Assembly: GCF_020623625.1 (NCBI RefSeq)
Contig: NC_060203.1
Location: forward strand, 558,001 to 622,000
From: Saccharomycodes ludwigii
Taxonomy: Eukaryota > Ascomycota > Saccharomycetes > Saccharomycodales > Saccharomycodaceae
Reading direction: 5' to 3'
Length of the DNA stretch: 64,000 nucleotides
The position numbers were made by a program, and so were the translations under genes. Of the stretch, positions 1-64,000 are shown piece after piece. Every line of letters starts with the position of its first letter. Position 1 is the first letter of the stretch. The notes beneath the pieces are model-generated. The model saw nothing but the letters and a program-made list of their open reading frames with translations, was not told the origin of the DNA and did not search any database.

Positions 1-1157
1 TGAACACAGACAGTTCTTCAACAGCAACGATCAGCACTTCTTCCGATAATTTAAGAAACAGACAAGCTCAATTTGCCAAAGAATTGTATGGTAAAGATAT
101 TGGTACTAAATCCGGTATGTCTGCTTTATTATCCAAAAACAATGATGCCCAAAAGGAGGCAGTTGCTAAATATTTGAAGCATTGGGATGGTAAAATGGAC
201 ACGGAAGCTGAAAAACGTAGACTAGAAGATTATAATGAATCAACACATTCGTATTATAATGTTGTTACCGATTTTTATGAATATGGTTGGGGTTCCTCGT
301 TTCATTTTTCAAGATTTTACAAAGGTGAAAATTTCCAAGCTTCTGTTGCTAGACATGAACATTATCTAGCTTACAAAGCTGACATTCAAAAGGATGATTT
401 GGTGTTGGATGTGGGCTGTGGTATTGGTGGTCCAGCAAGAGAAATTTGCCGTTTTACCGGATGTAATATTATTGGTCTGAATAATAATGATTATCAGCTT
501 GCTAAAGCTACTTATTACGCCAAGAAATTCAAACTAGATGATAAACTAAGTTTTGTTAAGGGTGATTTTATGCATATGGAATTTGATCCAAATACTTTTG
601 ACAAAGTTTATGCCATTGAAGCCACGGTCCATGCACCTACTTTAGAAGGTGTTTATGGCGAAATTTATAAAGTATTGAAGCCAGGTGGTATTTTTGCTGT
701 TTACGAGTGGGTTATGACCGATAAATATGATCCTTCCAATCCTGAACACAGAAAGATTGCTTATGAAATTGAGTTGGGTGATGGTATTCCAAAGATGTAT
801 AAGAAGAGCGTTGCTGTTGATGCCTTGAACAAAGTTGGATTTCAGATTTTAGAAAGTGAAGATTTAGCCGACAATGACGATGAAGTTCCATGGTATTATC
901 CATTAACTGGTGAATGGAAATATGTTCAAACTTTGAGTGATTTGGCTACCTTTTTCAGAACATCTTTTCTTGGTAGAAAAGTTACTACTGGTTTAGTTAC
1001 TTTATTAGAAAAAGTTGGTGTTGCTCCAGCTGGTTCTGCTCAAGTCACATATGCTTTGGAAGAGGCTGCTATTGGTTTAGTTGATGGTGGTAGAGAAAAG
1101 TTGTTTACTCCAATGATGTTATTCGTTGCTAAAAAGCCTTTAGAAAAAACCAAATGA
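1..1157 (+). CDS. ERG6: Sterol 24-C-methyltransferase (5' end cut by the window)
   Basis: This SAM-dependent enzyme methylates C-24 of zymosterol to give fecosterol in ergosterol synthesis, at the ER and lipid droplets. The open frame runs from base 3 with no upstream ATG inside the window. Bases 1-2 are TG, so an A just outside would give an ATG and a protein of 385 residues, close to the 383 of S. cerevisiae; that start is inferred. With that numbering the conserved [15 protein letters not shown] segment lies near residues 93-107, and SAM motif I ([16 protein letters not shown]) near 134-149. [18 protein letters not shown] and the [18 protein letters not shown] segment follow, with SWTY-like EWKYVQTL further on. 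The alignment with yeast Erg6 is continuous to the C-terminus, with no break. Family call certain; only the first codon is unseen. Confidence 0.96.
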
Positions 1158-2501
1158 GAATAGTTATATTGAACAAATTTTACCTTGAATTTTTTTTTTT
1201 TTTTTTTCGCACCACGTTTTTTGTATTTTTTTTTTCCCCCCTCTTTTTGGTGACTTTGTTTTTAAAATAAATTAAATTGACCTAGAACCAAATGAATAAA
1301 AGAAACCAAAAAATCTGTATCTATTTAACTAGTTAATAAACTTATATAGAATACTTAAAGAAAGAATAAAAAAAAAAAAAAAGAAAAAATATCGATAGTT
1401 TATACATATATATTCATGTCTGTAAAAATTAATAAAAAAAAAATAATACATATGTAAAAAAAAAAAAAAAAAGAAACAAAAAACATGGAAATGATAATAG
1501 GTCTTGATCTTCATTTATAACGCTGAGAAATATGTTATTTATTCTGTTTTTTTTTTTAAAAAAAAACTTGTTGTTATTGTACTTGATAGCAATGTATATT
1601 TATAACTTTAAGAAAACTATTAAGTGGAAAATAATATACAAGTGTATTTGTATAAGAATGAATGATTCAACAGTAGAAATCTTGGTGTCATTAAGGATAT
1701 ACGGCGAGAAATCTTGGTAATCACTAAGTCTCTATTGAAAAAAGTTAGTCCATAAACTATCAAAGAGCATCAATGTATTAGGTAAGTTAGCAAAACATTG
1801 GAATTATTTAAGGTAAAAATATAAAATAATAGGGACATGTTATTTGCAATAGTTTCTTTTTTTCTTCACAACACAAATAACATTCGATGATGACAGCATT
1901 GTCAATAATAAAGTAAGACAAAAAGTAGACAAATAAATAAATAAAAAAAGACGTGATATTGATCACACAGGGCGTGAAACTCGGAGTCGGGAAGGGGGAG
2001 GGACAGTGCATTCTTTACTTGATTTCAGTAATGTTTAGGGAAATAATTATATATGTTAATAATCCATAAAACTTATTATAATTATTTGTAGAAATGATAC
2101 CGACATTTTAAGTTAAAGCGAAGGTAACAATTATAAAATTTGTAAATGCCGAGCACAGCATAATGATAAAATGTGCATAAAGTACAAAGAAAAAAGTAGT
2201 TGGTAGGGAGCTTGAGTCGGATGCGATAAAGGAAATATATTAAAAGGTGCTAAATTTTCAGAGACCTCCAACTTTTATTCTAATAATGATAAGTCTATTA
2301 CTAGTAATATTATTAACGAGAATAATTCCTTAACGCCATAATTCCCAAGTTTACAAGTAATATGGCATAAAGCTTTTTTTTTTTTTTTTTTTTTTTTTTG
2401 AATAGTATTATTCAGCATTTTTAGATGGCTCCTTTTTTTTTTTTTTGTTTTCAGCTTTATTACATATATTATTAGACTCGTGGTTAATATTATTTGTGAC
2501 A

Positions 2502-2852
2502 CACGTGGGTTTAAAGAAAGTATTAATTTATAATAACAAAAAAAAAAAAAAAATAATAATAATAATAATAATAACTGATATAGGCACAATACATGACATG
2601 TTTTGACATGTTTTAGACTATTTGTTTAGTAAAGTGGTTAATTAATTAGGATAAACGTGTCAAAAGAAAAGAATTGGATGGGGTAGTTTTCATTTCTTGG
2701 CGTAATATGTTTGGCTGGTTGTAAAATAAAATAAAAAAAAGAGCATAATATATGGCACGTTTAATGATTAAGCCGTTTATTGGGTTCTAAAAAAAAAGGA
2801 AAAAAAAAAAAAAAAAAAAAAATTAAAGGCCAATTCTTTGGGTCAACGTGCC
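2502..2852. promoter_or_regulatory. Cluster of four Pho4-type E-box sites
   Basis: Four CACGT-core sites lie about 0.7-1.04 kb upstream of the GIT1-type start. They are CACGTGGG (2502-2509, the high-affinity Pho4 form), AAACGTG (2653-2659), GCACGTTT (2755-2762, like PHO5 UASp1) and AACGTGCC (2845-2852). S. cerevisiae GIT1 is known to be induced on phosphate starvation through Pho4/Pho2. The motifs are seen directly; their use by Pho4 here is inferred. Confidence 0.6.
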
Positions 2853-2998
2853 AATATGAAATAACAATTTCATTTTAGTTTTAATGCTAATGTTTATTTG
2901 CTTTTCATATATTCATAATGCAAATCTTTTTTCTTAACATCTAATCACAATTTTTTTTTTGTTTTTTTTTTATTTTTTTTTAAATTTTTTAATTAAAT

Positions 2999-3008
2999 TT
3001 TTCACATG
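2999..3008. promoter_or_regulatory. Ino2/Ino4 site (UAS-INO)
   Basis: TTTTCACATG matches the full WYTTCAYRTG inositol-sensitive upstream element, about 535 bp before the GIT1-type ATG. S. cerevisiae GIT1 also responds to inositol through Ino2/Ino4, so this site combined with the Pho4-type cluster fits the gene call. Confidence 0.55.
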
Positions 3009-3183
3009 CACAGTAATGAAATTTTATAATGATTGGCTATCCTTTTTTTTTTATTGTTTCCATGCTAATTATTCTCGATTCCTAACAAAAGAAAAATTAC
3101 TGCTTTTGGGATAGATTCTTTTCTTCTTATTATTGTAATGTTCGATCGATAAAATATTAATAAAAAAATAGAGAATTAATACA

Positions 3184-3191
3184 TATATAAA
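3184..3191 (+). promoter_or_regulatory. TATA box of the GIT1-type gene
   Basis: TATATAAA matches TATAWAWR and is followed by G. It lies about 350 bp before the ATG, downstream of the Pho4-type and Ino2/4 sites, a usual arrangement for a regulated yeast promoter. AT-rich surroundings make chance matches common. Confidence 0.4.
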
Positions 3192-3542
3192 GTAGACAAA
3201 TGAATTGATTACATTCAACTTTTTTTTTTCTATTTTTTTCTAATTTTTTCCATTTTTTTTTTTTCTTTTAAAAGATTCATTTCTCTCTCTATCTATCTCT
3301 TACTTCCCATCAAAGAACTATATTTTAATTTAAGAAATCTTATTTTTTTTTTTAAAATTCCATGTCTATTCAATTCTTGTTACAACATCTTTTTTTTTCC
3401 TTATTTTTATCTTCTTGTGTTGACACTTTTTATTCATAACGACAGAACAAGTAAACTATAAGGAAACGGAAACGTCAGCCAAAGAGAAAAAGTAACGCAA
3501 AAAAAAAATTTTTTAATTTTTAAAGGAAAAAAAAAGAAAATC

Positions 3543-5379
3543 ATGTCTCCATTATTCAAAGAAGAAGATACTAACCTACATTTAACTAACCCCGTCACTA
3601 GAGATTTACCCCACTCTTTTAAAGATCTTACTACCGGCTGGATAGCTAAAAGTAGAAAAGAATTAAATTTACCATTTGTTGAAAAGTACACTTTGGAAGA
3701 TGAAACTTTCGTCCCAGAATTACTTTCCAAAAAAAGCACTGTTAGTACTGAGCACATTTCTAAGGACAATAATGTAGTTGGGGTTGTTGAAGGTGATTCA
3801 AACCAAGATGAAGAATACGATAGTGTTACTACTGATCTATCTGAAACCCCTAAGAAGCATAGCAATGTTTCCAAATATTGGCCTATATTCACTACAGGTG
3901 CGAGGCCTATTTTCAGATGGATATGTTAATAACTCTATTGGTACTGCTTCTACTTGTTTGAGTCAAATTTATGGTAAACAATACACTAATTCAAGAGCTA
4001 TACAAAACGTCAGCAGTATTGCTTTTGTTGGTACAGTTGTCGGACAATTAACATTTGGTTATATATCCGATAATTATTCCAGAAAAAATGCTATGATTGT
4101 TGGTACTTTAATCATTATCTTGTTTAGTATATTGTGTTCTGGTGCTTGGGGTGTGGGTACCACTGGTACTAATGCTGGTGGGTTGTTTGCGGCTGTTACC
4201 GCCTATAGATTTTTCTTAGGTATTGGTATCGGTTCAGAATATCCTGCTGGTTCAGTTGCTGCCCAGGAGGCCGCTAGTTTGTTACCGGCGGGCAAGAGAA
4301 ATAGATGGTTTTGTTGGTTTACCAACTTTATGATTGATTTCGGTTTTGTTGCAAGCAGTGTTGTTCCATTAGTCATGCTAAGAATTTGTGGCACTAAGCA
4401 TTTACAACCAGTTTGGCGTATAACGTTAGGTTTAGGTGCAATTCCACCCTTGTCATTATTTTTCATGAGATTGAAATATAAAGAAGGTGAAAAGTTTAAA
4501 AGAACCAAGTTTAATAAAACTCCCCCTTATTGGTTAAGTATTAAGTTTTATTGGTTTAGATTAGCAGTTGTCGCCATTATTTGGTTTATCTATGATTTTT
4601 CTGCTTATGCCTTTGGTACTTATTCATCTCTAATTTTAGATATTATTTTGGGTGAAGATACCTCGTTGGTTAAAACCTTTGGTTGGAACATTGTTTTCAA
4701 TTTATTTTATTTGCCAGGTGCGTTTATTGGCGCATACTTGGCTGATTATATCGGTCCGAGATTGACTCTGGTTAGCGGTGTTTTGTTGCAAGCCATGGTG
4801 GGATACATTTTGGCTGGGTGTTTTAAAACGTTAAGAACAGAAATTGGTGCATTTGTTGTTGTTTATGGTATTTTTATGGCGTTAGGTGAATTTGTTGGTG
4901 ATACCATCGGTTTATTGGCTTCTAATACTGTAGCAACTCCAATTAAAGGTCAATACTATTCTATTGCTGCTGCAGTGGGGAAAATTGGTGCTTTTGTTGG
5001 TACCTGGGTTTTCCCGGCTATTATTAAAAGTCATGGTGGATATGATTCAACTACTGGTTTGCAAGCACCATACTGGGTATCTTCATCATTATGTTGTTTT
5101 GCTGGTGTTTTAGCTTTGTTTTTTTTGCCTAGTGTTAATCAATATTCGAGTGGCCAGGAAGATAAAAGATATTTGGAATACTTAGCTGCTAATGGGTATG
5201 ATATTAGTAGTATGGGTTTACAAAATAAAAAAAGTGGTTCAACTGATGTTGAAAGTCTTGGTATTAGCTCTAGTATGGAAAACCAAAATATCACTGATAT
5301 GACCGTTACCGAAGTCGATAATGCTGAAGAAAAAGATAAAAACTTACACATCGATGTTGTACGTACTGAAACTTATTGA
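3543..5379 (+). CDS. GIT1: Glycerophosphodiester (glycerophosphoinositol) / phosphate transporter, MFS family, expressed through a +1 frame change
   Basis: This is a plasma-membrane importer of glycerophosphoinositol-type phosphodiesters and phosphate. ATG 3543 opens frame 1, which ends with TAA at 3927-3929 after 128 codons. The rest of the protein is in the +1 frame, open through to TGA at 5379. Frame 1 gives ...YWPIFTTGA and the +1 frame continues GLFSDGYVNNSIG, together forming the conserved first transmembrane segment (S. cerevisiae Git1 has ALFSDGYVNG). The switch falls on GCG-AGG-C at 3900-3906; skipping A3903 gives a 611-residue protein. Later family features include GYISDNYSRKNAMIVG, a GIGIGSEYP loop, GTKHLQPVWR, KFYWFRL, and the C-terminal LEYLAANGYD. 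About twelve hydrophobic segments follow the join. No other break is seen. S. cerevisiae Git1 has 518 residues; the extra length is mostly the acidic N-terminus. Programmed frameshift, sequencing error and recent indel all remain possible. Confidence 0.85.
3900..3906 (+). promoter_or_regulatory. Putative +1 ribosomal frameshift heptamer GCG-AGG-C
   Basis: In the zero frame the bases read GCG AGG C. Ty3 uses GCG-AGU-U and Ty1, ABP140 and similar genes use CUU-AGG-C: a P-site codon that allows +1 movement, then a codon read by a scarce tRNA. This site combines the Ty3 P-site codon with the Ty1 A-site context. Moving +1 past A3903 decodes Ala then Gly (GGC), exactly continuing the conserved family segment. 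The zero-frame stop comes seven codons after the GCG-AGG pair. Confidence 0.6.
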
Positions 5380-5389
5380 TTGAGTTGTT

Positions 5390-5423
<34 letters not shown>

Positions 5424-5559
5424 TATTTCTTTCATTCTTTCTCTTTAGATTGTTTTTTCAACATACAATAAGTGCATATATATAGATATTGAGCTTTATT
5501 TATTTTATTAATTAATTAATTATTTTTATTTTCATTTGTTTATTTATTATTATTATTAT
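5380..5559. terminator. Convergent 3' junction of GIT1 and DYN2
   Basis: A 180-bp AT-rich spacer joins two converging genes. It contains a run of 30 T (5392-5421) just after the GIT1 stop, then TATATATAG and TTAATTAATTAATTA stretches. It probably serves as a 3'-end formation region for both genes. Confidence 0.4.
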
Positions 5560-6283
5560 TTAAGCAGTTTTAAAAACTAAAAAGGCTAAATTGTTAATAT
5601 AAAAATAAATAAAATATCCCTTTTCATGGGTAACGTAACTACCGAAGTTCTTACCAACAATAACGTGCCACAAAGCACCTTCTTCTTCATCCAACTTTTT
5701 TTTAATGTAGGCAGCAATTTCACGTTCCAATTGGTGTTTGTCCAGGGCTTCCTCTGCTATTTGTAATACTTTATCTTTTAAATCATCAGACTATTTTTTT
5801 ATTTTTTTTTTTAGTCGTATAATACATAAAATAAAAATGTATTCATGGCGGTTGAGAGTATTATTATTATTATTGATATTACTGGTAATATGGCGTAATA
5901 ATAACATCTAATGTCTCGTTATGTTGTTAGTAAATTATTGTATTAAACTAAGTAATAGGGGGAAGTGGTAAATAGATAAGGGGAAGGGAAACAACATACA
6001 ATATCACAAGCTTTTAAAATGGCTGTTTATAAATATAAAAGAAAAAGGAAGAAACAAAGAAAAAAAATCTAATATTATTAAATATTAATATAATGTTAGA
6101 TATTTGTTAGTAAAAAAAAAGGCAATAATAATAATAATAATAAAAACAATATTTTCCTATTGAATTAATAATTCGTTTAATTGATAGATCACTTTACATC
6201 ATTTATAATCTTATAACAAAAAAATATCTGATGAAGTTAAGGGGCTAAATAGATGAAAACATACGTTTAGATTCCAATGACAT
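5560..6283 (-). CDS. DYN2: Dynein light chain LC8 (three exons)
   Basis: This small LC8 protein dimerises and holds dynein intermediate chain and nuclear pore (Nup159) partners together. The gene is split as exon 1 6265-6283 (19 nt), exon 2 6000-6022 (23 nt) and exon 3 5560-5790. Joined, these give a 90-residue protein starting MSLESKPILKACDI, then [20 protein letters not shown], and ending with the LC8 hallmark [19 protein letters not shown], then [18 protein letters not shown]. cerevisiae Dyn2 has 92 residues, two introns and the same end. Both introns start GTATGT, contain TACTAAC and end in AG, and both junctions keep the frame. The gene converges with GIT1 and is divergent from SNX41, as in the YDR424C-YDR425W order. 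It is easily missed because no exon alone looks like a full gene. Confidence 0.95.
5791..5999 (-). other. DYN2 intron 2
   Basis: 209-nt intron on the minus strand. The 5' splice site GTATGT is the complement of 5994-5999, the branch-point TACTAAC the complement of 5926-5932, and the 3' site TAG the complement of 5791-5793. Branch-to-acceptor distance is about 135 nt and includes a long A-rich stretch, which is long for yeast. Confidence 0.88.
6023..6264 (-). other. DYN2 intron 1
   Basis: 242-nt intron on the minus strand. The 5' splice site GTATGT is the complement of 6259-6264, the branch-point TACTAAC the complement of 6106-6112, and the 3' site CAG the complement of 6023-6025. It splits a Pro codon as C|CC. 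Confidence 0.88.
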
Positions 6284-7034
6284 ATTGTTTGATGTAAATA
6301 TATTTCTAGATGTAATTATATACCTTATGGATGCAGTACACTCAATTGTATATTTGTTCTTGCTCTATATATATATATATATTAGAAAAGGAAAGAAAAG
6401 GGAAATATTAAAAAGCAATTAAATTGTATTAAATGGTATTATATTTTATAATGATTTTGTTGTTTTGTATACTGTATTCTCTTATTGGATTTTGTCTGTT
6501 AGTTATATTTACTATTAAAAAAATAATTTTATTTTTCTTGTTTCTTTTCTACGGAGGGAGAATAAAGTTATAACCCGGATTGCGTGGAACTATATTACTT
6601 GTAGCCCAGGGATCTCCGGTCGTCCAGTCGCAGAGAAAACTCTTGTTTATTTTAGTCAAAAAAGAAATAGTAAAGTAATTATATATATATATATATTTTT
6701 ATGACGAGACAAGACGAGATTGCGAAGGAGACACAAGATAAATAAGGAGGGAGATAATTGGAACAAATTCTTTGTTATTGTTATTGTTTTGTTTTTTTAT
6801 TGGTTTTTTTTTTAATTTTGATGCATAATATCAATTATTAGCGCTATCTTTAGTAAATGTTTATCTTGGCTATTATTACACTGTTTAATGTTAAGCAATA
6901 AAATAAAATGTATAAAAATAAATAGGGCATTATTAATCTTTAAATACATACTAGAAACTAAAATAAAAGTGACTTTTATCACTACTACTTACATTTACAA
7001 TAATAATAATACTAATATCAAAAATACTAATAGC
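6284..7034. other. Divergent promoter region DYN2 / SNX41
   Basis: About 750 bp between two divergent starts, with (TA)n runs near 6366-6383 and 6679-6698. A more GC-rich patch at 6570-6640 (CCCGGATTGCG, GATCTCCGGTCGTCCAG) contrasts with the AT-rich flanks and may hold factor sites. I could not assign any. Confidence 0.4.
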
Positions 7035-7326
7035 ATGGAACCATCCAGTGGTGTATCCTTTGTTGGATTACTACATGATAATAATGCTAGCGATGAAGAT
7101 AATAATAATAATAATATGATGTCAGATTCTAGAAATAACAAGACTCATGAAGAAATAGATTTTGGCAATGAACACAATGATGACGATGGATATGATGACG
7201 AAGAAGAAGAGGAAGAAGAAGAGGAAGAAGAAGATAATAACCCATATTCAGGAACAAACCATATGTATGCATCTGGTATTGCTGCAGTCCTAGAAGAACG
7301 CAATGACTCTGTTCATCATCGTTACC

Positions 7327-7367
<41 letters not shown>

Positions 7368-9365
7368 GATTATTCGTCATCTACAACAACAGCTAATAAT
7401 CCCTCTCACGAACAGTTAAAAGATAATTATTCACAACAATTATTTGGAAGCAACTATGCAACAATTAAAACCAATAGCGGCAATATTGAAAATTACTCCA
7501 ATAGCATCGCTTCTACTAACAGTAATAATATGAATAACCATAATGATAAAGATGAAGGTTATATTGTTTCCTACGCCGATTTGAAAAACATTGTCTCTAA
7601 TAGTAACGATAGTACGCACAATTTACCAGATGGCGCCACTGGAATTGGAGACAAGTATCGCTTCCCAATACAAATAATAGAAGCAGGTCAATACAGAAAC
7701 AGCCTGGGGAAATATGCTATTGGCTATACCATTTCATTTAATTCACAACTAGTCACAAGAAGATATTCTGAATTTGATAGCTTGCGCCAATCGCTATGTA
7801 AATTGTTGCCTACCATCATTATCCCAGTTATACCATCCAAGCATCCCTTAATCAAATATTTTTTGAACCCCTTAAGTGCTGAAAACGATTTGAAAACTAT
7901 TGAAAAACGGAAGCGCTTGTTGACTGTTTTTTTAAATAACTGTTATTCTCATAAAGAGATTAGGGATTGTGTTGTCTTTGCAAAGTTTTTAAATCCAGAG
8001 TACACTTGGTCTAAGGTGTTATCGTCCCCACCGATCTCTATTTTGCCAACCAATACATTATTGGCACCACCTTTGGCTCCAACTAAACCTAGCCCATTGC
8101 ATTTATTATTGCCAGTGCCCTCGCATATAGTTTTGGACCCGCAATATTTGACTGCCGCGGATTCCACAATTGACTCTCCAAAGTTTAGGAAATATGAAAA
8201 GTTTCTACATTTTTATTATGAAAATTGTCGTACTATTTGGAAAATTTCTAAACAAGAAAAACACCATTATGAACAGCTAACCAAATCGTTAGCTGAATTA
8301 GGTGCATATTATAATGCATTTAGTTTAGAAAATCACATATTTTCAACATATAAAGTTACTGAACTATCTAAAGGCATTGAAAAAATAGGCCAAGCCATTG
8401 ATATATCATATGTTTCTACTGAATTGTTGTTTGTTAATTTTCAAAAATATTTGGAGGAACCAGTTTGCGAAATGCTTCAATTGATTGAAGAATCTGAGAA
8501 AATTTTAAAATTTAGGAAACTAAAACTAACACAATTTTATATTATAGATAAGACCATTATTAAAAGAAATAAAACGTTGAAACAATTGGAAAACATGGAT
8601 ACTGATTTATCCAAGATTGAGGAAACTTTGGCCAAAAACGCTTCTGAATCTAGAACCGTTGCTAAAGTAGTGGAAAATTTAAAAAAACAAAAAATAATAT
8701 CATCAAGCAAGACTACGGATGGTATTTGTTTACCAAAGAGTGACCCAACTATGAAATCACACCCCTTTTTGGCAAGCACAAACAGTAGGGATGATATGAT
8801 AGATGCCAATGGTGCTTTGGGCCCCACCGGTAGCAATAATGCCATACTTACTTCAGAAACTGGGAATGGAAACGAGGATGATAACAGTAATACTACTCAT
8901 AGTAGTAGAAGAAGTAGCGTAAAAACAGTACACAATGAAAATTCTAATGCTATTATAAATAACAATAATGTCAGCATTAGTAGTGCTGATGTTAATGACA
9001 AAACATTGTCACCAACTCTTGAAGCTCAACAAGTTTCGCCTACATGTGATACCGATAGTACTGATAGATTGAATCAAAGCACCAGCAGCAAAGATACTAT
9101 TCTTTTGAAACAAGAGGAGGAAAGAAAAAGGGAAATAATTAAATTAAAAACAGAGTTGGAAAAGTTAAGGGATTGTTTTGAACTAATTAAGAAGGATATG
9201 AATGAAGTTAATTCCAGTATCGATTATGAATTAGTTACTTTATTTGCATATTTCGACGAAAAATGGGATTATATGATGAGAGTTTTAACCAAATGTATTT
9301 TATCGTGGATCAAAGATTCTTTAGATTCTTGGAAAAATGCAAGAGAATTGGTCAATCATATTTAG
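7035..9365 (+). CDS. SNX41: Sorting nexin, PX-BAR protein
   Basis: This endosomal sorting nexin retrieves cargo from early endosomes to the Golgi with Snx4. From ATG 7035 it has 776 residues. An acidic, Asn-rich N-terminus contains DNNPYSGTNHMYASGI, resembling the EEDNNPFVGTHHLYASGI segment of S. cerevisiae Snx41. A PX domain follows at about residues 210-322, with the RRYSEFDSLR phosphoinositide-binding core near 244-253 and a PVIPSKHPLIK loop. A helical BAR-like region runs to the C-terminus, interrupted by a Ser/Asn-rich linker. An in-frame ATG at 6888 would add 49 residues, but these look like translated AT-rich leader, so I prefer 7035. The low-complexity insertions make it longer than the 625-residue S. 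cerevisiae protein. The paralogous Atg20 is the main alternative, but the N-terminal motif and the position beside DYN2 (YDR424C-YDR425W order) favour SNX41. Confidence 0.85.
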
Positions 9366-10032
9366 TGTTGTTTGTCCGACAATAATCTATTTTTTCTTTT
9401 TTCTTTTTTCTTTTTTTTTTTTTTTTTTTTTTTTTAGGTTTTATCAATTGTGTATAAATATATAAATCACATATTTAATTTATACCACCATCATCTTATA
9501 TATTGATTATATGACTATTAATATGATTTTTTCGACTGTAGCCTTTTTTTTTTTTTGTTCTTATAATAAATCTAAAAGTTTCAAGATACCGTTGTTATGT
9601 GTGTTATAAGATAATATGGCACGGATATTCTATACTGATTCGGATTGGATACGGACTGCATTTAATCATGGAATTAAAACTTGATGGCAAATTATAATTC
9701 AGATTACCGTGTTAATTTTATTTTCCTTTTAGAAATATTCCAAGATTATTCCTCGTAACATCCATTGTTCTTTATTTCATATCTAGAATTCCTGATTTTT
9801 CTTTTGTACTTTATACTTTATAATATTTAAATACTTAGTTTTAAGATTAAAACATAACGTAAATAGAAACATATATATATATATATATAACTATCCGAAA
9901 ATACCTAAGCCGAAAGTCCGTAAAACAATTATTTTTTATTTTGTTTATTTTGTTTATTTTAATTTTTTTTTACTTTTTTTTTTTTTTTTTTGCCACCGCC
10001 ATTTTTCTTTTTTTTTAATTTTTAGTAAAATA

Positions 10033-10066
<34 letters not shown>

Positions 10067-10198
10067 GGTATAGATTATAAAGTGTACAAATTGCTTACTC
10101 TTAGATCTCCAGCTCTTTATTTAAAAGCAACAAAGAGAAATCAACCAGTTAGCTCCACCCCCCCTTCCTCTCCCCTTTACACACATATTCAAACAACA
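9366..10198. other. SNX41-RPN9 intergenic region
   Basis: About 830 bp with several T-runs of more than 15 (for example 9413-9435 and 10036-10062), a (TA)n block near 9870-9888, and the PACE site listed separately. No tRNA or small gene was seen. Confidence 0.45.
9989..9997 (-). promoter_or_regulatory. PACE site (Rpn4) of RPN9
   Basis: TTTGCCACC is the exact complement of the proteasome-associated control element GGTGGCAAA, 202 bp before the RPN9 ATG, and is followed by GCC to give the extended form. Rpn4 uses this element at nearly all S. cerevisiae proteasome genes, so it supports both the gene call and co-regulation. Confidence 0.8.
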
Positions 10199-11374
10199 AT
10201 GGATGCACAAATGTTAAATGTATTAACTGCAATCCGTTTGCAAATTGAAGACTCTGATATCAGCAGTATGTTTTTTGAGTTAGCTGATTTTTACGAACAG
10301 AAATTATGGAATCAATTAACTACGGGATTAAAAATTGTTTTTCATAGCGAGACTTGTTCTAGTGAAATTAAACTAAGCTTATTTACTCAATTTGTTTGGA
10401 ATTGTGTCGATAAACTCAATCAATTACAAGTTGTTGATTTTTTGCTATGCTCTTTAGTTGGTAACGAGAATTATGAAGATAATTTGGGTTATTTAAATAA
10501 CTTAATGGAGAAATTCAAAGAAATCGATTCTAAGAAAAAGAGAAATGATGGTTTTAAAACTCATGAAAATGGGGAATTATTGATACGTATAGAAATTTGC
10601 AGAATTTATTTAAAACAAAACAAAATAGCCGAGGCCAGGAATATATTGGATGAAGTTAGTCAAATTCTGGATGAAAATAATGACACATTGCCATTAAGAA
10701 TTATAAGCGCTTACTATTCTGTCAGTGCTTATTACTATCAAACCAAATCTGACTTTAATTCGTACTACTATAATATCTTATTGTATTTATCTTCCAGCAA
10801 AGAAACAAAAATACCAGTTGTACAGGAAAAAGAGATTGCGTATAATTTAAGTATAGCAGCCTTATTGGGTGATAAGATCTATAATTTTGGTGAACTATTA
10901 CAACATCCAATTATGGAAAATATTGATTCTGACAAAACTTGGTTATTGGAGTTTTTGAATGCTTTAACTTTGGGCGATTTCGACAAATTTGAACTTATTT
11001 CCAAACAATATGTTCCACAAATCGAAATTTTGGCCAACAACGAATCCTTTTTGAGACAAAAGATTTGTTTGATGACTTTGGTGGAAATGGTTTCTGCTAA
11101 AAATGTTCGTACCTTAAACTTTACTGAAATAGCGGAAGCTACACATTTACATAGGGATGAGGTTGAACATTTAGTTATGAAGAGTATCAGTTTAGGGCTA
11201 TTAAAAGGTAGGATTGATCAAGTTAGTGAATTAGTTCTAGTGACTTGGGTTCAACCAAGAGTAATGAATGAGCAGCAAATTTTGAAAATGCACAAAAGAT
11301 TAATTGGTTGGCACGAACAAGTCCATAAGCTAGGTAAATCTATTGAGGCTCGTGGCAAAGGGATCTGGGTTTAA
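10199..11374 (+). CDS. RPN9: 26S proteasome lid subunit Rpn9
   Basis: A non-ATPase PCI-domain subunit of the proteasome lid, needed for efficient lid assembly. ATG 10199 gives 391 residues, against 393 in S. cerevisiae. The frame is open further upstream only through a GTG codon and low-complexity leader, so the ATG is chosen. Similarity to yeast Rpn9 is continuous: DKLNQLQVVDFLL, FNSYYYNILLYL, AYNLSIAALLGDKIYNFGEL, LNALTLGDFDKF, ESFLRQKICLMTL, then the winged-helix part of the PCI domain with EVEHLVMKSISLGLLKG and IDQV, ending ARGKGIWV. It is convergent with TIF35. A PACE element sits in its promoter. Confidence 0.97.
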   Translation: MDAQMLNVLTAIRLQIEDSDISSMFFELADFYEQKLWNQLTTGLKIVFHSETCSSEIKLSLFTQFVWNCVDKLNQLQVVDFLLCSLVGNENYEDNLGYLNNLMEKFKEIDSKKKRNDGFKTHENGELLIRIEICRIYLKQNKIAEARNILDEVSQILDENNDTLPLRIISAYYSVSAYYYQTKSDFNSYYYNILLYLSSSKETKIPVVQEKEIAYNLSIAALLGDKIYNFGELLQHPIMENIDSDKTWLLEFLNALTLGDFDKFELISKQYVPQIEILANNESFLRQKICLMTLVEMVSAKNVRTLNFTEIAEATHLHRDEVEHLVMKSISLGLLKGRIDQVSELVLVTWVQPRVMNEQQILKMHKRLIGWHEQVHKLGKSIEARGKGIWV

Positions 11375-11501
11375 AAATATTATCTATCTATTTATATACA
11401 CACATATATATATCTATGTATATATATATATCGTTTGCCATATTATATTTTTTTCCTTTCTTTTTTAGCAACTACTATTTTTTTTTAAATTAAATTCATA
11501 C

Positions 11502-11537
<36 letters not shown>

Positions 11538-11720
11538 GTAATTAAAAATAAAAATAAAGCTCTTAATATCAATATTATAAAAGCCAGGAAACTTATTGTA
11601 CAAAATAATGGAAATACTTATCGGAGGACAGAACACAATTCAAAATACATCACGAATAAAAACAAATGGACATATAAAAAAAGGAAAAAAAAAAAAAAAA
11701 AAAAAAAAGCAAGTTATCAT
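11375..11720. terminator. Convergent junction RPN9 / TIF35
   Basis: 346 bp with TATATA blocks at about 11397-11432 and a (TA)n tract near 11505-11532, then an A-run of about 20 at 11689-11708 next to the TIF35 stop. In S. cerevisiae BNA7 (YDR428C) lies between these genes; nothing like it fits here. Confidence 0.45.
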
Positions 11721-12536
11721 TTATTTCTTATCCTTAGGTTGAGACCAATCAGCATGAATAATCAAGTTCATGAAACCTCTACCATCCACATAATCCAAAG
11801 CCACTTCAGCTTGCTTCTCAGTAGAAAAGGTAACATAAGCAAACCCTCTAGATCTACCAGTGGTTCTATTTTCAACAACAACAGCCTTTTCAATAGAATT
11901 GCTAAATGGTGCCAACAAACCTTTAACTAGATCATCCTTATTGGCACTTTCATTCAAGTTAGTTAATCTTAAAGTTCTAGCTTCTTGTTCACGCTTCTTT
12001 GCTTCTAGAATATCGATACCTTGAGCATTTGCGTCAGCTTCTCTCCTTCTCAAACTTGGTGGGACATAAGTACTTGAAGTAATGTTGGAAGCAGCGGCAG
12101 CAGCAACGGAAGCAGCAGTTTTCCTAGTTGGTACGCTGCCGTCTTTAGGTTTATTTGGACATTTGGTACTGAAATGGGGACCACCACAGTATCTACATTT
12201 AATGCTTTGTACAGTACTTTTTCTTTCTAAATCGAGTTTTTTCTCAGCTTCTTCATTCAATTGTCTCCAGTTTGGACCCAATCTAAAAATATACTCTTCA
12301 CCAATTTGAGTGGTGGATTGGTCTGGACCTGGCTTAGAATCTTTTTCAATACCATACTTATGCCATTTCTTTCTTTCAGCAATGGTTGCGCTAACTTTTT
12401 CAGTAACTTTAATCTCTGCCACTTTTTGTGTGATCTTGTATTTTGTTCCATTTTCTATTGTGTAAGAAATAATGGTTTTAGTACCATCATCGTTATTGAT
12501 AATTTGTCTTTCTGGTATATCAGCCACAGCACTCAT
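11721..12536 (-). CDS. TIF35: Translation initiation factor eIF3 subunit g
   Basis: An eIF3 core subunit that binds Tif34 (eIF3i) and RNA and helps scanning and reinitiation. It has 271 residues (274 in S. cerevisiae). It begins MSAVADIPERQIINNDDGTK. A CCHC-like zinc knuckle has Cys114, Cys117, His121 and Cys126. A Ser/Ala-rich linker follows, then a C-terminal RRM at about residues 187-268 with RNP2 LRLTNL and RNP1 RGFAYVTF. The ATG at 12534-12536 is the natural start. It is divergent from MRPL39, sharing a promoter region with a Reb1 site. Confidence 0.97.
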   Translation of the reverse strand: MSAVADIPERQIINNDDGTKTIISYTIENGTKYKITQKVAEIKVTEKVSATIAERKKWHKYGIEKDSKPGPDQSTTQIGEEYIFRLGPNWRQLNEEAEKKLDLERKSTVQSIKCRYCGGPHFSTKCPNKPKDGSVPTRKTAASVAAAAASNITSSTYVPPSLRRREADANAQGIDILEAKKREQEARTLRLTNLNESANKDDLVKGLLAPFSNSIEKAVVVENRTTGRSRGFAYVTFSTEKQAEVALDYVDGRGFMNLIIHADWSQPKDKK

Positions 12537-13172
12537 TTTATTTTTTTTTTTCTTTTTACTTTTTTTTTTTTTTTTCTTTTTTTTTCTTTTTTAAATTTGG
12601 CTACTAAATATAGTGATTGTTGTGAGAGTAGTTATTAAAAAAAGATTGATTAGGTATCGAAAAAGAGAGTTAATTTTTTTTAGATAGATTTTCTAACTTA
12701 GAGTGAAAAAAAATTTTTTTTCTTTTTTCTTTTCCTTTTTTTCCCTTTTCTTTTTTTTTTTTTTTTCAAAGTTTTTGGTGAAAAGCCAAAAAACAAAAAA
12801 AAATTGTAAAAGATGGAAAAAAAATGAAATAAAATGATAAAATTCCGTGTTATATTTTAGTTGTTAGAGCTCTGTGCAGATGTTTCTGAGAGATATCATA
12901 TTATATTATATTTCTGATTCCACTTACCCGGGCTAGATTTGTATAATAAAGTACCGTCTCAGAGTGTCCCGCACACATTCTTTTTAACCATAACTTAAAG
13001 ATTATTTCTACCACTTTTTCTTTCTTTCCCCAAAAAAACTGTTAAATATCTTCTTCTAATCGCATACTCACTTCAAATATTAACCATCTTAATGCTTTAC
13101 CATTATTTACATCTATTACTACAAAACCAACACTAATATCTACAATACTCATACAGATAAATATTCACCATC
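12537..13172. other. Divergent promoter region TIF35 / MRPL39
   Basis: 636 bp with long T-tracts next to the TIF35 start and a C/A-rich leader before MRPL39. A Reb1-type site is listed separately. No small gene was seen. Confidence 0.45.
12924..12932 (+). promoter_or_regulatory. Reb1-type site
   Basis: TTACCCGGG matches the Reb1 consensus TTACCCG. It lies near the middle of the divergent TIF35/MRPL39 promoter, where a general regulatory factor would keep a nucleosome-free region. Motif match only. Confidence 0.55.
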
Positions 13173-13385
13173 ATGGCTAAAGTCAAATCCAAAACTACCG
13201 TCATAAAGCTAATATCCACCGCTTTAACTGGCTTTTCTCGCCAGCTTGCTATTAAAAGAGGTGCTCCACTTGTTAAACAGATTAGATATGATCCAATAGC
13301 TAAACGTCATGTATTATTTAAAGAGGCCAAAAAGAGAAAAGTTGCTGAAAGAAAACCCTTGGTTTGGTCCAGAATTCAAAAATAG
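13173..13385 (+). CDS. MRPL39: Mitochondrial large-subunit ribosomal protein bL33m
   Basis: A 70-residue protein, the same length as S. cerevisiae Mrpl39, of the bacterial L33 family and part of the mitochondrial large ribosomal subunit. The sequence [21 protein letters not shown] and [25 protein letters not shown] match the yeast protein nearly residue for residue. Highly basic; the N-terminus probably acts as an uncleaved targeting signal. It lies between TIF35 (divergent) and SPT5 (convergent); in S. cerevisiae it neighbours SPT5 (YML009C-YML010W). Confidence 0.96.
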
Positions 13386-13697
13386 TGTTCGACAACTAAC
13401 TAGAGGAGAATAATTGTAATAATTAAGGGGGAAACATCAACAATAAGCTTTAAACAAGATCTATTTCAGATCTTCATACTAAATAAACAGTTCTCACATA
13501 TATTTTTTTATTTTTTTTTTTTTTTCCATGTATATAGATTTCTATAACTTTGTAAAGTTTAATAATAAAGGTGAAAAAAAAAAATATATATATATAAACT
13601 AAAAAAGTGTATTAAAAACATTATACAAAAAAGAAAACAAAATAAAGCTGAATTAAAAAAAAAAAAAAAAAAAAAAAAGTAAAAACCAAAAACATTT
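13386..13697. terminator. Convergent junction MRPL39 / SPT5
   Basis: 312 bp of AT-rich DNA with T-runs at about 13503-13526, a TATATATATATA stretch near 13583-13596 and 24 A at 13655-13678 close to the SPT5 stop. Presumed 3'-end region for both genes. Confidence 0.4.
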
Positions 13698-16600
13698 TTA
13701 ACCACTTTCCCAAGTTGAAGACCCACCTCTATTGTTATTGCCATTATTAATACCATTATTGCTGCTACCCCATGCCGATTTATTACCCCATGCCGATGTG
13801 TTGCCATTACCGTTGGAATTTGTTTGGCCTCCCCATGTAGAATTATTTCCACCATAACTAGATCTTCCACCCCAAGTGGAAACAGATCCATCTCCATCAT
13901 TAGACGCCCATGAAGAAGCACCACCATAAGCTGATTTATTCCCACCACCCCAAGTTGAAGCATTACCACCCCATGTAGATGTACCTCCGTTATTACCACC
14001 CCAAGCAGAGGAACCTCCACCAACGTTGCTATTTTTAGCACCACCCCACGTAGAAGCACCACCCCATGTAGAAGCACCACCCCATGCACTGGCACCACCG
14101 TTACCCATTGTTGATGTTGCACCACCAGCGTTAACTGCAGGTGTTTTACCACCACCCAAAGAACTACCACTCCAACCAGGTGTAGCAGCACCAATACTAT
14201 TATTTGTCACCATTGAAGCAGGTCCAGTTGGCAAACCGTTGCTAACATAGCTTGGCCCAGATGAAATACCATTTCTTCCTCTACCACCAGAGCTTGCAGA
14301 TAGTGGTAATCTACCGCGTCTATTAACTAATTCGTCATACAAAATACCTTCCCCACCTTCGTTATTATAATAAATTAACTTCCTTTTGTCTACTGTAATA
14401 TGCTTGCTTTTACTATGTAATTCTATAGTAGCTTTGTCTCCATTGACATCTTTGACAATACCTAACTGGCCTTTATAACCTGGCAATCTAATTCTGACTG
14501 TTTTACCAAACGCAACATCACGTCCAAACCTAACCTGTTGTTGTTTTTCATGAGTTGCCGACTTTGGTGGCCCCATTTTCGCAATAACATCGGGATTCAT
14601 CTTGGACAAATCTAGAGATGGCGCAGATTCTTTGGATACTAAAGATTCAAGATTCATAGTGTTAACCACAAACACACCCGAGTTTTCAGACAAGCTTCTG
14701 GACAATATGAAAACATTTTGTCCATGTATATACAAAACTTGGCCCTCTCTACGGGCACCGACTTTTTCTACAACTGTATCACCAATCTTAATTTCTCTAC
14801 CATTATAATCAACAGATGCAACCTTAACACGCGAAGTGTTGATTTTGTTCAGAATAGAACTTTTGGTAATACTAGAAACCTTTCCTGAATCATCCATGAC
14901 TTTAAAAATATCATGACCGGCTTGAATAACACAGGCAACGCCTTTCGAGCTCAATTCTACAATATCATGCAATGCATAATCCGCAGAGGTAGGTGTAGAA
15001 TCCACAGACTTACTTAGGTTGTTGGATGTAATGGTTATATTCTCCCTTGTTTGATCAGACACAAAAGTAACTTGTCCGTTATCAATAGCCAACACTAAAC
15101 CTGCATCGCCAGCATTATCACCGCTGACTACGGTTACATGGTCACCAGCTTCGAAAATTTTCCGTAAAGAGGAAATTGGGAATTCCAAAGTCTTGGGAAA
15201 CTGTGGCAATTTAATACTAACAATAGATCTAGAAGACGCAGTGGAAACAATACCCCTAGAGCCACGTTGTTCACCATTCAAAATCTCCACCCGGTCACCA
15301 GGCTGAAAAATGGCCCTTGCAGCTTGTGCCTTTTTCAAACTCTGTGAAATTGCACTCAATTGGATATCACCATCTTTACTACCAAACCTGGATAATTCTT
15401 CAACAGACGGATGTATGTTGTTAATCTCCAAAAACTGAATCTTAAAACTTTTAAATAGGTAACCATCGATAAATTCATCATTTCTATAAGTAAAAGAGTT
15501 ATCACCTCTCTTATATAAATTTTCAGGGTCCATTCTTAGAGCCATGGTCGGATTAAACAATTGTTGTGGAGGTCTGCGGGCTAATGTTGGTCTTTTCATT
15601 CTTCTCTTCCCGGTGGACTCATCAATTTCATCACTTTTACCATAATCCAAACGTGGAACAATTTTCAACATGACCTCTAAATTATTTTCACTAATTTGAT
15701 CAACAACAGCTAAGTCACCCTTGTATATACTCCTCTTAATACGGACATAACTGCCCTCTTCTAATTTAACATCACTAGATTTCGTAGCTTTCAAAAGCAT
15801 TGGTAACTCTTGGACTGGAACCAAGAGTTTTTGTTGAATGTAAACATCTGGAACACCATTAATAAATTTTTCAATGACCGATTGTTTAGGGGCTTCAATA
15901 TATATTCTGCCCGGATAGTTATCTCTTTGGAAAATAGATAAAATTTTCAACCTTTTTTTACCCATGGTTTTATCTAGGTTGATTTTTTTCTGAAACAACT
16001 TCTTAACAAGTTCCTTTTCTTTACCAGGTCTACAACGCACACCCCAAACGGTTGCAGTATCAACACTGGGCAACATGAACCGCTGCGGAACATACCCATC
16101 TTGAGCAACTGCTCTATATTGAGCCGACGAGCTTCTCCCATACCTTTCTCTAAATTCTTTGGCCAATTTTTGAGCATCTTCTTCGGTATTTTTATCTCTA
16201 TCCGCATCTAATTGTCTATGTAATCTGTCGTTAGTACCTGTGTCATCAACTTCTTCTTCACCACCCTCACCTGATGGTGCAATAAATCCTTCACGAACTA
16301 ATTCATCTTCATCTTCATCTTCATCCTCATCATCATCGCTAACCTCGGCTTCAATATCCAAATACCTGTTCCGTTCTCTACGTTGTCTTTTGGAGTGAAT
16401 AGTGTCCTCCTCTTCGTCTTCTTCTTCTTCGTCTTCGTCATCTTCATCTTCATCATCATCTTCGTCCTCGTTGTTGTTGTCATCAGCGCCATTTCCCTCA
16501 TTTTTTGGGTCTAAAGTTTCAGATTCCCCTCCTACATTGTTTTTTTCTATTTCTTCATTCATAGCATCGTGTGTCCTTTTATGAGATTCGTCTTCATTAT

Positions 16601-16700
16601 TTTTAATAGAATTATCATTTTCGTTATTAGATTCAATAACGGGTGCATGTGTGTTCTCATTTTCTTCTGGAGATGGAACAGAAGGACTTTCAGAATTCAT
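13698..16700 (-). CDS. SPT5: Transcription elongation factor Spt5 (DSIF large subunit)
   Basis: Partner of Spt4; binds RNA polymerase II and I and promotes processive elongation, capping and mRNA processing. It has 1000 residues (1063 in S. cerevisiae). A Glu/Asp-rich N-terminus occupies about the first 160 residues. The NGN domain starts near TATVWGVRCRPGKE (about 215) with YPGRIYIEA. Several KOW motifs follow, including GSYVRIKRSIYKGDLAVV, GDRVEILNGEQRGSRG and VRIRLPGYKGQLGIVK. The C-terminal region is a Gly/Ser/Trp-rich repeat of the S[TA]WGG[AQN] type, the yeast CTR that Bur1 phosphorylates. The minus-strand ATG at 16698-16700 is followed by an uninterrupted frame. Divergent from RAD33. 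Confidence 0.97.
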   Translation of the reverse strand: MNSESPSVPSPEENENTHAPVIESNNENDNSIKNNEDESHKRTHDAMNEEIEKNNVGGESETLDPKNEGNGADDNNNEDEDDDEDEDDEDEEEEDEEEDTIHSKRQRRERNRYLDIEAEVSDDDEDEDEDEDELVREGFIAPSGEGGEEEVDDTGTNDRLHRQLDADRDKNTEEDAQKLAKEFRERYGRSSSAQYRAVAQDGYVPQRFMLPSVDTATVWGVRCRPGKEKELVKKLFQKKINLDKTMGKKRLKILSIFQRDNYPGRIYIEAPKQSVIEKFINGVPDVYIQQKLLVPVQELPMLLKATKSSDVKLEEGSYVRIKRSIYKGDLAVVDQISENNLEVMLKIVPRLDYGKSDEIDESTGKRRMKRPTLARRPPQQLFNPTMALRMDPENLYKRGDNSFTYRNDEFIDGYLFKSFKIQFLEINNIHPSVEELSRFGSKDGDIQLSAISQSLKKAQAARAIFQPGDRVEILNGEQRGSRGIVSTASSRSIVSIKLPQFPKTLEFPISSLRKIFEAGDHVTVVSGDNAGDAGLVLAIDNGQVTFVSDQTRENITITSNNLSKSVDSTPTSADYALHDIVELSSKGVACVIQAGHDIFKVMDDSGKVSSITKSSILNKINTSRVKVASVDYNGREIKIGDTVVEKVGARREGQVLYIHGQNVFILSRSLSENSGVFVVNTMNLESLVSKESAPSLDLSKMNPDVIAKMGPPKSATHEKQQQVRFGRDVAFGKTVRIRLPGYKGQLGIVKDVNGDKATIELHSKSKHITVDKRKLIYYNNEGGEGILYDELVNRRGRLPLSASSGGRGRNGISSGPSYVSNGLPTGPASMVTNNSIGAATPGWSGSSLGGGKTPAVNAGGATSTMGNGGASAWGGASTWGGASTWGGAKNSNVGGGSSAWGGNNGGTSTWGGNASTWGGGNKSAYGGASSWASNDGDGSVSTWGGRSSYGGNNSTWGGQTNSNGNGNTSAWGNKSAWGSSNNGINNGNNNRGGSSTWESG

Positions 16701-17120
16701 CTTTTTTTTGTTTTATTAATACTTTTCTATGTCTTGTACCTTCTTTACGATTTATCGCTTTTTCTGTGGCTTGTATTCTTCTTATTTATTTATTTATATA
16801 TTTATATCTTTTTTTTTTTTTTTTCTTTTTTGCATATATAATGCTGGTAACAATCAAATATATCAAGCTGTATAACTAAGAAAGTTTATATTAAAAATTG
16901 GGGAAAAAGAAGGAAAAAAAAAAAAAAGTTTTTGTTAATTAAAAAAAAAAAAAAGAAAATTACAAATAACGAATGAAGTATTCACTTTCGTACAGTGTGA
17001 TATACCATAATGTAAAATACAAGTTTAAAAAAAAAAAAAATAAAAATAAAAATAAAAAACAATTGCATTTAACAACACTAAAAAATTTAGTATGTAATAT
17101 CAAGTCGTAATTCCACATAA
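16701..17120. other. Divergent promoter region SPT5 / RAD33
   Basis: 420 bp with a T-run at 16810-16824 and A-runs at 16915-16927, 16940-16953 and 17027-17040. No recognisable factor site or small gene. Confidence 0.4.
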
Positions 17121-17825
17121 ATGATTATTTCCCAACAACCTTCTAAAACATATAAAAACCAAGAAAATAGTTTAAAAGATACATTTAGTACCATGTCTTT
17201 TCCTAAAAAAAATAATACTTACAAACAGAGCAATAATAAAAGATCAAATGTAATAAAAGATTACTCCAGAGTCGAGAAATTTCTAAATCCAACAAATATA
17301 CCGCCTCAGATAGAAGATGAGATATTAAACCTTTATTTAGAATTTAGTCTGGAGTCAGACATGTTATTAAAAGATCTTTCTTCATTTTTTGAATGCTTAT
17401 CTTTACCAGCAGTACTTTATAACAAAATTAATTACCAAAATGAACTATGCATTGAAAACACACAAGTAGTTGATTTTAATAGATTATTGCAAGTAACTTA
17501 TCATTTGTTAATATATGTAGATAATGAACCCTTGATAATGCAATATTGGAAATTATTAGTCGATTATTCTCAGAGGAAGGAGCAGCCTTCTAGATTTGCT
17601 GAAATTGAATATAAAAACCAAATTTTAGGCATTAAAGAATTACAAAAAATAAATGAATCAATAAACGCTCACAGCATTACTAACGATGAGGACACAAATA
17701 ATCAAGAGCCTCAAATTTTGATTAAAATGCTACAATGTGCAACAAGAGGTAAAAGGTCATTCATAACGTATATCGACTTTGCAAATTTATTAGGTAGAAT
17801 TGGGCTATTAAGAATGTTGGAATAA
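17121..17825 (+). CDS. RAD33: Rad33-like nucleotide excision repair protein
   Basis: Rad33 binds Rad4 and supports nucleotide excision repair; its fold is EF-hand-like (centrin type). The 234-residue frame has a low-complexity start, then SRVEKFLNPTNIPPQIEDEI, matching the S. cerevisiae Rad33 pattern (ERVELFENPKVPIEVEDEI) from memory. DMLLKDLSSFFECLSLP, VVDFNRLLQVTYHLLIYVDN, LGIKELQKI and a C-terminal CATRGKRSFITYIDFANLLGRIGLLRM also match. An in-frame ATG at 17193 would give 210 residues and may be the true start; S. cerevisiae Rad33 has about 176. Gene order SPT5-RAD33-ERV25 (YML010-YML012) agrees. Confidence 0.88.
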   Translation: MIISQQPSKTYKNQENSLKDTFSTMSFPKKNNTYKQSNNKRSNVIKDYSRVEKFLNPTNIPPQIEDEILNLYLEFSLESDMLLKDLSSFFECLSLPAVLYNKINYQNELCIENTQVVDFNRLLQVTYHLLIYVDNEPLIMQYWKLLVDYSQRKEQPSRFAEIEYKNQILGIKELQKINESINAHSITNDEDTNNQEPQILIKMLQCATRGKRSFITYIDFANLLGRIGLLRMLE

Positions 17826-17977
17826 AGAAATGTAGCTTTGTAAGAAATCATGGAAAGTGATCCAGAACTAATATTCATCCGTCTGCAAATACAAAAAAAT
17901 ATAGTACCATTAATGACTATGTATATACTACTACTACTACTACTAAAAAGAATGTTTTCCTTATATGATTTTTTATT

Positions 17978-18610
17978 CTAAATAATGTGTTTTGCCCTGA
18001 AATAATAGCGTAAATAGTTGATTTGCCAAACTCCCAAAGCCAGTAATAAAAAGATGATAGCTACAGAAAAATTCTGGACCCTTCTATTGGTACTTTCGTT
18101 TGTATCTCTTAATCTTTCCTCTCTAGCTTTTAAATAATGTAGTTCATCAACTATTTCATCGGTTAATTCTTCAATTCTACGTAACTCAACCTCCACTGGC
18201 TTTAACTTTTCATTAGCTTGAATCTTATTCCAGTCACGAGCTTGAGAACCTATTTCGATATCTAATTCTATGTTTCTGGTCATAACTTTACCCTTAACTT
18301 TTAACAAGTTTTCAAAACAGACATCAAATGCCGCGTTTGATGGTGCATTGAATGCAATACGAAATTCTCCAACTAAATCTTTCTTTCTCCTGTATTCGTT
18401 TCCAACAGTATCACGAATAACCATATTCAACACTTGTCCATCGCCTAAACGACCATCAGATTCAACATCTACAACGACCAATTGGCCTTCAGAAACAAAG
18501 TCACGAATACAATATGGGTCTGGAGTTTCTTTGGCTTGTAATTCAAAACGTAAGCCTGTTATGACAGTAATGAAAATTGAAAACAGAAAATAGAAATACT
18601 GAAACAACAT
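17978..18610 (-). CDS. ERV25: p24 family COPII vesicle cargo receptor
   Basis: A p24-delta type membrane protein that cycles between ER and Golgi in complex with Emp24 and helps package GPI-anchored proteins. It has 210 residues. There is a signal peptide (about 1-19), then a GOLD domain starting [20 protein letters not shown] with paired Cys. A coiled-coil follows ([20 protein letters not shown]), then one membrane span near 180-200 ([20 protein letters not shown]). The cytosolic tail [10 protein letters not shown] has the aromatic COPII-binding and basic COPI-binding signals. Convergent with RAD33, whose stop is 152 bp away. Confidence 0.97.
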
Positions 18611-19212
18611 GGTGTTGATGTCTTATAAGTGAAATTCTAAACCAAGTATTTTTATAATTTTTTTCTCTCCTTGTTTAATGTTCTTGAATAAAAGTAAATA
18701 AACAAACCAAGGAAATCAAAAAGACTTTTTCTTTTTTAAAAAAGTGCTAGAAGAAGAGGAAGAGGAAGAAGAAGAAGAAGAAGAAGATGATGAAGAGGGA
18801 GAAAAGACAAAAAAAAAAAAAGAAAAATAAAAGTATACTTATAAATATTATTTATATAAATTTAGACATTTAATTGATTTGTTGTTCTTACTGTGCGCGA
18901 AATGCAAAACTTTTAATGGTTTTTAATGAATAATTTTTTTTTTTTGTCAGTTAGAAAACTTATAAATTCACTCTACGTAGATTCTCATGCAATTCTTTTA
19001 TTGTTTAAATCTGTTAAAATATAGAAAAAAGTTGAAATCAAAAAAAAAAAAATAAAAAAAAAATTTACAGACGTTAATAACAAATATACACTTTTCTCAA
19101 AACGAAAAAGGAAAAAGCTCTCATCTTATAATAATCATACAATTAACCACTATATACAAAATATAATCATTATATATATATATCTATTAACACCTTAATA
19201 TCGAACCAAATA
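18611..19212. other. ERV25 promoter and CYM1 3' region
   Basis: 602 bp between two minus-strand genes. It holds a purine-rich GAA/GAG tract (about 18750-18802) and A-runs near 19041-19052. No other gene was recognised. Confidence 0.4.
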
Positions 19213-22200
19213 TTAATATGGTTCCACTATATCCCATTTTTTATCATCATTAAACTCTTTTTCTGTTCCTCTAGGCCCTACTACAGCTTCAGAAACCAAA
19301 GCAGCGTTACTCAAATAATTTCTCCCAACTTCAAATACATCAGCTAACTTAACATCTAACAAGCGATCTCTTCTTTGTTGCTTCATCTCATCAGTAACAC
19401 CATAATTAAAAAATGTAGAACCCTCCGCTTTAGGAGCAGTTGGTGCATCAATACTCTGAAAAATGGTTAGTTTGGCTTCATTTAGATCTTGCTCAGTCCA
19501 TTTGAAACTTTCAATGTTACAATTTTCAAAAATTTCTAAAGATCTTATTGGATGTGGATCCCTGTAAGAGTAAAAACTAAAAATACCATCCAATCCACTA
19601 TATGTAGCACCACCACCATATGCACCACCTTTTTCTCTAATTTCTCTGTGTAAGTATTTAAAGGTTAATAATTTTGACAAAACTTGTAATTTTGGACCAT
19701 CTTTGTGGATATATGGAACACCAGGCAATGCTCTTGCAACATAATGCACTTGGAAGGGGAAATTGATTAAAGTTTTTTTCTTTGAAGGTAACACAGGAAA
19801 GTTTTCAATAACATTGTATTTTCCAACATCTGGCACGGTGTGCTCATTTAGACGATCAACTGTATATTTTTCAAAATCTGTGGCAACACGAGATACTTGC
19901 TGTTCGTCATCAGTAACGACAAATAACTTAATGCCATTGGAGTTAATGAGATGTTTTTTCAAAAGCTTCAATTTGGAAACAACCTGAGCATCAAATTGAA
20001 CACCATCATCTAAAAAGTGAGAAATCTTGTTGATAAATTGAGATTGATGAGTCCAAAATAATTTTTCTTCAAGAGATTTAACTCGGGATAACGAGGCACT
20101 AGCATAAGCACCGGCATACAAATGTCCACTTTCTGCAACACCTGAAGTGTTCGATTGTAGAGATTTAATCAAAGTTTTCAACTTCTCTTTATGTTTGTGA
20201 AAATCTGTTTCAATTAATAACTTGGACCAGAAGTCAAAAATATGATCAACTTTACTATTCAAACTCCAGCCCGAAAAATTCAATGTCAGTTCCGGCTTGC
20301 AGTCTATTGGATTACTATGAACATTAACACCAATGGAGACACCTCCCGTATGAAACTTAATCTTATCCTCGATATCAGTAAATTCTTCTTTAGATGTTCC
20401 CAAACTAGTCAAAGAAGCAGTAAACAATGGCAAGAATTCAAGCAAGTCTGGTGGAATATCAGTATTTAGTGATTTTTTAGCACTTAAATAGGAAATGCCA
20501 TTAGTATGCGTAATACGATGATATACTTTAATATTGTCGCCATTCCTACCAGTTGATACATGAACGGGATAAACACTACCAGTTTTGGAGATATCAGATA
20601 TCTGCAAAGATGGCAAACTGCTCAAATCCTCCTTTTCAGATTGTATCTTTTTCAATAATAGACCACGGTTATAAATCACCTCTTTGTCTTGTTCATCTAA
20701 TTTCATGATTTTTTTGTTCAAACGACCAAGTTCTTCCTGCTCTAATTTTTCACTAAAATCTTCCACGCCTTTCATAACAAACTCAAATGAAGGTTTGTCA
20801 ATAACATATTTCGTTAAAATATCTTGAAATAATTTAACACCATGTTCTTTGAAATCATTTCTTAGTTGCTCAATAATCTCATCAAATAGTAAGGCATCAA
20901 ATGGATCTGTCTTATTGACCCATCCAGGTAATAAAGAATACAATAGTCCCAAACCAAAATTGGCTTTCTCATCCTTTTTAGATAATTCTAATTGATTTAC
21001 AATTGCTTCAATTTTATGTGACTCTAAATATTTAGTATCGGGTTTCATACAAGTTTGGAAAGTTTCCAAAATAACTTTCCTGACTCTTTCAACATTATTA
21101 CAACCTTGGACACCGATTGTAATAAAATTATTGGCTGTAGTGGACTCTACACCTGTGTTTACAGAATATTCATAGCCCAACCCACTTTCTACTAATTTTT
21201 GATAAAAGGGAGAACCTTGGCCATCAAACAATAAATTTCCTAGGATTTTTAGTAAGAAAGTTTCATATATGTTGGAAGGATCACCACATATCCATGTAAT
21301 TGACATTTTCAATTGTTTATCGGGCGGTAACATTGGATCTAATTGACCTTCTTTTTTTACTTTTATACCAGTTTCAGGTAAATCAATAGGTTTTAACAAT
21401 ATTGGGTCCTTGGAAGAAGTTTTCTTGACACGTTTACCGTAAACAACAAATTTTTCGTCCAGTGCCCTTAATGTAGTCTGCACAGGGAAATTGCCGTATG
21501 TATAACTTTTGCAATTAGAAGGATGATAATTCTTATGGTGAAAATCAACTAGTTCATGATGATACAAGTCGGTAATTTTTCTTGGATCGCCACCAGAATT
21601 ATTTAAAGATGGATAAATTGCTTCTTGAAATTTAATCCAAAAATAATAGCTGGCATTGGAGACTTGTCCCTTCATTTCATTATACACAACACCTTTGAAC
21701 ACCAAGGGTGTCTTACGATCTTCAGTCACCTCATGTTCTAGTCTCCAACCTTCTTGGTAAAAATCTGTTTCCTTTAATAATGGATTAAACGTAGCATCCA
21801 AATAAACGTCTCTAAGATTGGAAAAATCTTTGGGATTTGTAGTTGCAAATGGATAAAATGTATAATCATGGGCAGTCATGGCATTCATAAAATTAGATAA
21901 TGACCTGTTTAACATTTTGAAAAATGGATCCCTAACAGGATACTTAGCGGATCCACATAGCGTTGTATGTTCCAAAATGTGAGGAACACCTGTTGAATTT
22001 GGTGGATTTGTCTTAAAGGCAACACTTAACACATTATTATTGTCATCTCTATCAATGTGTAAATGGTGTGCGCCTGTTTTTTGGTGTTCAAAGTCTATTG
22101 CCGTCAATTGCAATTCAGGAACTGGTAAAATACGTTTGATTTCAAATCCATGGTATATTGCGCCAACGGGATATTTCCTTAGTATATTTGCTTGGCTATT

Positions 22201-22245
22201 TTTATAACTGGAAAACAAGCTTTTTCCTCCATGAAACTTTAGCAT
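19213..22245 (-). CDS. CYM1: Mitochondrial presequence protease, M16C metallopeptidase
   Basis: Degrades cleaved targeting presequences in the mitochondrial matrix/intermembrane space (human PITRM1 family). It has 1010 residues (989 in S. cerevisiae). The short basic N-terminus (MLKFHGGKSLFSSYKNSQAN) suits a mitochondrial signal. The inverted zinc motif HILEH is at residues 89-93, in PHILEHTTLCGS. KGVVYNEMKGQ carries the distal zinc ligand region, and KFQEAIYP with GDPRKITDL follow. The C-terminal half includes GGAYGGGATYSGLDGIFSFYSYRDPH, matching the M16C peptidase substrate-binding loop. All key residues seem present. Divergent from NPL3 (YDR430C-YDR432W order). Confidence 0.97.
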   Translation of the reverse strand: MLKFHGGKSLFSSYKNSQANILRKYPVGAIYHGFEIKRILPVPELQLTAIDFEHQKTGAHHLHIDRDDNNNVLSVAFKTNPPNSTGVPHILEHTTLCGSAKYPVRDPFFKMLNRSLSNFMNAMTAHDYTFYPFATTNPKDFSNLRDVYLDATFNPLLKETDFYQEGWRLEHEVTEDRKTPLVFKGVVYNEMKGQVSNASYYFWIKFQEAIYPSLNNSGGDPRKITDLYHHELVDFHHKNYHPSNCKSYTYGNFPVQTTLRALDEKFVVYGKRVKKTSSKDPILLKPIDLPETGIKVKKEGQLDPMLPPDKQLKMSITWICGDPSNIYETFLLKILGNLLFDGQGSPFYQKLVESGLGYEYSVNTGVESTTANNFITIGVQGCNNVERVRKVILETFQTCMKPDTKYLESHKIEAIVNQLELSKKDEKANFGLGLLYSLLPGWVNKTDPFDALLFDEIIEQLRNDFKEHGVKLFQDILTKYVIDKPSFEFVMKGVEDFSEKLEQEELGRLNKKIMKLDEQDKEVIYNRGLLLKKIQSEKEDLSSLPSLQISDISKTGSVYPVHVSTGRNGDNIKVYHRITHTNGISYLSAKKSLNTDIPPDLLEFLPLFTASLTSLGTSKEEFTDIEDKIKFHTGGVSIGVNVHSNPIDCKPELTLNFSGWSLNSKVDHIFDFWSKLLIETDFHKHKEKLKTLIKSLQSNTSGVAESGHLYAGAYASASLSRVKSLEEKLFWTHQSQFINKISHFLDDGVQFDAQVVSKLKLLKKHLINSNGIKLFVVTDDEQQVSRVATDFEKYTVDRLNEHTVPDVGKYNVIENFPVLPSKKKTLINFPFQVHYVARALPGVPYIHKDGPKLQVLSKLLTFKYLHREIREKGGAYGGGATYSGLDGIFSFYSYRDPHPIRSLEIFENCNIESFKWTEQDLNEAKLTIFQSIDAPTAPKAEGSTFFNYGVTDEMKQQRRDRLLDVKLADVFEVGRNYLSNAALVSEAVVGPRGTEKEFNDDKKWDIVEPY

Positions 22246-22893
22246 ATTAAAAAATTACTGACCAATTAGCTATTTCCCTTTTTTTTTTTTTTTTTTTTCT
22301 TTTCTTTTGCTCAACGTAAATGCTATAACTTAACAAAAAATGTGGCTATAACTTAACCAAACATATATATATATTTTTTTTTTACCCAAATAAATTTTAC
22401 ATTATAACAAATGTCAAGTATGTGATGTACAGATGTTTACTTTTGTAAAAAAAAAAAAAATAAAATATTTGTTGCTTTTTCGTTTCTTTTTTTTTTTTTT
22501 GTTTTTTTTGTTTTGTGAAAAGGGGGAGGCGGTGGCAAATTTTCTAATTGCAAAACAATCTAAGAGACACTGCAGAACCATTTTTTTGTTTTGTTGAGAA
22601 AAAGTTTTTTAATAGTATAATAATAATAATAATAATAATATAAAAATAAAAAAGATGGAAAGAATTTTTCTTTTTTTAAAATTTATAAATCTTTGCTTTA
22701 AAAGGTTTACATTTCTGTCATTAATTACATCTAATACCTTTAACATACTTTTTACTTTTCCATCTTTAAGATTTAGATCTCATTTAGAAAATAGTCTGTT
22801 TTTGTGCATATTTTTCCTTTTTTTTTTTTATAATTTGTTTAAAAAAAAAAATTAAATACCAATACGAATCTACTCATAAAAATAATAGCTAAT
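22246..22893. other. Divergent promoter region CYM1 / NPL3
   Basis: 648 bp. T-runs flank the CYM1 start and a (TAA)n stretch lies near 22619-22639. A 66-codon ATG frame at 22655-22855 is Phe/Leu-rich translation of a T-rich leader and is not called. The PACE-like site is listed separately. Confidence 0.4.
22528..22539 (+). promoter_or_regulatory. Extended PACE (Rpn4) site between CYM1 and NPL3
   Basis: GGCGGTGGCAAA contains the full PACE consensus GGTGGCAAA in an otherwise AT-rich region, about 283 bp before the CYM1 ATG and 355 bp before the NPL3 ATG. Which gene it serves is unclear; a mitochondrial protease under Rpn4 control would fit proteostasis stress. Confidence 0.55.
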
Positions 22894-23898
22894 ATGGATG
22901 AACAACAGCAACCACAAGAACAGCAACCCCAAGAATTGCAACCACAGGAACTGCAGCTACAGGAGCAGCATCAAGACCAGCCAATGGAACCAGTAGTTAA
23001 ATCTTACTATGTTCCACAAGGTGAGTTATCCAACAAAAGATTATTTGTTAGACCATTTCCATTAGACGTTCAAGAGAACGAGCTAAATGAAATTTTTGCT
23101 CCATTTGGTTCTTTAAAAGAAGTTAAAATATTAAATGGATTTGCCTTTGTTGAATTCGATGACCCAGACTCTGCTAGTCGTGCCATTGAAGAAGTTAATG
23201 GTAAAGATTTTGCTAACCGTCCATTAGAGGTTAACTATTCTAGATTGCCTATTCAAAGATTCAGAGCTATTTTGAGAAGCTTGCCAGAAGGTGTTGCTTG
23301 GCAAGAATTAAAGGACTTGGCTCGTGAAAACAACTTGGAAACTACCTTTTCCAGTGTTAATACCCATGAATGGGATGGTACTGGTGCTTTGGAATTTCCA
23401 ACCGAAGAAATTTTGAGTGAAGCTTTAGAAAAATTAAACAATATTGAATGGAGAGGCTCTGTTATCACTATTGAAAGAGATGATAATCCACCACCGATCA
23501 GGAGATCCAGAGGCGGTTTCCGCGGAGGTCGTGGAGGCTTTGGCCGTGGCGGCTTTGGCGGTAGAGGAGGCTTTGGCCGTGGCGGCTTCGGCGGTAGAGG
23601 AGGCTTTGGAGGTCGTGGCGGCTTTGGCGGTAGAGGAGGCTTTGGTCGTGGCGGCTTCGGCGGTAGAGGAGGCTTTGGAGGTCGTGGTGGTTTTGGAGGC
23701 CGTGGCGGTTTTGGAGGTCGTGGTGGATTTAGTGATAGAGGTTCCAGAGGTGGTTTTGGAGGTAGTTATGGAGGCCGTGGCAGTTTTGGTGGAAGAGGTA
23801 GTTACGGTGGTCGTGGCAGCGGCTACAGTGGCAGAGATAATTTCAGATCCAGAGATCATGGTTCTTATCAACGTGAAAGATCTCCAGGTAGACAATGA
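22894..23898 (+). CDS. NPL3: SR-like / RGG mRNA-binding shuttling protein Npl3
   Basis: Nuclear mRNA-binding protein acting in splicing, termination and export. It has 334 residues (414 in S. cerevisiae). The N-terminus has QPQE/LQPQE repeats, like the APQE repeats of yeast Npl3. RRM1 is at about 48-117 (RLFVRPFPLDV; GFAFVEF) and RRM2 at about 124-195 (FRAILRSLPEGVAWQELKDLARENN, with the conserved pseudo-RRM helix SWQDLKD type). The C-terminus from about 203 is built of RGGFGGR units (Hmt1 methylation type), then RERSPGRQ, where Sky1 phosphorylates the equivalent RERSPTR Ser in yeast. The RGG block is itself a DNA repeat (about 23511-23740). Confidence 0.96.
   Translation: MDEQQQPQEQQPQELQPQELQLQEQHQDQPMEPVVKSYYVPQGELSNKRLFVRPFPLDVQENELNEIFAPFGSLKEVKILNGFAFVEFDDPDSASRAIEEVNGKDFANRPLEVNYSRLPIQRFRAILRSLPEGVAWQELKDLARENNLETTFSSVNTHEWDGTGALEFPTEEILSEALEKLNNIEWRGSVITIERDDNPPPIRRSRGGFRGGRGGFGRGGFGGRGGFGRGGFGGRGGFGGRGGFGGRGGFGRGGFGGRGGFGGRGGFGGRGGFGGRGGFSDRGSRGGFGGSYGGRGSFGGRGSYGGRGSGYSGRDNFRSRDHGSYQRERSPGRQ
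23511..23740 (+). repeat. RGG-coding tandem repeat in NPL3
   Basis: GC-rich degenerate repeats of GGCTTTGG(A/C)GGTCGTGG-type units encode GGFGGRGG. Neighbouring units are nearly identical, so unit number may vary by strain. Confidence 0.75.
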
Positions 23899-24801
23899 AA
23901 TATTAATTAAATGAATTTTGTGGTTTTTAGTATTTCCTATTAGTTATTGTGACAACTATTTTATTTCATTTTTTTTTTTTATTCTCGTTTGTTTTGTTGT
24001 ATTAACTTTTTTTCTTTTTTTTTTTTTTTTAATGATTGTTTTATTACCATTATTATGTCAAACGATTATTTCTAAATTTTTTCAGCAGAATTGTACCTTT
24101 TTTTTATGTTTTAACTAAAAGTGAACAATATAAGAAGTAGAATTGTAATAAAATGTAAAGAAAACAACAACATTATGGTTCATTTTCAATTTTTAGAATG
24201 AGCTTTGTGGTTACGTGGGTTTTATTTTATTTATTTTCAGCACATCAGTTTTAAACGCTATTTCGAGGTTTTCCACCTTTGGAAAGTTTTTGGTTTTTTT
24301 TATTGCAATAAAATATATTGTGGTTTTTATAGTGGGGTCGATATATTTTATTTTATGTGTTTACAATTTTTTATTATTAGTTCTTTAGTTTTTATTATTT
24401 TCAATTTATATAACTGTGGGTATGAATTCCAAGTGGGATTTCCCAGAAAAATTAAAAGAAGTTAAAACAAATAGATTATATTTCTACTTATATTGTGACT
24501 ATCAGCATTCTCATCATCATTGCCATTCACTATTATTCATTATTATCATTGTTATTATCATGAATATGAGTAACATTATTTCAAATTTTTTAAGATAAGG
24601 TCTCATTTTTCAGGAATAAAAATATCAAATTAACTATTACTAAAAAAAAAAAAATATTTTCCTAAATTAATTATCTTTAACTAGTAAATGGAGGGAGATG
24701 GGCAAAAAAAATTTTTTTTTTAATAGATTTGGAAAACACAAGGAAGTTTTTTTTTTTTTTTTTTGTTGTCTTTATTTGGGAAAAGGACATTGGAATTTTT
24801 T
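23899..24801. other. NPL3 3' region
   Basis: About 900 bp of T-rich DNA with no supported gene. Open frames here lack ATG starts or are Phe/Ile-rich translations of T-tracts. Possibly long 3'UTRs of NPL3 and of the small minus-strand frame at 24802-25002. Confidence 0.4.
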
Positions 24802-25002
24802 TTAGACATATTTTTTTATTAAAGAAGTATCGTAAAGAGGAGAGGGAGAGGGATAAGAATTATTATAAACCTTAGAAAATTCAAGTAAATGTTTCAAAAT
24901 GAATAATTTAATTTTGTTTTTGACATTTGATTGACTAGTAGCATCAGTCGTCTGTGGTTGATGCGCTTTTTTGTTATTATTCTCAGTAGCTGTCTTTGAC
25001 AT
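24802..25002 (-). CDS. Possible small protein, 66 residues, unknown
   Basis: An ATG frame begins MSKTATENNNKKAHQPQTTD and ends YPSPSPLYDTSLIKKYV. The hydrophilic N-terminal half is followed by a short amphipathic stretch (KIKLFILKHLLEFSKVYNN) that could bind a membrane or a partner. Unlike other short frames here it is not a translation of a homopolymer, and its codons (GCT, ACT, TCT, TTG) look yeast-like. An ACGCGT site lies about 180 bp upstream. I recognise no family. It might also be part of an unrecognised spliced gene or a chance frame. Confidence 0.35.
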   Translation of the reverse strand: MSKTATENNNKKAHQPQTTDATSQSNVKNKIKLFILKHLLEFSKVYNNSYPSPSPLYDTSLIKKYV

Positions 25003-25182
25003 CTGGAAACAACGACTTTAAAGTTTTAAAGTATTGTATTCAGGTATAAAGAACTCAAAACTCAGGAAAGGGGGAAAAGTTAGAAGTTTAAATTATATAA
25101 TACGAACCCACAATATTGGGTTAAAATAATATATACCAAGTGAGAAAAAAATATATATATATATATAACGGTATAACTAGTT

Positions 25183-25188
25183 ACGCGT
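25183..25188. promoter_or_regulatory. MCB-type ACGCGT site
   Basis: ACGCGT is the core of the MluI cell-cycle box bound by MBF. It lies between the UBX2 stop and the small frame at 24802-25002, 181 bp upstream of that ATG. A single 6-bp palindrome, so weak evidence. Confidence 0.3.
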
Positions 25189-25212
25189 TAACATTTATAA
25201 TAACTCTGTAAT

Positions 25213-27195
25213 CTATTCGCTTTCATCATCATCATCATCATAGTCTTCTTCTTCTTCTTCTTCTTCCTCAAATTCCACCAATATGTTTCCCTTGGGCCAT
25301 ATTGATGGTATATTGGAAATTAGCACATCTTCACTGATAGGTACTTCGTATCTGGGAAATGGCGATACTAGTTGGAAATTAAATTTCAATTCAGTGTTAT
25401 CTAAATCGTACTTTTTAAACTCATCTTGTAAAACATTAACTACGTTTTTTTCATCGATTTCATTCCCTTTAGTAAAGCCTTTCAAACATGTTGTATTTTC
25501 ACCTTGATTATCTATTAAATTCCTAACTTTCATTACTAACGCTTCTTCAGTTTTGTCTAAGTTACTAATTCCTAGATATAATAAAATTCCAATATGCTTG
25601 TAAAGGTCATAGGATGACATGGAGCCGGTAAATTTTTTAACAAACCTTGTCCCATCTGGTGTTCTGATTTGTAATGTACATAATTTATCTTTACCCAGGG
25701 CAACATCATTTCCACCTTTCACCTGGTATTCTAGAATGGCTTCTTTTAACCATTTCAAATTATACAAGGTGTTATTTAATTTTGCTTCTTGCTCTTTGGC
25801 TAGTTTTTCAATTTCCCTTTTCTTTTTTAGTTCTTCCTCTATCATTTTCTGTTCCTCCTTTTTCTTGTCCAGTAACAATGATTCCTGGTACGCTTGATCT
25901 TGTAACTTCCTAAGTTCTCTTTCCATTTCTAAATCATGTTTTTCAGTACGGCTAGAAATTAACTCTGGTGCAAACCTATTAATTAAGAATTTTAAGGATC
26001 TTAAAAACTTTTTAGATGAAGTAACCTTTGGATTACCCAGTAGACTCATCCTAGTTATAATACCAGCACCACCAACGTTATTCGAATTTAATACATTACC
26101 AAGTAGTAACACAGTGGGAGTGACTCCGACATTATAGTTTTTGGCAACACACCAACTTTCAACCTGATTGTCTACATCGCCTAAATAAACGTTTAAAGAA
26201 TTATTAGACGAGACCTTCAAAGTATCGATGTATCGTTGCACCGATTCATCACTCCAAACATATTTCACAAAATTAACGGAGTTAACGTCCACTTCTTCCT
26301 TATTATTCGAAGAGGAAACGGAACTTAAAGTTTGGTCTTTTCTATCTTGACTTCCAAGTGCATCATCGTGTTCCAACAAATTGCCTAATAAAATAACTAG
26401 CATGAATTTAAACTCATTTTCACTGTTTGAATATAATTCATTGAAAACTTTGTTTGTGTTATCGACATTTTTCAATACAGTGTCTAAATTAAATGATGGG
26501 TTTTTTAAAATGACATCTTTAATTGTGTACTCTGGATGCTCTATGGAATTTAAACTATTAAGGCCACCACTATTGGCATTGCTATCATTTCTATAAATTC
26601 TGGGTTTTATAGGAATCTTCATAACTTTATTTTTGTTTGAAACATCTTTGTTGATATTAAATAAAAACGAAAAGCTTAGTAGTTTCCAGAGCAGTGTTAA
26701 TAGTTTCAGACTTAGCGAACCAATTGTTTGTGGGATTAATAATAGAAATAACAATAATTTATGAGAGGGCAGAAATGAAACATTTTTTTTACTGTCATCG
26801 TTATCGTTTAAACCCAGACCAACCAACTTAAAATGTGTTTGATAATCTACTGGCAAAGGTTTTGAAACTGGTAATTTAGGAACAAATAGAGTGTGGTCCA
26901 TCAAAATGGGTAAATTTTCACCGGTGTCATCAGAATCATTAAATAGTTGTTGTTGTTGTTGTGGCAATGTTTCTCTATGAATTGGTGGTGCAGGTTCGGT
27001 AACTAGGTTTTTCCAGTCTCCATCGTAATATGCAGCCAGTGCACGTTCTATATTCCAACCATATAATTCTAGTAACTTAATTATCAAGGGTAAATCATTC
27101 TCTGGATAAGATGAAATCATCTGAAATTGATCCAAAGCTTCGGATTGTTCGTGAGAAAGGTGATACTCTTCACCTTCATGCTCAATAATTGGCAT
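25213..27195 (-). CDS. UBX2: ER membrane UBX protein, Cdc48 recruiter for ERAD
   Basis: Anchors Cdc48-Npl4-Ufd1 to the ER (and outer mitochondrial) membrane for degradation of misfolded proteins; UBXD8 family. It has 660 residues (584 in S. cerevisiae). A UBA-like domain (about 10-60) includes LLELYGWNIERALAAYYDGDW. A hydrophobic hairpin is near 145-180 (LLLFLLLIPQTIGSLSLKLL). A thioredoxin-like UAS domain follows, with NFVKYVWSDESVQRYIDTL, NVYLGDVDN and GVTPTVLLLG. A charged coiled-coil is at about 425-480, and a C-terminal UBX domain has RTPDGTRFVKKF and FQLVSPFPRYEV. An unusual acidic tail of Glu then Asp follows the UBX domain. Confidence 0.95.
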   Translation of the reverse strand: MPIIEHEGEEYHLSHEQSEALDQFQMISSYPENDLPLIIKLLELYGWNIERALAAYYDGDWKNLVTEPAPPIHRETLPQQQQQLFNDSDDTGENLPILMDHTLFVPKLPVSKPLPVDYQTHFKLVGLGLNDNDDSKKNVSFLPSHKLLLFLLLIPQTIGSLSLKLLTLLWKLLSFSFLFNINKDVSNKNKVMKIPIKPRIYRNDSNANSGGLNSLNSIEHPEYTIKDVILKNPSFNLDTVLKNVDNTNKVFNELYSNSENEFKFMLVILLGNLLEHDDALGSQDRKDQTLSSVSSSNNKEEVDVNSVNFVKYVWSDESVQRYIDTLKVSSNNSLNVYLGDVDNQVESWCVAKNYNVGVTPTVLLLGNVLNSNNVGGAGIITRMSLLGNPKVTSSKKFLRSLKFLINRFAPELISSRTEKHDLEMERELRKLQDQAYQESLLLDKKKEEQKMIEEELKKKREIEKLAKEQEAKLNNTLYNLKWLKEAILEYQVKGGNDVALGKDKLCTLQIRTPDGTRFVKKFTGSMSSYDLYKHIGILLYLGISNLDKTEEALVMKVRNLIDNQGENTTCLKGFTKGNEIDEKNVVNVLQDEFKKYDLDNTELKFNFQLVSPFPRYEVPISEDVLISNIPSIWPKGNILVEFEEEEEEEEDYDDDDDESE

Positions 27196-27790
27196 TCTGA
27201 ATCAATATGTATTTTGCAAATAGTATTATCAGTTTAAGGTTGATTTAGTGAAAGTAATGATTGAAACTGTTGAAAAGTTCCTTGCTGATTTTTTATTTTT
27301 CTTTTTTTTTATTTTTTTTTTTTTTTTCTTTAGTTAGGTAGCAGAGTGATGATATATATGTAGTTGTTTATTTAAATTAGATTCAAGCAGTAGTTACTTG
27401 GAATCATAACGAGCTATAAAAAAGCTAAAATTATAAGAATTAGGAAAGAAAGAGAAAAAAAATATATATATATGTATATTAAACAAACGGATTCTTCCAG
27501 TCCTTTATTTATTTTGGTATATTTTTTTTTCTTTTTTCTTTTTTCTTTTTTTTTTTTTTTGGTTGAAGTGAAATATACGAAGTGCATTTACCAACTTATT
27601 CTAAACACATTTTTCAAAGATTCAAGAATAAAATTGAAAACAAAAAAAATTCAAGAGTTTGGAAAAATTTGTTAAAACTACAATTCTGTTGATAATCAAC
27701 AACAAATTATACACAAAACAATCGTCAGTAATTAACAATGCTATTATTATACAGCAGATATGGATATACAATTCATACTGCATAACAAGC
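27196..27790. other. UBX2 promoter and TRM9 3' region
   Basis: 595 bp between two minus-strand genes, with T-runs near 27302-27330 and 27546-27560. A plus-strand frame at 27472-27675 is a low-complexity chance frame. No other gene was seen. Confidence 0.4.
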
Positions 27791-28615
27791 TTATGGTTTA
27801 CGAGCTATGCAATACCAATTATCTCTTTCATAACCAGTTGTCACTACAACCGAACCAGCCATAGTACAATCCTCCTCTAATTCTCCCTTTTTGTATAAAT
27901 GATAATATCTGTATTTAGTAACTTCATTTTTCTTTTCTTCCTCATCTTTACTCAATAGTTCTTCCAATTGTTTCCTTTTCCCCTTTTGCTTTTCCTTCCA
28001 CTCAGCAATATATTTAGCCCTATCTTTGGGGTCAATGTTTCCTATATCTAACTGTTCAACTTCTTCCTTGACTAAATCTTTAATTTTCTTTTTGGCCTTT
28101 GGTTTCTTTTTTTCTTGCAAAACCCATGGTACCAAAACATCTTGGTCCATTCCCTCATGATATCCTCTTTTGGAAGCTTCTTGTTCTAAAGCCCAACAAT
28201 AAATTAGAATTTCACCACCTGGACGGACTTTACTTAGAATGTGTTTAATTGCAGCAATTCTCCTTTCTCTAGTACTCCAGTGATGAACCACAGCAATACT
28301 GATGGCAAAATCAAAAGAGCTGTCTCTATGTGGTAACTGTAAACCATCGGCTATTAAAATATTGTATTTTCCGTTTATTTGGTGAGCACATTCTATTAAT
28401 CCTTGACTTCTATCACTACCCAAAAGATAAATATTTGGATTAACATTTAGATATTTACCGTTTCCGCAGCCAACATCAATACCAATGCTCCCTGTTTCTC
28501 TGGAAGTTAAAAATTCTTTGACTACAGGCCACGGCTTATATCTAGTTTCTGAAAAGTGATGGGCGATTTCATTATAAACTTTATGAACATATTCTTCTTC
28601 TTTAACTTCGGCCAT
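27791..28615 (-). CDS. TRM9: tRNA wobble-uridine carboxymethyl methyltransferase
   Basis: With Trm112, completes mcm5U/mcm5s2U at position 34 of tRNA-Arg(UCU), tRNA-Glu and others. It has 274 residues (279 in S. cerevisiae). YNEIAHHFSETRYKPWPVVKEFL is the family N-terminus. SAM motif I is GIDVGCGNGKYL (45-56), followed by GSDRSQGLIECA, AISIAVVHHWSTRERR, VRPGGEILIYCWALEQ and the C-terminal FHLYKKGELEEDC-like segment (YRYYHLYKKGELEEDC), as in ALKBH8/Trm9. Divergent from GPI17. Confidence 0.97.
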   Translation of the reverse strand: MAEVKEEEYVHKVYNEIAHHFSETRYKPWPVVKEFLTSRETGSIGIDVGCGNGKYLNVNPNIYLLGSDRSQGLIECAHQINGKYNILIADGLQLPHRDSSFDFAISIAVVHHWSTRERRIAAIKHILSKVRPGGEILIYCWALEQEASKRGYHEGMDQDVLVPWVLQEKKKPKAKKKIKDLVKEEVEQLDIGNIDPKDRAKYIAEWKEKQKGKRKQLEELLSKDEEEKKNEVTKYRYYHLYKKGELEEDCTMAGSVVVTTGYERDNWYCIARKP

Positions 28616-28816
28616 TATGACAACTTAGCGAGTTGTATGCTTCGCTTAATGGTGATCCTTGGTAAAAACAATAAATGTTTCTAGCAACGATTCTTTTGTT
28701 GATGCTTTTAGTAATTTTTTTTTGTAGATTTTTTTATATTTTTTTTTTCTTTTTTTTTTTTTTTCTTCTTTTGTAATTTTTTCCATTTTATTTTATCTTA
28801 TTTTATTTTATTTGTT

Positions 28817-28849
<33 letters not shown>

Positions 28850-28988
28850 ATTTTCCAACAATAAAACTTGGCAATGAAATTGTAAAGATCTTCAATAATA
28901 TATTTCAAGCAATTAATCTTCCTTCTTTTTTTCATACATCTACATCTTAACACATTTAATCCAAATAAAACACTGTCACAAAATAGTA
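28616..28988. other. Divergent promoter region TRM9 / GPI17
   Basis: 373 bp dominated by T-tracts, including an uninterrupted run of about 30 T at 28819-28848, probably nucleosome-excluding. No factor site was recognised. Confidence 0.4.
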
Positions 28989-30584
28989 ATGTGCAACAGG
29001 TATCAGAAATTATCCAGAAGATTGGTGTGTATCACTCTAATATTATTATACTGTTTTATTGGCATACCCCTATGGTATAAACTAACAACAGTGTATAGAG
29101 CACAACTACCCACACAATATATCAAATCTTTGCATGAAAATAAGCATCAAGATATTCATATGGTTATTCCGGTGTATCTAAATTTTTCCACCTATAAATT
29201 TCCAGACTTGGATAAAGCTGTTCAAGCACAAACGGATAGTGTCATTTCGAACATAGAAAATGGATGGGATGTTAATTGGTCTTTACAACTACAAAATGTA
29301 AATCAAAACAACCTCAATTACACTACTGATTTTTATAAGGATAAGTATGTTGTACAATTAATTTTGGATGATTTTGTTGGTTGTAGCGTTCCCTATGATG
29401 GTAAAGATACCATTGTTTTTTACAACGAAGAAAGTATTTTGTCCAATGATCTTCCATTTTTTATAGCACAAAGTCTAATGGAACACACTTTTAAACTGGA
29501 ATATAATTTACTAAGAAAAGGGGCTCAAAACGGCAATAAGAATGGTGACAGCAATATTGCCATTGAATATTCTCCTCAAGTCCATATTTCCTTGTCTGTG
29601 TTAACTGGCAAGGGATATCCAGTGTCGTGGGAAATCGAAGACATTTTGAACGAGTATTTTACCCCCTTTAGAAAATTTATATCACCTGTGGTTAATTTGA
29701 CGGTAGACACAGAAATAATTTATTACAATGATTTGAATTTAAATAAATTACATAATTCTATTGGTAATTTTACTCATGATCCCATTATAGAAGATTTATC
29801 AGCAATTATTGATCTAAGTGAGCTAACAGGGAAAAATAATTACTATGCAAATGAAAAATCCGTTTTAAACTTAGCCATTGTTTTCCCGGAACATGATTTG
29901 CCACACTCTCTATTCAAAAATGGATCTCCAGTAACCCACGAAAATGACACATTTGCTGTTTCTAGTTTTTTAGTTCCACAATGGGGGTCTTTAATTATTA
30001 ATGAACACGCATTGCCTTCGAATCCAGTAAAATTGAGCAAAGCTTACTTGAAACCGATAATATACAAATTTTCTAATGAGATATTCCAATTATTGGGACT
30101 AAGTGATTTCAAGGAGTCTTTATCTACTCCAATGTTAACAATTGATAGTTTTAAAAGAATTACTACTATTTATTCTAACCTAGATAAAAGTGTAGATACT
30201 TTAAGATCCCTAGTTGACATGACTGAAGAATTGCCTCAAATGGCTATTCCTAAGCAAGTGGCTGATGATGTTATGGAGGCTTTAGATTTAAGGTTGGAAA
30301 TTGTGGGTTTTTTAAACAATCCAAATGATGAAACTGATGAACTGATTTGGGATATTGCATTGAGGAAAAGTAACGAATTAGTTGATATATGTGAACATGC
30401 TTTTTTCCACAAAGATATGATGCAGCAAAATTTTGTTCCACAAGAACATAAAATTGCAGTTTATTTACCTTTATTGGGACCAATTTCCGTTGTTTGTTTC
30501 GGAGGCTTGATTAAATCTTTAAAAGAAAAAAGCCTATGTGATGGAAATGAGGCTGACAGCGAAGAAACCAAAAAAGAGAAATAG
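28989..30584 (+). CDS. GPI17: GPI transamidase subunit Gpi17 (PIG-S)
   Basis: Subunit of the ER transamidase that attaches GPI anchors to proteins. It has 531 residues (534 in S. cerevisiae). An N-terminal membrane segment (about 12-31) runs into GIPLWYKLTTVYRAQLP, the family signature. The lumenal domain has several N-glycosylation sequons. Conserved blocks include SNDLPFFIAQSLMEHTF, YFTPFRKFISPVVNLTVD, IIYYNDLNLNKLHN, VPQWGSLIIN, IFQLLGL and EALDLRLEI. A C-terminal membrane span follows QNFVPQEHKIAVYLPLLGPIS. Topology and order match yeast Gpi17 throughout. Confidence 0.97.
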   Translation: MCNRYQKLSRRLVCITLILLYCFIGIPLWYKLTTVYRAQLPTQYIKSLHENKHQDIHMVIPVYLNFSTYKFPDLDKAVQAQTDSVISNIENGWDVNWSLQLQNVNQNNLNYTTDFYKDKYVVQLILDDFVGCSVPYDGKDTIVFYNEESILSNDLPFFIAQSLMEHTFKLEYNLLRKGAQNGNKNGDSNIAIEYSPQVHISLSVLTGKGYPVSWEIEDILNEYFTPFRKFISPVVNLTVDTEIIYYNDLNLNKLHNSIGNFTHDPIIEDLSAIIDLSELTGKNNYYANEKSVLNLAIVFPEHDLPHSLFKNGSPVTHENDTFAVSSFLVPQWGSLIINEHALPSNPVKLSKAYLKPIIYKFSNEIFQLLGLSDFKESLSTPMLTIDSFKRITTIYSNLDKSVDTLRSLVDMTEELPQMAIPKQVADDVMEALDLRLEIVGFLNNPNDETDELIWDIALRKSNELVDICEHAFFHKDMMQQNFVPQEHKIAVYLPLLGPISVVCFGGLIKSLKEKSLCDGNEADSEETKKEK

Positions 30585-30632
30585 ATATATGTTTACAAAA
30601 GAAAAAAGGAAAAACAGCTATCATTTGTTCTG

Positions 30633-30664
<32 letters not shown>

Positions 30665-31087
30665 GGTGTTAATCTATGTAATTATTTAACATCCAAATCA
30701 AAATACAGAAATTCATTACAAATTATCACCTCTTCAATTAAAAACACGTTCATCGATGTTATATATATATAAAGTTGAATCGTTAAAAATGATATATATA
30801 TATATATGTGCCGGGTAATACAAAATTAAATACTAAAAAAAAAGTGATGTACTGACTACCCGGCCCTGTATTTTTTTTTTCCATTCGATCTTCATGATAA
30901 TCATTTCCCCATTAACTTTTTGATCGGGTGCAACAATATTTTCATAATAAAGTCAACTGGATTGCTTTTCTATTAATGTGGAAGAACGAGTAGTATATTA
31001 TAGATAGCTCAATTAACTATTTTCTGTGATCAATAACAGGAACAACGAAACATAAAAAAAAATATACAATTAAAGCACAAGGAAAAA
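30585..31087. other. GPI17-TAF11 intergenic region
   Basis: 503 bp. Contains a (TA)n microsatellite of about 26 bp near 30637-30662, further TATATA blocks, and two Reb1-type sites listed separately. No gene was seen. Confidence 0.45.
30811..30863. promoter_or_regulatory. Inverted pair of Reb1-type sites upstream of TAF11
   Basis: CCGGGTAA (30811-30818) is a perfect Reb1 match on the minus strand; CTACCCGG (30856-30863) is a one-mismatch match on the plus strand. They face each other about 38 bp apart, roughly 225-275 bp before the TAF11 ATG. Confidence 0.45.
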
Positions 31088-32623
31088 ATGGCCAAAACTA
31101 AAAAGGGTCATGACACCGTCCCCAACAAAACTTCTTCAGTCAAAAAACCCACCAACCATAATAACAAAGCTACTGGCCCCATAGTTAAATTTCCTGAATC
31201 TAACTATCAATCTAAAATAACTGTGAACAAGTATCTAGAAACAAAAAAGATTATTGAAGATTCATTGATTAATGATTGGAAATATTGTAAATATAAACTC
31301 AAGCAATGCCGTATGGGTGGAGATGGGGTTATGGAAACTTACTTAAGGAAATATATTAATGATTTACAGAATGAACAGTCTCGATACACTGAGGATTGTG
31401 TTGAATATGATAAATATAGTGAAGAATATTCAGTTGATGATGAAAATGAAAGTTTTAGCAGCACTGATGATGTGCATAAAGAACAATTTATCAATAAAGA
31501 TAATGACAATAAAAAGAGATTATATCCAATTGACAACGTGCCCCTACAGGATTCAGTAGTTGGAGAAAATACTAATAAAAATAAAAGGCAAAAAACGTTG
31601 ATTAAAGATGTCAATAATATTCCGTCGGATTTAGTTTTCCCTAAGGATTTATATGAAAAGGAGATAGAAGAATTGCCCAAACCTAGAGAACTAGATGAGC
31701 CCACAAAATTAAAGTTATTGACGGACCATTTGGATTCTGAACAAATGGATAGATTTGAAGTTTTTAGAAGAACAAGATTACCCAAACAAATGGTCAGAAG
31801 GTTAGCCAATTTGGTCACTAACCAAAGCGTTCCCATGCAGATAGCTATTGTTTTGGGCACTGTCGGGAAATTATTCGTTGGCGAAATAGTAGAAAAGGCC
31901 TTACTTATTAAACAGAAACATATTTTACAACACATGTTAGATGAATACATTAGAAGAAAATTATATGGGAATAGAATTTTGAAAATTTTGAAAAAATTAA
32001 CTAAATTATGTTTAACCAGTGGTAACTATGCTAGTAGCAATAACAGCAATAGTAAAACCGCTAATACTGCCACCACTACCAGTGATACCGATATTCATAG
32101 CAAAATAGAAGAGAAAGAAGAAGAACAAATGTCAATGGCAAAGGAGGGCTCAACAGAGAAAACTGCAGCTACTTTAAAGGGCAGAGAGCACAATAAAAAA
32201 ACGAAAGATGATACTGTAGGTGCGCCAAATATCATCTATACTTTAGAAGATATAGCCAATGATGGAATATATGCGAATGACATATATCCTGATTTTGAAT
32301 CTATGATAAATGACATAGATGAGGATGATTACGAACCACCAAAGGCTAATAGCACAAAATTAAAACAACATATCGTGACATTAACCGTATTATTAAACAC
32401 AACGGATAACAGTGCCAAGATAAGGAATTCATTATTGAAACAATTTAATTATTGGGGAACGCTTTTCAATAAGATTGATATTAAAGTAGATAAATATACA
32501 GATACACCTTTATTACCAGAACATTTAAGAGAAGCGTGGAGATTGTATCGTTTAGAAAATAAAACTTTACCATCAGGCACATTTAGACAGCAAGGCGAGG
32601 GAAATGGATGGATGTTTGAATAA
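31088..32623 (+). CDS. TAF11: TFIID subunit Taf11
   Basis: Histone-fold TFIID subunit that pairs with Taf13 and contacts TFIIA/TBP. It has 511 residues (346 in S. cerevisiae). A charged, low-complexity N-terminus comes first. The histone fold starts near 217 with EQMDRFEVFRRTRLPKQMV and LGTVGKLFVGEIVEKALLI (TAFII28 family). An insertion rich in Asn/Thr/Lys follows (about 315-385). The C-terminal block TDTPLLPEHLREAWRLYRLE and RQQGEGNGWMFE matches the yeast C-terminus closely. Convergent with PPM1 99 bp away. Confidence 0.96.
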   Translation: MAKTKKGHDTVPNKTSSVKKPTNHNNKATGPIVKFPESNYQSKITVNKYLETKKIIEDSLINDWKYCKYKLKQCRMGGDGVMETYLRKYINDLQNEQSRYTEDCVEYDKYSEEYSVDDENESFSSTDDVHKEQFINKDNDNKKRLYPIDNVPLQDSVVGENTNKNKRQKTLIKDVNNIPSDLVFPKDLYEKEIEELPKPRELDEPTKLKLLTDHLDSEQMDRFEVFRRTRLPKQMVRRLANLVTNQSVPMQIAIVLGTVGKLFVGEIVEKALLIKQKHILQHMLDEYIRRKLYGNRILKILKKLTKLCLTSGNYASSNNSNSKTANTATTTSDTDIHSKIEEKEEEQMSMAKEGSTEKTAATLKGREHNKKTKDDTVGAPNIIYTLEDIANDGIYANDIYPDFESMINDIDEDDYEPPKANSTKLKQHIVTLTVLLNTTDNSAKIRNSLLKQFNYWGTLFNKIDIKVDKYTDTPLLPEHLREAWRLYRLENKTLPSGTFRQQGEGNGWMFE

Positions 32624-32722
32624 TGGTAATGATGACTTATGCAAGTCCACTTATAGTATTGAATCACGTACACGTACATATGCATGTATATTTATATATG
32701 TAAATAAATGTATATACATATT

Positions 32723-33730
32723 CTAGAAGTATAAAATGACATAATGTGATAAAATAATTTTTAATTCTTCTAATTCATCTAAAAATTCACATTTTTGCAC
32801 TCTAGTCTTCTCTTTCAAGGGGATTTTAGTTTGGAATATTTCCCACATATCTTCAATTTTAATAGAAATATCGCTATTAATAATTGAACTGAATCTTTTT
32901 GAATATTTCTCCTTGGTGTTATATGTCAATAATGTAGGTAGTTTTAAATTTCTTTGAAATAATAAATTGTCGGTCATTATTTGGCCGAATTTATCTGTTC
33001 CACCGATAGGATCATAACTAACCCAATGTAAATTGTTGGTTTTCGCATTGAATACTGAATTTAGTTTGGATATAAGTTCAATGGACTTTGCATCTTCAAT
33101 ATAACACAAACAACATTCAGTGATTATGATAGTTTTCAAACTGAAATCACAACCTACCAGTTCCAATTGTTTAATTAACTCATCAGTATTTCTATTTAAA
33201 TTAAATGACATTAGCTGGTATTTACCATCTGTGCTGCCACCATTATCATTTAAATCAAATAGAGATGGATTTTTTTTATTCAGATTGCTTAAAACACGAC
33301 CCTTTGTTTCTATTGCCATCGGAAAATCCACATCTATGTATCTTTCCAATCTTTCTTCGTAAATATGGTTATACTGAAAATATCTTAGATCTGTACCACA
33401 TCCTAAATTAATGATCTGGAAATGGTTGTTTTTTTCTGTGTTATCTGAATTCGGTAGTAAATACAAAGATAAAACATGATCTATCGAAACAGTTCTCAAA
33501 TATGTACCTATATTCATTATCGGGTAGTTATTTGAACTCATTAATTTTTTGATCTTATTATAAGATCTCCTTGTAACTTTAGGCAATTCGTTGAAATATG
33601 AGTTGTACAATAATTCATAATTAGGGTATACACTAAAGATCTGAGGATCAGGCAAGTACTTTTTATTAATACAAGCTATCTTTGAGCTTATAGCGTCGTA
33701 ATCTGTTTCTTGAATGACTAGTTGTTCCAT
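32723..33730 (-). CDS. PPM1: Leucine carboxyl methyltransferase for PP2A
   Basis: Methylates the C-terminal Leu of PP2A catalytic subunits (human LCMT1). It has 335 residues (328 in S. cerevisiae). QETDYDAISSKIACI is the family N-terminus. MNIGTYLRT precedes the SAM site IINLGCGTDLRYF (106-118). IIITECCLCYIE, WVSYDPIGGTDKFGQIM, LTYNTKEKYSKRF and the C-terminal MWEIF and FLDELEELK segments all match. It probably shares a divergent promoter with PPZ1 (YDR435C-YDR436W order). Confidence 0.96.
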   Translation of the reverse strand: MEQLVIQETDYDAISSKIACINKKYLPDPQIFSVYPNYELLYNSYFNELPKVTRRSYNKIKKLMSSNNYPIMNIGTYLRTVSIDHVLSLYLLPNSDNTEKNNHFQIINLGCGTDLRYFQYNHIYEERLERYIDVDFPMAIETKGRVLSNLNKKNPSLFDLNDNGGSTDGKYQLMSFNLNRNTDELIKQLELVGCDFSLKTIIITECCLCYIEDAKSIELISKLNSVFNAKTNNLHWVSYDPIGGTDKFGQIMTDNLLFQRNLKLPTLLTYNTKEKYSKRFSSIINSDISIKIEDMWEIFQTKIPLKEKTRVQKCEFLDELEELKIILSHYVILYF

Positions 33731-34590
33731 ATAATGATACTGGGTGGCTATTATTTACTAATGGTGAAGTTTATTTTTCATTTTTCAATTTCTTAAACGT
33801 TTATGAGTGTGAAGTGGTAAAGGAACAACGTTTTAATTCATTTGAGGGCGAGTTTTCATTTTTTAATTTTGATGCAAAAATTTCGTATGTAGTTTCTTTT
33901 CCGTATATATGTGAATACCGATAATATTCGGATTATTTAAATAATATATATATATAATATATATCGCCGTGTTTGTCAGGGTCTTTCGTACAAGATGATG
34001 TAAGGCATATCAATTAACAAGATGGCTGATGTACGGATGTTTCTATATTTAGAAGATTACAATACGAAAAAAGAAAAGAAAGGAAGAAAAAAAAAAAAGG
34101 AATAGAATTTCTACAAACGGAAAGAAAAGGCTTTCCTTTTTCTTTTTTGTTACTTTTTTAATTCTTTATAACAAAAATATTTTCATATCTTGCCAGCAAA
34201 TTTAATTCATAAAGTTAACTTTGTCTTGCATTCTTTTTTTTTTTTTTTTTTTTTTTATATGTACCACTGTTATAAATAACTTTTTTAAGGAAAAAAAAAT
34301 AAAAAAAATAAAAGGAAAGCAGCTTTATTTATCCATTATTTAGTTTTGTTTTCATATCTAAATTATATTATACTTCCTTTATTTAAAACATTATTCATGG
34401 AAATATAAGGCAATACAAAGAGTACCTTAGAAGATAAACGAATAAAAGTTCAAAAATTGAGAGGAAAATATTAACGAAAAAAAATAGAGAGGCTTTGTTA
34501 GTTCCTTAGAATACAACAACGTCATACAAAGAGAAAAAAAAAAAAAAAAAAAAAAAAAAGAAAAAAAAATTAAATAAATAAATAATAAAT
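33731..34590. other. Divergent promoter region PPM1 / PPZ
   Basis: 860 bp with A/T homopolymers (T-run about 34231-34256, A-run about 34536-34559) and TATATA near 33945-33962. No factor site was recognised with confidence and no small gene was seen. Confidence 0.4.
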
Positions 34591-37302
34591 ATGGGAAATT
34601 CAGGCTCCAAAGGTGTCGAAGGTAGAGTACCATCAAATTCATCAGGTAACCATAATACTAATAAGACTTCTCGTTTAAGCGGTGATTACAGTGATACTAT
34701 CAGCACACATAGCACACATAGCAATGCTTCAAAGAAGAAAAAACTAAGAAAACCTAGTAGAAAATCATCCATTAGAAGTGTAAGCTCTAATAATATTACT
34801 ACAAAAACTAGTATAGATGATAATTTAACTACAAATAATCCAGAAACAGATCATATTAACAACGAAACTCGTCAACCTCATAGCACCCACCGCAACTTAC
34901 CATCCAATCTTATTCATAGAAGATCTAAAAGTAGTTCTGCAATTCCAGCAATTAGCAACACAAATACAAACACCACTTCTACAACAGATAACGAGAATGG
35001 TAATAATACAAATGCCATTAAAAGTAGTACTACCGGCAACCATAAAAGATCCTTTACGCCTTCAAGACAAAGACGATCATCAGATACCAATACTGACAAA
35101 TCTTTGCCTGCTTCCATGATACAGATGGAACCGAGTACTAGTATATTGAGAACCAAGCGGGGTAGTGGTAGCAGTAGCAGTAGTAACATCAATAATAATA
35201 ATAACAGTAATAATAATAATAATAATAATAATAATCATAATAATAATGGAAGTACGTTTCATGAGAATGCCTTAACTGATGATGATAATGATGAGTATTA
35301 TAACAGTAGCAATAATAATTTAAAATTGACAAAAAAGAAAAGCAATGATTCATCTTCATTTAAAAAAAGATTTCCTTTTAATTCTCCAAGTACATCTAGA
35401 AGAAATAGTTTTAATTCTACATCAAGTTTAAGACGTACTTTATCCAACAATAGTAGCAATGGGAATAATAGAAATAATGATCAGGATAGTAGGAGTTCTA
35501 GCGCTGGAAATAATCAATCAAATGCATATTTGGAGGTTCCATTTAGTAATGGTAGTAACAATAACAACAATAATAATCACAGCCATAATGAGAACAATAA
35601 CACTAATAATTTGGCCTCTCTATCAAGAACGTCATCTATTGTGTCATCCTCTTCAAATGGCAATAGCGCGAATAACGGTAGTGGCACCCCTTCACATTCT
35701 AGATTTAATAATGGTAGTAGAAAGTCCTCTTTTAGTAGTTTACGTAGTGCTAGTAGATCTAATTATACTACTCCAATGGCTTCGCCTGGGATTTTGCAAA
35801 ATGCACATTCAGGTGACGATTACTTTAGCATAAATAAGCGTGGATATAGTAATAGTGTTTCAAGCAACAATAGTGCTGGTGCCAATACTGACCATGTTTT
35901 AATAAATAGCAACAATTATACTGGTGACAATGATTACAACAATGGGTCTTATGTTGAAAACTCAGGGAGTTATGACACCAAAAGTTTTATTGGTGAACAA
36001 GATTTTGGTCACAACACGCTTAATGATTGCGGGCATGTAAAAGACACTTTTCCCAGAATTGATAATAATAACAACCTGTTAACGTCCGATGAATTATTAA
36101 CGCAATCGGAAGACGGGACGGGAAACCCAGATGGTACTGGCGTTAAGACGAACCATCATATTGAAGGTGGTGATTACATAACAAACAATGACACGGATGC
36201 TAATAATAATAATAATAATACAAACAAAAACAATGGTGATACAAATCCTACAGCAACAAAGAAAAAGAAAGTTATAAGGCCTTTAGATATAGATTTAACA
36301 ATTCAGAAACTATTGGATGCTGGGTATTCTGGTAAAAGAACCAAAAACGTTTGTTTAAAAAACAGTGAGATTCAACAAATTTGTCATTTATCAAGAGAAA
36401 TATTTTTATTACAACCAGCCCTATTGGAATTGTCGCCGCCAGTTAAAATTGTTGGTGATGTTCATGGCCAATATGGCGATCTAATTAGAATGTTTGATAA
36501 GTGTGGCTTTCCACCAACCTCGAATTATTTATTTCTAGGTGATTACGTTGACCGTGGCAAACAAAGCTTAGAAACTATTCTATTGCTATTGTGCTATAAG
36601 ATTAAATACCCAGAAAACTTTTTTTTATTAAGAGGAAACCACGAGTGTGCTAACGTTACAAGAGTCTATGGTTTCTATGATGAATGTAAAAGACGATGCA
36701 CAATTAAAATATGGAAGTTGTTTATAGATACATTTAATACTTTGCCATTGGCGGCAATTGTTGCTGGGAAAATTTTTTGTGTTCATGGTGGATTATCTCC
36801 CGTTTTAAATTCCATGGATGAAATTAGACACGTTAGCAGACCAACGGATGTGCCGGATTTTGGATTAATTAATGACTTATTGTGGAGTGATCCTACCGAT
36901 TCACCCAATGAATGGGAGGATAACGAAAGGGGTGTTAGTTATTGTTATAATAAAGTTGCTATCAATAAATTTTTAAATAAATTTGGGTTTGATTTAGTTT
37001 GTAGGGCGCATATGGTTGTTGAGGATGGATATGAGTTTTTTAACGATCGTAGTCTAGTTACTGTATTTTCTGCACCTAATTATTGTGGGGAGTTTGATAA
37101 TTGGGGTGCTGTTATGAGTGTTAGTGATGGATTGTTATGTAGTTTTGAATTATTGGAACCATTAGACAGTGCAGCTTTGAAATTGGTTATGAAAAAGGGT
37201 AGGCAGGAGAGAAAATTGGCTGCATTACAGCAACAGCAGCAGCAACAGCAGCAGCAGCAGCAGCTACAACAGGAGGCTTATGGGCAGGAAGTGCAACAGT
37301 AG
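34591..37302 (+). CDS. PPZ1: PPZ-type serine/threonine phosphatase
   Basis: PP1-like phosphatase that restrains Trk potassium uptake and salt tolerance and is inhibited by Hal3. It has 903 residues (692 in S. cerevisiae Ppz1). MGNSGSKG is a typical N-myristoylation start. A very long Ser/Asn-rich unstructured N-terminus (to about 560) precedes the catalytic domain. Metal and catalytic motifs are intact: GDVHG (Asp623, His625), GDYVDRG (Asp651, Asp654) and RGNHE (Arg681, Asn683, His684). [13 protein letters not shown] and the [11 protein letters not shown] segment follow. A C-terminal Gln tract is odd for the family. One gene corresponds to both PPZ1 and PPZ2 of S. cerevisiae. Confidence 0.95.
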
Positions 37303-37316
37303 CATTACTGGCTATA

Positions 37317-37349
<33 letters not shown>

Positions 37350-37548
37350 ATGTATTGATGTAAATTTTATAGTTAGATAAGATTTAGGAAATTACTATCA
37401 TGTTTTTATTACAGCACATTTGCTGCTTGAACAAACAGTACGGTTCATGAGTATTTCTGGTCTATATTAAATTTGTTATACATATAGTTCTAAAAAAGAG
37501 GTATTTGATTAATATTTAGGTTTCACAACTACGCTAGTAGTTAGTGAA

Positions 37549-37589
<41 letters not shown>

Positions 37590-37623
37590 ATTTTTCGCTC
37601 ATTATCATGTCTCAGGAAAGCAC
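37303..37623. terminator. Convergent junction PPZ / GPI19-like gene
   Basis: 321 bp with a (TA)n tract right after the PPZ stop (about 37313-37348) and about 29 T at 37556-37585 near the end of the converging gene. Presumed 3' ends. Confidence 0.4.
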
Positions 37624-38343
37624 TTAACATTCAATATGGCTATTAATAATATTATTATTAGTATTATGGGATAGATATAATTTTTCACAAACCCTATGTA
37701 TTGGTACGTCAACGACCCCGATTTTTTCTTTATCTAGGGATTCCTTATTGTTCAATAAACAACTATATTCATCTACAAAATTATGAACATTATCCAGTAA
37801 CAAATCATCACATTTATCATCGGTTTCGGTATTCACATTATTACTCTTGTTAATTTTTGTGGGCCTAAATGTTTGGAAATTAAGTATTGGTAGCACTAAA
37901 TAGATATAAAACATTGTCATAATTAAACAACTTGAGAGTATTAAAATCCAATATTTTTGTGGAATAAATACAAAATCATCCAAAATTTTAGTCAAATCTC
38001 CAGTATTATTTTGTTCATCGGCGTAAGATGTAATATTCCCCTCATTCAACACAGATTGAAACGTAAAGCAGCTCGCTAAGAACTTCGGTATGAGTATTTT
38101 AAGAGCATTTTTCCAGAATGTAAAAAACAAAACCAAAATAGGAGTGGAATTTGATTTTTTAGAAGTATCACATAACGAACAGAAAAATGAAAATATGCCT
38201 TCTTTGAAATTTGAGGTTGTATTCCCAAACAACGTTGTAAGTATTGGTACTATTAAATCATATAAAAGTATATTTAGTATTAGTACTGCAAAAAATAGGC
38301 TTGATATGAGGTATATTGTGAATCCAAAGGTGTCGATAATCAT
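37624..38343 (-). CDS. GPI19: GPI-GlcNAc transferase subunit, PIG-P family
   Basis: PIG-P/Gpi19 is a small membrane subunit of the enzyme that starts GPI synthesis on the cytosolic face of the ER. From the ATG at 38341-38343 the protein has 239 residues, against 140 in S. cerevisiae. The frame extends upstream only from a GTG through low-complexity leader. A first hydrophobic span (TFGFTIYLISSLFFAVLILN) and a second (IPQKYWILILSSCLIMTMFYIYLVL) follow the PIG-P pattern, the second preceded by PQ(K/R)(Y/R)W. The C-terminal PIHRVCEKLYL resembles LSLMDACQLLYL of yeast. About 90 extra residues lie between the spans. Position beside PPZ (YDR436W-YDR437W) supports the call, though it lies on the opposite strand. 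Confidence 0.72.
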   Translation of the reverse strand: MIIDTFGFTIYLISSLFFAVLILNILLYDLIVPILTTLFGNTTSNFKEGIFSFFCSLCDTSKKSNSTPILVLFFTFWKNALKILIPKFLASCFTFQSVLNEGNITSYADEQNNTGDLTKILDDFVFIPQKYWILILSSCLIMTMFYIYLVLPILNFQTFRPTKINKSNNVNTETDDKCDDLLLDNVHNFVDEYSCLLNNKESLDKEKIGVVDVPIHRVCEKLYLSHNTNNNIINSHIEC

Positions 38344-38966
38344 TATGCTATATATGTATATATATTGTTTTTTTTTTTTTTTTTTTGCTTTATTTACCTT
38401 TTTAAAAAAATTAAAATATAAAATAACATGCACTAAACGTATGTACTAGACGTCACAAAGGCAAAGAATAATGCATCAAGGAAGTGACCATTATTTATAA
38501 TTAAAATAATGCAGTGAAAAAAAAAACAAATAAAATGTTATAAATATATTTAGATGTATATGTAAAAGATGAGTTTAAAGCAAATAATAATTATAAATAA
38601 ATATGGGGAAAAAAAATAGATTTGCTTTCTTGCCCTACAAAAAAAAAAAAAAAAAAAAGAAAAAAGAAAAAAAAAAGAAACAATAATAACCCTTTCCAAC
38701 AAGCATAAGCAAAGCATAAATATAGGATAATTATAACTTTATATTGTTAATAATATTTCTAAAATACAAAAATAAAAATACAGAATACAAATAAATCAAC
38801 AATAAAATGGAAATGGAAATGAAGAATCAATTAATATGGGTTCAGTCGAAAATAGTGCCGAATAATTGTAAAACAAAAAAATGCCATACTTGATAATCAT
38901 AATGATTAGTACAAATATTGTCAGTCAAACTAGCACTATTGCTATCATCATTATAACTATTAATGA

Positions 38967-38997
<31 letters not shown>

Positions 38998-39023
38998 CCC
39001 CCTTCTTTTCTTTTTCATCTTTT
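38344..39023. other. GPI19 promoter and PSP2 3' region
   Basis: 680 bp of AT-rich DNA with A-runs (38639-38658) and a T-run of about 27 (38971-38997). No gene or recognised site. Confidence 0.4.
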
Positions 39024-41729
39024 CTATTTATGTTTTCTGCCATTACTACCGGTAGAAGAACCTAGAAATGTATACGCTAACCCAAAAGACATATTATTAT
39101 TGGCGTTGCCACTATTATTACTAACATTACCATTATCTGGACTATTCCTATTATAACCGTTGTTATTATTGAATCTATTTCTATTGTCACGATTTCCATT
39201 TCCACTATTCACACCACCATCATTTCTAAACCTGTTTGTATTTCTATTTGCCTGGGAACCAAAAGATTTTTGTTTTGTAGAATAGTAGTTATTACTATTG
39301 CCGCTAGTACTAATATAGGATGAATTGATATTCCTAGCACCACTGCTACTATTGAAAAATGGATTAATACTAGCTGTACTACTAGGGCTATTGTTGTTAT
39401 TGATGGTACTAGAAGTTAAATTTGTGTTGGATGACAAACGTGGAGACAACATAAGAGGCGGTGAAGAAACTGATGTTGGAGACCCACTTGGACCAATTTG
39501 AGATGAAGAAATTCTTTTATTATTGGTGTCTGCGATATAATTATTAGGATTATTAGCTTCATCGGTGTTATTCAGCACACTTTTAGGTTCGGCACGTTTG
39601 GCTAAAACCTGAGAGTATGTTAGTTTAGGCTTATCACTTTTTTCCTTATGAATAGTGTTGTCATCGATACTTGTGTTATCGTTGTTTATATCTAATTTAT
39701 TTATAGAGTCACTTAAAGTATCATTGACAGCATCATCCTTATTTTTCTTATGAGCTAATAATTTTTTCTTCAAAGCTTCTGGAACTTCAAATTTACCAAC
39801 TGGAACATCTGGATTTTTATCGGGGCTCAAGTGAGGACCACTATTGGCCAATTCTTGGTGTTTCAGCATGTAGTTTTTAAAATCGGTGATAACAGCCTTT
39901 GACACCACAGCATTGAATTCGTTAGGAATAAACTTGGACAACGAATTGATCATATAAGCAAAGGTTTGTACTTCTACAAAGCAAACTTTACATTTGGTAT
40001 TAAAGGTCTTATTAAAATAATCATTCGGATCAACATTTTCACTATTTTGGTAATCGTTTGAAGTTGTCACATTAGGAACGTTTTTATAGAAAAGATTATT
40101 TGTAAACAGTGAAGAAGTATTCAACTCCCAAAACAATTTCAATTTAACGTACTCAATATTTTTTGGCTTCATTAGATATTCATCCACGTATTGTGCACAG
40201 AAACTTGGGGACAAATTAGCCAATTTAATAACATATGGCGGTCCTTCATCTTCTTTTGGACGATGTGATTCATCTCTTGTTGTAACGATAATTTTCTTAA
40301 ATGGAATTTTAACGGTACCATCATCTTCTAGTTCTTCCTTAGTGCGCCTTTTGTTTAGTTCATCTTCAGTTGGCGCAATGTTAATTTTATTAATATCAAC
40401 TTCGTCTTCGTTCCATGAATGATCAAAAAAGTCGTCTCTTAGCAAATCATCCAAAGAGATTTTATTTGGAGCTAATGGTTTCTTAGCAGCAGTATTTTGT
40501 GGTTTGGTAGGTTTTTCTAAAGCTTCATTATTGTAATTATCATAATCATCATCATAAACAGCGGTGGTAGTATCAATACTAGTATTATTATTATTATTAT
40601 TATTACTGTTACTATTGTTATTATAACTATTATTACTACTAATGTTATTATTAGTGCCGTGAGTATTATTATTACTGTTATTATTGTTATTATAACTATT
40701 ATTACTACTAATGTTACTGTTAGTGTCGTGAGTATTATTATTATTATTATTATTATTATTGTTATTATTATTACCACTACCAATATTAGTATTATCATTA
40801 TTGTCGCTATTGGTATTGATAATATTTTTATTTCCACTGTTAGTATTAGTATTAGTATTATCAATAGGCATATTTTCCTTATATTGCTCTTCCTTGTCTT
40901 CTTTCTTTTCCGTACTCTTTTGCTCTTTAGAAATATGAAATTCATGATCATGATTGGATGGATGATTATGTGTGTTATTATTACTACTGTTACTATTATA
41001 TCTGTGCGAGTAACTACCATTATTTGTTTTACCAAAACGACGAGGACGACGAGAATGATGCTCTTCAATTAGATTACTTTCATTGGATTGGGATTGAAAT
41101 GTTGGATTATGATTATGCGCATAAACAGTATTGGGAGAAGAACCAGGATAGATAGTATTATTATCTTTAGCATGATGATGCACTTTGCCGTACGTACTAG
41201 GATTATTACTAACCTTTATAATTTGAATCTTCTTCTGATCCAAATTCACGTGTTCTTTAGCCTTAATATTATCATCTTTACGGATATAAGGATGAGGATG
41301 GTCTACACTAGATTCATGTGCATTGGTATTAAAATTGTTAGAAAATCTACGTGGACGTCCTCCCTTAGATTCAAAACCAATGCCATTAATGTTCCCTCTA
41401 CCTCTACCTCTGCCTCTGCCTCTGCCTCTACCTCTGCCTCTACCATTCATACCGCCCCTATCACTAAATGTGTGGTTGTTTTCATTAGTGCCGCTAATAA
41501 AATTGCCTCTTCCTCCCCCCCTGGCTACAAAATTACTGCTCTTTTTTCTATGTTCAGCAGTAACGCCGATATTAGTATTACGCCTGTGTCTTGTTTTATT
41601 ATCATTTGTGAGAGTATGGTCAATGCTTGTGTTATCATTATTAGTGTTATTATTATTATTATTATTATTGTTGTTGTTGTTGTTATTAGTATTATTATTA
41701 TTATTACTGTTACTATTTGAATCACTCAT
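39024..41729 (-). CDS. PSP2: Psp2-like Asn-rich RGG protein
   Basis: Psp2 is an RGG-motif cytoplasmic mRNA-binding protein linked to P-bodies and to translation of autophagy mRNAs. It has 901 residues (593 in S. cerevisiae). The folded core matches: SLDDLLRDDFFDHSWNEDEVDINKI, then GPPYVIKLANLSPSF and KNIEYVKLKLFWELN, like yeast Psp2 GPPYIVKFSDLPPRF and KFIKFKLFWEIN. LTYSQVLAKRAEPKS later corresponds to the LSYSEVVE segment. Unlike yeast, an RG-rich run (GRGRGRGRGRG) lies near the N-terminus (about 95-112), and long Asn tracts occur at about 8-30 and 320-380. The C-terminus is Asn/Arg/Gly-rich. Confidence 0.88.
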   Translation of the reverse strand: MSDSNSNSNNNNNTNNNNNNNNNNNNNNTNNDNTSIDHTLTNDNKTRHRRNTNIGVTAEHRKKSSNFVARGGGRGNFISGTNENNHTFSDRGGMNGRGRGRGRGRGRGRGRGNINGIGFESKGGRPRRFSNNFNTNAHESSVDHPHPYIRKDDNIKAKEHVNLDQKKIQIIKVSNNPSTYGKVHHHAKDNNTIYPGSSPNTVYAHNHNPTFQSQSNESNLIEEHHSRRPRRFGKTNNGSYSHRYNSNSSNNNTHNHPSNHDHEFHISKEQKSTEKKEDKEEQYKENMPIDNTNTNTNSGNKNIINTNSDNNDNTNIGSGNNNNNNNNNNNNNTHDTNSNISSNNSYNNNNNSNNNTHGTNNNISSNNSYNNNSNSNNNNNNNTSIDTTTAVYDDDYDNYNNEALEKPTKPQNTAAKKPLAPNKISLDDLLRDDFFDHSWNEDEVDINKINIAPTEDELNKRRTKEELEDDGTVKIPFKKIIVTTRDESHRPKEDEGPPYVIKLANLSPSFCAQYVDEYLMKPKNIEYVKLKLFWELNTSSLFTNNLFYKNVPNVTTSNDYQNSENVDPNDYFNKTFNTKCKVCFVEVQTFAYMINSLSKFIPNEFNAVVSKAVITDFKNYMLKHQELANSGPHLSPDKNPDVPVGKFEVPEALKKKLLAHKKNKDDAVNDTLSDSINKLDINNDNTSIDDNTIHKEKSDKPKLTYSQVLAKRAEPKSVLNNTDEANNPNNYIADTNNKRISSSQIGPSGSPTSVSSPPLMLSPRLSSNTNLTSSTINNNNSPSSTASINPFFNSSSGARNINSSYISTSGNSNNYYSTKQKSFGSQANRNTNRFRNDGGVNSGNGNRDNRNRFNNNNGYNRNSPDNGNVSNNSGNANNNMSFGLAYTFLGSSTGSNGRKHK
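40580..40860. repeat. Asn-coding trinucleotide repeats in PSP2
   Basis: Imperfect AAT/AAC (plus strand ATT/GTT) repeats encode Asn tracts. Two copies of a roughly 63-bp block around 40618-40733 (encoding THDTNSNISSNNSYNNNN and THGTNNNISSNNSYNNNS) point to recent tandem duplication. Confidence 0.7.
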
Positions 41730-42574
41730 GTTCTAAAAGTACAATATATATGGCACTTAAATATAATATTTATTTTGCTTTCTAATTATTATTATTACTA
41801 TTCTTTTTTTTTTTAATATAAAGTTGTATATATGTATTGAGTAGGAAAGATAATAGGTTTATTATTAACAAAACGAAGGTTTATAAAAATATTAAATGTA
41901 GTTGCAATGTTTAGTTTGTTTTTTTGTTTGTTTTTTTTTTTTTCTTTCTTTCTTTCTTTCCTTCTTTCTTTTTTTTTTTTTGTGAAAAATTTTCTTTTTT
42001 TAGTTTTTTTTTAATATTTTTAATTTTTCATATTTTAAATAATTTTATTTATTATTTATTATTTACTCTTCGTACAAAAAGACAAACCGGGTAATAAAAG
42101 ACAAAAAAAAAAAGAAAAGTTGTTGAGTTTATATCACGTGATTAATTGTGGTAAAAAAAAAAGACAGCAAAAAAAGACAGGAAAAACCAGCCATAGAAAA
42201 CATCTCACACAGCAATCAAAAAAAAAAAAAAAAAGGAAAAAAAAATAGAAACGAAAGAAAGAATAAAATAAAATAATACGAGCAAGATCTAACATGAAAA
42301 CCACTATTGCCTTTAACATGTTTTTCAATATACAAGCAAGAATCCACAACAATTTGAAAGCCTATTGCTGAATACATAAATAACAGCTATTATAGTTCCA
42401 AATAGCAAAAAAAAAAAAAAGGGAAGAAAGAAAAAAAGAAAAAAAGACCCAAAGAGTAGATTTGCAAAACAATTATTCTGCCACTATAATATAAAATAAC
42501 TTACCAACATTGGGTATCCATACTAAAATTAAAAACAACTTTGCGTTACTACACCATATATAGAAACTACACAA
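41730..42574. other. Divergent promoter region PSP2 / YML018C-type gene
   Basis: 845 bp with T/C-rich tracts (41930-42000), A-runs, a Reb1-type site and a CACGTG site listed separately. Short minus-strand frames here are translations of homopolymers. Confidence 0.45.
42087..42142. promoter_or_regulatory. Reb1-type site plus CACGTG palindrome
   Basis: CCGGGTAA (42087-42094) is a perfect Reb1 match. ATCACGTGAT (42133-42142) is a full 10-bp palindrome with the Cbf1 core RTCACRTG. Both are in the divergent PSP2/transporter promoter, about 40 bp apart. No CDEIII-like sequence was seen next to it, so a centromere is not suggested. Confidence 0.5.
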
Positions 42575-43855
42575 ATGTCTAACGAACAAAACCAAGAATT
42601 AAATCCTGTAGTACGTGGCGGTTCACCCTCGCACAGAAATCATACTTCTATTAATATTAATAAAAAAAAAGACTGGACTATTGGATTAATAATGTTAAGC
42701 ATCGTTGTATTTTCTTGGGTAACTTCTTCCTTCCTAATAAGTTTAATATTTGAAGATGATTCATATAGAAAGCCATTTTTCATTACATATTTAAACACCT
42801 CAAGTTTTACCTTATATTTGTTACCTACTTTGAAAAACATTGTTTTAAATTATTACAAGTTCGGTAGTTTTCAAATAATGGAAGAATTAAGACATGAAGA
42901 AGAAGAAGAAGAAGGAAATAATGACAACGATGATGAGGACAGATTTGGAGGTTATAGAAGGTCAAGATATACAGAAGATGAAGACAACGTATTATTAGAT
43001 ATTGAAAGTGAAATAACAATAGTTACTGATAACAACCATCAAAGCAACAGTATTCTTAGCGGAACAAAAAGCTCCAATTACAAACCCTTGAGTTTAAATG
43101 AAACGATTAAACTAGCGGCTCAATTTTGTATATTATGGTTTCTAGCCAATTTAGCCAATAATGCAAGTTTGAGCTATACATCAGTGACATCGCAAACCAT
43201 ATTGTCGTCTACCTCATCTTTTTTCACTTTATTAATAGGTTATTTGTATCATGTGGAAAAATTCAGTCACGTTAAAGTCTGGGCCTCAGTTGTTTCCTTT
43301 CTGGGCATTGTACTACTAACTAGATCGGATATAGTTGCAACCACCAATAGTATCAGCGATAAGAATGCTCTGATTATTATTTTGTATGGGAATATATTGG
43401 CCTTAGTGAGTGCTGTGCTCTACGGGTTGTACACCACTTTATTGAAGTTAAAGATTAAGCATGAAAATAGAATAAATATGAAGATTTTTTTGGGCTTTGT
43501 TGGTGTTTTCACTTTAATTTTCCTTTGGCCATCATTGATTATTTTTAATTATTTAAATATTGAAAAATTTGAGTTTCCAACTGGCCAAAAAGTATTACTT
43601 ATTATTTTAGTCAACGGAATTATAACATTTATTGGTGATTATTGTTGGGCCAAAGCAATGTTATTAACTAGTCCATTAACAGTTACTGTGGGAATCTCTA
43701 CAACAATACCTTTTGCTATGTTTGGTGATATTGTTATTTTCCATACCAAATCTTTATCTTTAGTCTATCTATTGGGTGCTATATTAATTGGTGGCAGTTT
43801 TTTTATACTTAATAAAGAAGAATCAGAAGAACATACTACTAGTAATGATATATAA
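42575..43855 (+). CDS. DMT-superfamily membrane transporter, YML018C/THI74 type
   Basis: A drug/metabolite transporter (EamA fold, SLC35F5-like), probably of the vacuolar membrane; the substrate is not settled. It has 426 residues. About ten hydrophobic spans are visible: the first (IGLIMLSIVVFSWVTSSFLI), then FFITYLNTSSFTLYLLPTL. A cytosolic acidic loop with EEEEEEG and DNDDED follows. The family block FCILWFLANLANNASLSYTSVTSQTILSSTSSFFTL comes next, with VVSFLGIVLLTRSD later. LYGLYTTLLK and GDYCWAKAMLLTSPLTVTVGIS close the second repeat. One gene stands for the S. cerevisiae pair YML018C and THI74 (YDR438W). Convergent with OST6. Confidence 0.92.
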   Translation: MSNEQNQELNPVVRGGSPSHRNHTSININKKKDWTIGLIMLSIVVFSWVTSSFLISLIFEDDSYRKPFFITYLNTSSFTLYLLPTLKNIVLNYYKFGSFQIMEELRHEEEEEEGNNDNDDEDRFGGYRRSRYTEDEDNVLLDIESEITIVTDNNHQSNSILSGTKSSNYKPLSLNETIKLAAQFCILWFLANLANNASLSYTSVTSQTILSSTSSFFTLLIGYLYHVEKFSHVKVWASVVSFLGIVLLTRSDIVATTNSISDKNALIIILYGNILALVSAVLYGLYTTLLKLKIKHENRINMKIFLGFVGVFTLIFLWPSLIIFNYLNIEKFEFPTGQKVLLIILVNGIITFIGDYCWAKAMLLTSPLTVTVGISTTIPFAMFGDIVIFHTKSLSLVYLLGAILIGGSFFILNKEESEEHTTSNDI

Positions 43856-43993
43856 TAATTTTCTTCAGGTCTGTTATTGGATATTGCTAATTTATATGAA
43901 TGAGTGTGACCATATATATACATATAATACACCAGTAATTAAAACAAAAAAGCATCAAAATTTCTTATTATACAATGTACAAAAAAAAAAATT

Positions 43994-44034
<41 letters not shown>
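43856..44034. terminator. Convergent junction with a 41-T run
   Basis: 179 bp ending in A11-TTTC-T41 (T run 43996-44036, reaching the OST6 stop), the longest homopolymer noticed in the window. Its length should be treated as approximate, since such runs are hard to sequence. Confidence 0.45.
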
Positions 44035-44044
<10 letters not shown>

Positions 44045-45135
44045 TAGCTGGGATATTTGATTTTGAAGCATGAGTTGAAATATATCATAAGTAATGTCAA
44101 TGCCATACAAACTATAATGGTACCTAATAATACTAATAATAATAATAATGTCGAGGGACCAGAAGAATTAGTTTTTTTGTTGCTGTTGGTGTAAAATTTA
44201 GGGAAGATAATTAGCGTTAGAACAAGTAGACCCATTAAAATATACATTCCACTAACTTCAAATATTTCAATACCAAATTGCCAAGAAAACCCACCGCTAT
44301 ACCACATTATTTCACCTGTATCTGAGTTTCTGGCAATAAATGGGATTTTATTGATAACAGTAAATTTATAGCCAGTAATACTACCATATATTATTAGAAA
44401 ACTTGCTAGCATAGCTATAAACCTAAAGATAAAAGATTTAACGTGTGGGTATATTTTTTTTTTAAAAAAAACGAAAATGCTTAGGCAAGTTACGAAAATT
44501 ACCATAAATGACGATACTTGTTCCCTTTCATCAAGCGGGATTTCAATAAATACCTGTAAAATTTTAGCAATGTAATCTGTCAAACTCATTTTTACACTTT
44601 TAGAGTCTAATATCGTATTTGGGATGGGGAATTCATAAAAATTATTTTTTTTATAATCAAATCCCGCCATAACAATTTCCGTATCGTTATTAGGTACTAA
44701 AAATGGTGGGAAAATAAACAATTTTGGAACTGTTTTAATTTTATTTTCGAGATCATAATGGAAAATTTGGTAGTTTTCTGAATTAGTAAATGAATCGGAT
44801 GAAATTTTCATGAAAATAACCTGTGAATTGTATCCATATATATTAAGTATTTTATTGACAGGGTTATAAACTTCATTTTCAAAAATTTGACAATTCAAGC
44901 AAATATTTTCATTATTGTTTTCTTTAGTTATCAGCAATGCAGTATAATATTCTGGAGAAATATTTGTATTGTTCAATAATAAATTATATTTTTCAATTGA
45001 GTCTATATTAATAACACCTGTGATTGGATCTCTATATGATATTAAATCAGTTGCAGCTTTTGGTATTGGAGGAGTTATTGTTGCACAAAGCAATGATGGA
45101 ATAAATAGAAATAAAAGTAAAAAGATATTGTACAT
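44035..45135 (-). CDS. OST6: Oligosaccharyltransferase subunit Ost6/Ost3 (thioredoxin-type)
   Basis: OST subunit that forms mixed disulfides with nascent chains in the ER lumen to help N-glycosylation. It has 366 residues. A signal peptide (about 1-18) is followed by a thioredoxin-like lumenal domain with the redox motif CLNC at residues 79-82. Four C-terminal membrane spans follow, with IARNSDTGEIMWYSGGFSWQFGIE between spans 2 and 3, a conserved OST3/OST6 feature. Gene order (beside YML018C, as YML019W) favours OST6 over OST3. It is convergent with the transporter, and its upstream region is shared with ZTA1. Confidence 0.9.
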
Positions 45136-45477
45136 TTGTTTTTCTTTTTTTTTTTTATTTTATTTATATTTGAGGGGGGTGAGGTCTCTTTCTTCAAAGA
45201 ATTTGAAGTTTAAGTATAAAAATGTGATAAATAAACGAAAAGTGTATAAGACAAGAAAAGTAAAAGATGGTATAATTTGAATGGACCATCAAGTTAGACT
45301 TAGTTGAGAGTGGTAATGCACTTAATGATTACGGAAAACATTTATTATTAACTTGTTATATTTCAAATACACTTAGAAATGGCCGTAGAGATCTAAGAGA
45401 GACGGAGAAAGAAAGGAAAAAATGGAATTGTGCTCTGTAGCATCATATTATACGAAATAACAAAAAAAGAAAAAGAA

Positions 45478-45525
45478 ATGTCCGTTATCCTTGATGTCCG
45501 TTATCCTTGATGTCCGTTATCTTAT
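45478..45525 (+). repeat. Three tandem 16-bp repeats in the OST6/ZTA1 promoter
   Basis: ATGTCCGTTATCCTTG occurs twice without mismatch, then a third copy matches through ATGTCCGTTATC. Each unit contains GATAAC on the minus strand. It may be a small array of factor sites or a slippage product. Confidence 0.85.
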
Positions 45526-45597
45526 TAAAAAATAATAATAATAATAATAATAATATCATTCTTTTTGTCGCTGTTTTTATACCCTTAAAAGTCAACA

Positions 45598-45604
45598 TTA
45601 GTAA
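45598..45604 (+). promoter_or_regulatory. Yap1-type site upstream of ZTA1
   Basis: TTAGTAA is a standard Yap1 response element, 192 bp before the ZTA1 ATG. It would fit control of a quinone/enone reductase by oxidative stress. A single AT-rich 7-mer, so chance is possible. Confidence 0.4.
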
Positions 45605-45795
45605 TAAAATCCACAGTAAATCAATCCATACAAAAAAAAAATAAAAAAAAAATAAAAAAAAGAATTAAAAAAGTCAAAAGCTCTTTTTTGTCCCCTTGCA
45701 TTTAAGATACACAGTAAATAATTATTAACAATCATTAAAATAACTAAGAAATTTAAAATAAAAATAATTAACTTTCTTCATTAGTGTGCTCTTAA

Positions 45796-46893
45796 ATGCT
45801 AAACTCAAGGATATCTAACCCAAAAATAACAAGTATATTAAAACGGGCCATGTCCAGTATTCCTAAAACTCAAAAAGCCTTTGTTTTAACGAAAACTGGT
45901 GATTCATTAGATGTATTAAAATATCAACAGGATTATCCAGTTCCAACAGATTTATCTCCACATGATATCTTAATCAAAAATAAATACAGCGGTGTTAATT
46001 ATATTGAAAATTATTTTAGAACAGGTATATATCCAGTGGAAAAGCCAACTGTTCTAGGCAGAGAAGCTACTGGTGTGATTGTAGCAAAAGGTGAGCAAAT
46101 CCAAGATTTTAATATTGGTGATAGCGTTGCTTATTTGTCCACAAGAACTTTTGCTCAGTACACAAAATACAATATTAATGAAAACAGTCAGATTCTTAAA
46201 TTATCTGAAAATGGCTCCTCCAAAGTCAGTGATGATGATTTGAAGTTATATGCTGCTTCTCTAATACAAGGTTTGACCGCTTTAACTTTTAGTGAAAGAG
46301 CTTACAAAGTCAAAAGTGGAGACTATGTTTTAGTATATGCTGCTGCTGGCGGAGTGGGTTTACTATTAAATCAATTGATCAGAGCTAAAGGTGCTCACCC
46401 CATTGCAATTGCCTCGACTGATGAAAAATTGAAATTGGCTTCTGAAAATGGTGCTGAATTTTTAATCAAAAGTAAGATTGATGGTACTGATGATGATAAA
46501 GTTGTTGAACAAGTGCTTAAATTCACAAATGGTGAAGGTGTTGCTGCAGTTTTTGATTCTTTGGGGAAAAACAGTTTTGATATTTCAATGAAAGCTTTGA
46601 AAAGATTGGGGACATTTGTTAGTTTTGGTAATGCTACTGGGGTAGTTCCGCCAATTTCAATAAATGTTTTATCACCTAAAAATATTACACTTTTAAGACC
46701 TGTTGTTTTTCATTACATCTATACTAGAAAAGAATTTGAACAATATACAGCTAAACTATTTGATTTAATTAGGTCCGGGAAATTGAATATTTTGATTTAT
46801 AAAACATATCCATTGAGTGAATATAAAGTTGCTGATCAAGAGTTATTGGATAGAAAGACTGTTGGAAAGTTGGTTTTAAAGATTCCTGAATGA
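45796..46893 (+). CDS. ZTA1: NADPH-dependent quinone/alkenal reductase, zeta-crystallin type
   Basis: Zinc-lacking medium-chain dehydrogenase/reductase that reduces quinones and alkenals with NADPH. It has 365 residues against 334 in S. cerevisiae Zta1. Matching blocks are IKNKYSGVNYIENYFRTGIYPVEKP, VLGREATG, YAASLIQGLTALTF, the nucleotide-binding YAAAGGVGLLLNQL, FTNGEGVAAVFDS, FVSFGNATG, SPKNITLLRP and RKTVGKLVLKIP. The extra N-terminus (MLNSRISNPKITSILKRAM) is basic and lacks acidic residues, so it may target mitochondria; starting at the in-frame ATG 45850 would give the cytosolic length. ZTA1 is on chromosome II in S. cerevisiae (YBR046C), so it is out of place in this otherwise syntenic block. 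Confidence 0.94.
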   Translation: MLNSRISNPKITSILKRAMSSIPKTQKAFVLTKTGDSLDVLKYQQDYPVPTDLSPHDILIKNKYSGVNYIENYFRTGIYPVEKPTVLGREATGVIVAKGEQIQDFNIGDSVAYLSTRTFAQYTKYNINENSQILKLSENGSSKVSDDDLKLYAASLIQGLTALTFSERAYKVKSGDYVLVYAAAGGVGLLLNQLIRAKGAHPIAIASTDEKLKLASENGAEFLIKSKIDGTDDDKVVEQVLKFTNGEGVAAVFDSLGKNSFDISMKALKRLGTFVSFGNATGVVPPISINVLSPKNITLLRPVVFHYIYTRKEFEQYTAKLFDLIRSGKLNILIYKTYPLSEYKVADQELLDRKTVGKLVLKIPE

Positions 46894-47034
46894 GTTTTTT
46901 TTTTTTTTGATATTTTCCTATATATGGAATTTTGCTTTTTTATTATTTAATCTAGATAATATATAACTAAATTTCAGTTTTTTTTATTTTTTATTTTTTT
47001 TATTTTTCGCAAACAAGAATCTTATTAAAGCGTC

Positions 47035-47036
<2 letters not shown>

Positions 47037-47072
<36 letters not shown>
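47037..47072 (+). repeat. 36-T homopolymer before LRS4
   Basis: Uninterrupted T run between ZTA1 and LRS4, about 115 bp before the LRS4 ATG. The rest of this 292-bp spacer is also T-rich. Probably a nucleosome-excluding tract. Confidence 0.6.
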
Positions 47073-47074
<2 letters not shown>

Positions 47075-47185
47075 TCTGCTTTATTTTATTTCATGGACTT
47101 AAAACATGTTTTTAATATTTTATGTTATTACCACTTAAAAGGAGAGGGGAAAAGAAAATAGAAAATAGAAAAAAAACCAAGGTTA

Positions 47186-47899
47186 ATGAGTTTACTTCAA
47201 TTGTTAACCGATTATTACGATTCTGTAATAGAATCTGAAAATATTTATCATAAACATGTAATTCAAACCTTATTGGAATCTTCATCAAATAATAACAAAA
47301 ATAATAATAAAAAATATACTAAGAATGGCCGTAATAAAATGTATAACAACTTTAATGAGATATTGACATTACAAAAGCAAATAAACCAATTGCATGCCAA
47401 CATAACGCTTTTAAGTAAGGAAAATGAAAAATTGAAGAATATTAATTTAACACAAAGAGCCTTTTGGGAAAGTAAGTTGGATTCAGCGAAACATCAAATA
47501 GGTAAACTAACGGAAAATTTAGCCTCCATCAAGGATAGTTCTACTGATGTAGAAACTGATGAGAGACTTCGGAGTTACAATGTTGATAAAAACTATCATC
47601 TGAATCCAGTAGAACATTGCAACAAAAAAAGTGTACTCAATAATAATAATGGAAATGGCAACACTAAACTTCAACGAAAAGTACATTTGCTGACTCCAAG
47701 AAAAAATAATCAAATTCTAGGAGCAGATATGGTAGATATTACATCAAGAAATAATATACCTAGATTGAGAGATGTCTTGAATAAAAAAACAATATTTGAT
47801 GTTAATGGCGGCTATTCTAGTAGTGCTAATAGCGATCATAATAAAGAATCTGGAGAAGAAGAAGAAGAAAAAAAAGAAGAAGAAGAAGAAGAAGAAGAA

Positions 47900-47935
<36 letters not shown>

Positions 47936-48217
47936 ACAGATGATCTTGATTTCATAAAAATTCAAAAAATTACCAAGTATAATGTTAATTTCTTAGCTGA
48001 CCGCAATAAAAACAATTCTATGATTAAAAGAAAGTTTAATGATGGTACGTTACCAACTTATCTACCGCCACCACCAACATCATCATCGCTTCCAGATAGG
48101 AGTGTAAGTATGAATGACAACATAAAGGATTCACAAGAAGATTTAACTTTGCATAAAAACAGCAACAGTACCAAAAGAAGGAAATTGTCAAAAGTTAAAA
48201 TAATAAGTGATACGTGA
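47186..48217 (+). CDS. LRS4: Monopolin / rDNA silencing subunit Lrs4
   Basis: Lrs4 forms a V-shaped complex with Csm1 that clamps sister kinetochores in meiosis I and tethers rDNA. It has 343 residues (347 in S. cerevisiae). The N-terminus SLLQLLTDYYDSVIESENIY matches TLLQLLSNYYKAKLDSERIY, the Csm1-binding coiled-coil. A second coiled-coil with LQKQINQLHANITLLSKENEKL follows. VHLLTPRK corresponds to IHLLSPI and DVLNKKTIFD to LLSSGKNTIFD in yeast. An acidic stretch of Glu then Asp (about 225-251) and a basic C-terminus (KRRKLSKVK) finish it. Convergent with the YML020W-type gene; DOT1 follows UNG1, matching the YDR439W-YDR440W order. Confidence 0.9.
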
Positions 48218-48319
48218 TTGTTTCATTTTTTTTTCATTTTTTTTTCTTTTTTCCTAATTTTTTTAAAATGTGTAAAATATATATACTGTATCAAAAACTA
48301 TCAAGTATACGAAGTATCA

Positions 48320-50485
48320 TTATATATTCTGTAACATGCCCTGCAAAGTATCTTTAATCCTAATCAACTCTTCATCCTTTGGATACCAGTTATGTAATTC
48401 TGTAAACATTTCATCTACAACTTGCTTTCCCAAATGATTTTTAGTTTCATTTAAAAAGCCTCTCATACACCAAGGTAACCTAGTTAAATGTGTTCCTATT
48501 TCGCTAACTTTATAAGGTTTGAAAATAACCGGTTGTTGTTCATTTAAATGAGATGTTTCCCAAGCAAATTGAAATCCCATTTGATATACTTGATGTTCAA
48601 AATAAATCTTAGAATGACCCCCCCCTGTTAATGGCCCAACTAACGTTTTACTTATTTCCTTGATGATCCCATGATCATTTAACCCCAAGTTAGTTAATAT
48701 ATTGGCAGTTTCAACAACCTTTATTAAAAACTTGGGTGTTTCTGAATCCTTATCGATAAATGTGGATCTAAAAATATTTGGATGAAATGCAAAGGAACAT
48801 GAAGAACTGTACAACGGCACTAATTGGTCGGTTATGGAGCCAATGAAGCAGATCTTAACGTTACACGAAATAATGATTCTTAAATTTGTCATATATTTTC
48901 TACTTTGTATTGAATTGAAATCTTGAAATGAAAATAATTCTTTGGACATTTCATTTTCAAATTTAAAGTAGATTTTTGCAAACCACGTCTTGTCCATTGC
49001 ATACAGCGGTCCATTATTAATCCCTGCCATTGCTAAGATCCCGATTTTTCTTTTAAAGCTAGGATCCGGTATTATAACTCCGTCTTCAATTAAACGACCC
49101 AACAAAATGATACTGACAGGACACCCTTGGGAATGGGAAACAAAGTAAATCAAGTCAGCACTATTTAATTCTTCTTTGTATTTTGTTAAAATATCATAAA
49201 AAAAATTTACTCTGTCAAAAACCATTCCTTCCCTTTCCAACGCAATTTTGTCAATGTGCAATTTTTGGCCCTTATAATATTTTCTTATCGAAAACTCAGC
49301 TTCTGTAATGAATTTCGTAGAGGTACCTGTCGGATTCCCCAAAAGTTTACGCACATTTTTATGTGGGAAAAACCCATGTACCCCAATTAACATGATCCTT
49401 TTAGGCGGTGGGTTCATAATATCTGTGTAGTGATGATTTCTGTATAAATGCTTTTCCGCCTTGGATTTGTCAGGGGTGTTCAAAACAGTGGAATTATAAG
49501 GTACAGGGGATTGATTCAGACTGATACCATTGTTTGCAGAAGTGTTATAAGTTAACGTTGGTGTAGATACCGGCATAGATAAGGATAATATATTACGAAT
49601 TCCAGAGAATTGGGTAAAATTTCCAGGAAAAATAAAATCATAAATTAGGGATAGAATAGGTTTTGCTGGCAAGGTGTCAAACTGCGGTGCTACGATGTTC
49701 TTATCTTGAACATTAATGGATTCATCAGGGTCTATAACAACCTCGTCAGTATTAGCAGTTGTATTGTTCTTCGTTGGTGTATTCTTGTTTGAATCATCCA
49801 ATAATTGTTGGTCTACACCATTCTTTATAGCAGTATTGACGGATGTATTTGTGGAAATGTCGGTATTTGAACGATGTTCATGTTTTGGATTCTGTGGTTG
49901 GATGTCTGTTGTAATAAAATCTTGTAGTATTAACTCATTAATTAAATTCAAAGAAGATTCATTGGGATTAATTTTGCTCAAGTTTACCGAGGAATCTGCT
50001 GTGGCTATTTTGGAAACAGAATCAGCAGTACTATTATCACTTTCATCAACATTATTTTCTTCTTTACCTTTAGACGATACATCAGATATCTCCGGATTCT
50101 TTTGTTTAAGTGACCACAAAGACCAGGTTCTTTTATTATTATTATTATTATTATTATTTTTCTGTTTTGATGATAAAATAGCAACTGACGATTCTTCACA
50201 CACAACATTATCATCTAATATCATAGACCGAGTTGAAGATATAGAACTTGTAGATTCAATTGTTTTGTTGGTAGTGTTATCAATAACAGGGGGATTAATA
50301 TTTATTTTATGATCCAGATCAGATACTGAGGAAGGTCTCCAAAAATTCCATATGGATGGAGAAGTTATTGAACTTTGTCTTGTCTTTTGAATATTAAGAT
50401 TGTTGACGGCACTAGGATCCCGTTGTTGAGCTTGGATTTCGAGCAGAACAGTTGTACCAGGTAAGTTTTTGTTATCATCGGACAT
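48320..50485 (-). CDS. Conserved lipase-like protein, YML020W type
   Basis: A 721-residue protein of the fungal family that includes S. cerevisiae YML020W (664 residues), whose role is not established. The N-terminal 270 residues are Ser/Asn-rich, with SIWNFWRPSS and TWSLWSLKQK motifs. The conserved half contains RIMLIGVHGFFPHK, then LIYFVSHSQGCPVSIILLGRL, with a nucleophile-elbow-like Ser452, so an alpha/beta-hydrolase fold is likely. GILAMAGINNGPLYAM and FIGSITDQLVPLYSS follow, the latter placing an Asp as a second triad residue candidate. The C-terminal GLNDHGIIKEISKTLVGPLTGGGHSKIY supplies candidate His residues. Activity is inferred, not known. Divergent from UNG1. Confidence 0.85.
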   Translation of the reverse strand: MSDDNKNLPGTTVLLEIQAQQRDPSAVNNLNIQKTRQSSITSPSIWNFWRPSSVSDLDHKININPPVIDNTTNKTIESTSSISSTRSMILDDNVVCEESSVAILSSKQKNNNNNNNNKRTWSLWSLKQKNPEISDVSSKGKEENNVDESDNSTADSVSKIATADSSVNLSKINPNESSLNLINELILQDFITTDIQPQNPKHEHRSNTDISTNTSVNTAIKNGVDQQLLDDSNKNTPTKNNTTANTDEVVIDPDESINVQDKNIVAPQFDTLPAKPILSLIYDFIFPGNFTQFSGIRNILSLSMPVSTPTLTYNTSANNGISLNQSPVPYNSTVLNTPDKSKAEKHLYRNHHYTDIMNPPPKRIMLIGVHGFFPHKNVRKLLGNPTGTSTKFITEAEFSIRKYYKGQKLHIDKIALEREGMVFDRVNFFYDILTKYKEELNSADLIYFVSHSQGCPVSIILLGRLIEDGVIIPDPSFKRKIGILAMAGINNGPLYAMDKTWFAKIYFKFENEMSKELFSFQDFNSIQSRKYMTNLRIIISCNVKICFIGSITDQLVPLYSSSCSFAFHPNIFRSTFIDKDSETPKFLIKVVETANILTNLGLNDHGIIKEISKTLVGPLTGGGHSKIYFEHQVYQMGFQFAWETSHLNEQQPVIFKPYKVSEIGTHLTRLPWCMRGFLNETKNHLGKQVVDEMFTELHNWYPKDEELIRIKDTLQGMLQNI

Positions 50486-50976
50486 TTAAAGCTGGTGTGA
50501 GTCTTTGTAAAATTAGAAAGTGAGGGAGGGGGAAGGGAAAGGAAAGATGGTAAGAAATAAAACTAAACAAGTATATATATATATATATATACAGACATAC
50601 ACACATATATAAATGTTTTTTTTTTTCTTTAGTTAATTTGGATATATTATTTTACAATTGGAAATTGATGATATTGCATATTTTATTGATAATAATTTTT
50701 TTTTACAAGTTGATAAACCGCGTATTTAACATTTTTAATTAAATGCTGCTTTTTATTATTATTTTTTGTTGAGTTTCGTAGAAAATGCATAAAGCATTCG
50801 TAGAAAATGCGTAAAAGAATCGATGTTTTTTTTTTTAAGGGGAAAAAGAAAATATTTCTTTTTTTTTTTGAGTTTTCTTTCTTTGCTTTTCAACAATTTG
50901 ACTTTTTATATATAAACAATTTAAAAAAAATAAATAAACATTACTAAAAAGGAAAAAAAAAGACAAATCATCCTGT
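50486..50976. other. Divergent promoter region YML020W / UNG1
   Basis: 491 bp with a (TA)n tract near 50573-50592, a 22-bp-period direct repeat (listed separately) and T-rich blocks. No exact ACGCGT cell-cycle box was seen, although UNG1 carries one in S. cerevisiae as far as I recall. Confidence 0.45.
50775..50818 (+). repeat. Two 22-bp direct repeats before UNG1
   Basis: TTCGTAGAAAATGCATAAAGCA is followed directly by TTCGTAGAAAATGCGTAAAAGA, with three differences. It lies about 160-200 bp before the UNG1 ATG. Confidence 0.8.
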
Positions 50977-52023
50977 ATGAATACATCCAATCATCAAATA
51001 ATGACTGCCCACAATAAAAGACCTAAGACCGTTTTAGATTTTTTTACCAAGAAAGAACCTCAACAACAATTTAAAAAACAAAAAACTAATTTGTCAAATT
51101 CGTATAAAAAAGAAAATCATTCAGTCTTATCTGATCCAAATGGAAAGGAAAACCTTAGCATACCTCATAATTCTTCAATAACAAATCCCACCATTGTCAC
51201 CAGTAATGAATCATTAATTCCTTCCGATAAACAAGCATTATTAAAATTAGAAATAGATACCATCGACCCCTCTTGGTTCAAAATATTACGAAAAGAATTT
51301 ATCAAGCCATACTTTTTAAGTTTGAAAACTTTCCTAAATAACGAAATAAACGTAAAACATAAAAAGGTGTTTCCACCGGAGCAAGATATTTATTCATGGA
51401 CTAGGTTAACCAAGTTTGAAGATGTAAAAGTAGTCATAATAGGTCAAGATCCCTACCATAATTTTAATCAAGCACACGGTTTAGCTTTTAGTGTTCGCCA
51501 TCCAACCCCAGCACCACCAAGTCTAATAAATATTTACAAAGAAATACAGAAATATAATTATCCTGATTTCAAAATAGACAATTCAAATGGCGACTTAACT
51601 AATTGGAGTAAACAAGGTGTCTTATTGTTAAATACTTGTTTAACTGTTGAAGCACATAAAGCGTTTTCGCATGCTAAAAAAGGTTGGGAGATTTTTACCA
51701 GCAAAGTTATTGAGCTTTTAATACTTGATAGATTAGAAAATAAGAAGCCTTTGTGTTTGATACTATGGGGAAATAATGCCAAAAAGGTGATTTCTAAAGA
51801 TTTAGCAAAAAAAATTGAAAATAAAAAAAATATTTTGGTTTTAAAATCTACTCATCCATCTCCTCTGTCTGCTGGTAGAGGTGGATTTTTCAATGAAAGA
51901 CACTTTAAGAAAGTTAATGATTGGTTATTTAATGATTTCCATCAAAAGATGATTGATTGGAGTATTGTTGAAGGTACTACTTTGAAAGAAGTGCAAGAAA
52001 AAAACCAAAAGCTAATCCAGTAG
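50977..52023 (+). CDS. UNG1: Uracil-DNA glycosylase
   Basis: Removes uracil from nuclear and mitochondrial DNA in base excision repair. It has 348 residues (359 in S. cerevisiae). The N-terminus has KTVLDFFTKK, a PIP-box-like PCNA motif, in place of yeast TTIEDFF. The catalytic domain is complete: GQDPYHNFNQAHGLAFSV with catalytic Asp158 (156-173), PTPAPPSLINIYKE, GVLLLNTCLTVEAHKA, LILWGNNAKK and the DNA-intercalation loop HPSPLSAGRGGF with His293. In-frame ATGs at codons 1 and 9 could give mitochondrial and nuclear forms. Divergent from the YML020W-type gene. Confidence 0.97.
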   Translation: MNTSNHQIMTAHNKRPKTVLDFFTKKEPQQQFKKQKTNLSNSYKKENHSVLSDPNGKENLSIPHNSSITNPTIVTSNESLIPSDKQALLKLEIDTIDPSWFKILRKEFIKPYFLSLKTFLNNEINVKHKKVFPPEQDIYSWTRLTKFEDVKVVIIGQDPYHNFNQAHGLAFSVRHPTPAPPSLINIYKEIQKYNYPDFKIDNSNGDLTNWSKQGVLLLNTCLTVEAHKAFSHAKKGWEIFTSKVIELLILDRLENKKPLCLILWGNNAKKVISKDLAKKIENKKNILVLKSTHPSPLSAGRGGFFNERHFKKVNDWLFNDFHQKMIDWSIVEGTTLKEVQEKNQKLIQ

Positions 52024-52566
52024 TACTTGTTGTCTTTAAACTGATTGATTTTTTTCTTTTTTCTTTTTCTTTTTCTCTTTCTTTTTTTCGGGTCTACTAA
52101 TATATTGTTTATTTTGGAATGGGTTTTATTTTTTTTTAAAAAATTCAAAGTGTTATTATAGTTTTTTGTATTATTTTCTGATGCTAATATTTTACTGATC
52201 TAATTTTGTTATATATATATATATATATATACAAATACGTTGATTGACTTTTAATTATTTTCAATTTTGAATATTTTTATTTTTCATTTAATCTATTCCT
52301 ATTTTTAATTCAATTTTGTATTTATTTTTCATTATTGATGAATATAAACCAAACGTTTGTCCATTGTTTATTTTCTTTCCAAAAAAGATAAATATTGATT
52401 TTTTTTTTTTTTTTCCTTTTTATTTTTAAGCTTTTATTAAATTATATTTTTAAAGTATTTTAAATTACTAGCAAAAAAAATATTTATTGGTTTTTCATTA
52501 TTCAACAAAAACTTGAACAAAAATAAAAAAATATAAAAAAAAAAAAAATTAATCATCCTTAAAATA
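52024..52566. other. UNG1-DOT1 intergenic region
   Basis: 543 bp of AT-rich DNA with T/C tracts after UNG1, (TA)n near 52211-52231 and a 17-T run at about 52399-52415. No gene or recognised site. Confidence 0.4.
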
Positions 52567-54675
52567 ATGACGTCTAACATATTAGAAACAACAATTACAT
52601 CAGATTGCAAAAGTGATATATCCATTGAGTCAAAAAGAAAATCCTCATTAGTTTCACCTTCTAGTTCTTTTACAGATGATATGGAAATTTTAAACAATAA
52701 GGATATTACTCCTTTATCCAGTAGCGGAAACAATCATCAATTATTACAGGAAAAAAATGAACCACCAAAGGTAAACAAGAAAAATAATATTCCTACAAAG
52801 GAAGTAGAAGTATCTCCAACTTCTCAGCTACAACCTAGACACGAAAAACAAATAAGTGCCACATTATTGAAACTAATCAAGGATGCCAATAGATATGACC
52901 CTAATTGTGAATACAGCTTACCCACAGGGTTTTTAAGGCCACGAAAACCTAAGAAACTTGGTATATACGACGAAGTATTAAAAGAAGAGCAGGAATTGAA
53001 AAATCAAAAAATATTCAAGAAAAAGCAAGAAAAAAAAGAATCCATACAAAGGTCTAAAGAAAAGAGGAAACAATCCATGGAAAAGACCAAAGAAAAGAAA
53101 AGAAAAGAACGGAAACAAAGAACCAGTAAAAATATGATTACTAAAAAAAGTTCACTATCACGAGATATAATCATTGAAGGTAATGGGGAAATTTTTGAAC
53201 ATAAAATGGTAGAATCCACCAATCAAGAGGTTGATGATAGAAAATTGTTAAAAGAAATTTTATACTATCCAGAAGATAAAAATAAGTCACAAAATAATGA
53301 CATTCAACAAGAAACAAAGATTAATAAAAAGGAAAATGATACAGAAAAAGGGGAGGGGCGCACTTATTATTTTATATATATAGACAATAAAACTATAAAA
53401 AAATATTCCAACTTCTTCATCAAAGATTTGCCAAAAGACTCCCCATCAGACTTAATCCAATCCAATCAAATATCACAATTAAACGCTTCAACAACTGTGG
53501 AATTCCATCCATCTGTTATATATCCAAATTATAAAGAAACTTTTGAAATTGATTTTACCAATCCTAAAAAATTACTTGTTTACAATCCAATGCTGGAAAT
53601 TGGCAGAACAATTGAATACAATAGTTTAATATATCTCCCTGCTTTATATACCGACTATGTTGACCAAGAAATTTTGCCCAATTTATTTGAAGCTTATAAA
53701 AATGAAAACGTGGAAAGTTTCCAAAATGCGGTTTTAAAATATAACAATTACATCTTAAAAATACCCAAAGATGCCATTACGAAACATTTGTCAAATTTGG
53801 AAGCCTTGCCAGTATCTTTTATCCATTTTATATTAACATCGGTATATGTTAGAACGGTTTTACCAGATGCGAAAAAATTAAAAAAATACGTTGCTTTTAG
53901 TAACTTCGTGTATGGTGAACTATTGCCAAGTTTCTTGACGACTTGTTATCAACAGTGCGATTTGAATGATGAGAAAATTTTTGTTGATTTAGGCAGTGGT
54001 GTCGGGAACTGTGTTATTCAGGCAGCTTTGGAATATGGTTGTAAATTAAGTTTTGGTTGTGAAATAATGGAAAATGCAAGCGATTTAACTGAATCACAAA
54101 CTCGGGAATTAGAAAAAAGATGCAAATTACTAGGGATAAATTTGGGGAAAACGTTGTTTGAACTAAGAACTAGTTTTGTGGATAATGAAAAAGTTATTGA
54201 GATATTAAAAAAGTGTGATGTCTTGCTAATTAACAATTTTATATTTGATGCTAAAATGAATGGTTATATTGAGAATTTGATACAAAACGTTAAAGTTGGA
54301 TGTAAAATTATCACTTTAAAAACTTTAAGGCCGTATGGATTTATAGCTGATTCGAATAATATAGATAATATTTTATGTCGCCTAAAAGTTGACAAGTTTT
54401 CATTGCCCGAAGATAGTGTATCGTGGACATATACTGGTGGTGGGGAGTACTACATATCCACTGTAACTGATTTTATTGATGAAAGTTTATTGACTGTACA
54501 TGCCAGAGTTCGTAATATAAGGAAACCCAATTATTCATATGAATTGTTTCCATTGCAAGAAGATGAAAATGAGCATTCAATTGGTGGGAAAAAGAGTAGA
54601 GGTAAAAAAAATAAGGTGAGTAAGACCAAAAAGTTAAAAAATGACAAACCGAAAAAACAAAAATTGAACAAATAA
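52567..54675 (+). CDS. DOT1: Histone H3-K79 methyltransferase Dot1
   Basis: Methylates Lys79 of H3 in nucleosomes; acts in telomere silencing and the meiotic and DNA-damage checkpoints. It has 702 residues (582 in S. cerevisiae). The N-terminal half is Lys/Arg/Glu-rich, especially about 139-200, as in yeast where this region binds nucleosomes. The catalytic domain includes FIHFILTSVYVRTVLPDAKKL, KYVAFSNFVYGELLPSF, SAM motif I FVDLGSGVGNCVIQAALEYG (Asp474), LLINNFIFDAKMN, KTLRPYGF and SWTYTGGGEYYISTV. Unlike yeast Dot1, which ends soon after this, a further Lys-rich tail of about 45 residues follows. Convergent with the APT gene. Confidence 0.96.
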   Translation: MTSNILETTITSDCKSDISIESKRKSSLVSPSSSFTDDMEILNNKDITPLSSSGNNHQLLQEKNEPPKVNKKNNIPTKEVEVSPTSQLQPRHEKQISATLLKLIKDANRYDPNCEYSLPTGFLRPRKPKKLGIYDEVLKEEQELKNQKIFKKKQEKKESIQRSKEKRKQSMEKTKEKKRKERKQRTSKNMITKKSSLSRDIIIEGNGEIFEHKMVESTNQEVDDRKLLKEILYYPEDKNKSQNNDIQQETKINKKENDTEKGEGRTYYFIYIDNKTIKKYSNFFIKDLPKDSPSDLIQSNQISQLNASTTVEFHPSVIYPNYKETFEIDFTNPKKLLVYNPMLEIGRTIEYNSLIYLPALYTDYVDQEILPNLFEAYKNENVESFQNAVLKYNNYILKIPKDAITKHLSNLEALPVSFIHFILTSVYVRTVLPDAKKLKKYVAFSNFVYGELLPSFLTTCYQQCDLNDEKIFVDLGSGVGNCVIQAALEYGCKLSFGCEIMENASDLTESQTRELEKRCKLLGINLGKTLFELRTSFVDNEKVIEILKKCDVLLINNFIFDAKMNGYIENLIQNVKVGCKIITLKTLRPYGFIADSNNIDNILCRLKVDKFSLPEDSVSWTYTGGGEYYISTVTDFIDESLLTVHARVRNIRKPNYSYELFPLQEDENEHSIGGKKSRGKKNKVSKTKKLKNDKPKKQKLNK

Positions 54676-55028
54676 TAAGGAAATGGAAGATTTGCAAAGA
54701 AAAAAAAAAAAAAAAAATTTATAAAATAAATAAATATTAAAAATATCGAAAGTAAAATGTGTTGGAATAAAGCAATTCATGGTATAATGCATTAAACTCA
54801 TTTTACGATATGTAATATAAACTGATATCCGGATTTGTTAAATACATGGTCATATATATTAAACATATTCATAAACTTTATAATAAAATAGAGCAATATT
54901 AATAAAAAAAAAAAAAAACTTGTAAAAATATTATACTTTATTATTTAAGGTGTATACAATACAAGTTGTTAATTAATTCTTAAGTTCTTAATTAATAAAA
55001 ATGTGTGTGTATGTATAACAGCATATAA
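54676..55028. terminator. Convergent junction DOT1 / APT
   Basis: 353 bp with A-runs at 54700-54717 and 54904-54918 and AATAAA/TATATA elements suitable for 3'-end formation. No gene was seen. Confidence 0.4.
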
Positions 55029-55628
55029 TTATTTCAATGCTTCCTTTTGGGAACTTAATAACGTAAAAACAGGAGCTTGCAATTTTTCTCTACCTTTTAA
55101 GAAATCTAACTCCATAATAAATGCAAATTCTAAAATATTAGCATTTAATTTCTTGCACAACTCACCAGCAGCTAAAGCAGAACCACCAGTGGCAATAATA
55201 TCGTCCATAATAATAATGTTGCAACCTGCAGGCATGGATTCCGCCTGCATTTCAAAAATATCACGACCATATTCCTTGATATACGTGGCTTGAACAACTT
55301 CACCAGGTAATTTACCTTGTTTCCTGATAGGTATAAATCCACAGTTCAATGCCAAAGAAACAGAAGGGCCAAATAAAAATCCACGAGCTTCTAAACCCAC
55401 TATATAATCTATCTTAGTATTTGGGAATTTTTCTTTGAAATGTAAAATGAAGGCATCGATTAGCTTTTGAAATAATTGTGGAGATCTGAAAATTGGTAAA
55501 AAATCTTCAAATAAAATACCTTTAGAGGGAAAATTTGGGTATTGATGCAAGGCAGATCTCAATTCTATAGCCAAAACTTCTAAACAAGCACCTTTTTCTT
55601 CTGACTTAGATTGAGTACTTGCGGTCAT
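55029..55628 (-). CDS. APT1: Adenine phosphoribosyltransferase
   Basis: Salvage enzyme converting adenine and PRPP to AMP. The ATG at 55626-55628 gives 199 residues (187 in S. cerevisiae Apt1); the frame runs on upstream only from a GTG through a poly-Lys leader. ELRSALHQYPNFPSKGILFEDFLPIFRSPQLF is the family N-terminus. VGLEARGFLFGPSVSLAL, FIPIRKQGKLPGEV and the PRPP-binding loop IIMDDIIATGGSALAAGEL are intact. One gene represents the S. cerevisiae pair APT1 and the weakly active APT2. Divergent from NSE5. Confidence 0.96.
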   Translation of the reverse strand: MTASTQSKSEEKGACLEVLAIELRSALHQYPNFPSKGILFEDFLPIFRSPQLFQKLIDAFILHFKEKFPNTKIDYIVGLEARGFLFGPSVSLALNCGFIPIRKQGKLPGEVVQATYIKEYGRDIFEMQAESMPAGCNIIIMDDIIATGGSALAAGELCKKLNANILEFAFIMELDFLKGREKLQAPVFTLLSSQKEALK

Positions 55629-56207
55629 TTTTTTTTTTTTTTTTTTCACTTTTTCCTTTTTCCTTTTTTTTTTTTTTTTTTTTTTTTTAATTATTTTAGT
55701 ACAAATGATCTTAATTGATGGAAGATGTGTTTATATATATATATATATATATTATATTCTATTTATCATTTATATAATGTATATCTCTCTGCTTGGAAAA
55801 AAAGAAAGATATAAAAAAATAAAAAGAAACGATGTTAAGCCAGTAAAATTCCGCACAAAATTCAGTTTCTTTTTCTTTATTTCTGTATTTTTTTTTTTTT
55901 CCGTATATTAAAAAAATAATACAACGGAGATCAAACCGTTGAATTAAGTATTTATCCTACGGCCCTTTCAAGTCCGGTAACCATAAAATCATTTATCTCT
56001 TCGGCACATACAACAGTCGGACACAAATTATAATAACCCATCACATACAAAAGACCAAAGCCAAATTATTATGATAATAATAATAATAACATTATACCCC
56101 ATCAGTAATTGCCCTTCTTCCCTCTTAAATTACTTTATATCATTATACTCGCAGGAAAAAAGTCCTGCTAGATATAAATTATCCAACGCACCAAAGGAGA
56201 GTAAATA
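55629..56207. other. Divergent promoter region APT / NSE5
   Basis: 579 bp. T-runs border the APT start, a (TA)n tract lies near 55733-55752, and a GC-richer patch at 55925-56010 (CAACGG, CTACGGCCC, GTCCGG) may hold factor sites I cannot name. No TGACTC (Bas1) site was seen. Confidence 0.4.
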
Positions 56208-58178
56208 ATGCCCTTCTATTCAGATTCAGACTCATCTTCGGATTCAGACATCAACATCCATTTAACCAATAATAATACCGATAATGTTGCGAAAAGATCC
56301 TTAGATACCAGTATAACAACTCATAGCATGGAAAATAAAGACTCCACATTCACAAAAAATATTGCAAAACCATTATATTTCATTGATATAACATCAGAAA
56401 CTGTTGCTGACTTCGAATTAATGAATTCCATGTATACTCTTCAAAGCTATGATACTTTACTATTCTATCTAGAAAATGATATAATCCCGAACCAAAGTGC
56501 TTTGAATCAAGCAAGCTGGAAATTTGTTGTTCCCTCTTTCGATATGATCAACGTTTTGTTCACTTTAGCGTTTATGTCTTCAAATTACAAAGGCAAATAT
56601 TTAACCAAGAACAATCCATTTAACGTTTCTAATAGAGATTTGCAAACAAGAAGTTTAAACCTACTTTCTAAATATTTAAGCATTTTAGATGAATCAACAA
56701 ATAAGAGCCATAGTACTTCAAATTATACTGAATACCAAGTGAGTGTTTTGAGGTGTCAGTTTTTTTTATTTATTGATAATTTATTCGATCTTAATTCTGC
56801 TTTTATGAAAAATAACAATGATAATGTTTCCTTTAAACTAACTAAATTCGATAACTCTTCATTTAGTATTTTAGACAGGTTGAAAATACCTAGCAATTTA
56901 AACTATACTCAACTCACAACCTCTTTAAATAAATTAAAAAAATTGAATTCTAAACTATATCCCTTTATTGTTAGTCCCTTTCAAAATAATAGTGCTAGTA
57001 GTCTCATGGTTTTTAACAGCTTAATTTTCCCCTTACAATTTCAAAAGGAAAATTTTTGGGATTATCTTGGTGAGACTTTATCTAATTTGACTTCTTTAAA
57101 CAACGCTGAGTTTTGTGCAGGGTTAGAATCATCTTTTGTTTTTAGCTGTTTGTTGAGAGTAATAAAAATTAGACAAGATTATTATATTGAAAATGAATTA
57201 TCAAAAGAAAAAAATGTTTCCAAAAACATTAAGTTACAACAATTAAAAGACAGCCCCTTGTGTAAGCTATTTTCGTTGTTCGATAAAAGATACCCCTTAG
57301 GCATACCACAGCTACTATTTCCATATGCCCTAGATTCAGATACTAAAAAGAAGAATCTCGAAAATTTTTCATCGAAAGGAAAAAATATAAATAGAGATTC
57401 ACAAGGACCAGGGTTTGTTCCTCTTTATGATGACCAGGTTTTTAATGTTGATATAAATTTAAAATTAAATTCAAATTTAAAAAATATTGGATATCAAACA
57501 AAATTTAAACAACAAGAAAAATTGTATTTGGCTACAAACTTTTCTAAACAAATAATATTATTGTTATATGAATTATTTCAACAATTAAAAGTGTTTGTTA
57601 ATGGAAATAGTTCATCTATTACTAACCTATCATTAACAGGCAGAGTAACTAGAAACAGTTCTAATTTCGCTTATACTAAAAAAGAGTTTCAACTTCAACT
57701 TGTAAAGTATTTAATTAGGGAGTTTAAAACAAATCATTTTGAAGCTTTTTTCCATTTGGATTTTGTTGATATTTTAGAAGAAAATAACCGGCTATTGGAA
57801 TTTTTGTGGGATATAGGCTGGCTAACAATTAACCACATAAGAAATATAGACGATGATTTCGTTTTACCTCGATTAACAAATAAAGAGAACCATAAATTAA
57901 AATCTAAGTTTGAACTAAAGGAAATCAGTGGAGCTTTTTATGAAGTTATAAAAACCACTTATCAGGAATCATTTGAAATGGAATTTGAAATTTGTTTGCA
58001 ATGTATTTTAAGAATTTATTTTATCTATTTAAACAAAACCTTTTTCAATAACAACGATGAATTAAGATCTTTTAAGAAAAAATTTAATATTTCAATGGAA
58101 AAATATTTAACTTATAGAGATCAATCATATAATACAGACATAAAAGGAAAAATAATGAAATTTATCAAAAATATATGA
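56208..58178 (+). CDS. NSE5: Smc5-Smc6 complex subunit Nse5
   Basis: Nse5 pairs with Nse6, regulates the Smc5/6 ATPase and loads the complex on DNA. It is a fast-evolving family. It has 656 residues (556 in S. cerevisiae). After a Ser/Asp-rich start (DSDSSSDSD), which may be phosphorylated, the matching segment is FIDITSETVADFELMNSMYTLQSYDTLLFYLEN. PSFDMINVLFTLAFMSSNYKGKYLTKNNPFN and RSLNLLSKYLSILDES follow, then VLRCQFFLFID; yeast has ELLRCQFFLAID at this point. The rest is helical and less conserved, with RQDYYIENEL and QLKDSPLCKLFSLFDKR matching RQDYFIQHEV and RLSESPLAVFFESLNTR. Convergent with SSN2, 107 bp away. Confidence 0.87.
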   Translation: MPFYSDSDSSSDSDINIHLTNNNTDNVAKRSLDTSITTHSMENKDSTFTKNIAKPLYFIDITSETVADFELMNSMYTLQSYDTLLFYLENDIIPNQSALNQASWKFVVPSFDMINVLFTLAFMSSNYKGKYLTKNNPFNVSNRDLQTRSLNLLSKYLSILDESTNKSHSTSNYTEYQVSVLRCQFFLFIDNLFDLNSAFMKNNNDNVSFKLTKFDNSSFSILDRLKIPSNLNYTQLTTSLNKLKKLNSKLYPFIVSPFQNNSASSLMVFNSLIFPLQFQKENFWDYLGETLSNLTSLNNAEFCAGLESSFVFSCLLRVIKIRQDYYIENELSKEKNVSKNIKLQQLKDSPLCKLFSLFDKRYPLGIPQLLFPYALDSDTKKKNLENFSSKGKNINRDSQGPGFVPLYDDQVFNVDINLKLNSNLKNIGYQTKFKQQEKLYLATNFSKQIILLLYELFQQLKVFVNGNSSSITNLSLTGRVTRNSSNFAYTKKEFQLQLVKYLIREFKTNHFEAFFHLDFVDILEENNRLLEFLWDIGWLTINHIRNIDDDFVLPRLTNKENHKLKSKFELKEISGAFYEVIKTTYQESFEMEFEICLQCILRIYFIYLNKTFFNNNDELRSFKKKFNISMEKYLTYRDQSYNTDIKGKIMKFIKNI

Positions 58179-58285
58179 ACTATATATATGTATATACATA
58201 TATATTCATTTGTGAATCTGGCAAGTAATAACAATGGATGCGTACAAAAAAAAAAAAAAAAAAAAAACATCACTAAAATCATAAT

Positions 58286-60825
58286 TTAATGCTTTGTTTC
58301 CTCAACTTTCAAATGAATAACGTTTTTAATCATTTTTTCTACGGCTAAAATATGCCATGGTACAAAGCTAAAATTATCATATACACAATACCAAGGTGTC
58401 AATGCACTTAAATCATGGAAATGTTTCAAAATAACTTTTAATAACTTCTTAGAATCGGAGTGTGGACAATTTAATAAATTGACTTCAAATTTATCAACTA
58501 TGTTATTGTTATTATTAGTATCATCATCGCCACCATTGAATCTAATCAAAGCACCACTTTTTATCGCACATCTATGTTGTGAATTAGATAATGGTAAGGC
58601 TGACTTAAAAACAACAGAATAAATATAGTTTTTAGCATTAACAATTAGGTAATCGTCATCTTTCTCCTCATTATTTTCATTTCCAATATCACCACCATCT
58701 ACAAACTTTGCACTCGCATCAATAGGTAATTTTTTTGTAACTATATTTCTGGATATTTCAAAATGTTTCAAAGGTCTCTTATATTCAGGGTGAAACTTAT
58801 CGCCGTCACAAAAAGTTAGTTTAGTATTTGTCCCACAACAAACAACAGCCAAATGAATCTGCTTAGTTTTACTGGATAACCTTCGCCAATGCATCAATTC
58901 ATCATCGGGTAATATTGAATCTAGTCTTGATAAAACAACACATGTCCGTAATGAGCTTGAGTGCATCATAATAAACTTTAAAGTTGTTGTCCATATTTCA
59001 TTACAAGCACTCTCAAACTTGGGTTTAGAATTACCAATGTACCATGTTTTAACTTTCGAATCTGCACCTGAAACAGAACTCCATGCTGTACACAACCACT
59101 CCTTATCAATGCTTCTGCTATAAGCAACATGCACATATGTATCATAGTGATGGTTCAAGGGGGAATTAAGTGAATGTGCTGATGAACCTGAGGGTAAATC
59201 AAATTTAATTGTTTCTGGAATTTGTTTGGCTAAATGTGTATATTTTGACGAAGACGAAGGTAAAATGTTATAAATAGATAGACATAATCGACTAGAATCT
59301 CTAATATTTTTCAAAGGGTCTCCAATAAAATTATCAATAGAAATTAGCCTTAGAAGAATTTCACATGTGGGTAGTCTATTTAGAACCTCAGTTTTCAACA
59401 GGGTAAAATTGTGGCACATTTCGACCACAGAATTTAAAGCATCATACGTCCTTGATCTATTCCCCCCAACAGATGTAGAGACTGGCAAAAATATAACTAA
59501 AGGGCTGTTTTGCGACGCATCATGTTTCTTTTGAGTAAAACAATATGTAACTATTTGGGCAGCTAGCAATAGTAATGTGATACTGTTGAAATTTTTTAAA
59601 TATATGACACCTGGATCATCTTCATTTGTTAGCTGAACCAAATCACAATGACCAAACTCCATGTCGTTGTATTGAGACATCAGCATTGTCATAAAGTCTA
59701 AACACTCTTGGTTATACATAGACGTCAGAAATAACCCGCTAAAATTTTTAGGCAAATTTAAAGGTTTCATTCTTAGATCGTCTACAAAATCAATGACATC
59801 GCTTTTAATTTTTAATATAGGAGTGGGGATTTTACTATCATTTTGACTCTTTTTTAATAAAATATCTGGTTGCTCAATAGAATATAAGTCATCGATTAAT
59901 TCATTCCCTTGTAACCTGTACGAACTTCCAAACAATTCGCTGAAAACTTTCAGTACTTCTGAGGTTGGGCTAATAGAATCAAAAGTTTCATACAATATAG
60001 TATTTTCAAAACATACTTCGTTCAAAATGTTATTGAACACAATCTCAGTAGTTAATGTTTCTAGAAATAAATTGAAATTTTTTGAGTGTGGTACAGTTGG
60101 ATTAGCAAATAAAAAATAATCAGGAATAGAAAATATTGGCATAGTTCTTAAAACATATTGTAAAACGTTGGAATTACGCAGTTGAACAACATTGGCATCC
60201 TCATTTTTATTTCGTTGTTGTGGCGACAGAACAGATACTCTTTCTCTGTTACCAATGTTAGTATGATTATTGTTGGAAGAGAGAGAAACACAATTCTTGT
60301 TGTCAATAATTTCCTTTGAGGAATTATTCTTTTCTGGTGAGATAGAATTCGTCTGCAGTTGATTATTTGCTAACAAAGAATCATTGTTCAGTTTCCATCC
60401 CATTTCAGGTGACCCAGATCCCTCGGTTAATAACGGAGTAGTCATTAAATGTTCATTAGCTGCATTTTGTAAATTATTGCCCATTGAGGAAGTTAAGTTA
60501 CTGGTAACACCGATAGAATTGGAGCCTTTAGTCACCTCTAAAACATCAAAGGGTTCAGACGCACTTCCCTGTTCATTATTGTTTTCATTTACAAAAGCTG
60601 CTGGGATTGGAGGAACATTAATATAACTTGGGTCATTGATTACAGTATTTGAAATTACAGAAGATGTAGGTTGATTTGAATTATTAGTTAACACTGCGGC
60701 AGCATTCTTATTATTATTGTTATTAACATTGGAATCATTATTAATGTTATTGTCATCAGCAGTGTTAATATTATTAGTGGTAATGGTATTAAGATTGTTG
60801 TTGTTATTATTATTATTATTATTAT

Positions 60826-60857
<32 letters not shown>

Positions 60858-63661
60858 ATACCAGTGGCAGCATTAATACTATTAGCATTGGCGAGATTGA
60901 CGGAATTACCAATCTTAAGATTATTTAAAGGGATATTAATGTTGTTCCCGCTATTATTTTTCATATTATTACCATTAATATCCTTGCCATCTGTATAGTA
61001 ATAATCAGCATTAATCAATGGTATCTCATGATTATTCTTAATGTTAAACGGATAATTGTCTTCCGCCACCATCTCACCGTTAGTATGTTTATTAATAGTA
61101 GTATAATTATCATTTTTACTTCCTTCCTTTTCATCATAATCCTCGTCTGAACTGGACAAAAGATCATAATTATTTATGTCTATATCTAACAACTTATGCA
61201 ACACGGGAGAGCTGGTAGATATATCATTCGAAACAAAAAATTTGCCACCATTCTTATATTTGTTATCTACTCCAGATTCAATTTTAGGATTAAACTTTAA
61301 TGGAGCAAAAATGCTCTGTCTTCTTTCCTTGGGCGTTTCAATAGGCAAGGGCGCACCTGGATCACTGTATAGGTTGGGGGATGCCGCTGCTATCATTTCA
61401 TCAACTGGTATATCTAAGTACCTTTTTTTAGGAATTATTGGAAGAAAATTAGAATTTGGAGGTAATGTTTCAGCATCTGAATTATGCTGCCATTTCTCCC
61501 CCAAAGGGGTGATATTTGGTTCATTTATAATATCCGTAGGAACCTCTATTATTTTTTCATTATAATTAACGATATTATCTCCAGTGCTTTCTTCTTCATC
61601 TTCATCGTCACCAAATAAATCTTTCATATCAGTATCATCATCGTTATCATCTTCTAGTTCCTGTCTTTTGTCTTCAACATGATCTTTTGTACCATCGATA
61701 TAATTATTTTCCCCTTCTTGTTTGGCATCTTCTGCTTGCGATTTCACTCCTTCTTTTAGGTTTTGGATGCCTGAGCCACCTTTATGAACATATTCCACAT
61801 TAGTAGTATCACTGCTCGTGTTATTAATGTCGTCTTCCGTTATAGCATCTTTCAGAAATTTGTCTTGTGCACCTAATATTGGAGTTCTTGGTTTAAAAGG
61901 ACTGTTTTTAGTTGATACTCCGTAGTTTGATGCTGGTGATTTTTTTATTGTGTTTGATAATGATGTTACATGGGGGCTTCCCAATGACCTGGTATTATAA
62001 CCACCACTTAAATAAGGATTAGTACCAGCGATATTGGTACTATTAATGGAACTTGCTGATGGGGGGAACAAAAATTGATCAGTATAGTAAGTACCACTAC
62101 TCATCGCTGCTGCAGATCCTTTAGAACTGGTTATGCCGGGAATTCTATAAGTCGAAGTCAATTTTAATTGTGTCAGTTCATCCAATAAACAAAAAGCGTC
62201 TTGCACGGTGAAGAATTGAGAACCAAAAGCCATATCCTCTAAGTTATTGTCTTTACTTGCAGGTGAATCTGTTGGTGTTTGTACAAAAATCAAATCTAAA
62301 GGCCATATAATTATTTTCTTCAAGAGATTATTTTTTAACCCACTTCCCAATGTAACATTCTCATTTGTGGGAGATATATTATTATTGTTATTATTGGTCC
62401 CAAACTCTTCGTTAACATTATTAATATTAACGTTGCTCGAGGCAGCGATGTTGACGTCATATTTATTTCCCTTTTTAGCAGCAGTATCAACACCACTATT
62501 TGCGCTAATTCTGCCAATATTATTATGAGTATTTGTGCTTGACACATTTAGCAGAGTCTGATTAAAACCATTATTTGTAGATGGCGAAAGTGATGGTGAA
62601 TGTGATTTGGTACTAGTACTAATGGTCCGCTTGATTTTCCTAAGGGTCGTTAAAGAATAAGAAGAGATGGAAGACGTCTGACCGGCTAAGTGTGTTAAAC
62701 TAGGAATAACTTTTATCCATTTCAAGTTTTCTTTGCCAGTCAAGTCAATCCCATGCGTATAAAGCAATGTTTCCAAAATAACCTTTTCATTCATTGGTGG
62801 CTCGGTAGTTATACATTCTTTTATATCTGAAAAGGGTAACGTGACTTTTACCCCACTAGGCGCTATGTACAAAATGGATCTGTTATTCAAAAGATATTCG
62901 TTATCATTCAGGATTTCAGGGGACTGGATTAATTTATTAAAGTTTAGTTTTTTAAAAGATACTGAAATATTCAAATGACCATCATCAAAGATATGGGAAT
63001 CAAAGGAGACCAACTGGTCAGCACCAGTTGTATGATTTTCGGTGGGTTGATATATACATGAATTTCCGAAAGGTATAAAGGAATTTTTGGAAATTTTACA
63101 AATGTTTAGGTGAATTGTCTTTCTTAGAGCTTTTAAAAATATTGCATATGGTGTTGGTAGATTAGGTTTTGAAAAATGTGAATTAAATTCACCAACCTTA
63201 TCTGGATTTCTAAACTGTTCATTTGATAGTGATAAAGGTAATACAGTAGGACTAACACTAGTATGTTTAATATTAATCTGTTCTTGATTTGAGAGTGACA
63301 TATCTTTATTTTCAAGATTTTTGTCTGTTGGATCAACGAGGGATTGGTTTTCATCTGTAGCATTGGTAGTGGTGTTATTATCATTAGTTTTCATATCAGA
63401 AGCATATGGTTTTGGGACTGGATCATCATTAATACTAAAACACCATAGTTCTTTTGAAAATAAAGCAACTAAACTTTTAGAATTTTTTTTTCTTATAGAT
63501 AACTCGGCTTGAAAGCTCCATTGATCGTCTTGATTTTTTGATTTTGGTAAATATTGCTCATAATTTACTTTGATAATTTTTTTTACACAAAAATAGTTTG
63601 ATAATAGTTCATCAAGCCTATAGTCGAGATCATCATTTTCATATTTTAACAGCGGAGTCAT
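58286..63661 (-). CDS. SSN2: Mediator kinase-module subunit Med13
   Basis: Med13/Srb9 links the Cdk8-cyclin C module to core Mediator and represses transcription. It has 1791 residues (1420 in S. cerevisiae). The N-terminal domain (about 1-340) contains WSFQAELSIRKKNSKSLVALF and ALRKTIHLNICKISKNSFIPFGNSCIY. The middle is a long unstructured region with acidic stretches (DDDNDDDTDMKDLFGDDEDEEE), a run of Thr then Asn, and many Asn-rich segments. The C-terminal PIWI-like part (about 1150-1791) has TMPIFSIPDYFLFANPT, PLVIFLPVSTSVGGNRSRTYDALNS, RDSSRLCLSIYN, HVAYSRSIDKEWLCTAWSSVSG and LTPWYCVYDNFSFVPWHILAVEKM. The frame is unbroken over 5.4 kb. Confidence 0.95.
60800..60860 (-). repeat. Thr/Asn trinucleotide repeats in SSN2
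   Basis: On the coding strand an ACT run (Thr10) meets an AAT/AAC run (Asn11). Likely to vary in length between strains; both runs lie in the unstructured middle region. Confidence 0.7.
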
Positions 63662-64000
63662 TTGTTATTATTAATTAGTTGTAAGGTCCTAAAACAGATT
63701 TGAATTTATCTTAATTTTTTATTATAATTTATGATTTTAGAGTTTAATAAGAAAATAGAGTAAAATATTTATTTATTTATTTATTTACAAAAAGTTTAAA
63801 GCACACAGGATTTATAAAGATATCCGTGAAATGAGTGGATTGATGAACGAGGAAGTGATCACCTGACCACAAAAGCAGGTATTTGGTCACGTTTTTTTAT
63901 TTTTTTAGTTTTAAAAATAGAATTGAAATACATTAAGAAAAAGATTTCCGTTACGATTTTAAAATTGATATAAAAAATAAAATAAAATAATTGTAAATAT
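63662..64000. promoter_or_regulatory. SSN2 upstream region
   Basis: 339 bp to the window end. A denser patch at 63855-63895 holds GTGATCAC (8-bp palindrome), CACCTG, and TGACC/GGTCA arms in inverted order, ending GGTCACG. Function unknown. The neighbouring gene lies outside the window. Confidence 0.35.

Follow-up and report, generated by a model that had tools for sequence, protein, structure and literature searches.

A frame break at GCG-AGG-C suggests a +1 frameshift in the GIT1 transporter gene of Saccharomycodes ludwigii

In the wine-spoilage yeast Saccharomycodes ludwigii, the gene for a GIT1-type transporter is split across two reading frames that meet at the heptamer GCG-AGG-C. With moderate confidence, we interpret this arrangement as a new, lineage-specific +1 frameshift gene that would yield a used transporter. 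The initial annotation had proposed programmed +1 shifting here; the proposal is favored by a real frame break, an unlikely heptamer, fitting tRNA genes, two conserved frames and a precedent in EST3, all read directly from the DNA, as well as by the lack of clear decay, and is disfavored by the pattern of conservation across species.

The gene lies on the plus strand and runs from the ATG at 3543 to a stop ending at 5379 of the window, the whole 64,000-nucleotide stretch of DNA that was analysed. Its parts are as follows:
3543..3929, plus strand: zero-frame part, 128 codons and a stop, conserved in the N-terminal TRDLPHS and in the residues leading to TTGA
3778..3926, plus strand: stretch with both frames open, an overlap of 149 nt
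3900..3906, plus strand: GCG-AGG-C, the heptamer at the frame junction where the +1 shift is proposed
3904..5379, plus strand: +1-frame part, 491 codons, MFS transporter

The frame from ATG 3543 ends at the stop at 3927-3929, and the +1 frame, free of stops from 3778, terminates with a codon whose last base is 5379. Zero-frame KYWPIFTTGA and +1-frame GLFSDGYVNN join without a gap, and crossing at GCG-AGG-C gives TTGA|GLFSDGY, with residues neither gained nor lost. The read-through product has 611 residues, the 491 after the junction matching Sugar_tr (2.9e-25) and MFS_1 (1e-20). Conserved protein is spread over two frames, with the second one in +1, and none of the starts, those in the +1 frame at 3808 (or 3865) included, yields it in a single frame. 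The main structural claims of the initial annotation, namely the early stop with the remainder in +1, a junction without loss or gain of a residue, a 611-codon length and an otherwise intact gene, therefore hold, the alignment being gap-free across the junction in 116/116 relatives.

The protein has an MFS domain; among the matches listed, Git1 proteins are the closest and several named relatives are Git1 or glycerophosphoinositol transporters. Among solved structures, the best relative is 7sp5 (E 1.8e-19), a phosphate transporter. A neighboring gene marks the ancestral place of GIT1:
6888..9365, plus strand: SNX41 (PX domain)

Locus tags (e.g. LAMI_0D11606/LAMI_0D11672) place GIT1 and SNX41 close together in Lachancea, Torulaspora, Eremothecium and Tetrapisispora as well. 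The gene is the GIT1 orthologue of Sd. ludwigii and occupies the ancestral locus; transport itself is predicted. Upstream of it lies a motif cluster:
2502..2850, plus strand: CACGTG/CACGTT cluster with sites at 2502, 2654, 2756 and 2845, of the type bound by Pho4

The 2.4-kb upstream region (1158-3542) holds six strand-wise CACGTK matches at five places, since one palindrome scores on both strands, where the density in the window predicts 1.0; the site at 2502 reads CACGTGGG, and one CATRTGAA site falls at about 3003 on the minus strand. We take such sites to be bound by Pho4 and Ino2/Ino4, and these factors to control GIT1 in S. cerevisiae. The earlier view that the promoter looks functional gains some support from the clustering of CACGTG/T motifs, as a matter of motif counts.

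How easily such a site could arise by chance was gauged by simulating single-base insertions over the whole read-through gene (n=7308). Only 3/7308 place CUU or GCG before AGG-C or AGU-U such that a +1 shift restores the exact protein, a number that rises to 6 when any P-site codon may precede AGG-C and to 65 when any may precede either AGG-C or AGU-U. A random hit on a usable heptamer is thus rare, as had been supposed, and the weight of this one coincidence is reduced by the many sites surveyed in the scan. GCGAGGC has a single copy in the window, counting both strands, and none of the four classic heptamers stands in frame in the 24 other open reading frames of the window (14,244 codons). 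In these, GCG is used 2.95 and AGG 6.32 times per 1000 codons; an AGG codon that is not very rare, at 6.3 per 1000, counts against the site. The whole genome contains 99 GCGAGGC sites. At the first 30, all on contig C1, the longest open frame is x-GC-GAG-GC on the same strand in 12 cases, on the opposite strand in 17 and the other frame in one; the zero frame is the longest in 0/30, and its longest stop-to-stop run is 84 codons. Since few would be expected anyway, this gives no evidence that in-frame GCG-AGG-C is avoided. The RNA around the site has no unusual structure that might act as a stimulator (z -0.63). Our search of the literature found neither GCG-AGG-C as a yeast frameshift site in print nor anything in print on ribosomal frameshifting in Sd. 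ludwigii.

The heptamer combines features of two known types of site. With the Ty3 gag-pol site, GCG_A.GU_U, it shares the P-site GCG, for which no re-pairing is expected, and a slow A-site codon starting with AG (PMC12661321), but its A-site context is AGG-C and it sits in a host transporter gene instead of a retrotransposon. With the sites of Ty1, ABP140/TRM140, YFS1 and LLP1 (CUU_A.GG_C) it shares AGG-C, a scarce tRNA-Arg(CCU) and an abundant tRNA-Gly for GGC, whereas its P-site codon is GCG, so that slippage of the peptidyl-tRNA is not expected. Heptamers by themselves shift with an efficiency of ~40% for CUU_AGG_C and ~10% for GCG_AGU_U in S. cerevisiae, and in A.GU_U or A.GG_C contexts, shifting is supported by P-site codons capable of little re-pairing (both PMC12661321). 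In that yeast, Ty3 shifting is attributed to the near-cognate tRNA-Ala(IGC) that reads GCG, and AGG-C sites are described as driven by scarce tRNA-Arg(CCU) together with abundant tRNA-Gly (PMC12661321, PMC5009743).

The tRNA genes of Sd. ludwigii reproduce this balance. They were sought by anticodon- and T-arm patterns, part of the loci being checked with ARAGORN, and the counts are lower bounds because patterns can miss genes. The copy number of tRNA-Arg(CCU), a check named beforehand, came out at one gene among two pattern matches, a supply that fits such a site, and tRNA-Arg(UCU) has at least 8 genes. The tRNA-Gly(GCC) signature is present in 13 copies among 15 pattern matches, of which 4 were checked. 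For alanine, we count 8 tRNA-Ala(AGC) genes among 11 matches, 3 tRNA-Ala(UGC) genes among 12, and no tRNA-Ala(CGC) gene: the CGC pattern matched two places in the genome, one inside a tRNA-Thr called by ARAGORN and the other with the tail of tRNA-Lys genes. Judged by gene content, the junction would pair a P-site codon read by a near-cognate tRNA with a slow A-site codon, and the balance is that described for S. cerevisiae.

A precedent for +1 decoding is found in the same genome. The EST3 family model matches G000:C3:560605-560242 on the minus strand in two frames, which meet at CTT-AGT-T with a zero-frame TGA directly after, and S. cerevisiae EST3 has the same split arrangement at CUU-AGU-U (PMC5009743). 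Given this split, Sd. ludwigii very probably already uses +1 frameshifting. EST3 resembles the transporter in being a cellular gene split by +1, yet its site, CUU_A.GU_U, is reported from many yeasts, while that of GIT1 is seen in one species only. As PMC12719033 describes it, no species branching before Kluyveromyces split from the other Saccharomycetaceae needs EST3 frameshifting; the main text of that paper does not name Saccharomycodes. The Sd. ludwigii break suggests that EST3 frameshifting reaches beyond Saccharomycetaceae, and it may move the dated origin or represent an independent event. The literature consulted names five chromosomal +1 frameshift genes for S. cerevisiae: EST3, ABP140, OAZ1, YFS1 and LLP1. 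The antizyme model (PF02100) has no match in the Sd. ludwigii genome, nor in any of 14 control genomes, and is uninformative; the YFS1 model (PF10544) has no match at E 0.001, with 2/14 control genomes matched.

We envision that a one-base insertion in ancestral GIT1, at the GA|GLF junction, created GCG-AGG-C. GCG would be read partly by the weakly paired, near-cognate tRNA-Ala(IGC), and scarcity of the cognate tRNA-Arg(CCU) would make the ribosome pause at AGG. In a fraction of ribosomes, the plentiful tRNA-Gly(GCC) would then enter at GGC, the overlapping +1 codon, as in the out-of-frame A-site mechanism without slippage that has been described for Ty3; these would complete the 611-residue transporter, the remaining ribosomes terminating at 3927. 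The efficiency would perhaps lie between that of Ty3 and that of Ty1, and the shifted output would presumably suffice for transporter function. Tentatively, as a possibility somewhat short of even, we extend this to a hybrid Ty3/Ty1 site fixed in a transporter gene, where competition between tRNA-Arg(CCU) and tRNA-Gly(GCC) would set phosphodiester uptake, in a young +1 gene of a cell made permissive by EST3-type decoding. That scarcity of the AGG-reading tRNA might tie uptake to growth state, as the initial annotation suggested, is speculative. If true, the frameshift reading would add a membrane transporter with a GCG-AGG-C site to the cellular +1 frameshift genes, illustrate their origin from indels tolerated by ribosomes, and put the no-slip mechanism to a natural test at a strong AGG-C A site.

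Conservation of the frame break in orthologues, which the initial annotation had proposed to look for, was not found: judged at the protein level, all 116 relatives pass unbroken through the junction, with GAGLFS in 105/116 and GSGLFS in 11/116. Sd. ludwigii is the only species in which the break is seen, and the shift site would accordingly be lineage-specific.

The unbroken proteins also count for a recent pseudogene, in which a one-base insertion has disabled GIT1 in the species or part of it and the heptamer is a coincidence, or a trace of useless shifting. We regard this as a serious possibility, though a doubtful one. The 491 stop-free codons downstream count for frameshifting: a neutral model, with indels set at 5 or 10% of substitutions, gives a probability of 0.05 that the frame is intact at ~1.3-2% divergence (3.9% when stops alone are counted). 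The probability is 0.5 at ~0.3-0.5%, so that a disabled copy would stay open with even odds up to this range. Two Sd. ludwigii strains differ by 1.59% overall, yet across 55% of the genome the difference is no more than 0.2% (PMC8567612); a break shared between strains, as this one seemingly is (see below), speaks against a pseudogene but need not be old. No Hanseniaspora name occurs among the 120 of 1313 GIT1 matches listed, many of which are nameless, and the sister genus may thus do without GIT1, which counts for a pseudogene. On the other side stand the small share of insertions (3/7308) that would fall on such a site, the ancestral locus of a gene to which nothing else in the genome comes closer than 33% identity, and the promoter motifs that have been kept.

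The rate of change gives no clear sign of decay. With Torulaspora globosa as the reference, distances to six Lachancea species come to 0.95 for GIT1, 1.26 for GPI17 and 1.20 for SNX41. The ratios to Lachancea against the outgroup are 0.97, 0.95 and 1.13, respectively, and here GIT1 and GPI17 are no different, which counts against constraint. GIT1 is thus not clearly accelerated. (For a comparison of strains, no protein named for Sd. ludwigii appears among the 120 of 170 SNX41 matches listed, nor among 89 GPI17 matches.) Divergence in the 57 columns that precede the break slightly exceeds that of Torulaspora (1.27 vs 1.14). A few conserved residues have changed, which speaks against constraint and for a recent pseudogene: 2/88 nearly invariant positions differ in Sd. 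ludwigii against a median of 0, and two or more changes occur in 21/117 sequences, Sd. ludwigii included, after 3/119 relatives shorter than 480 residues were dropped. In addition, a GDN motif is GDT in Sd. ludwigii, with Asn in 94/116 relatives and Thr in 0/116. The gene combines 491 open codons and no clear excess in rate with somewhat raised change at conserved positions.

Translation could, in principle, begin within the +1 frame and give a transporter without the N-terminal tail:
3808..3903, plus strand: a possible internal start, namely a +1-frame ATG with the 32 codons that lead up to the junction

No stop interrupts the +1 frame from 3778, and ATGs occur in it at 3808 and 3865. We consider such a start improbable, as ATGs at 3543, 3700 and 3772 all lie upstream of 3808, frame 0 follows the family alignment as far as TTGA and keeps the TRDLPHS tail, and the +1-frame leader MKNTIVLLLIYLKPLRSIAMFPNIGLYSLQVR has neither family residues nor TRDLPHS.

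An error of one base in sequencing or assembly, which the initial annotation had named, along with a fresh indel, as the main alternative, is more improbable still. Single-base errors do occur in long-read assemblies, but the NBRC 1722 assembly from which the window is taken (12.5 Mb, 7 scaffolds, one gap) combines PacBio reads with Illumina polishing (PMC8567612), the site has no homopolymer, and the position is also bridged in a protein that belongs to a different assembly. This deposited Sd. ludwigii protein, P0002, has 580 residues and comes from a 12,346-base contig, apparently of strain UTAD17, whose draft genome comprises 1,360 contigs (PMC7903802). It is identical, letter for letter over the 580 residues, to the window gene minus one stretch:
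3823..3916, plus strand: 94-nt gt...ag stretch absent from P0002, of length 3k+1, beginning GTGTTA and spanning the junction residues

P0002 by itself cannot prove the break in its strain, as the same product would result with or without the extra base. An unbroken frame, however, would need no 94-nt bridge, and the break is therefore likely present there too; from this sequence it is apparently common to a second strain. We judge the gap to have been introduced in annotation, to carry the gene model across this frame break. That 3823-3916 is a real intron, as the deposited model implies, has next to no likelihood: its removal restores the frame and yields P0002 exactly, but its 5' end is GTGTTA instead of the usual yeast GTATGT, and it would delete junction residues that are GAGLFS or GSGLFS in every aligned relative.

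Elsewhere in the genome, a second transporter gene, an open frame 33% identical to GIT1, lies at G000:C4:1429813-1431102.
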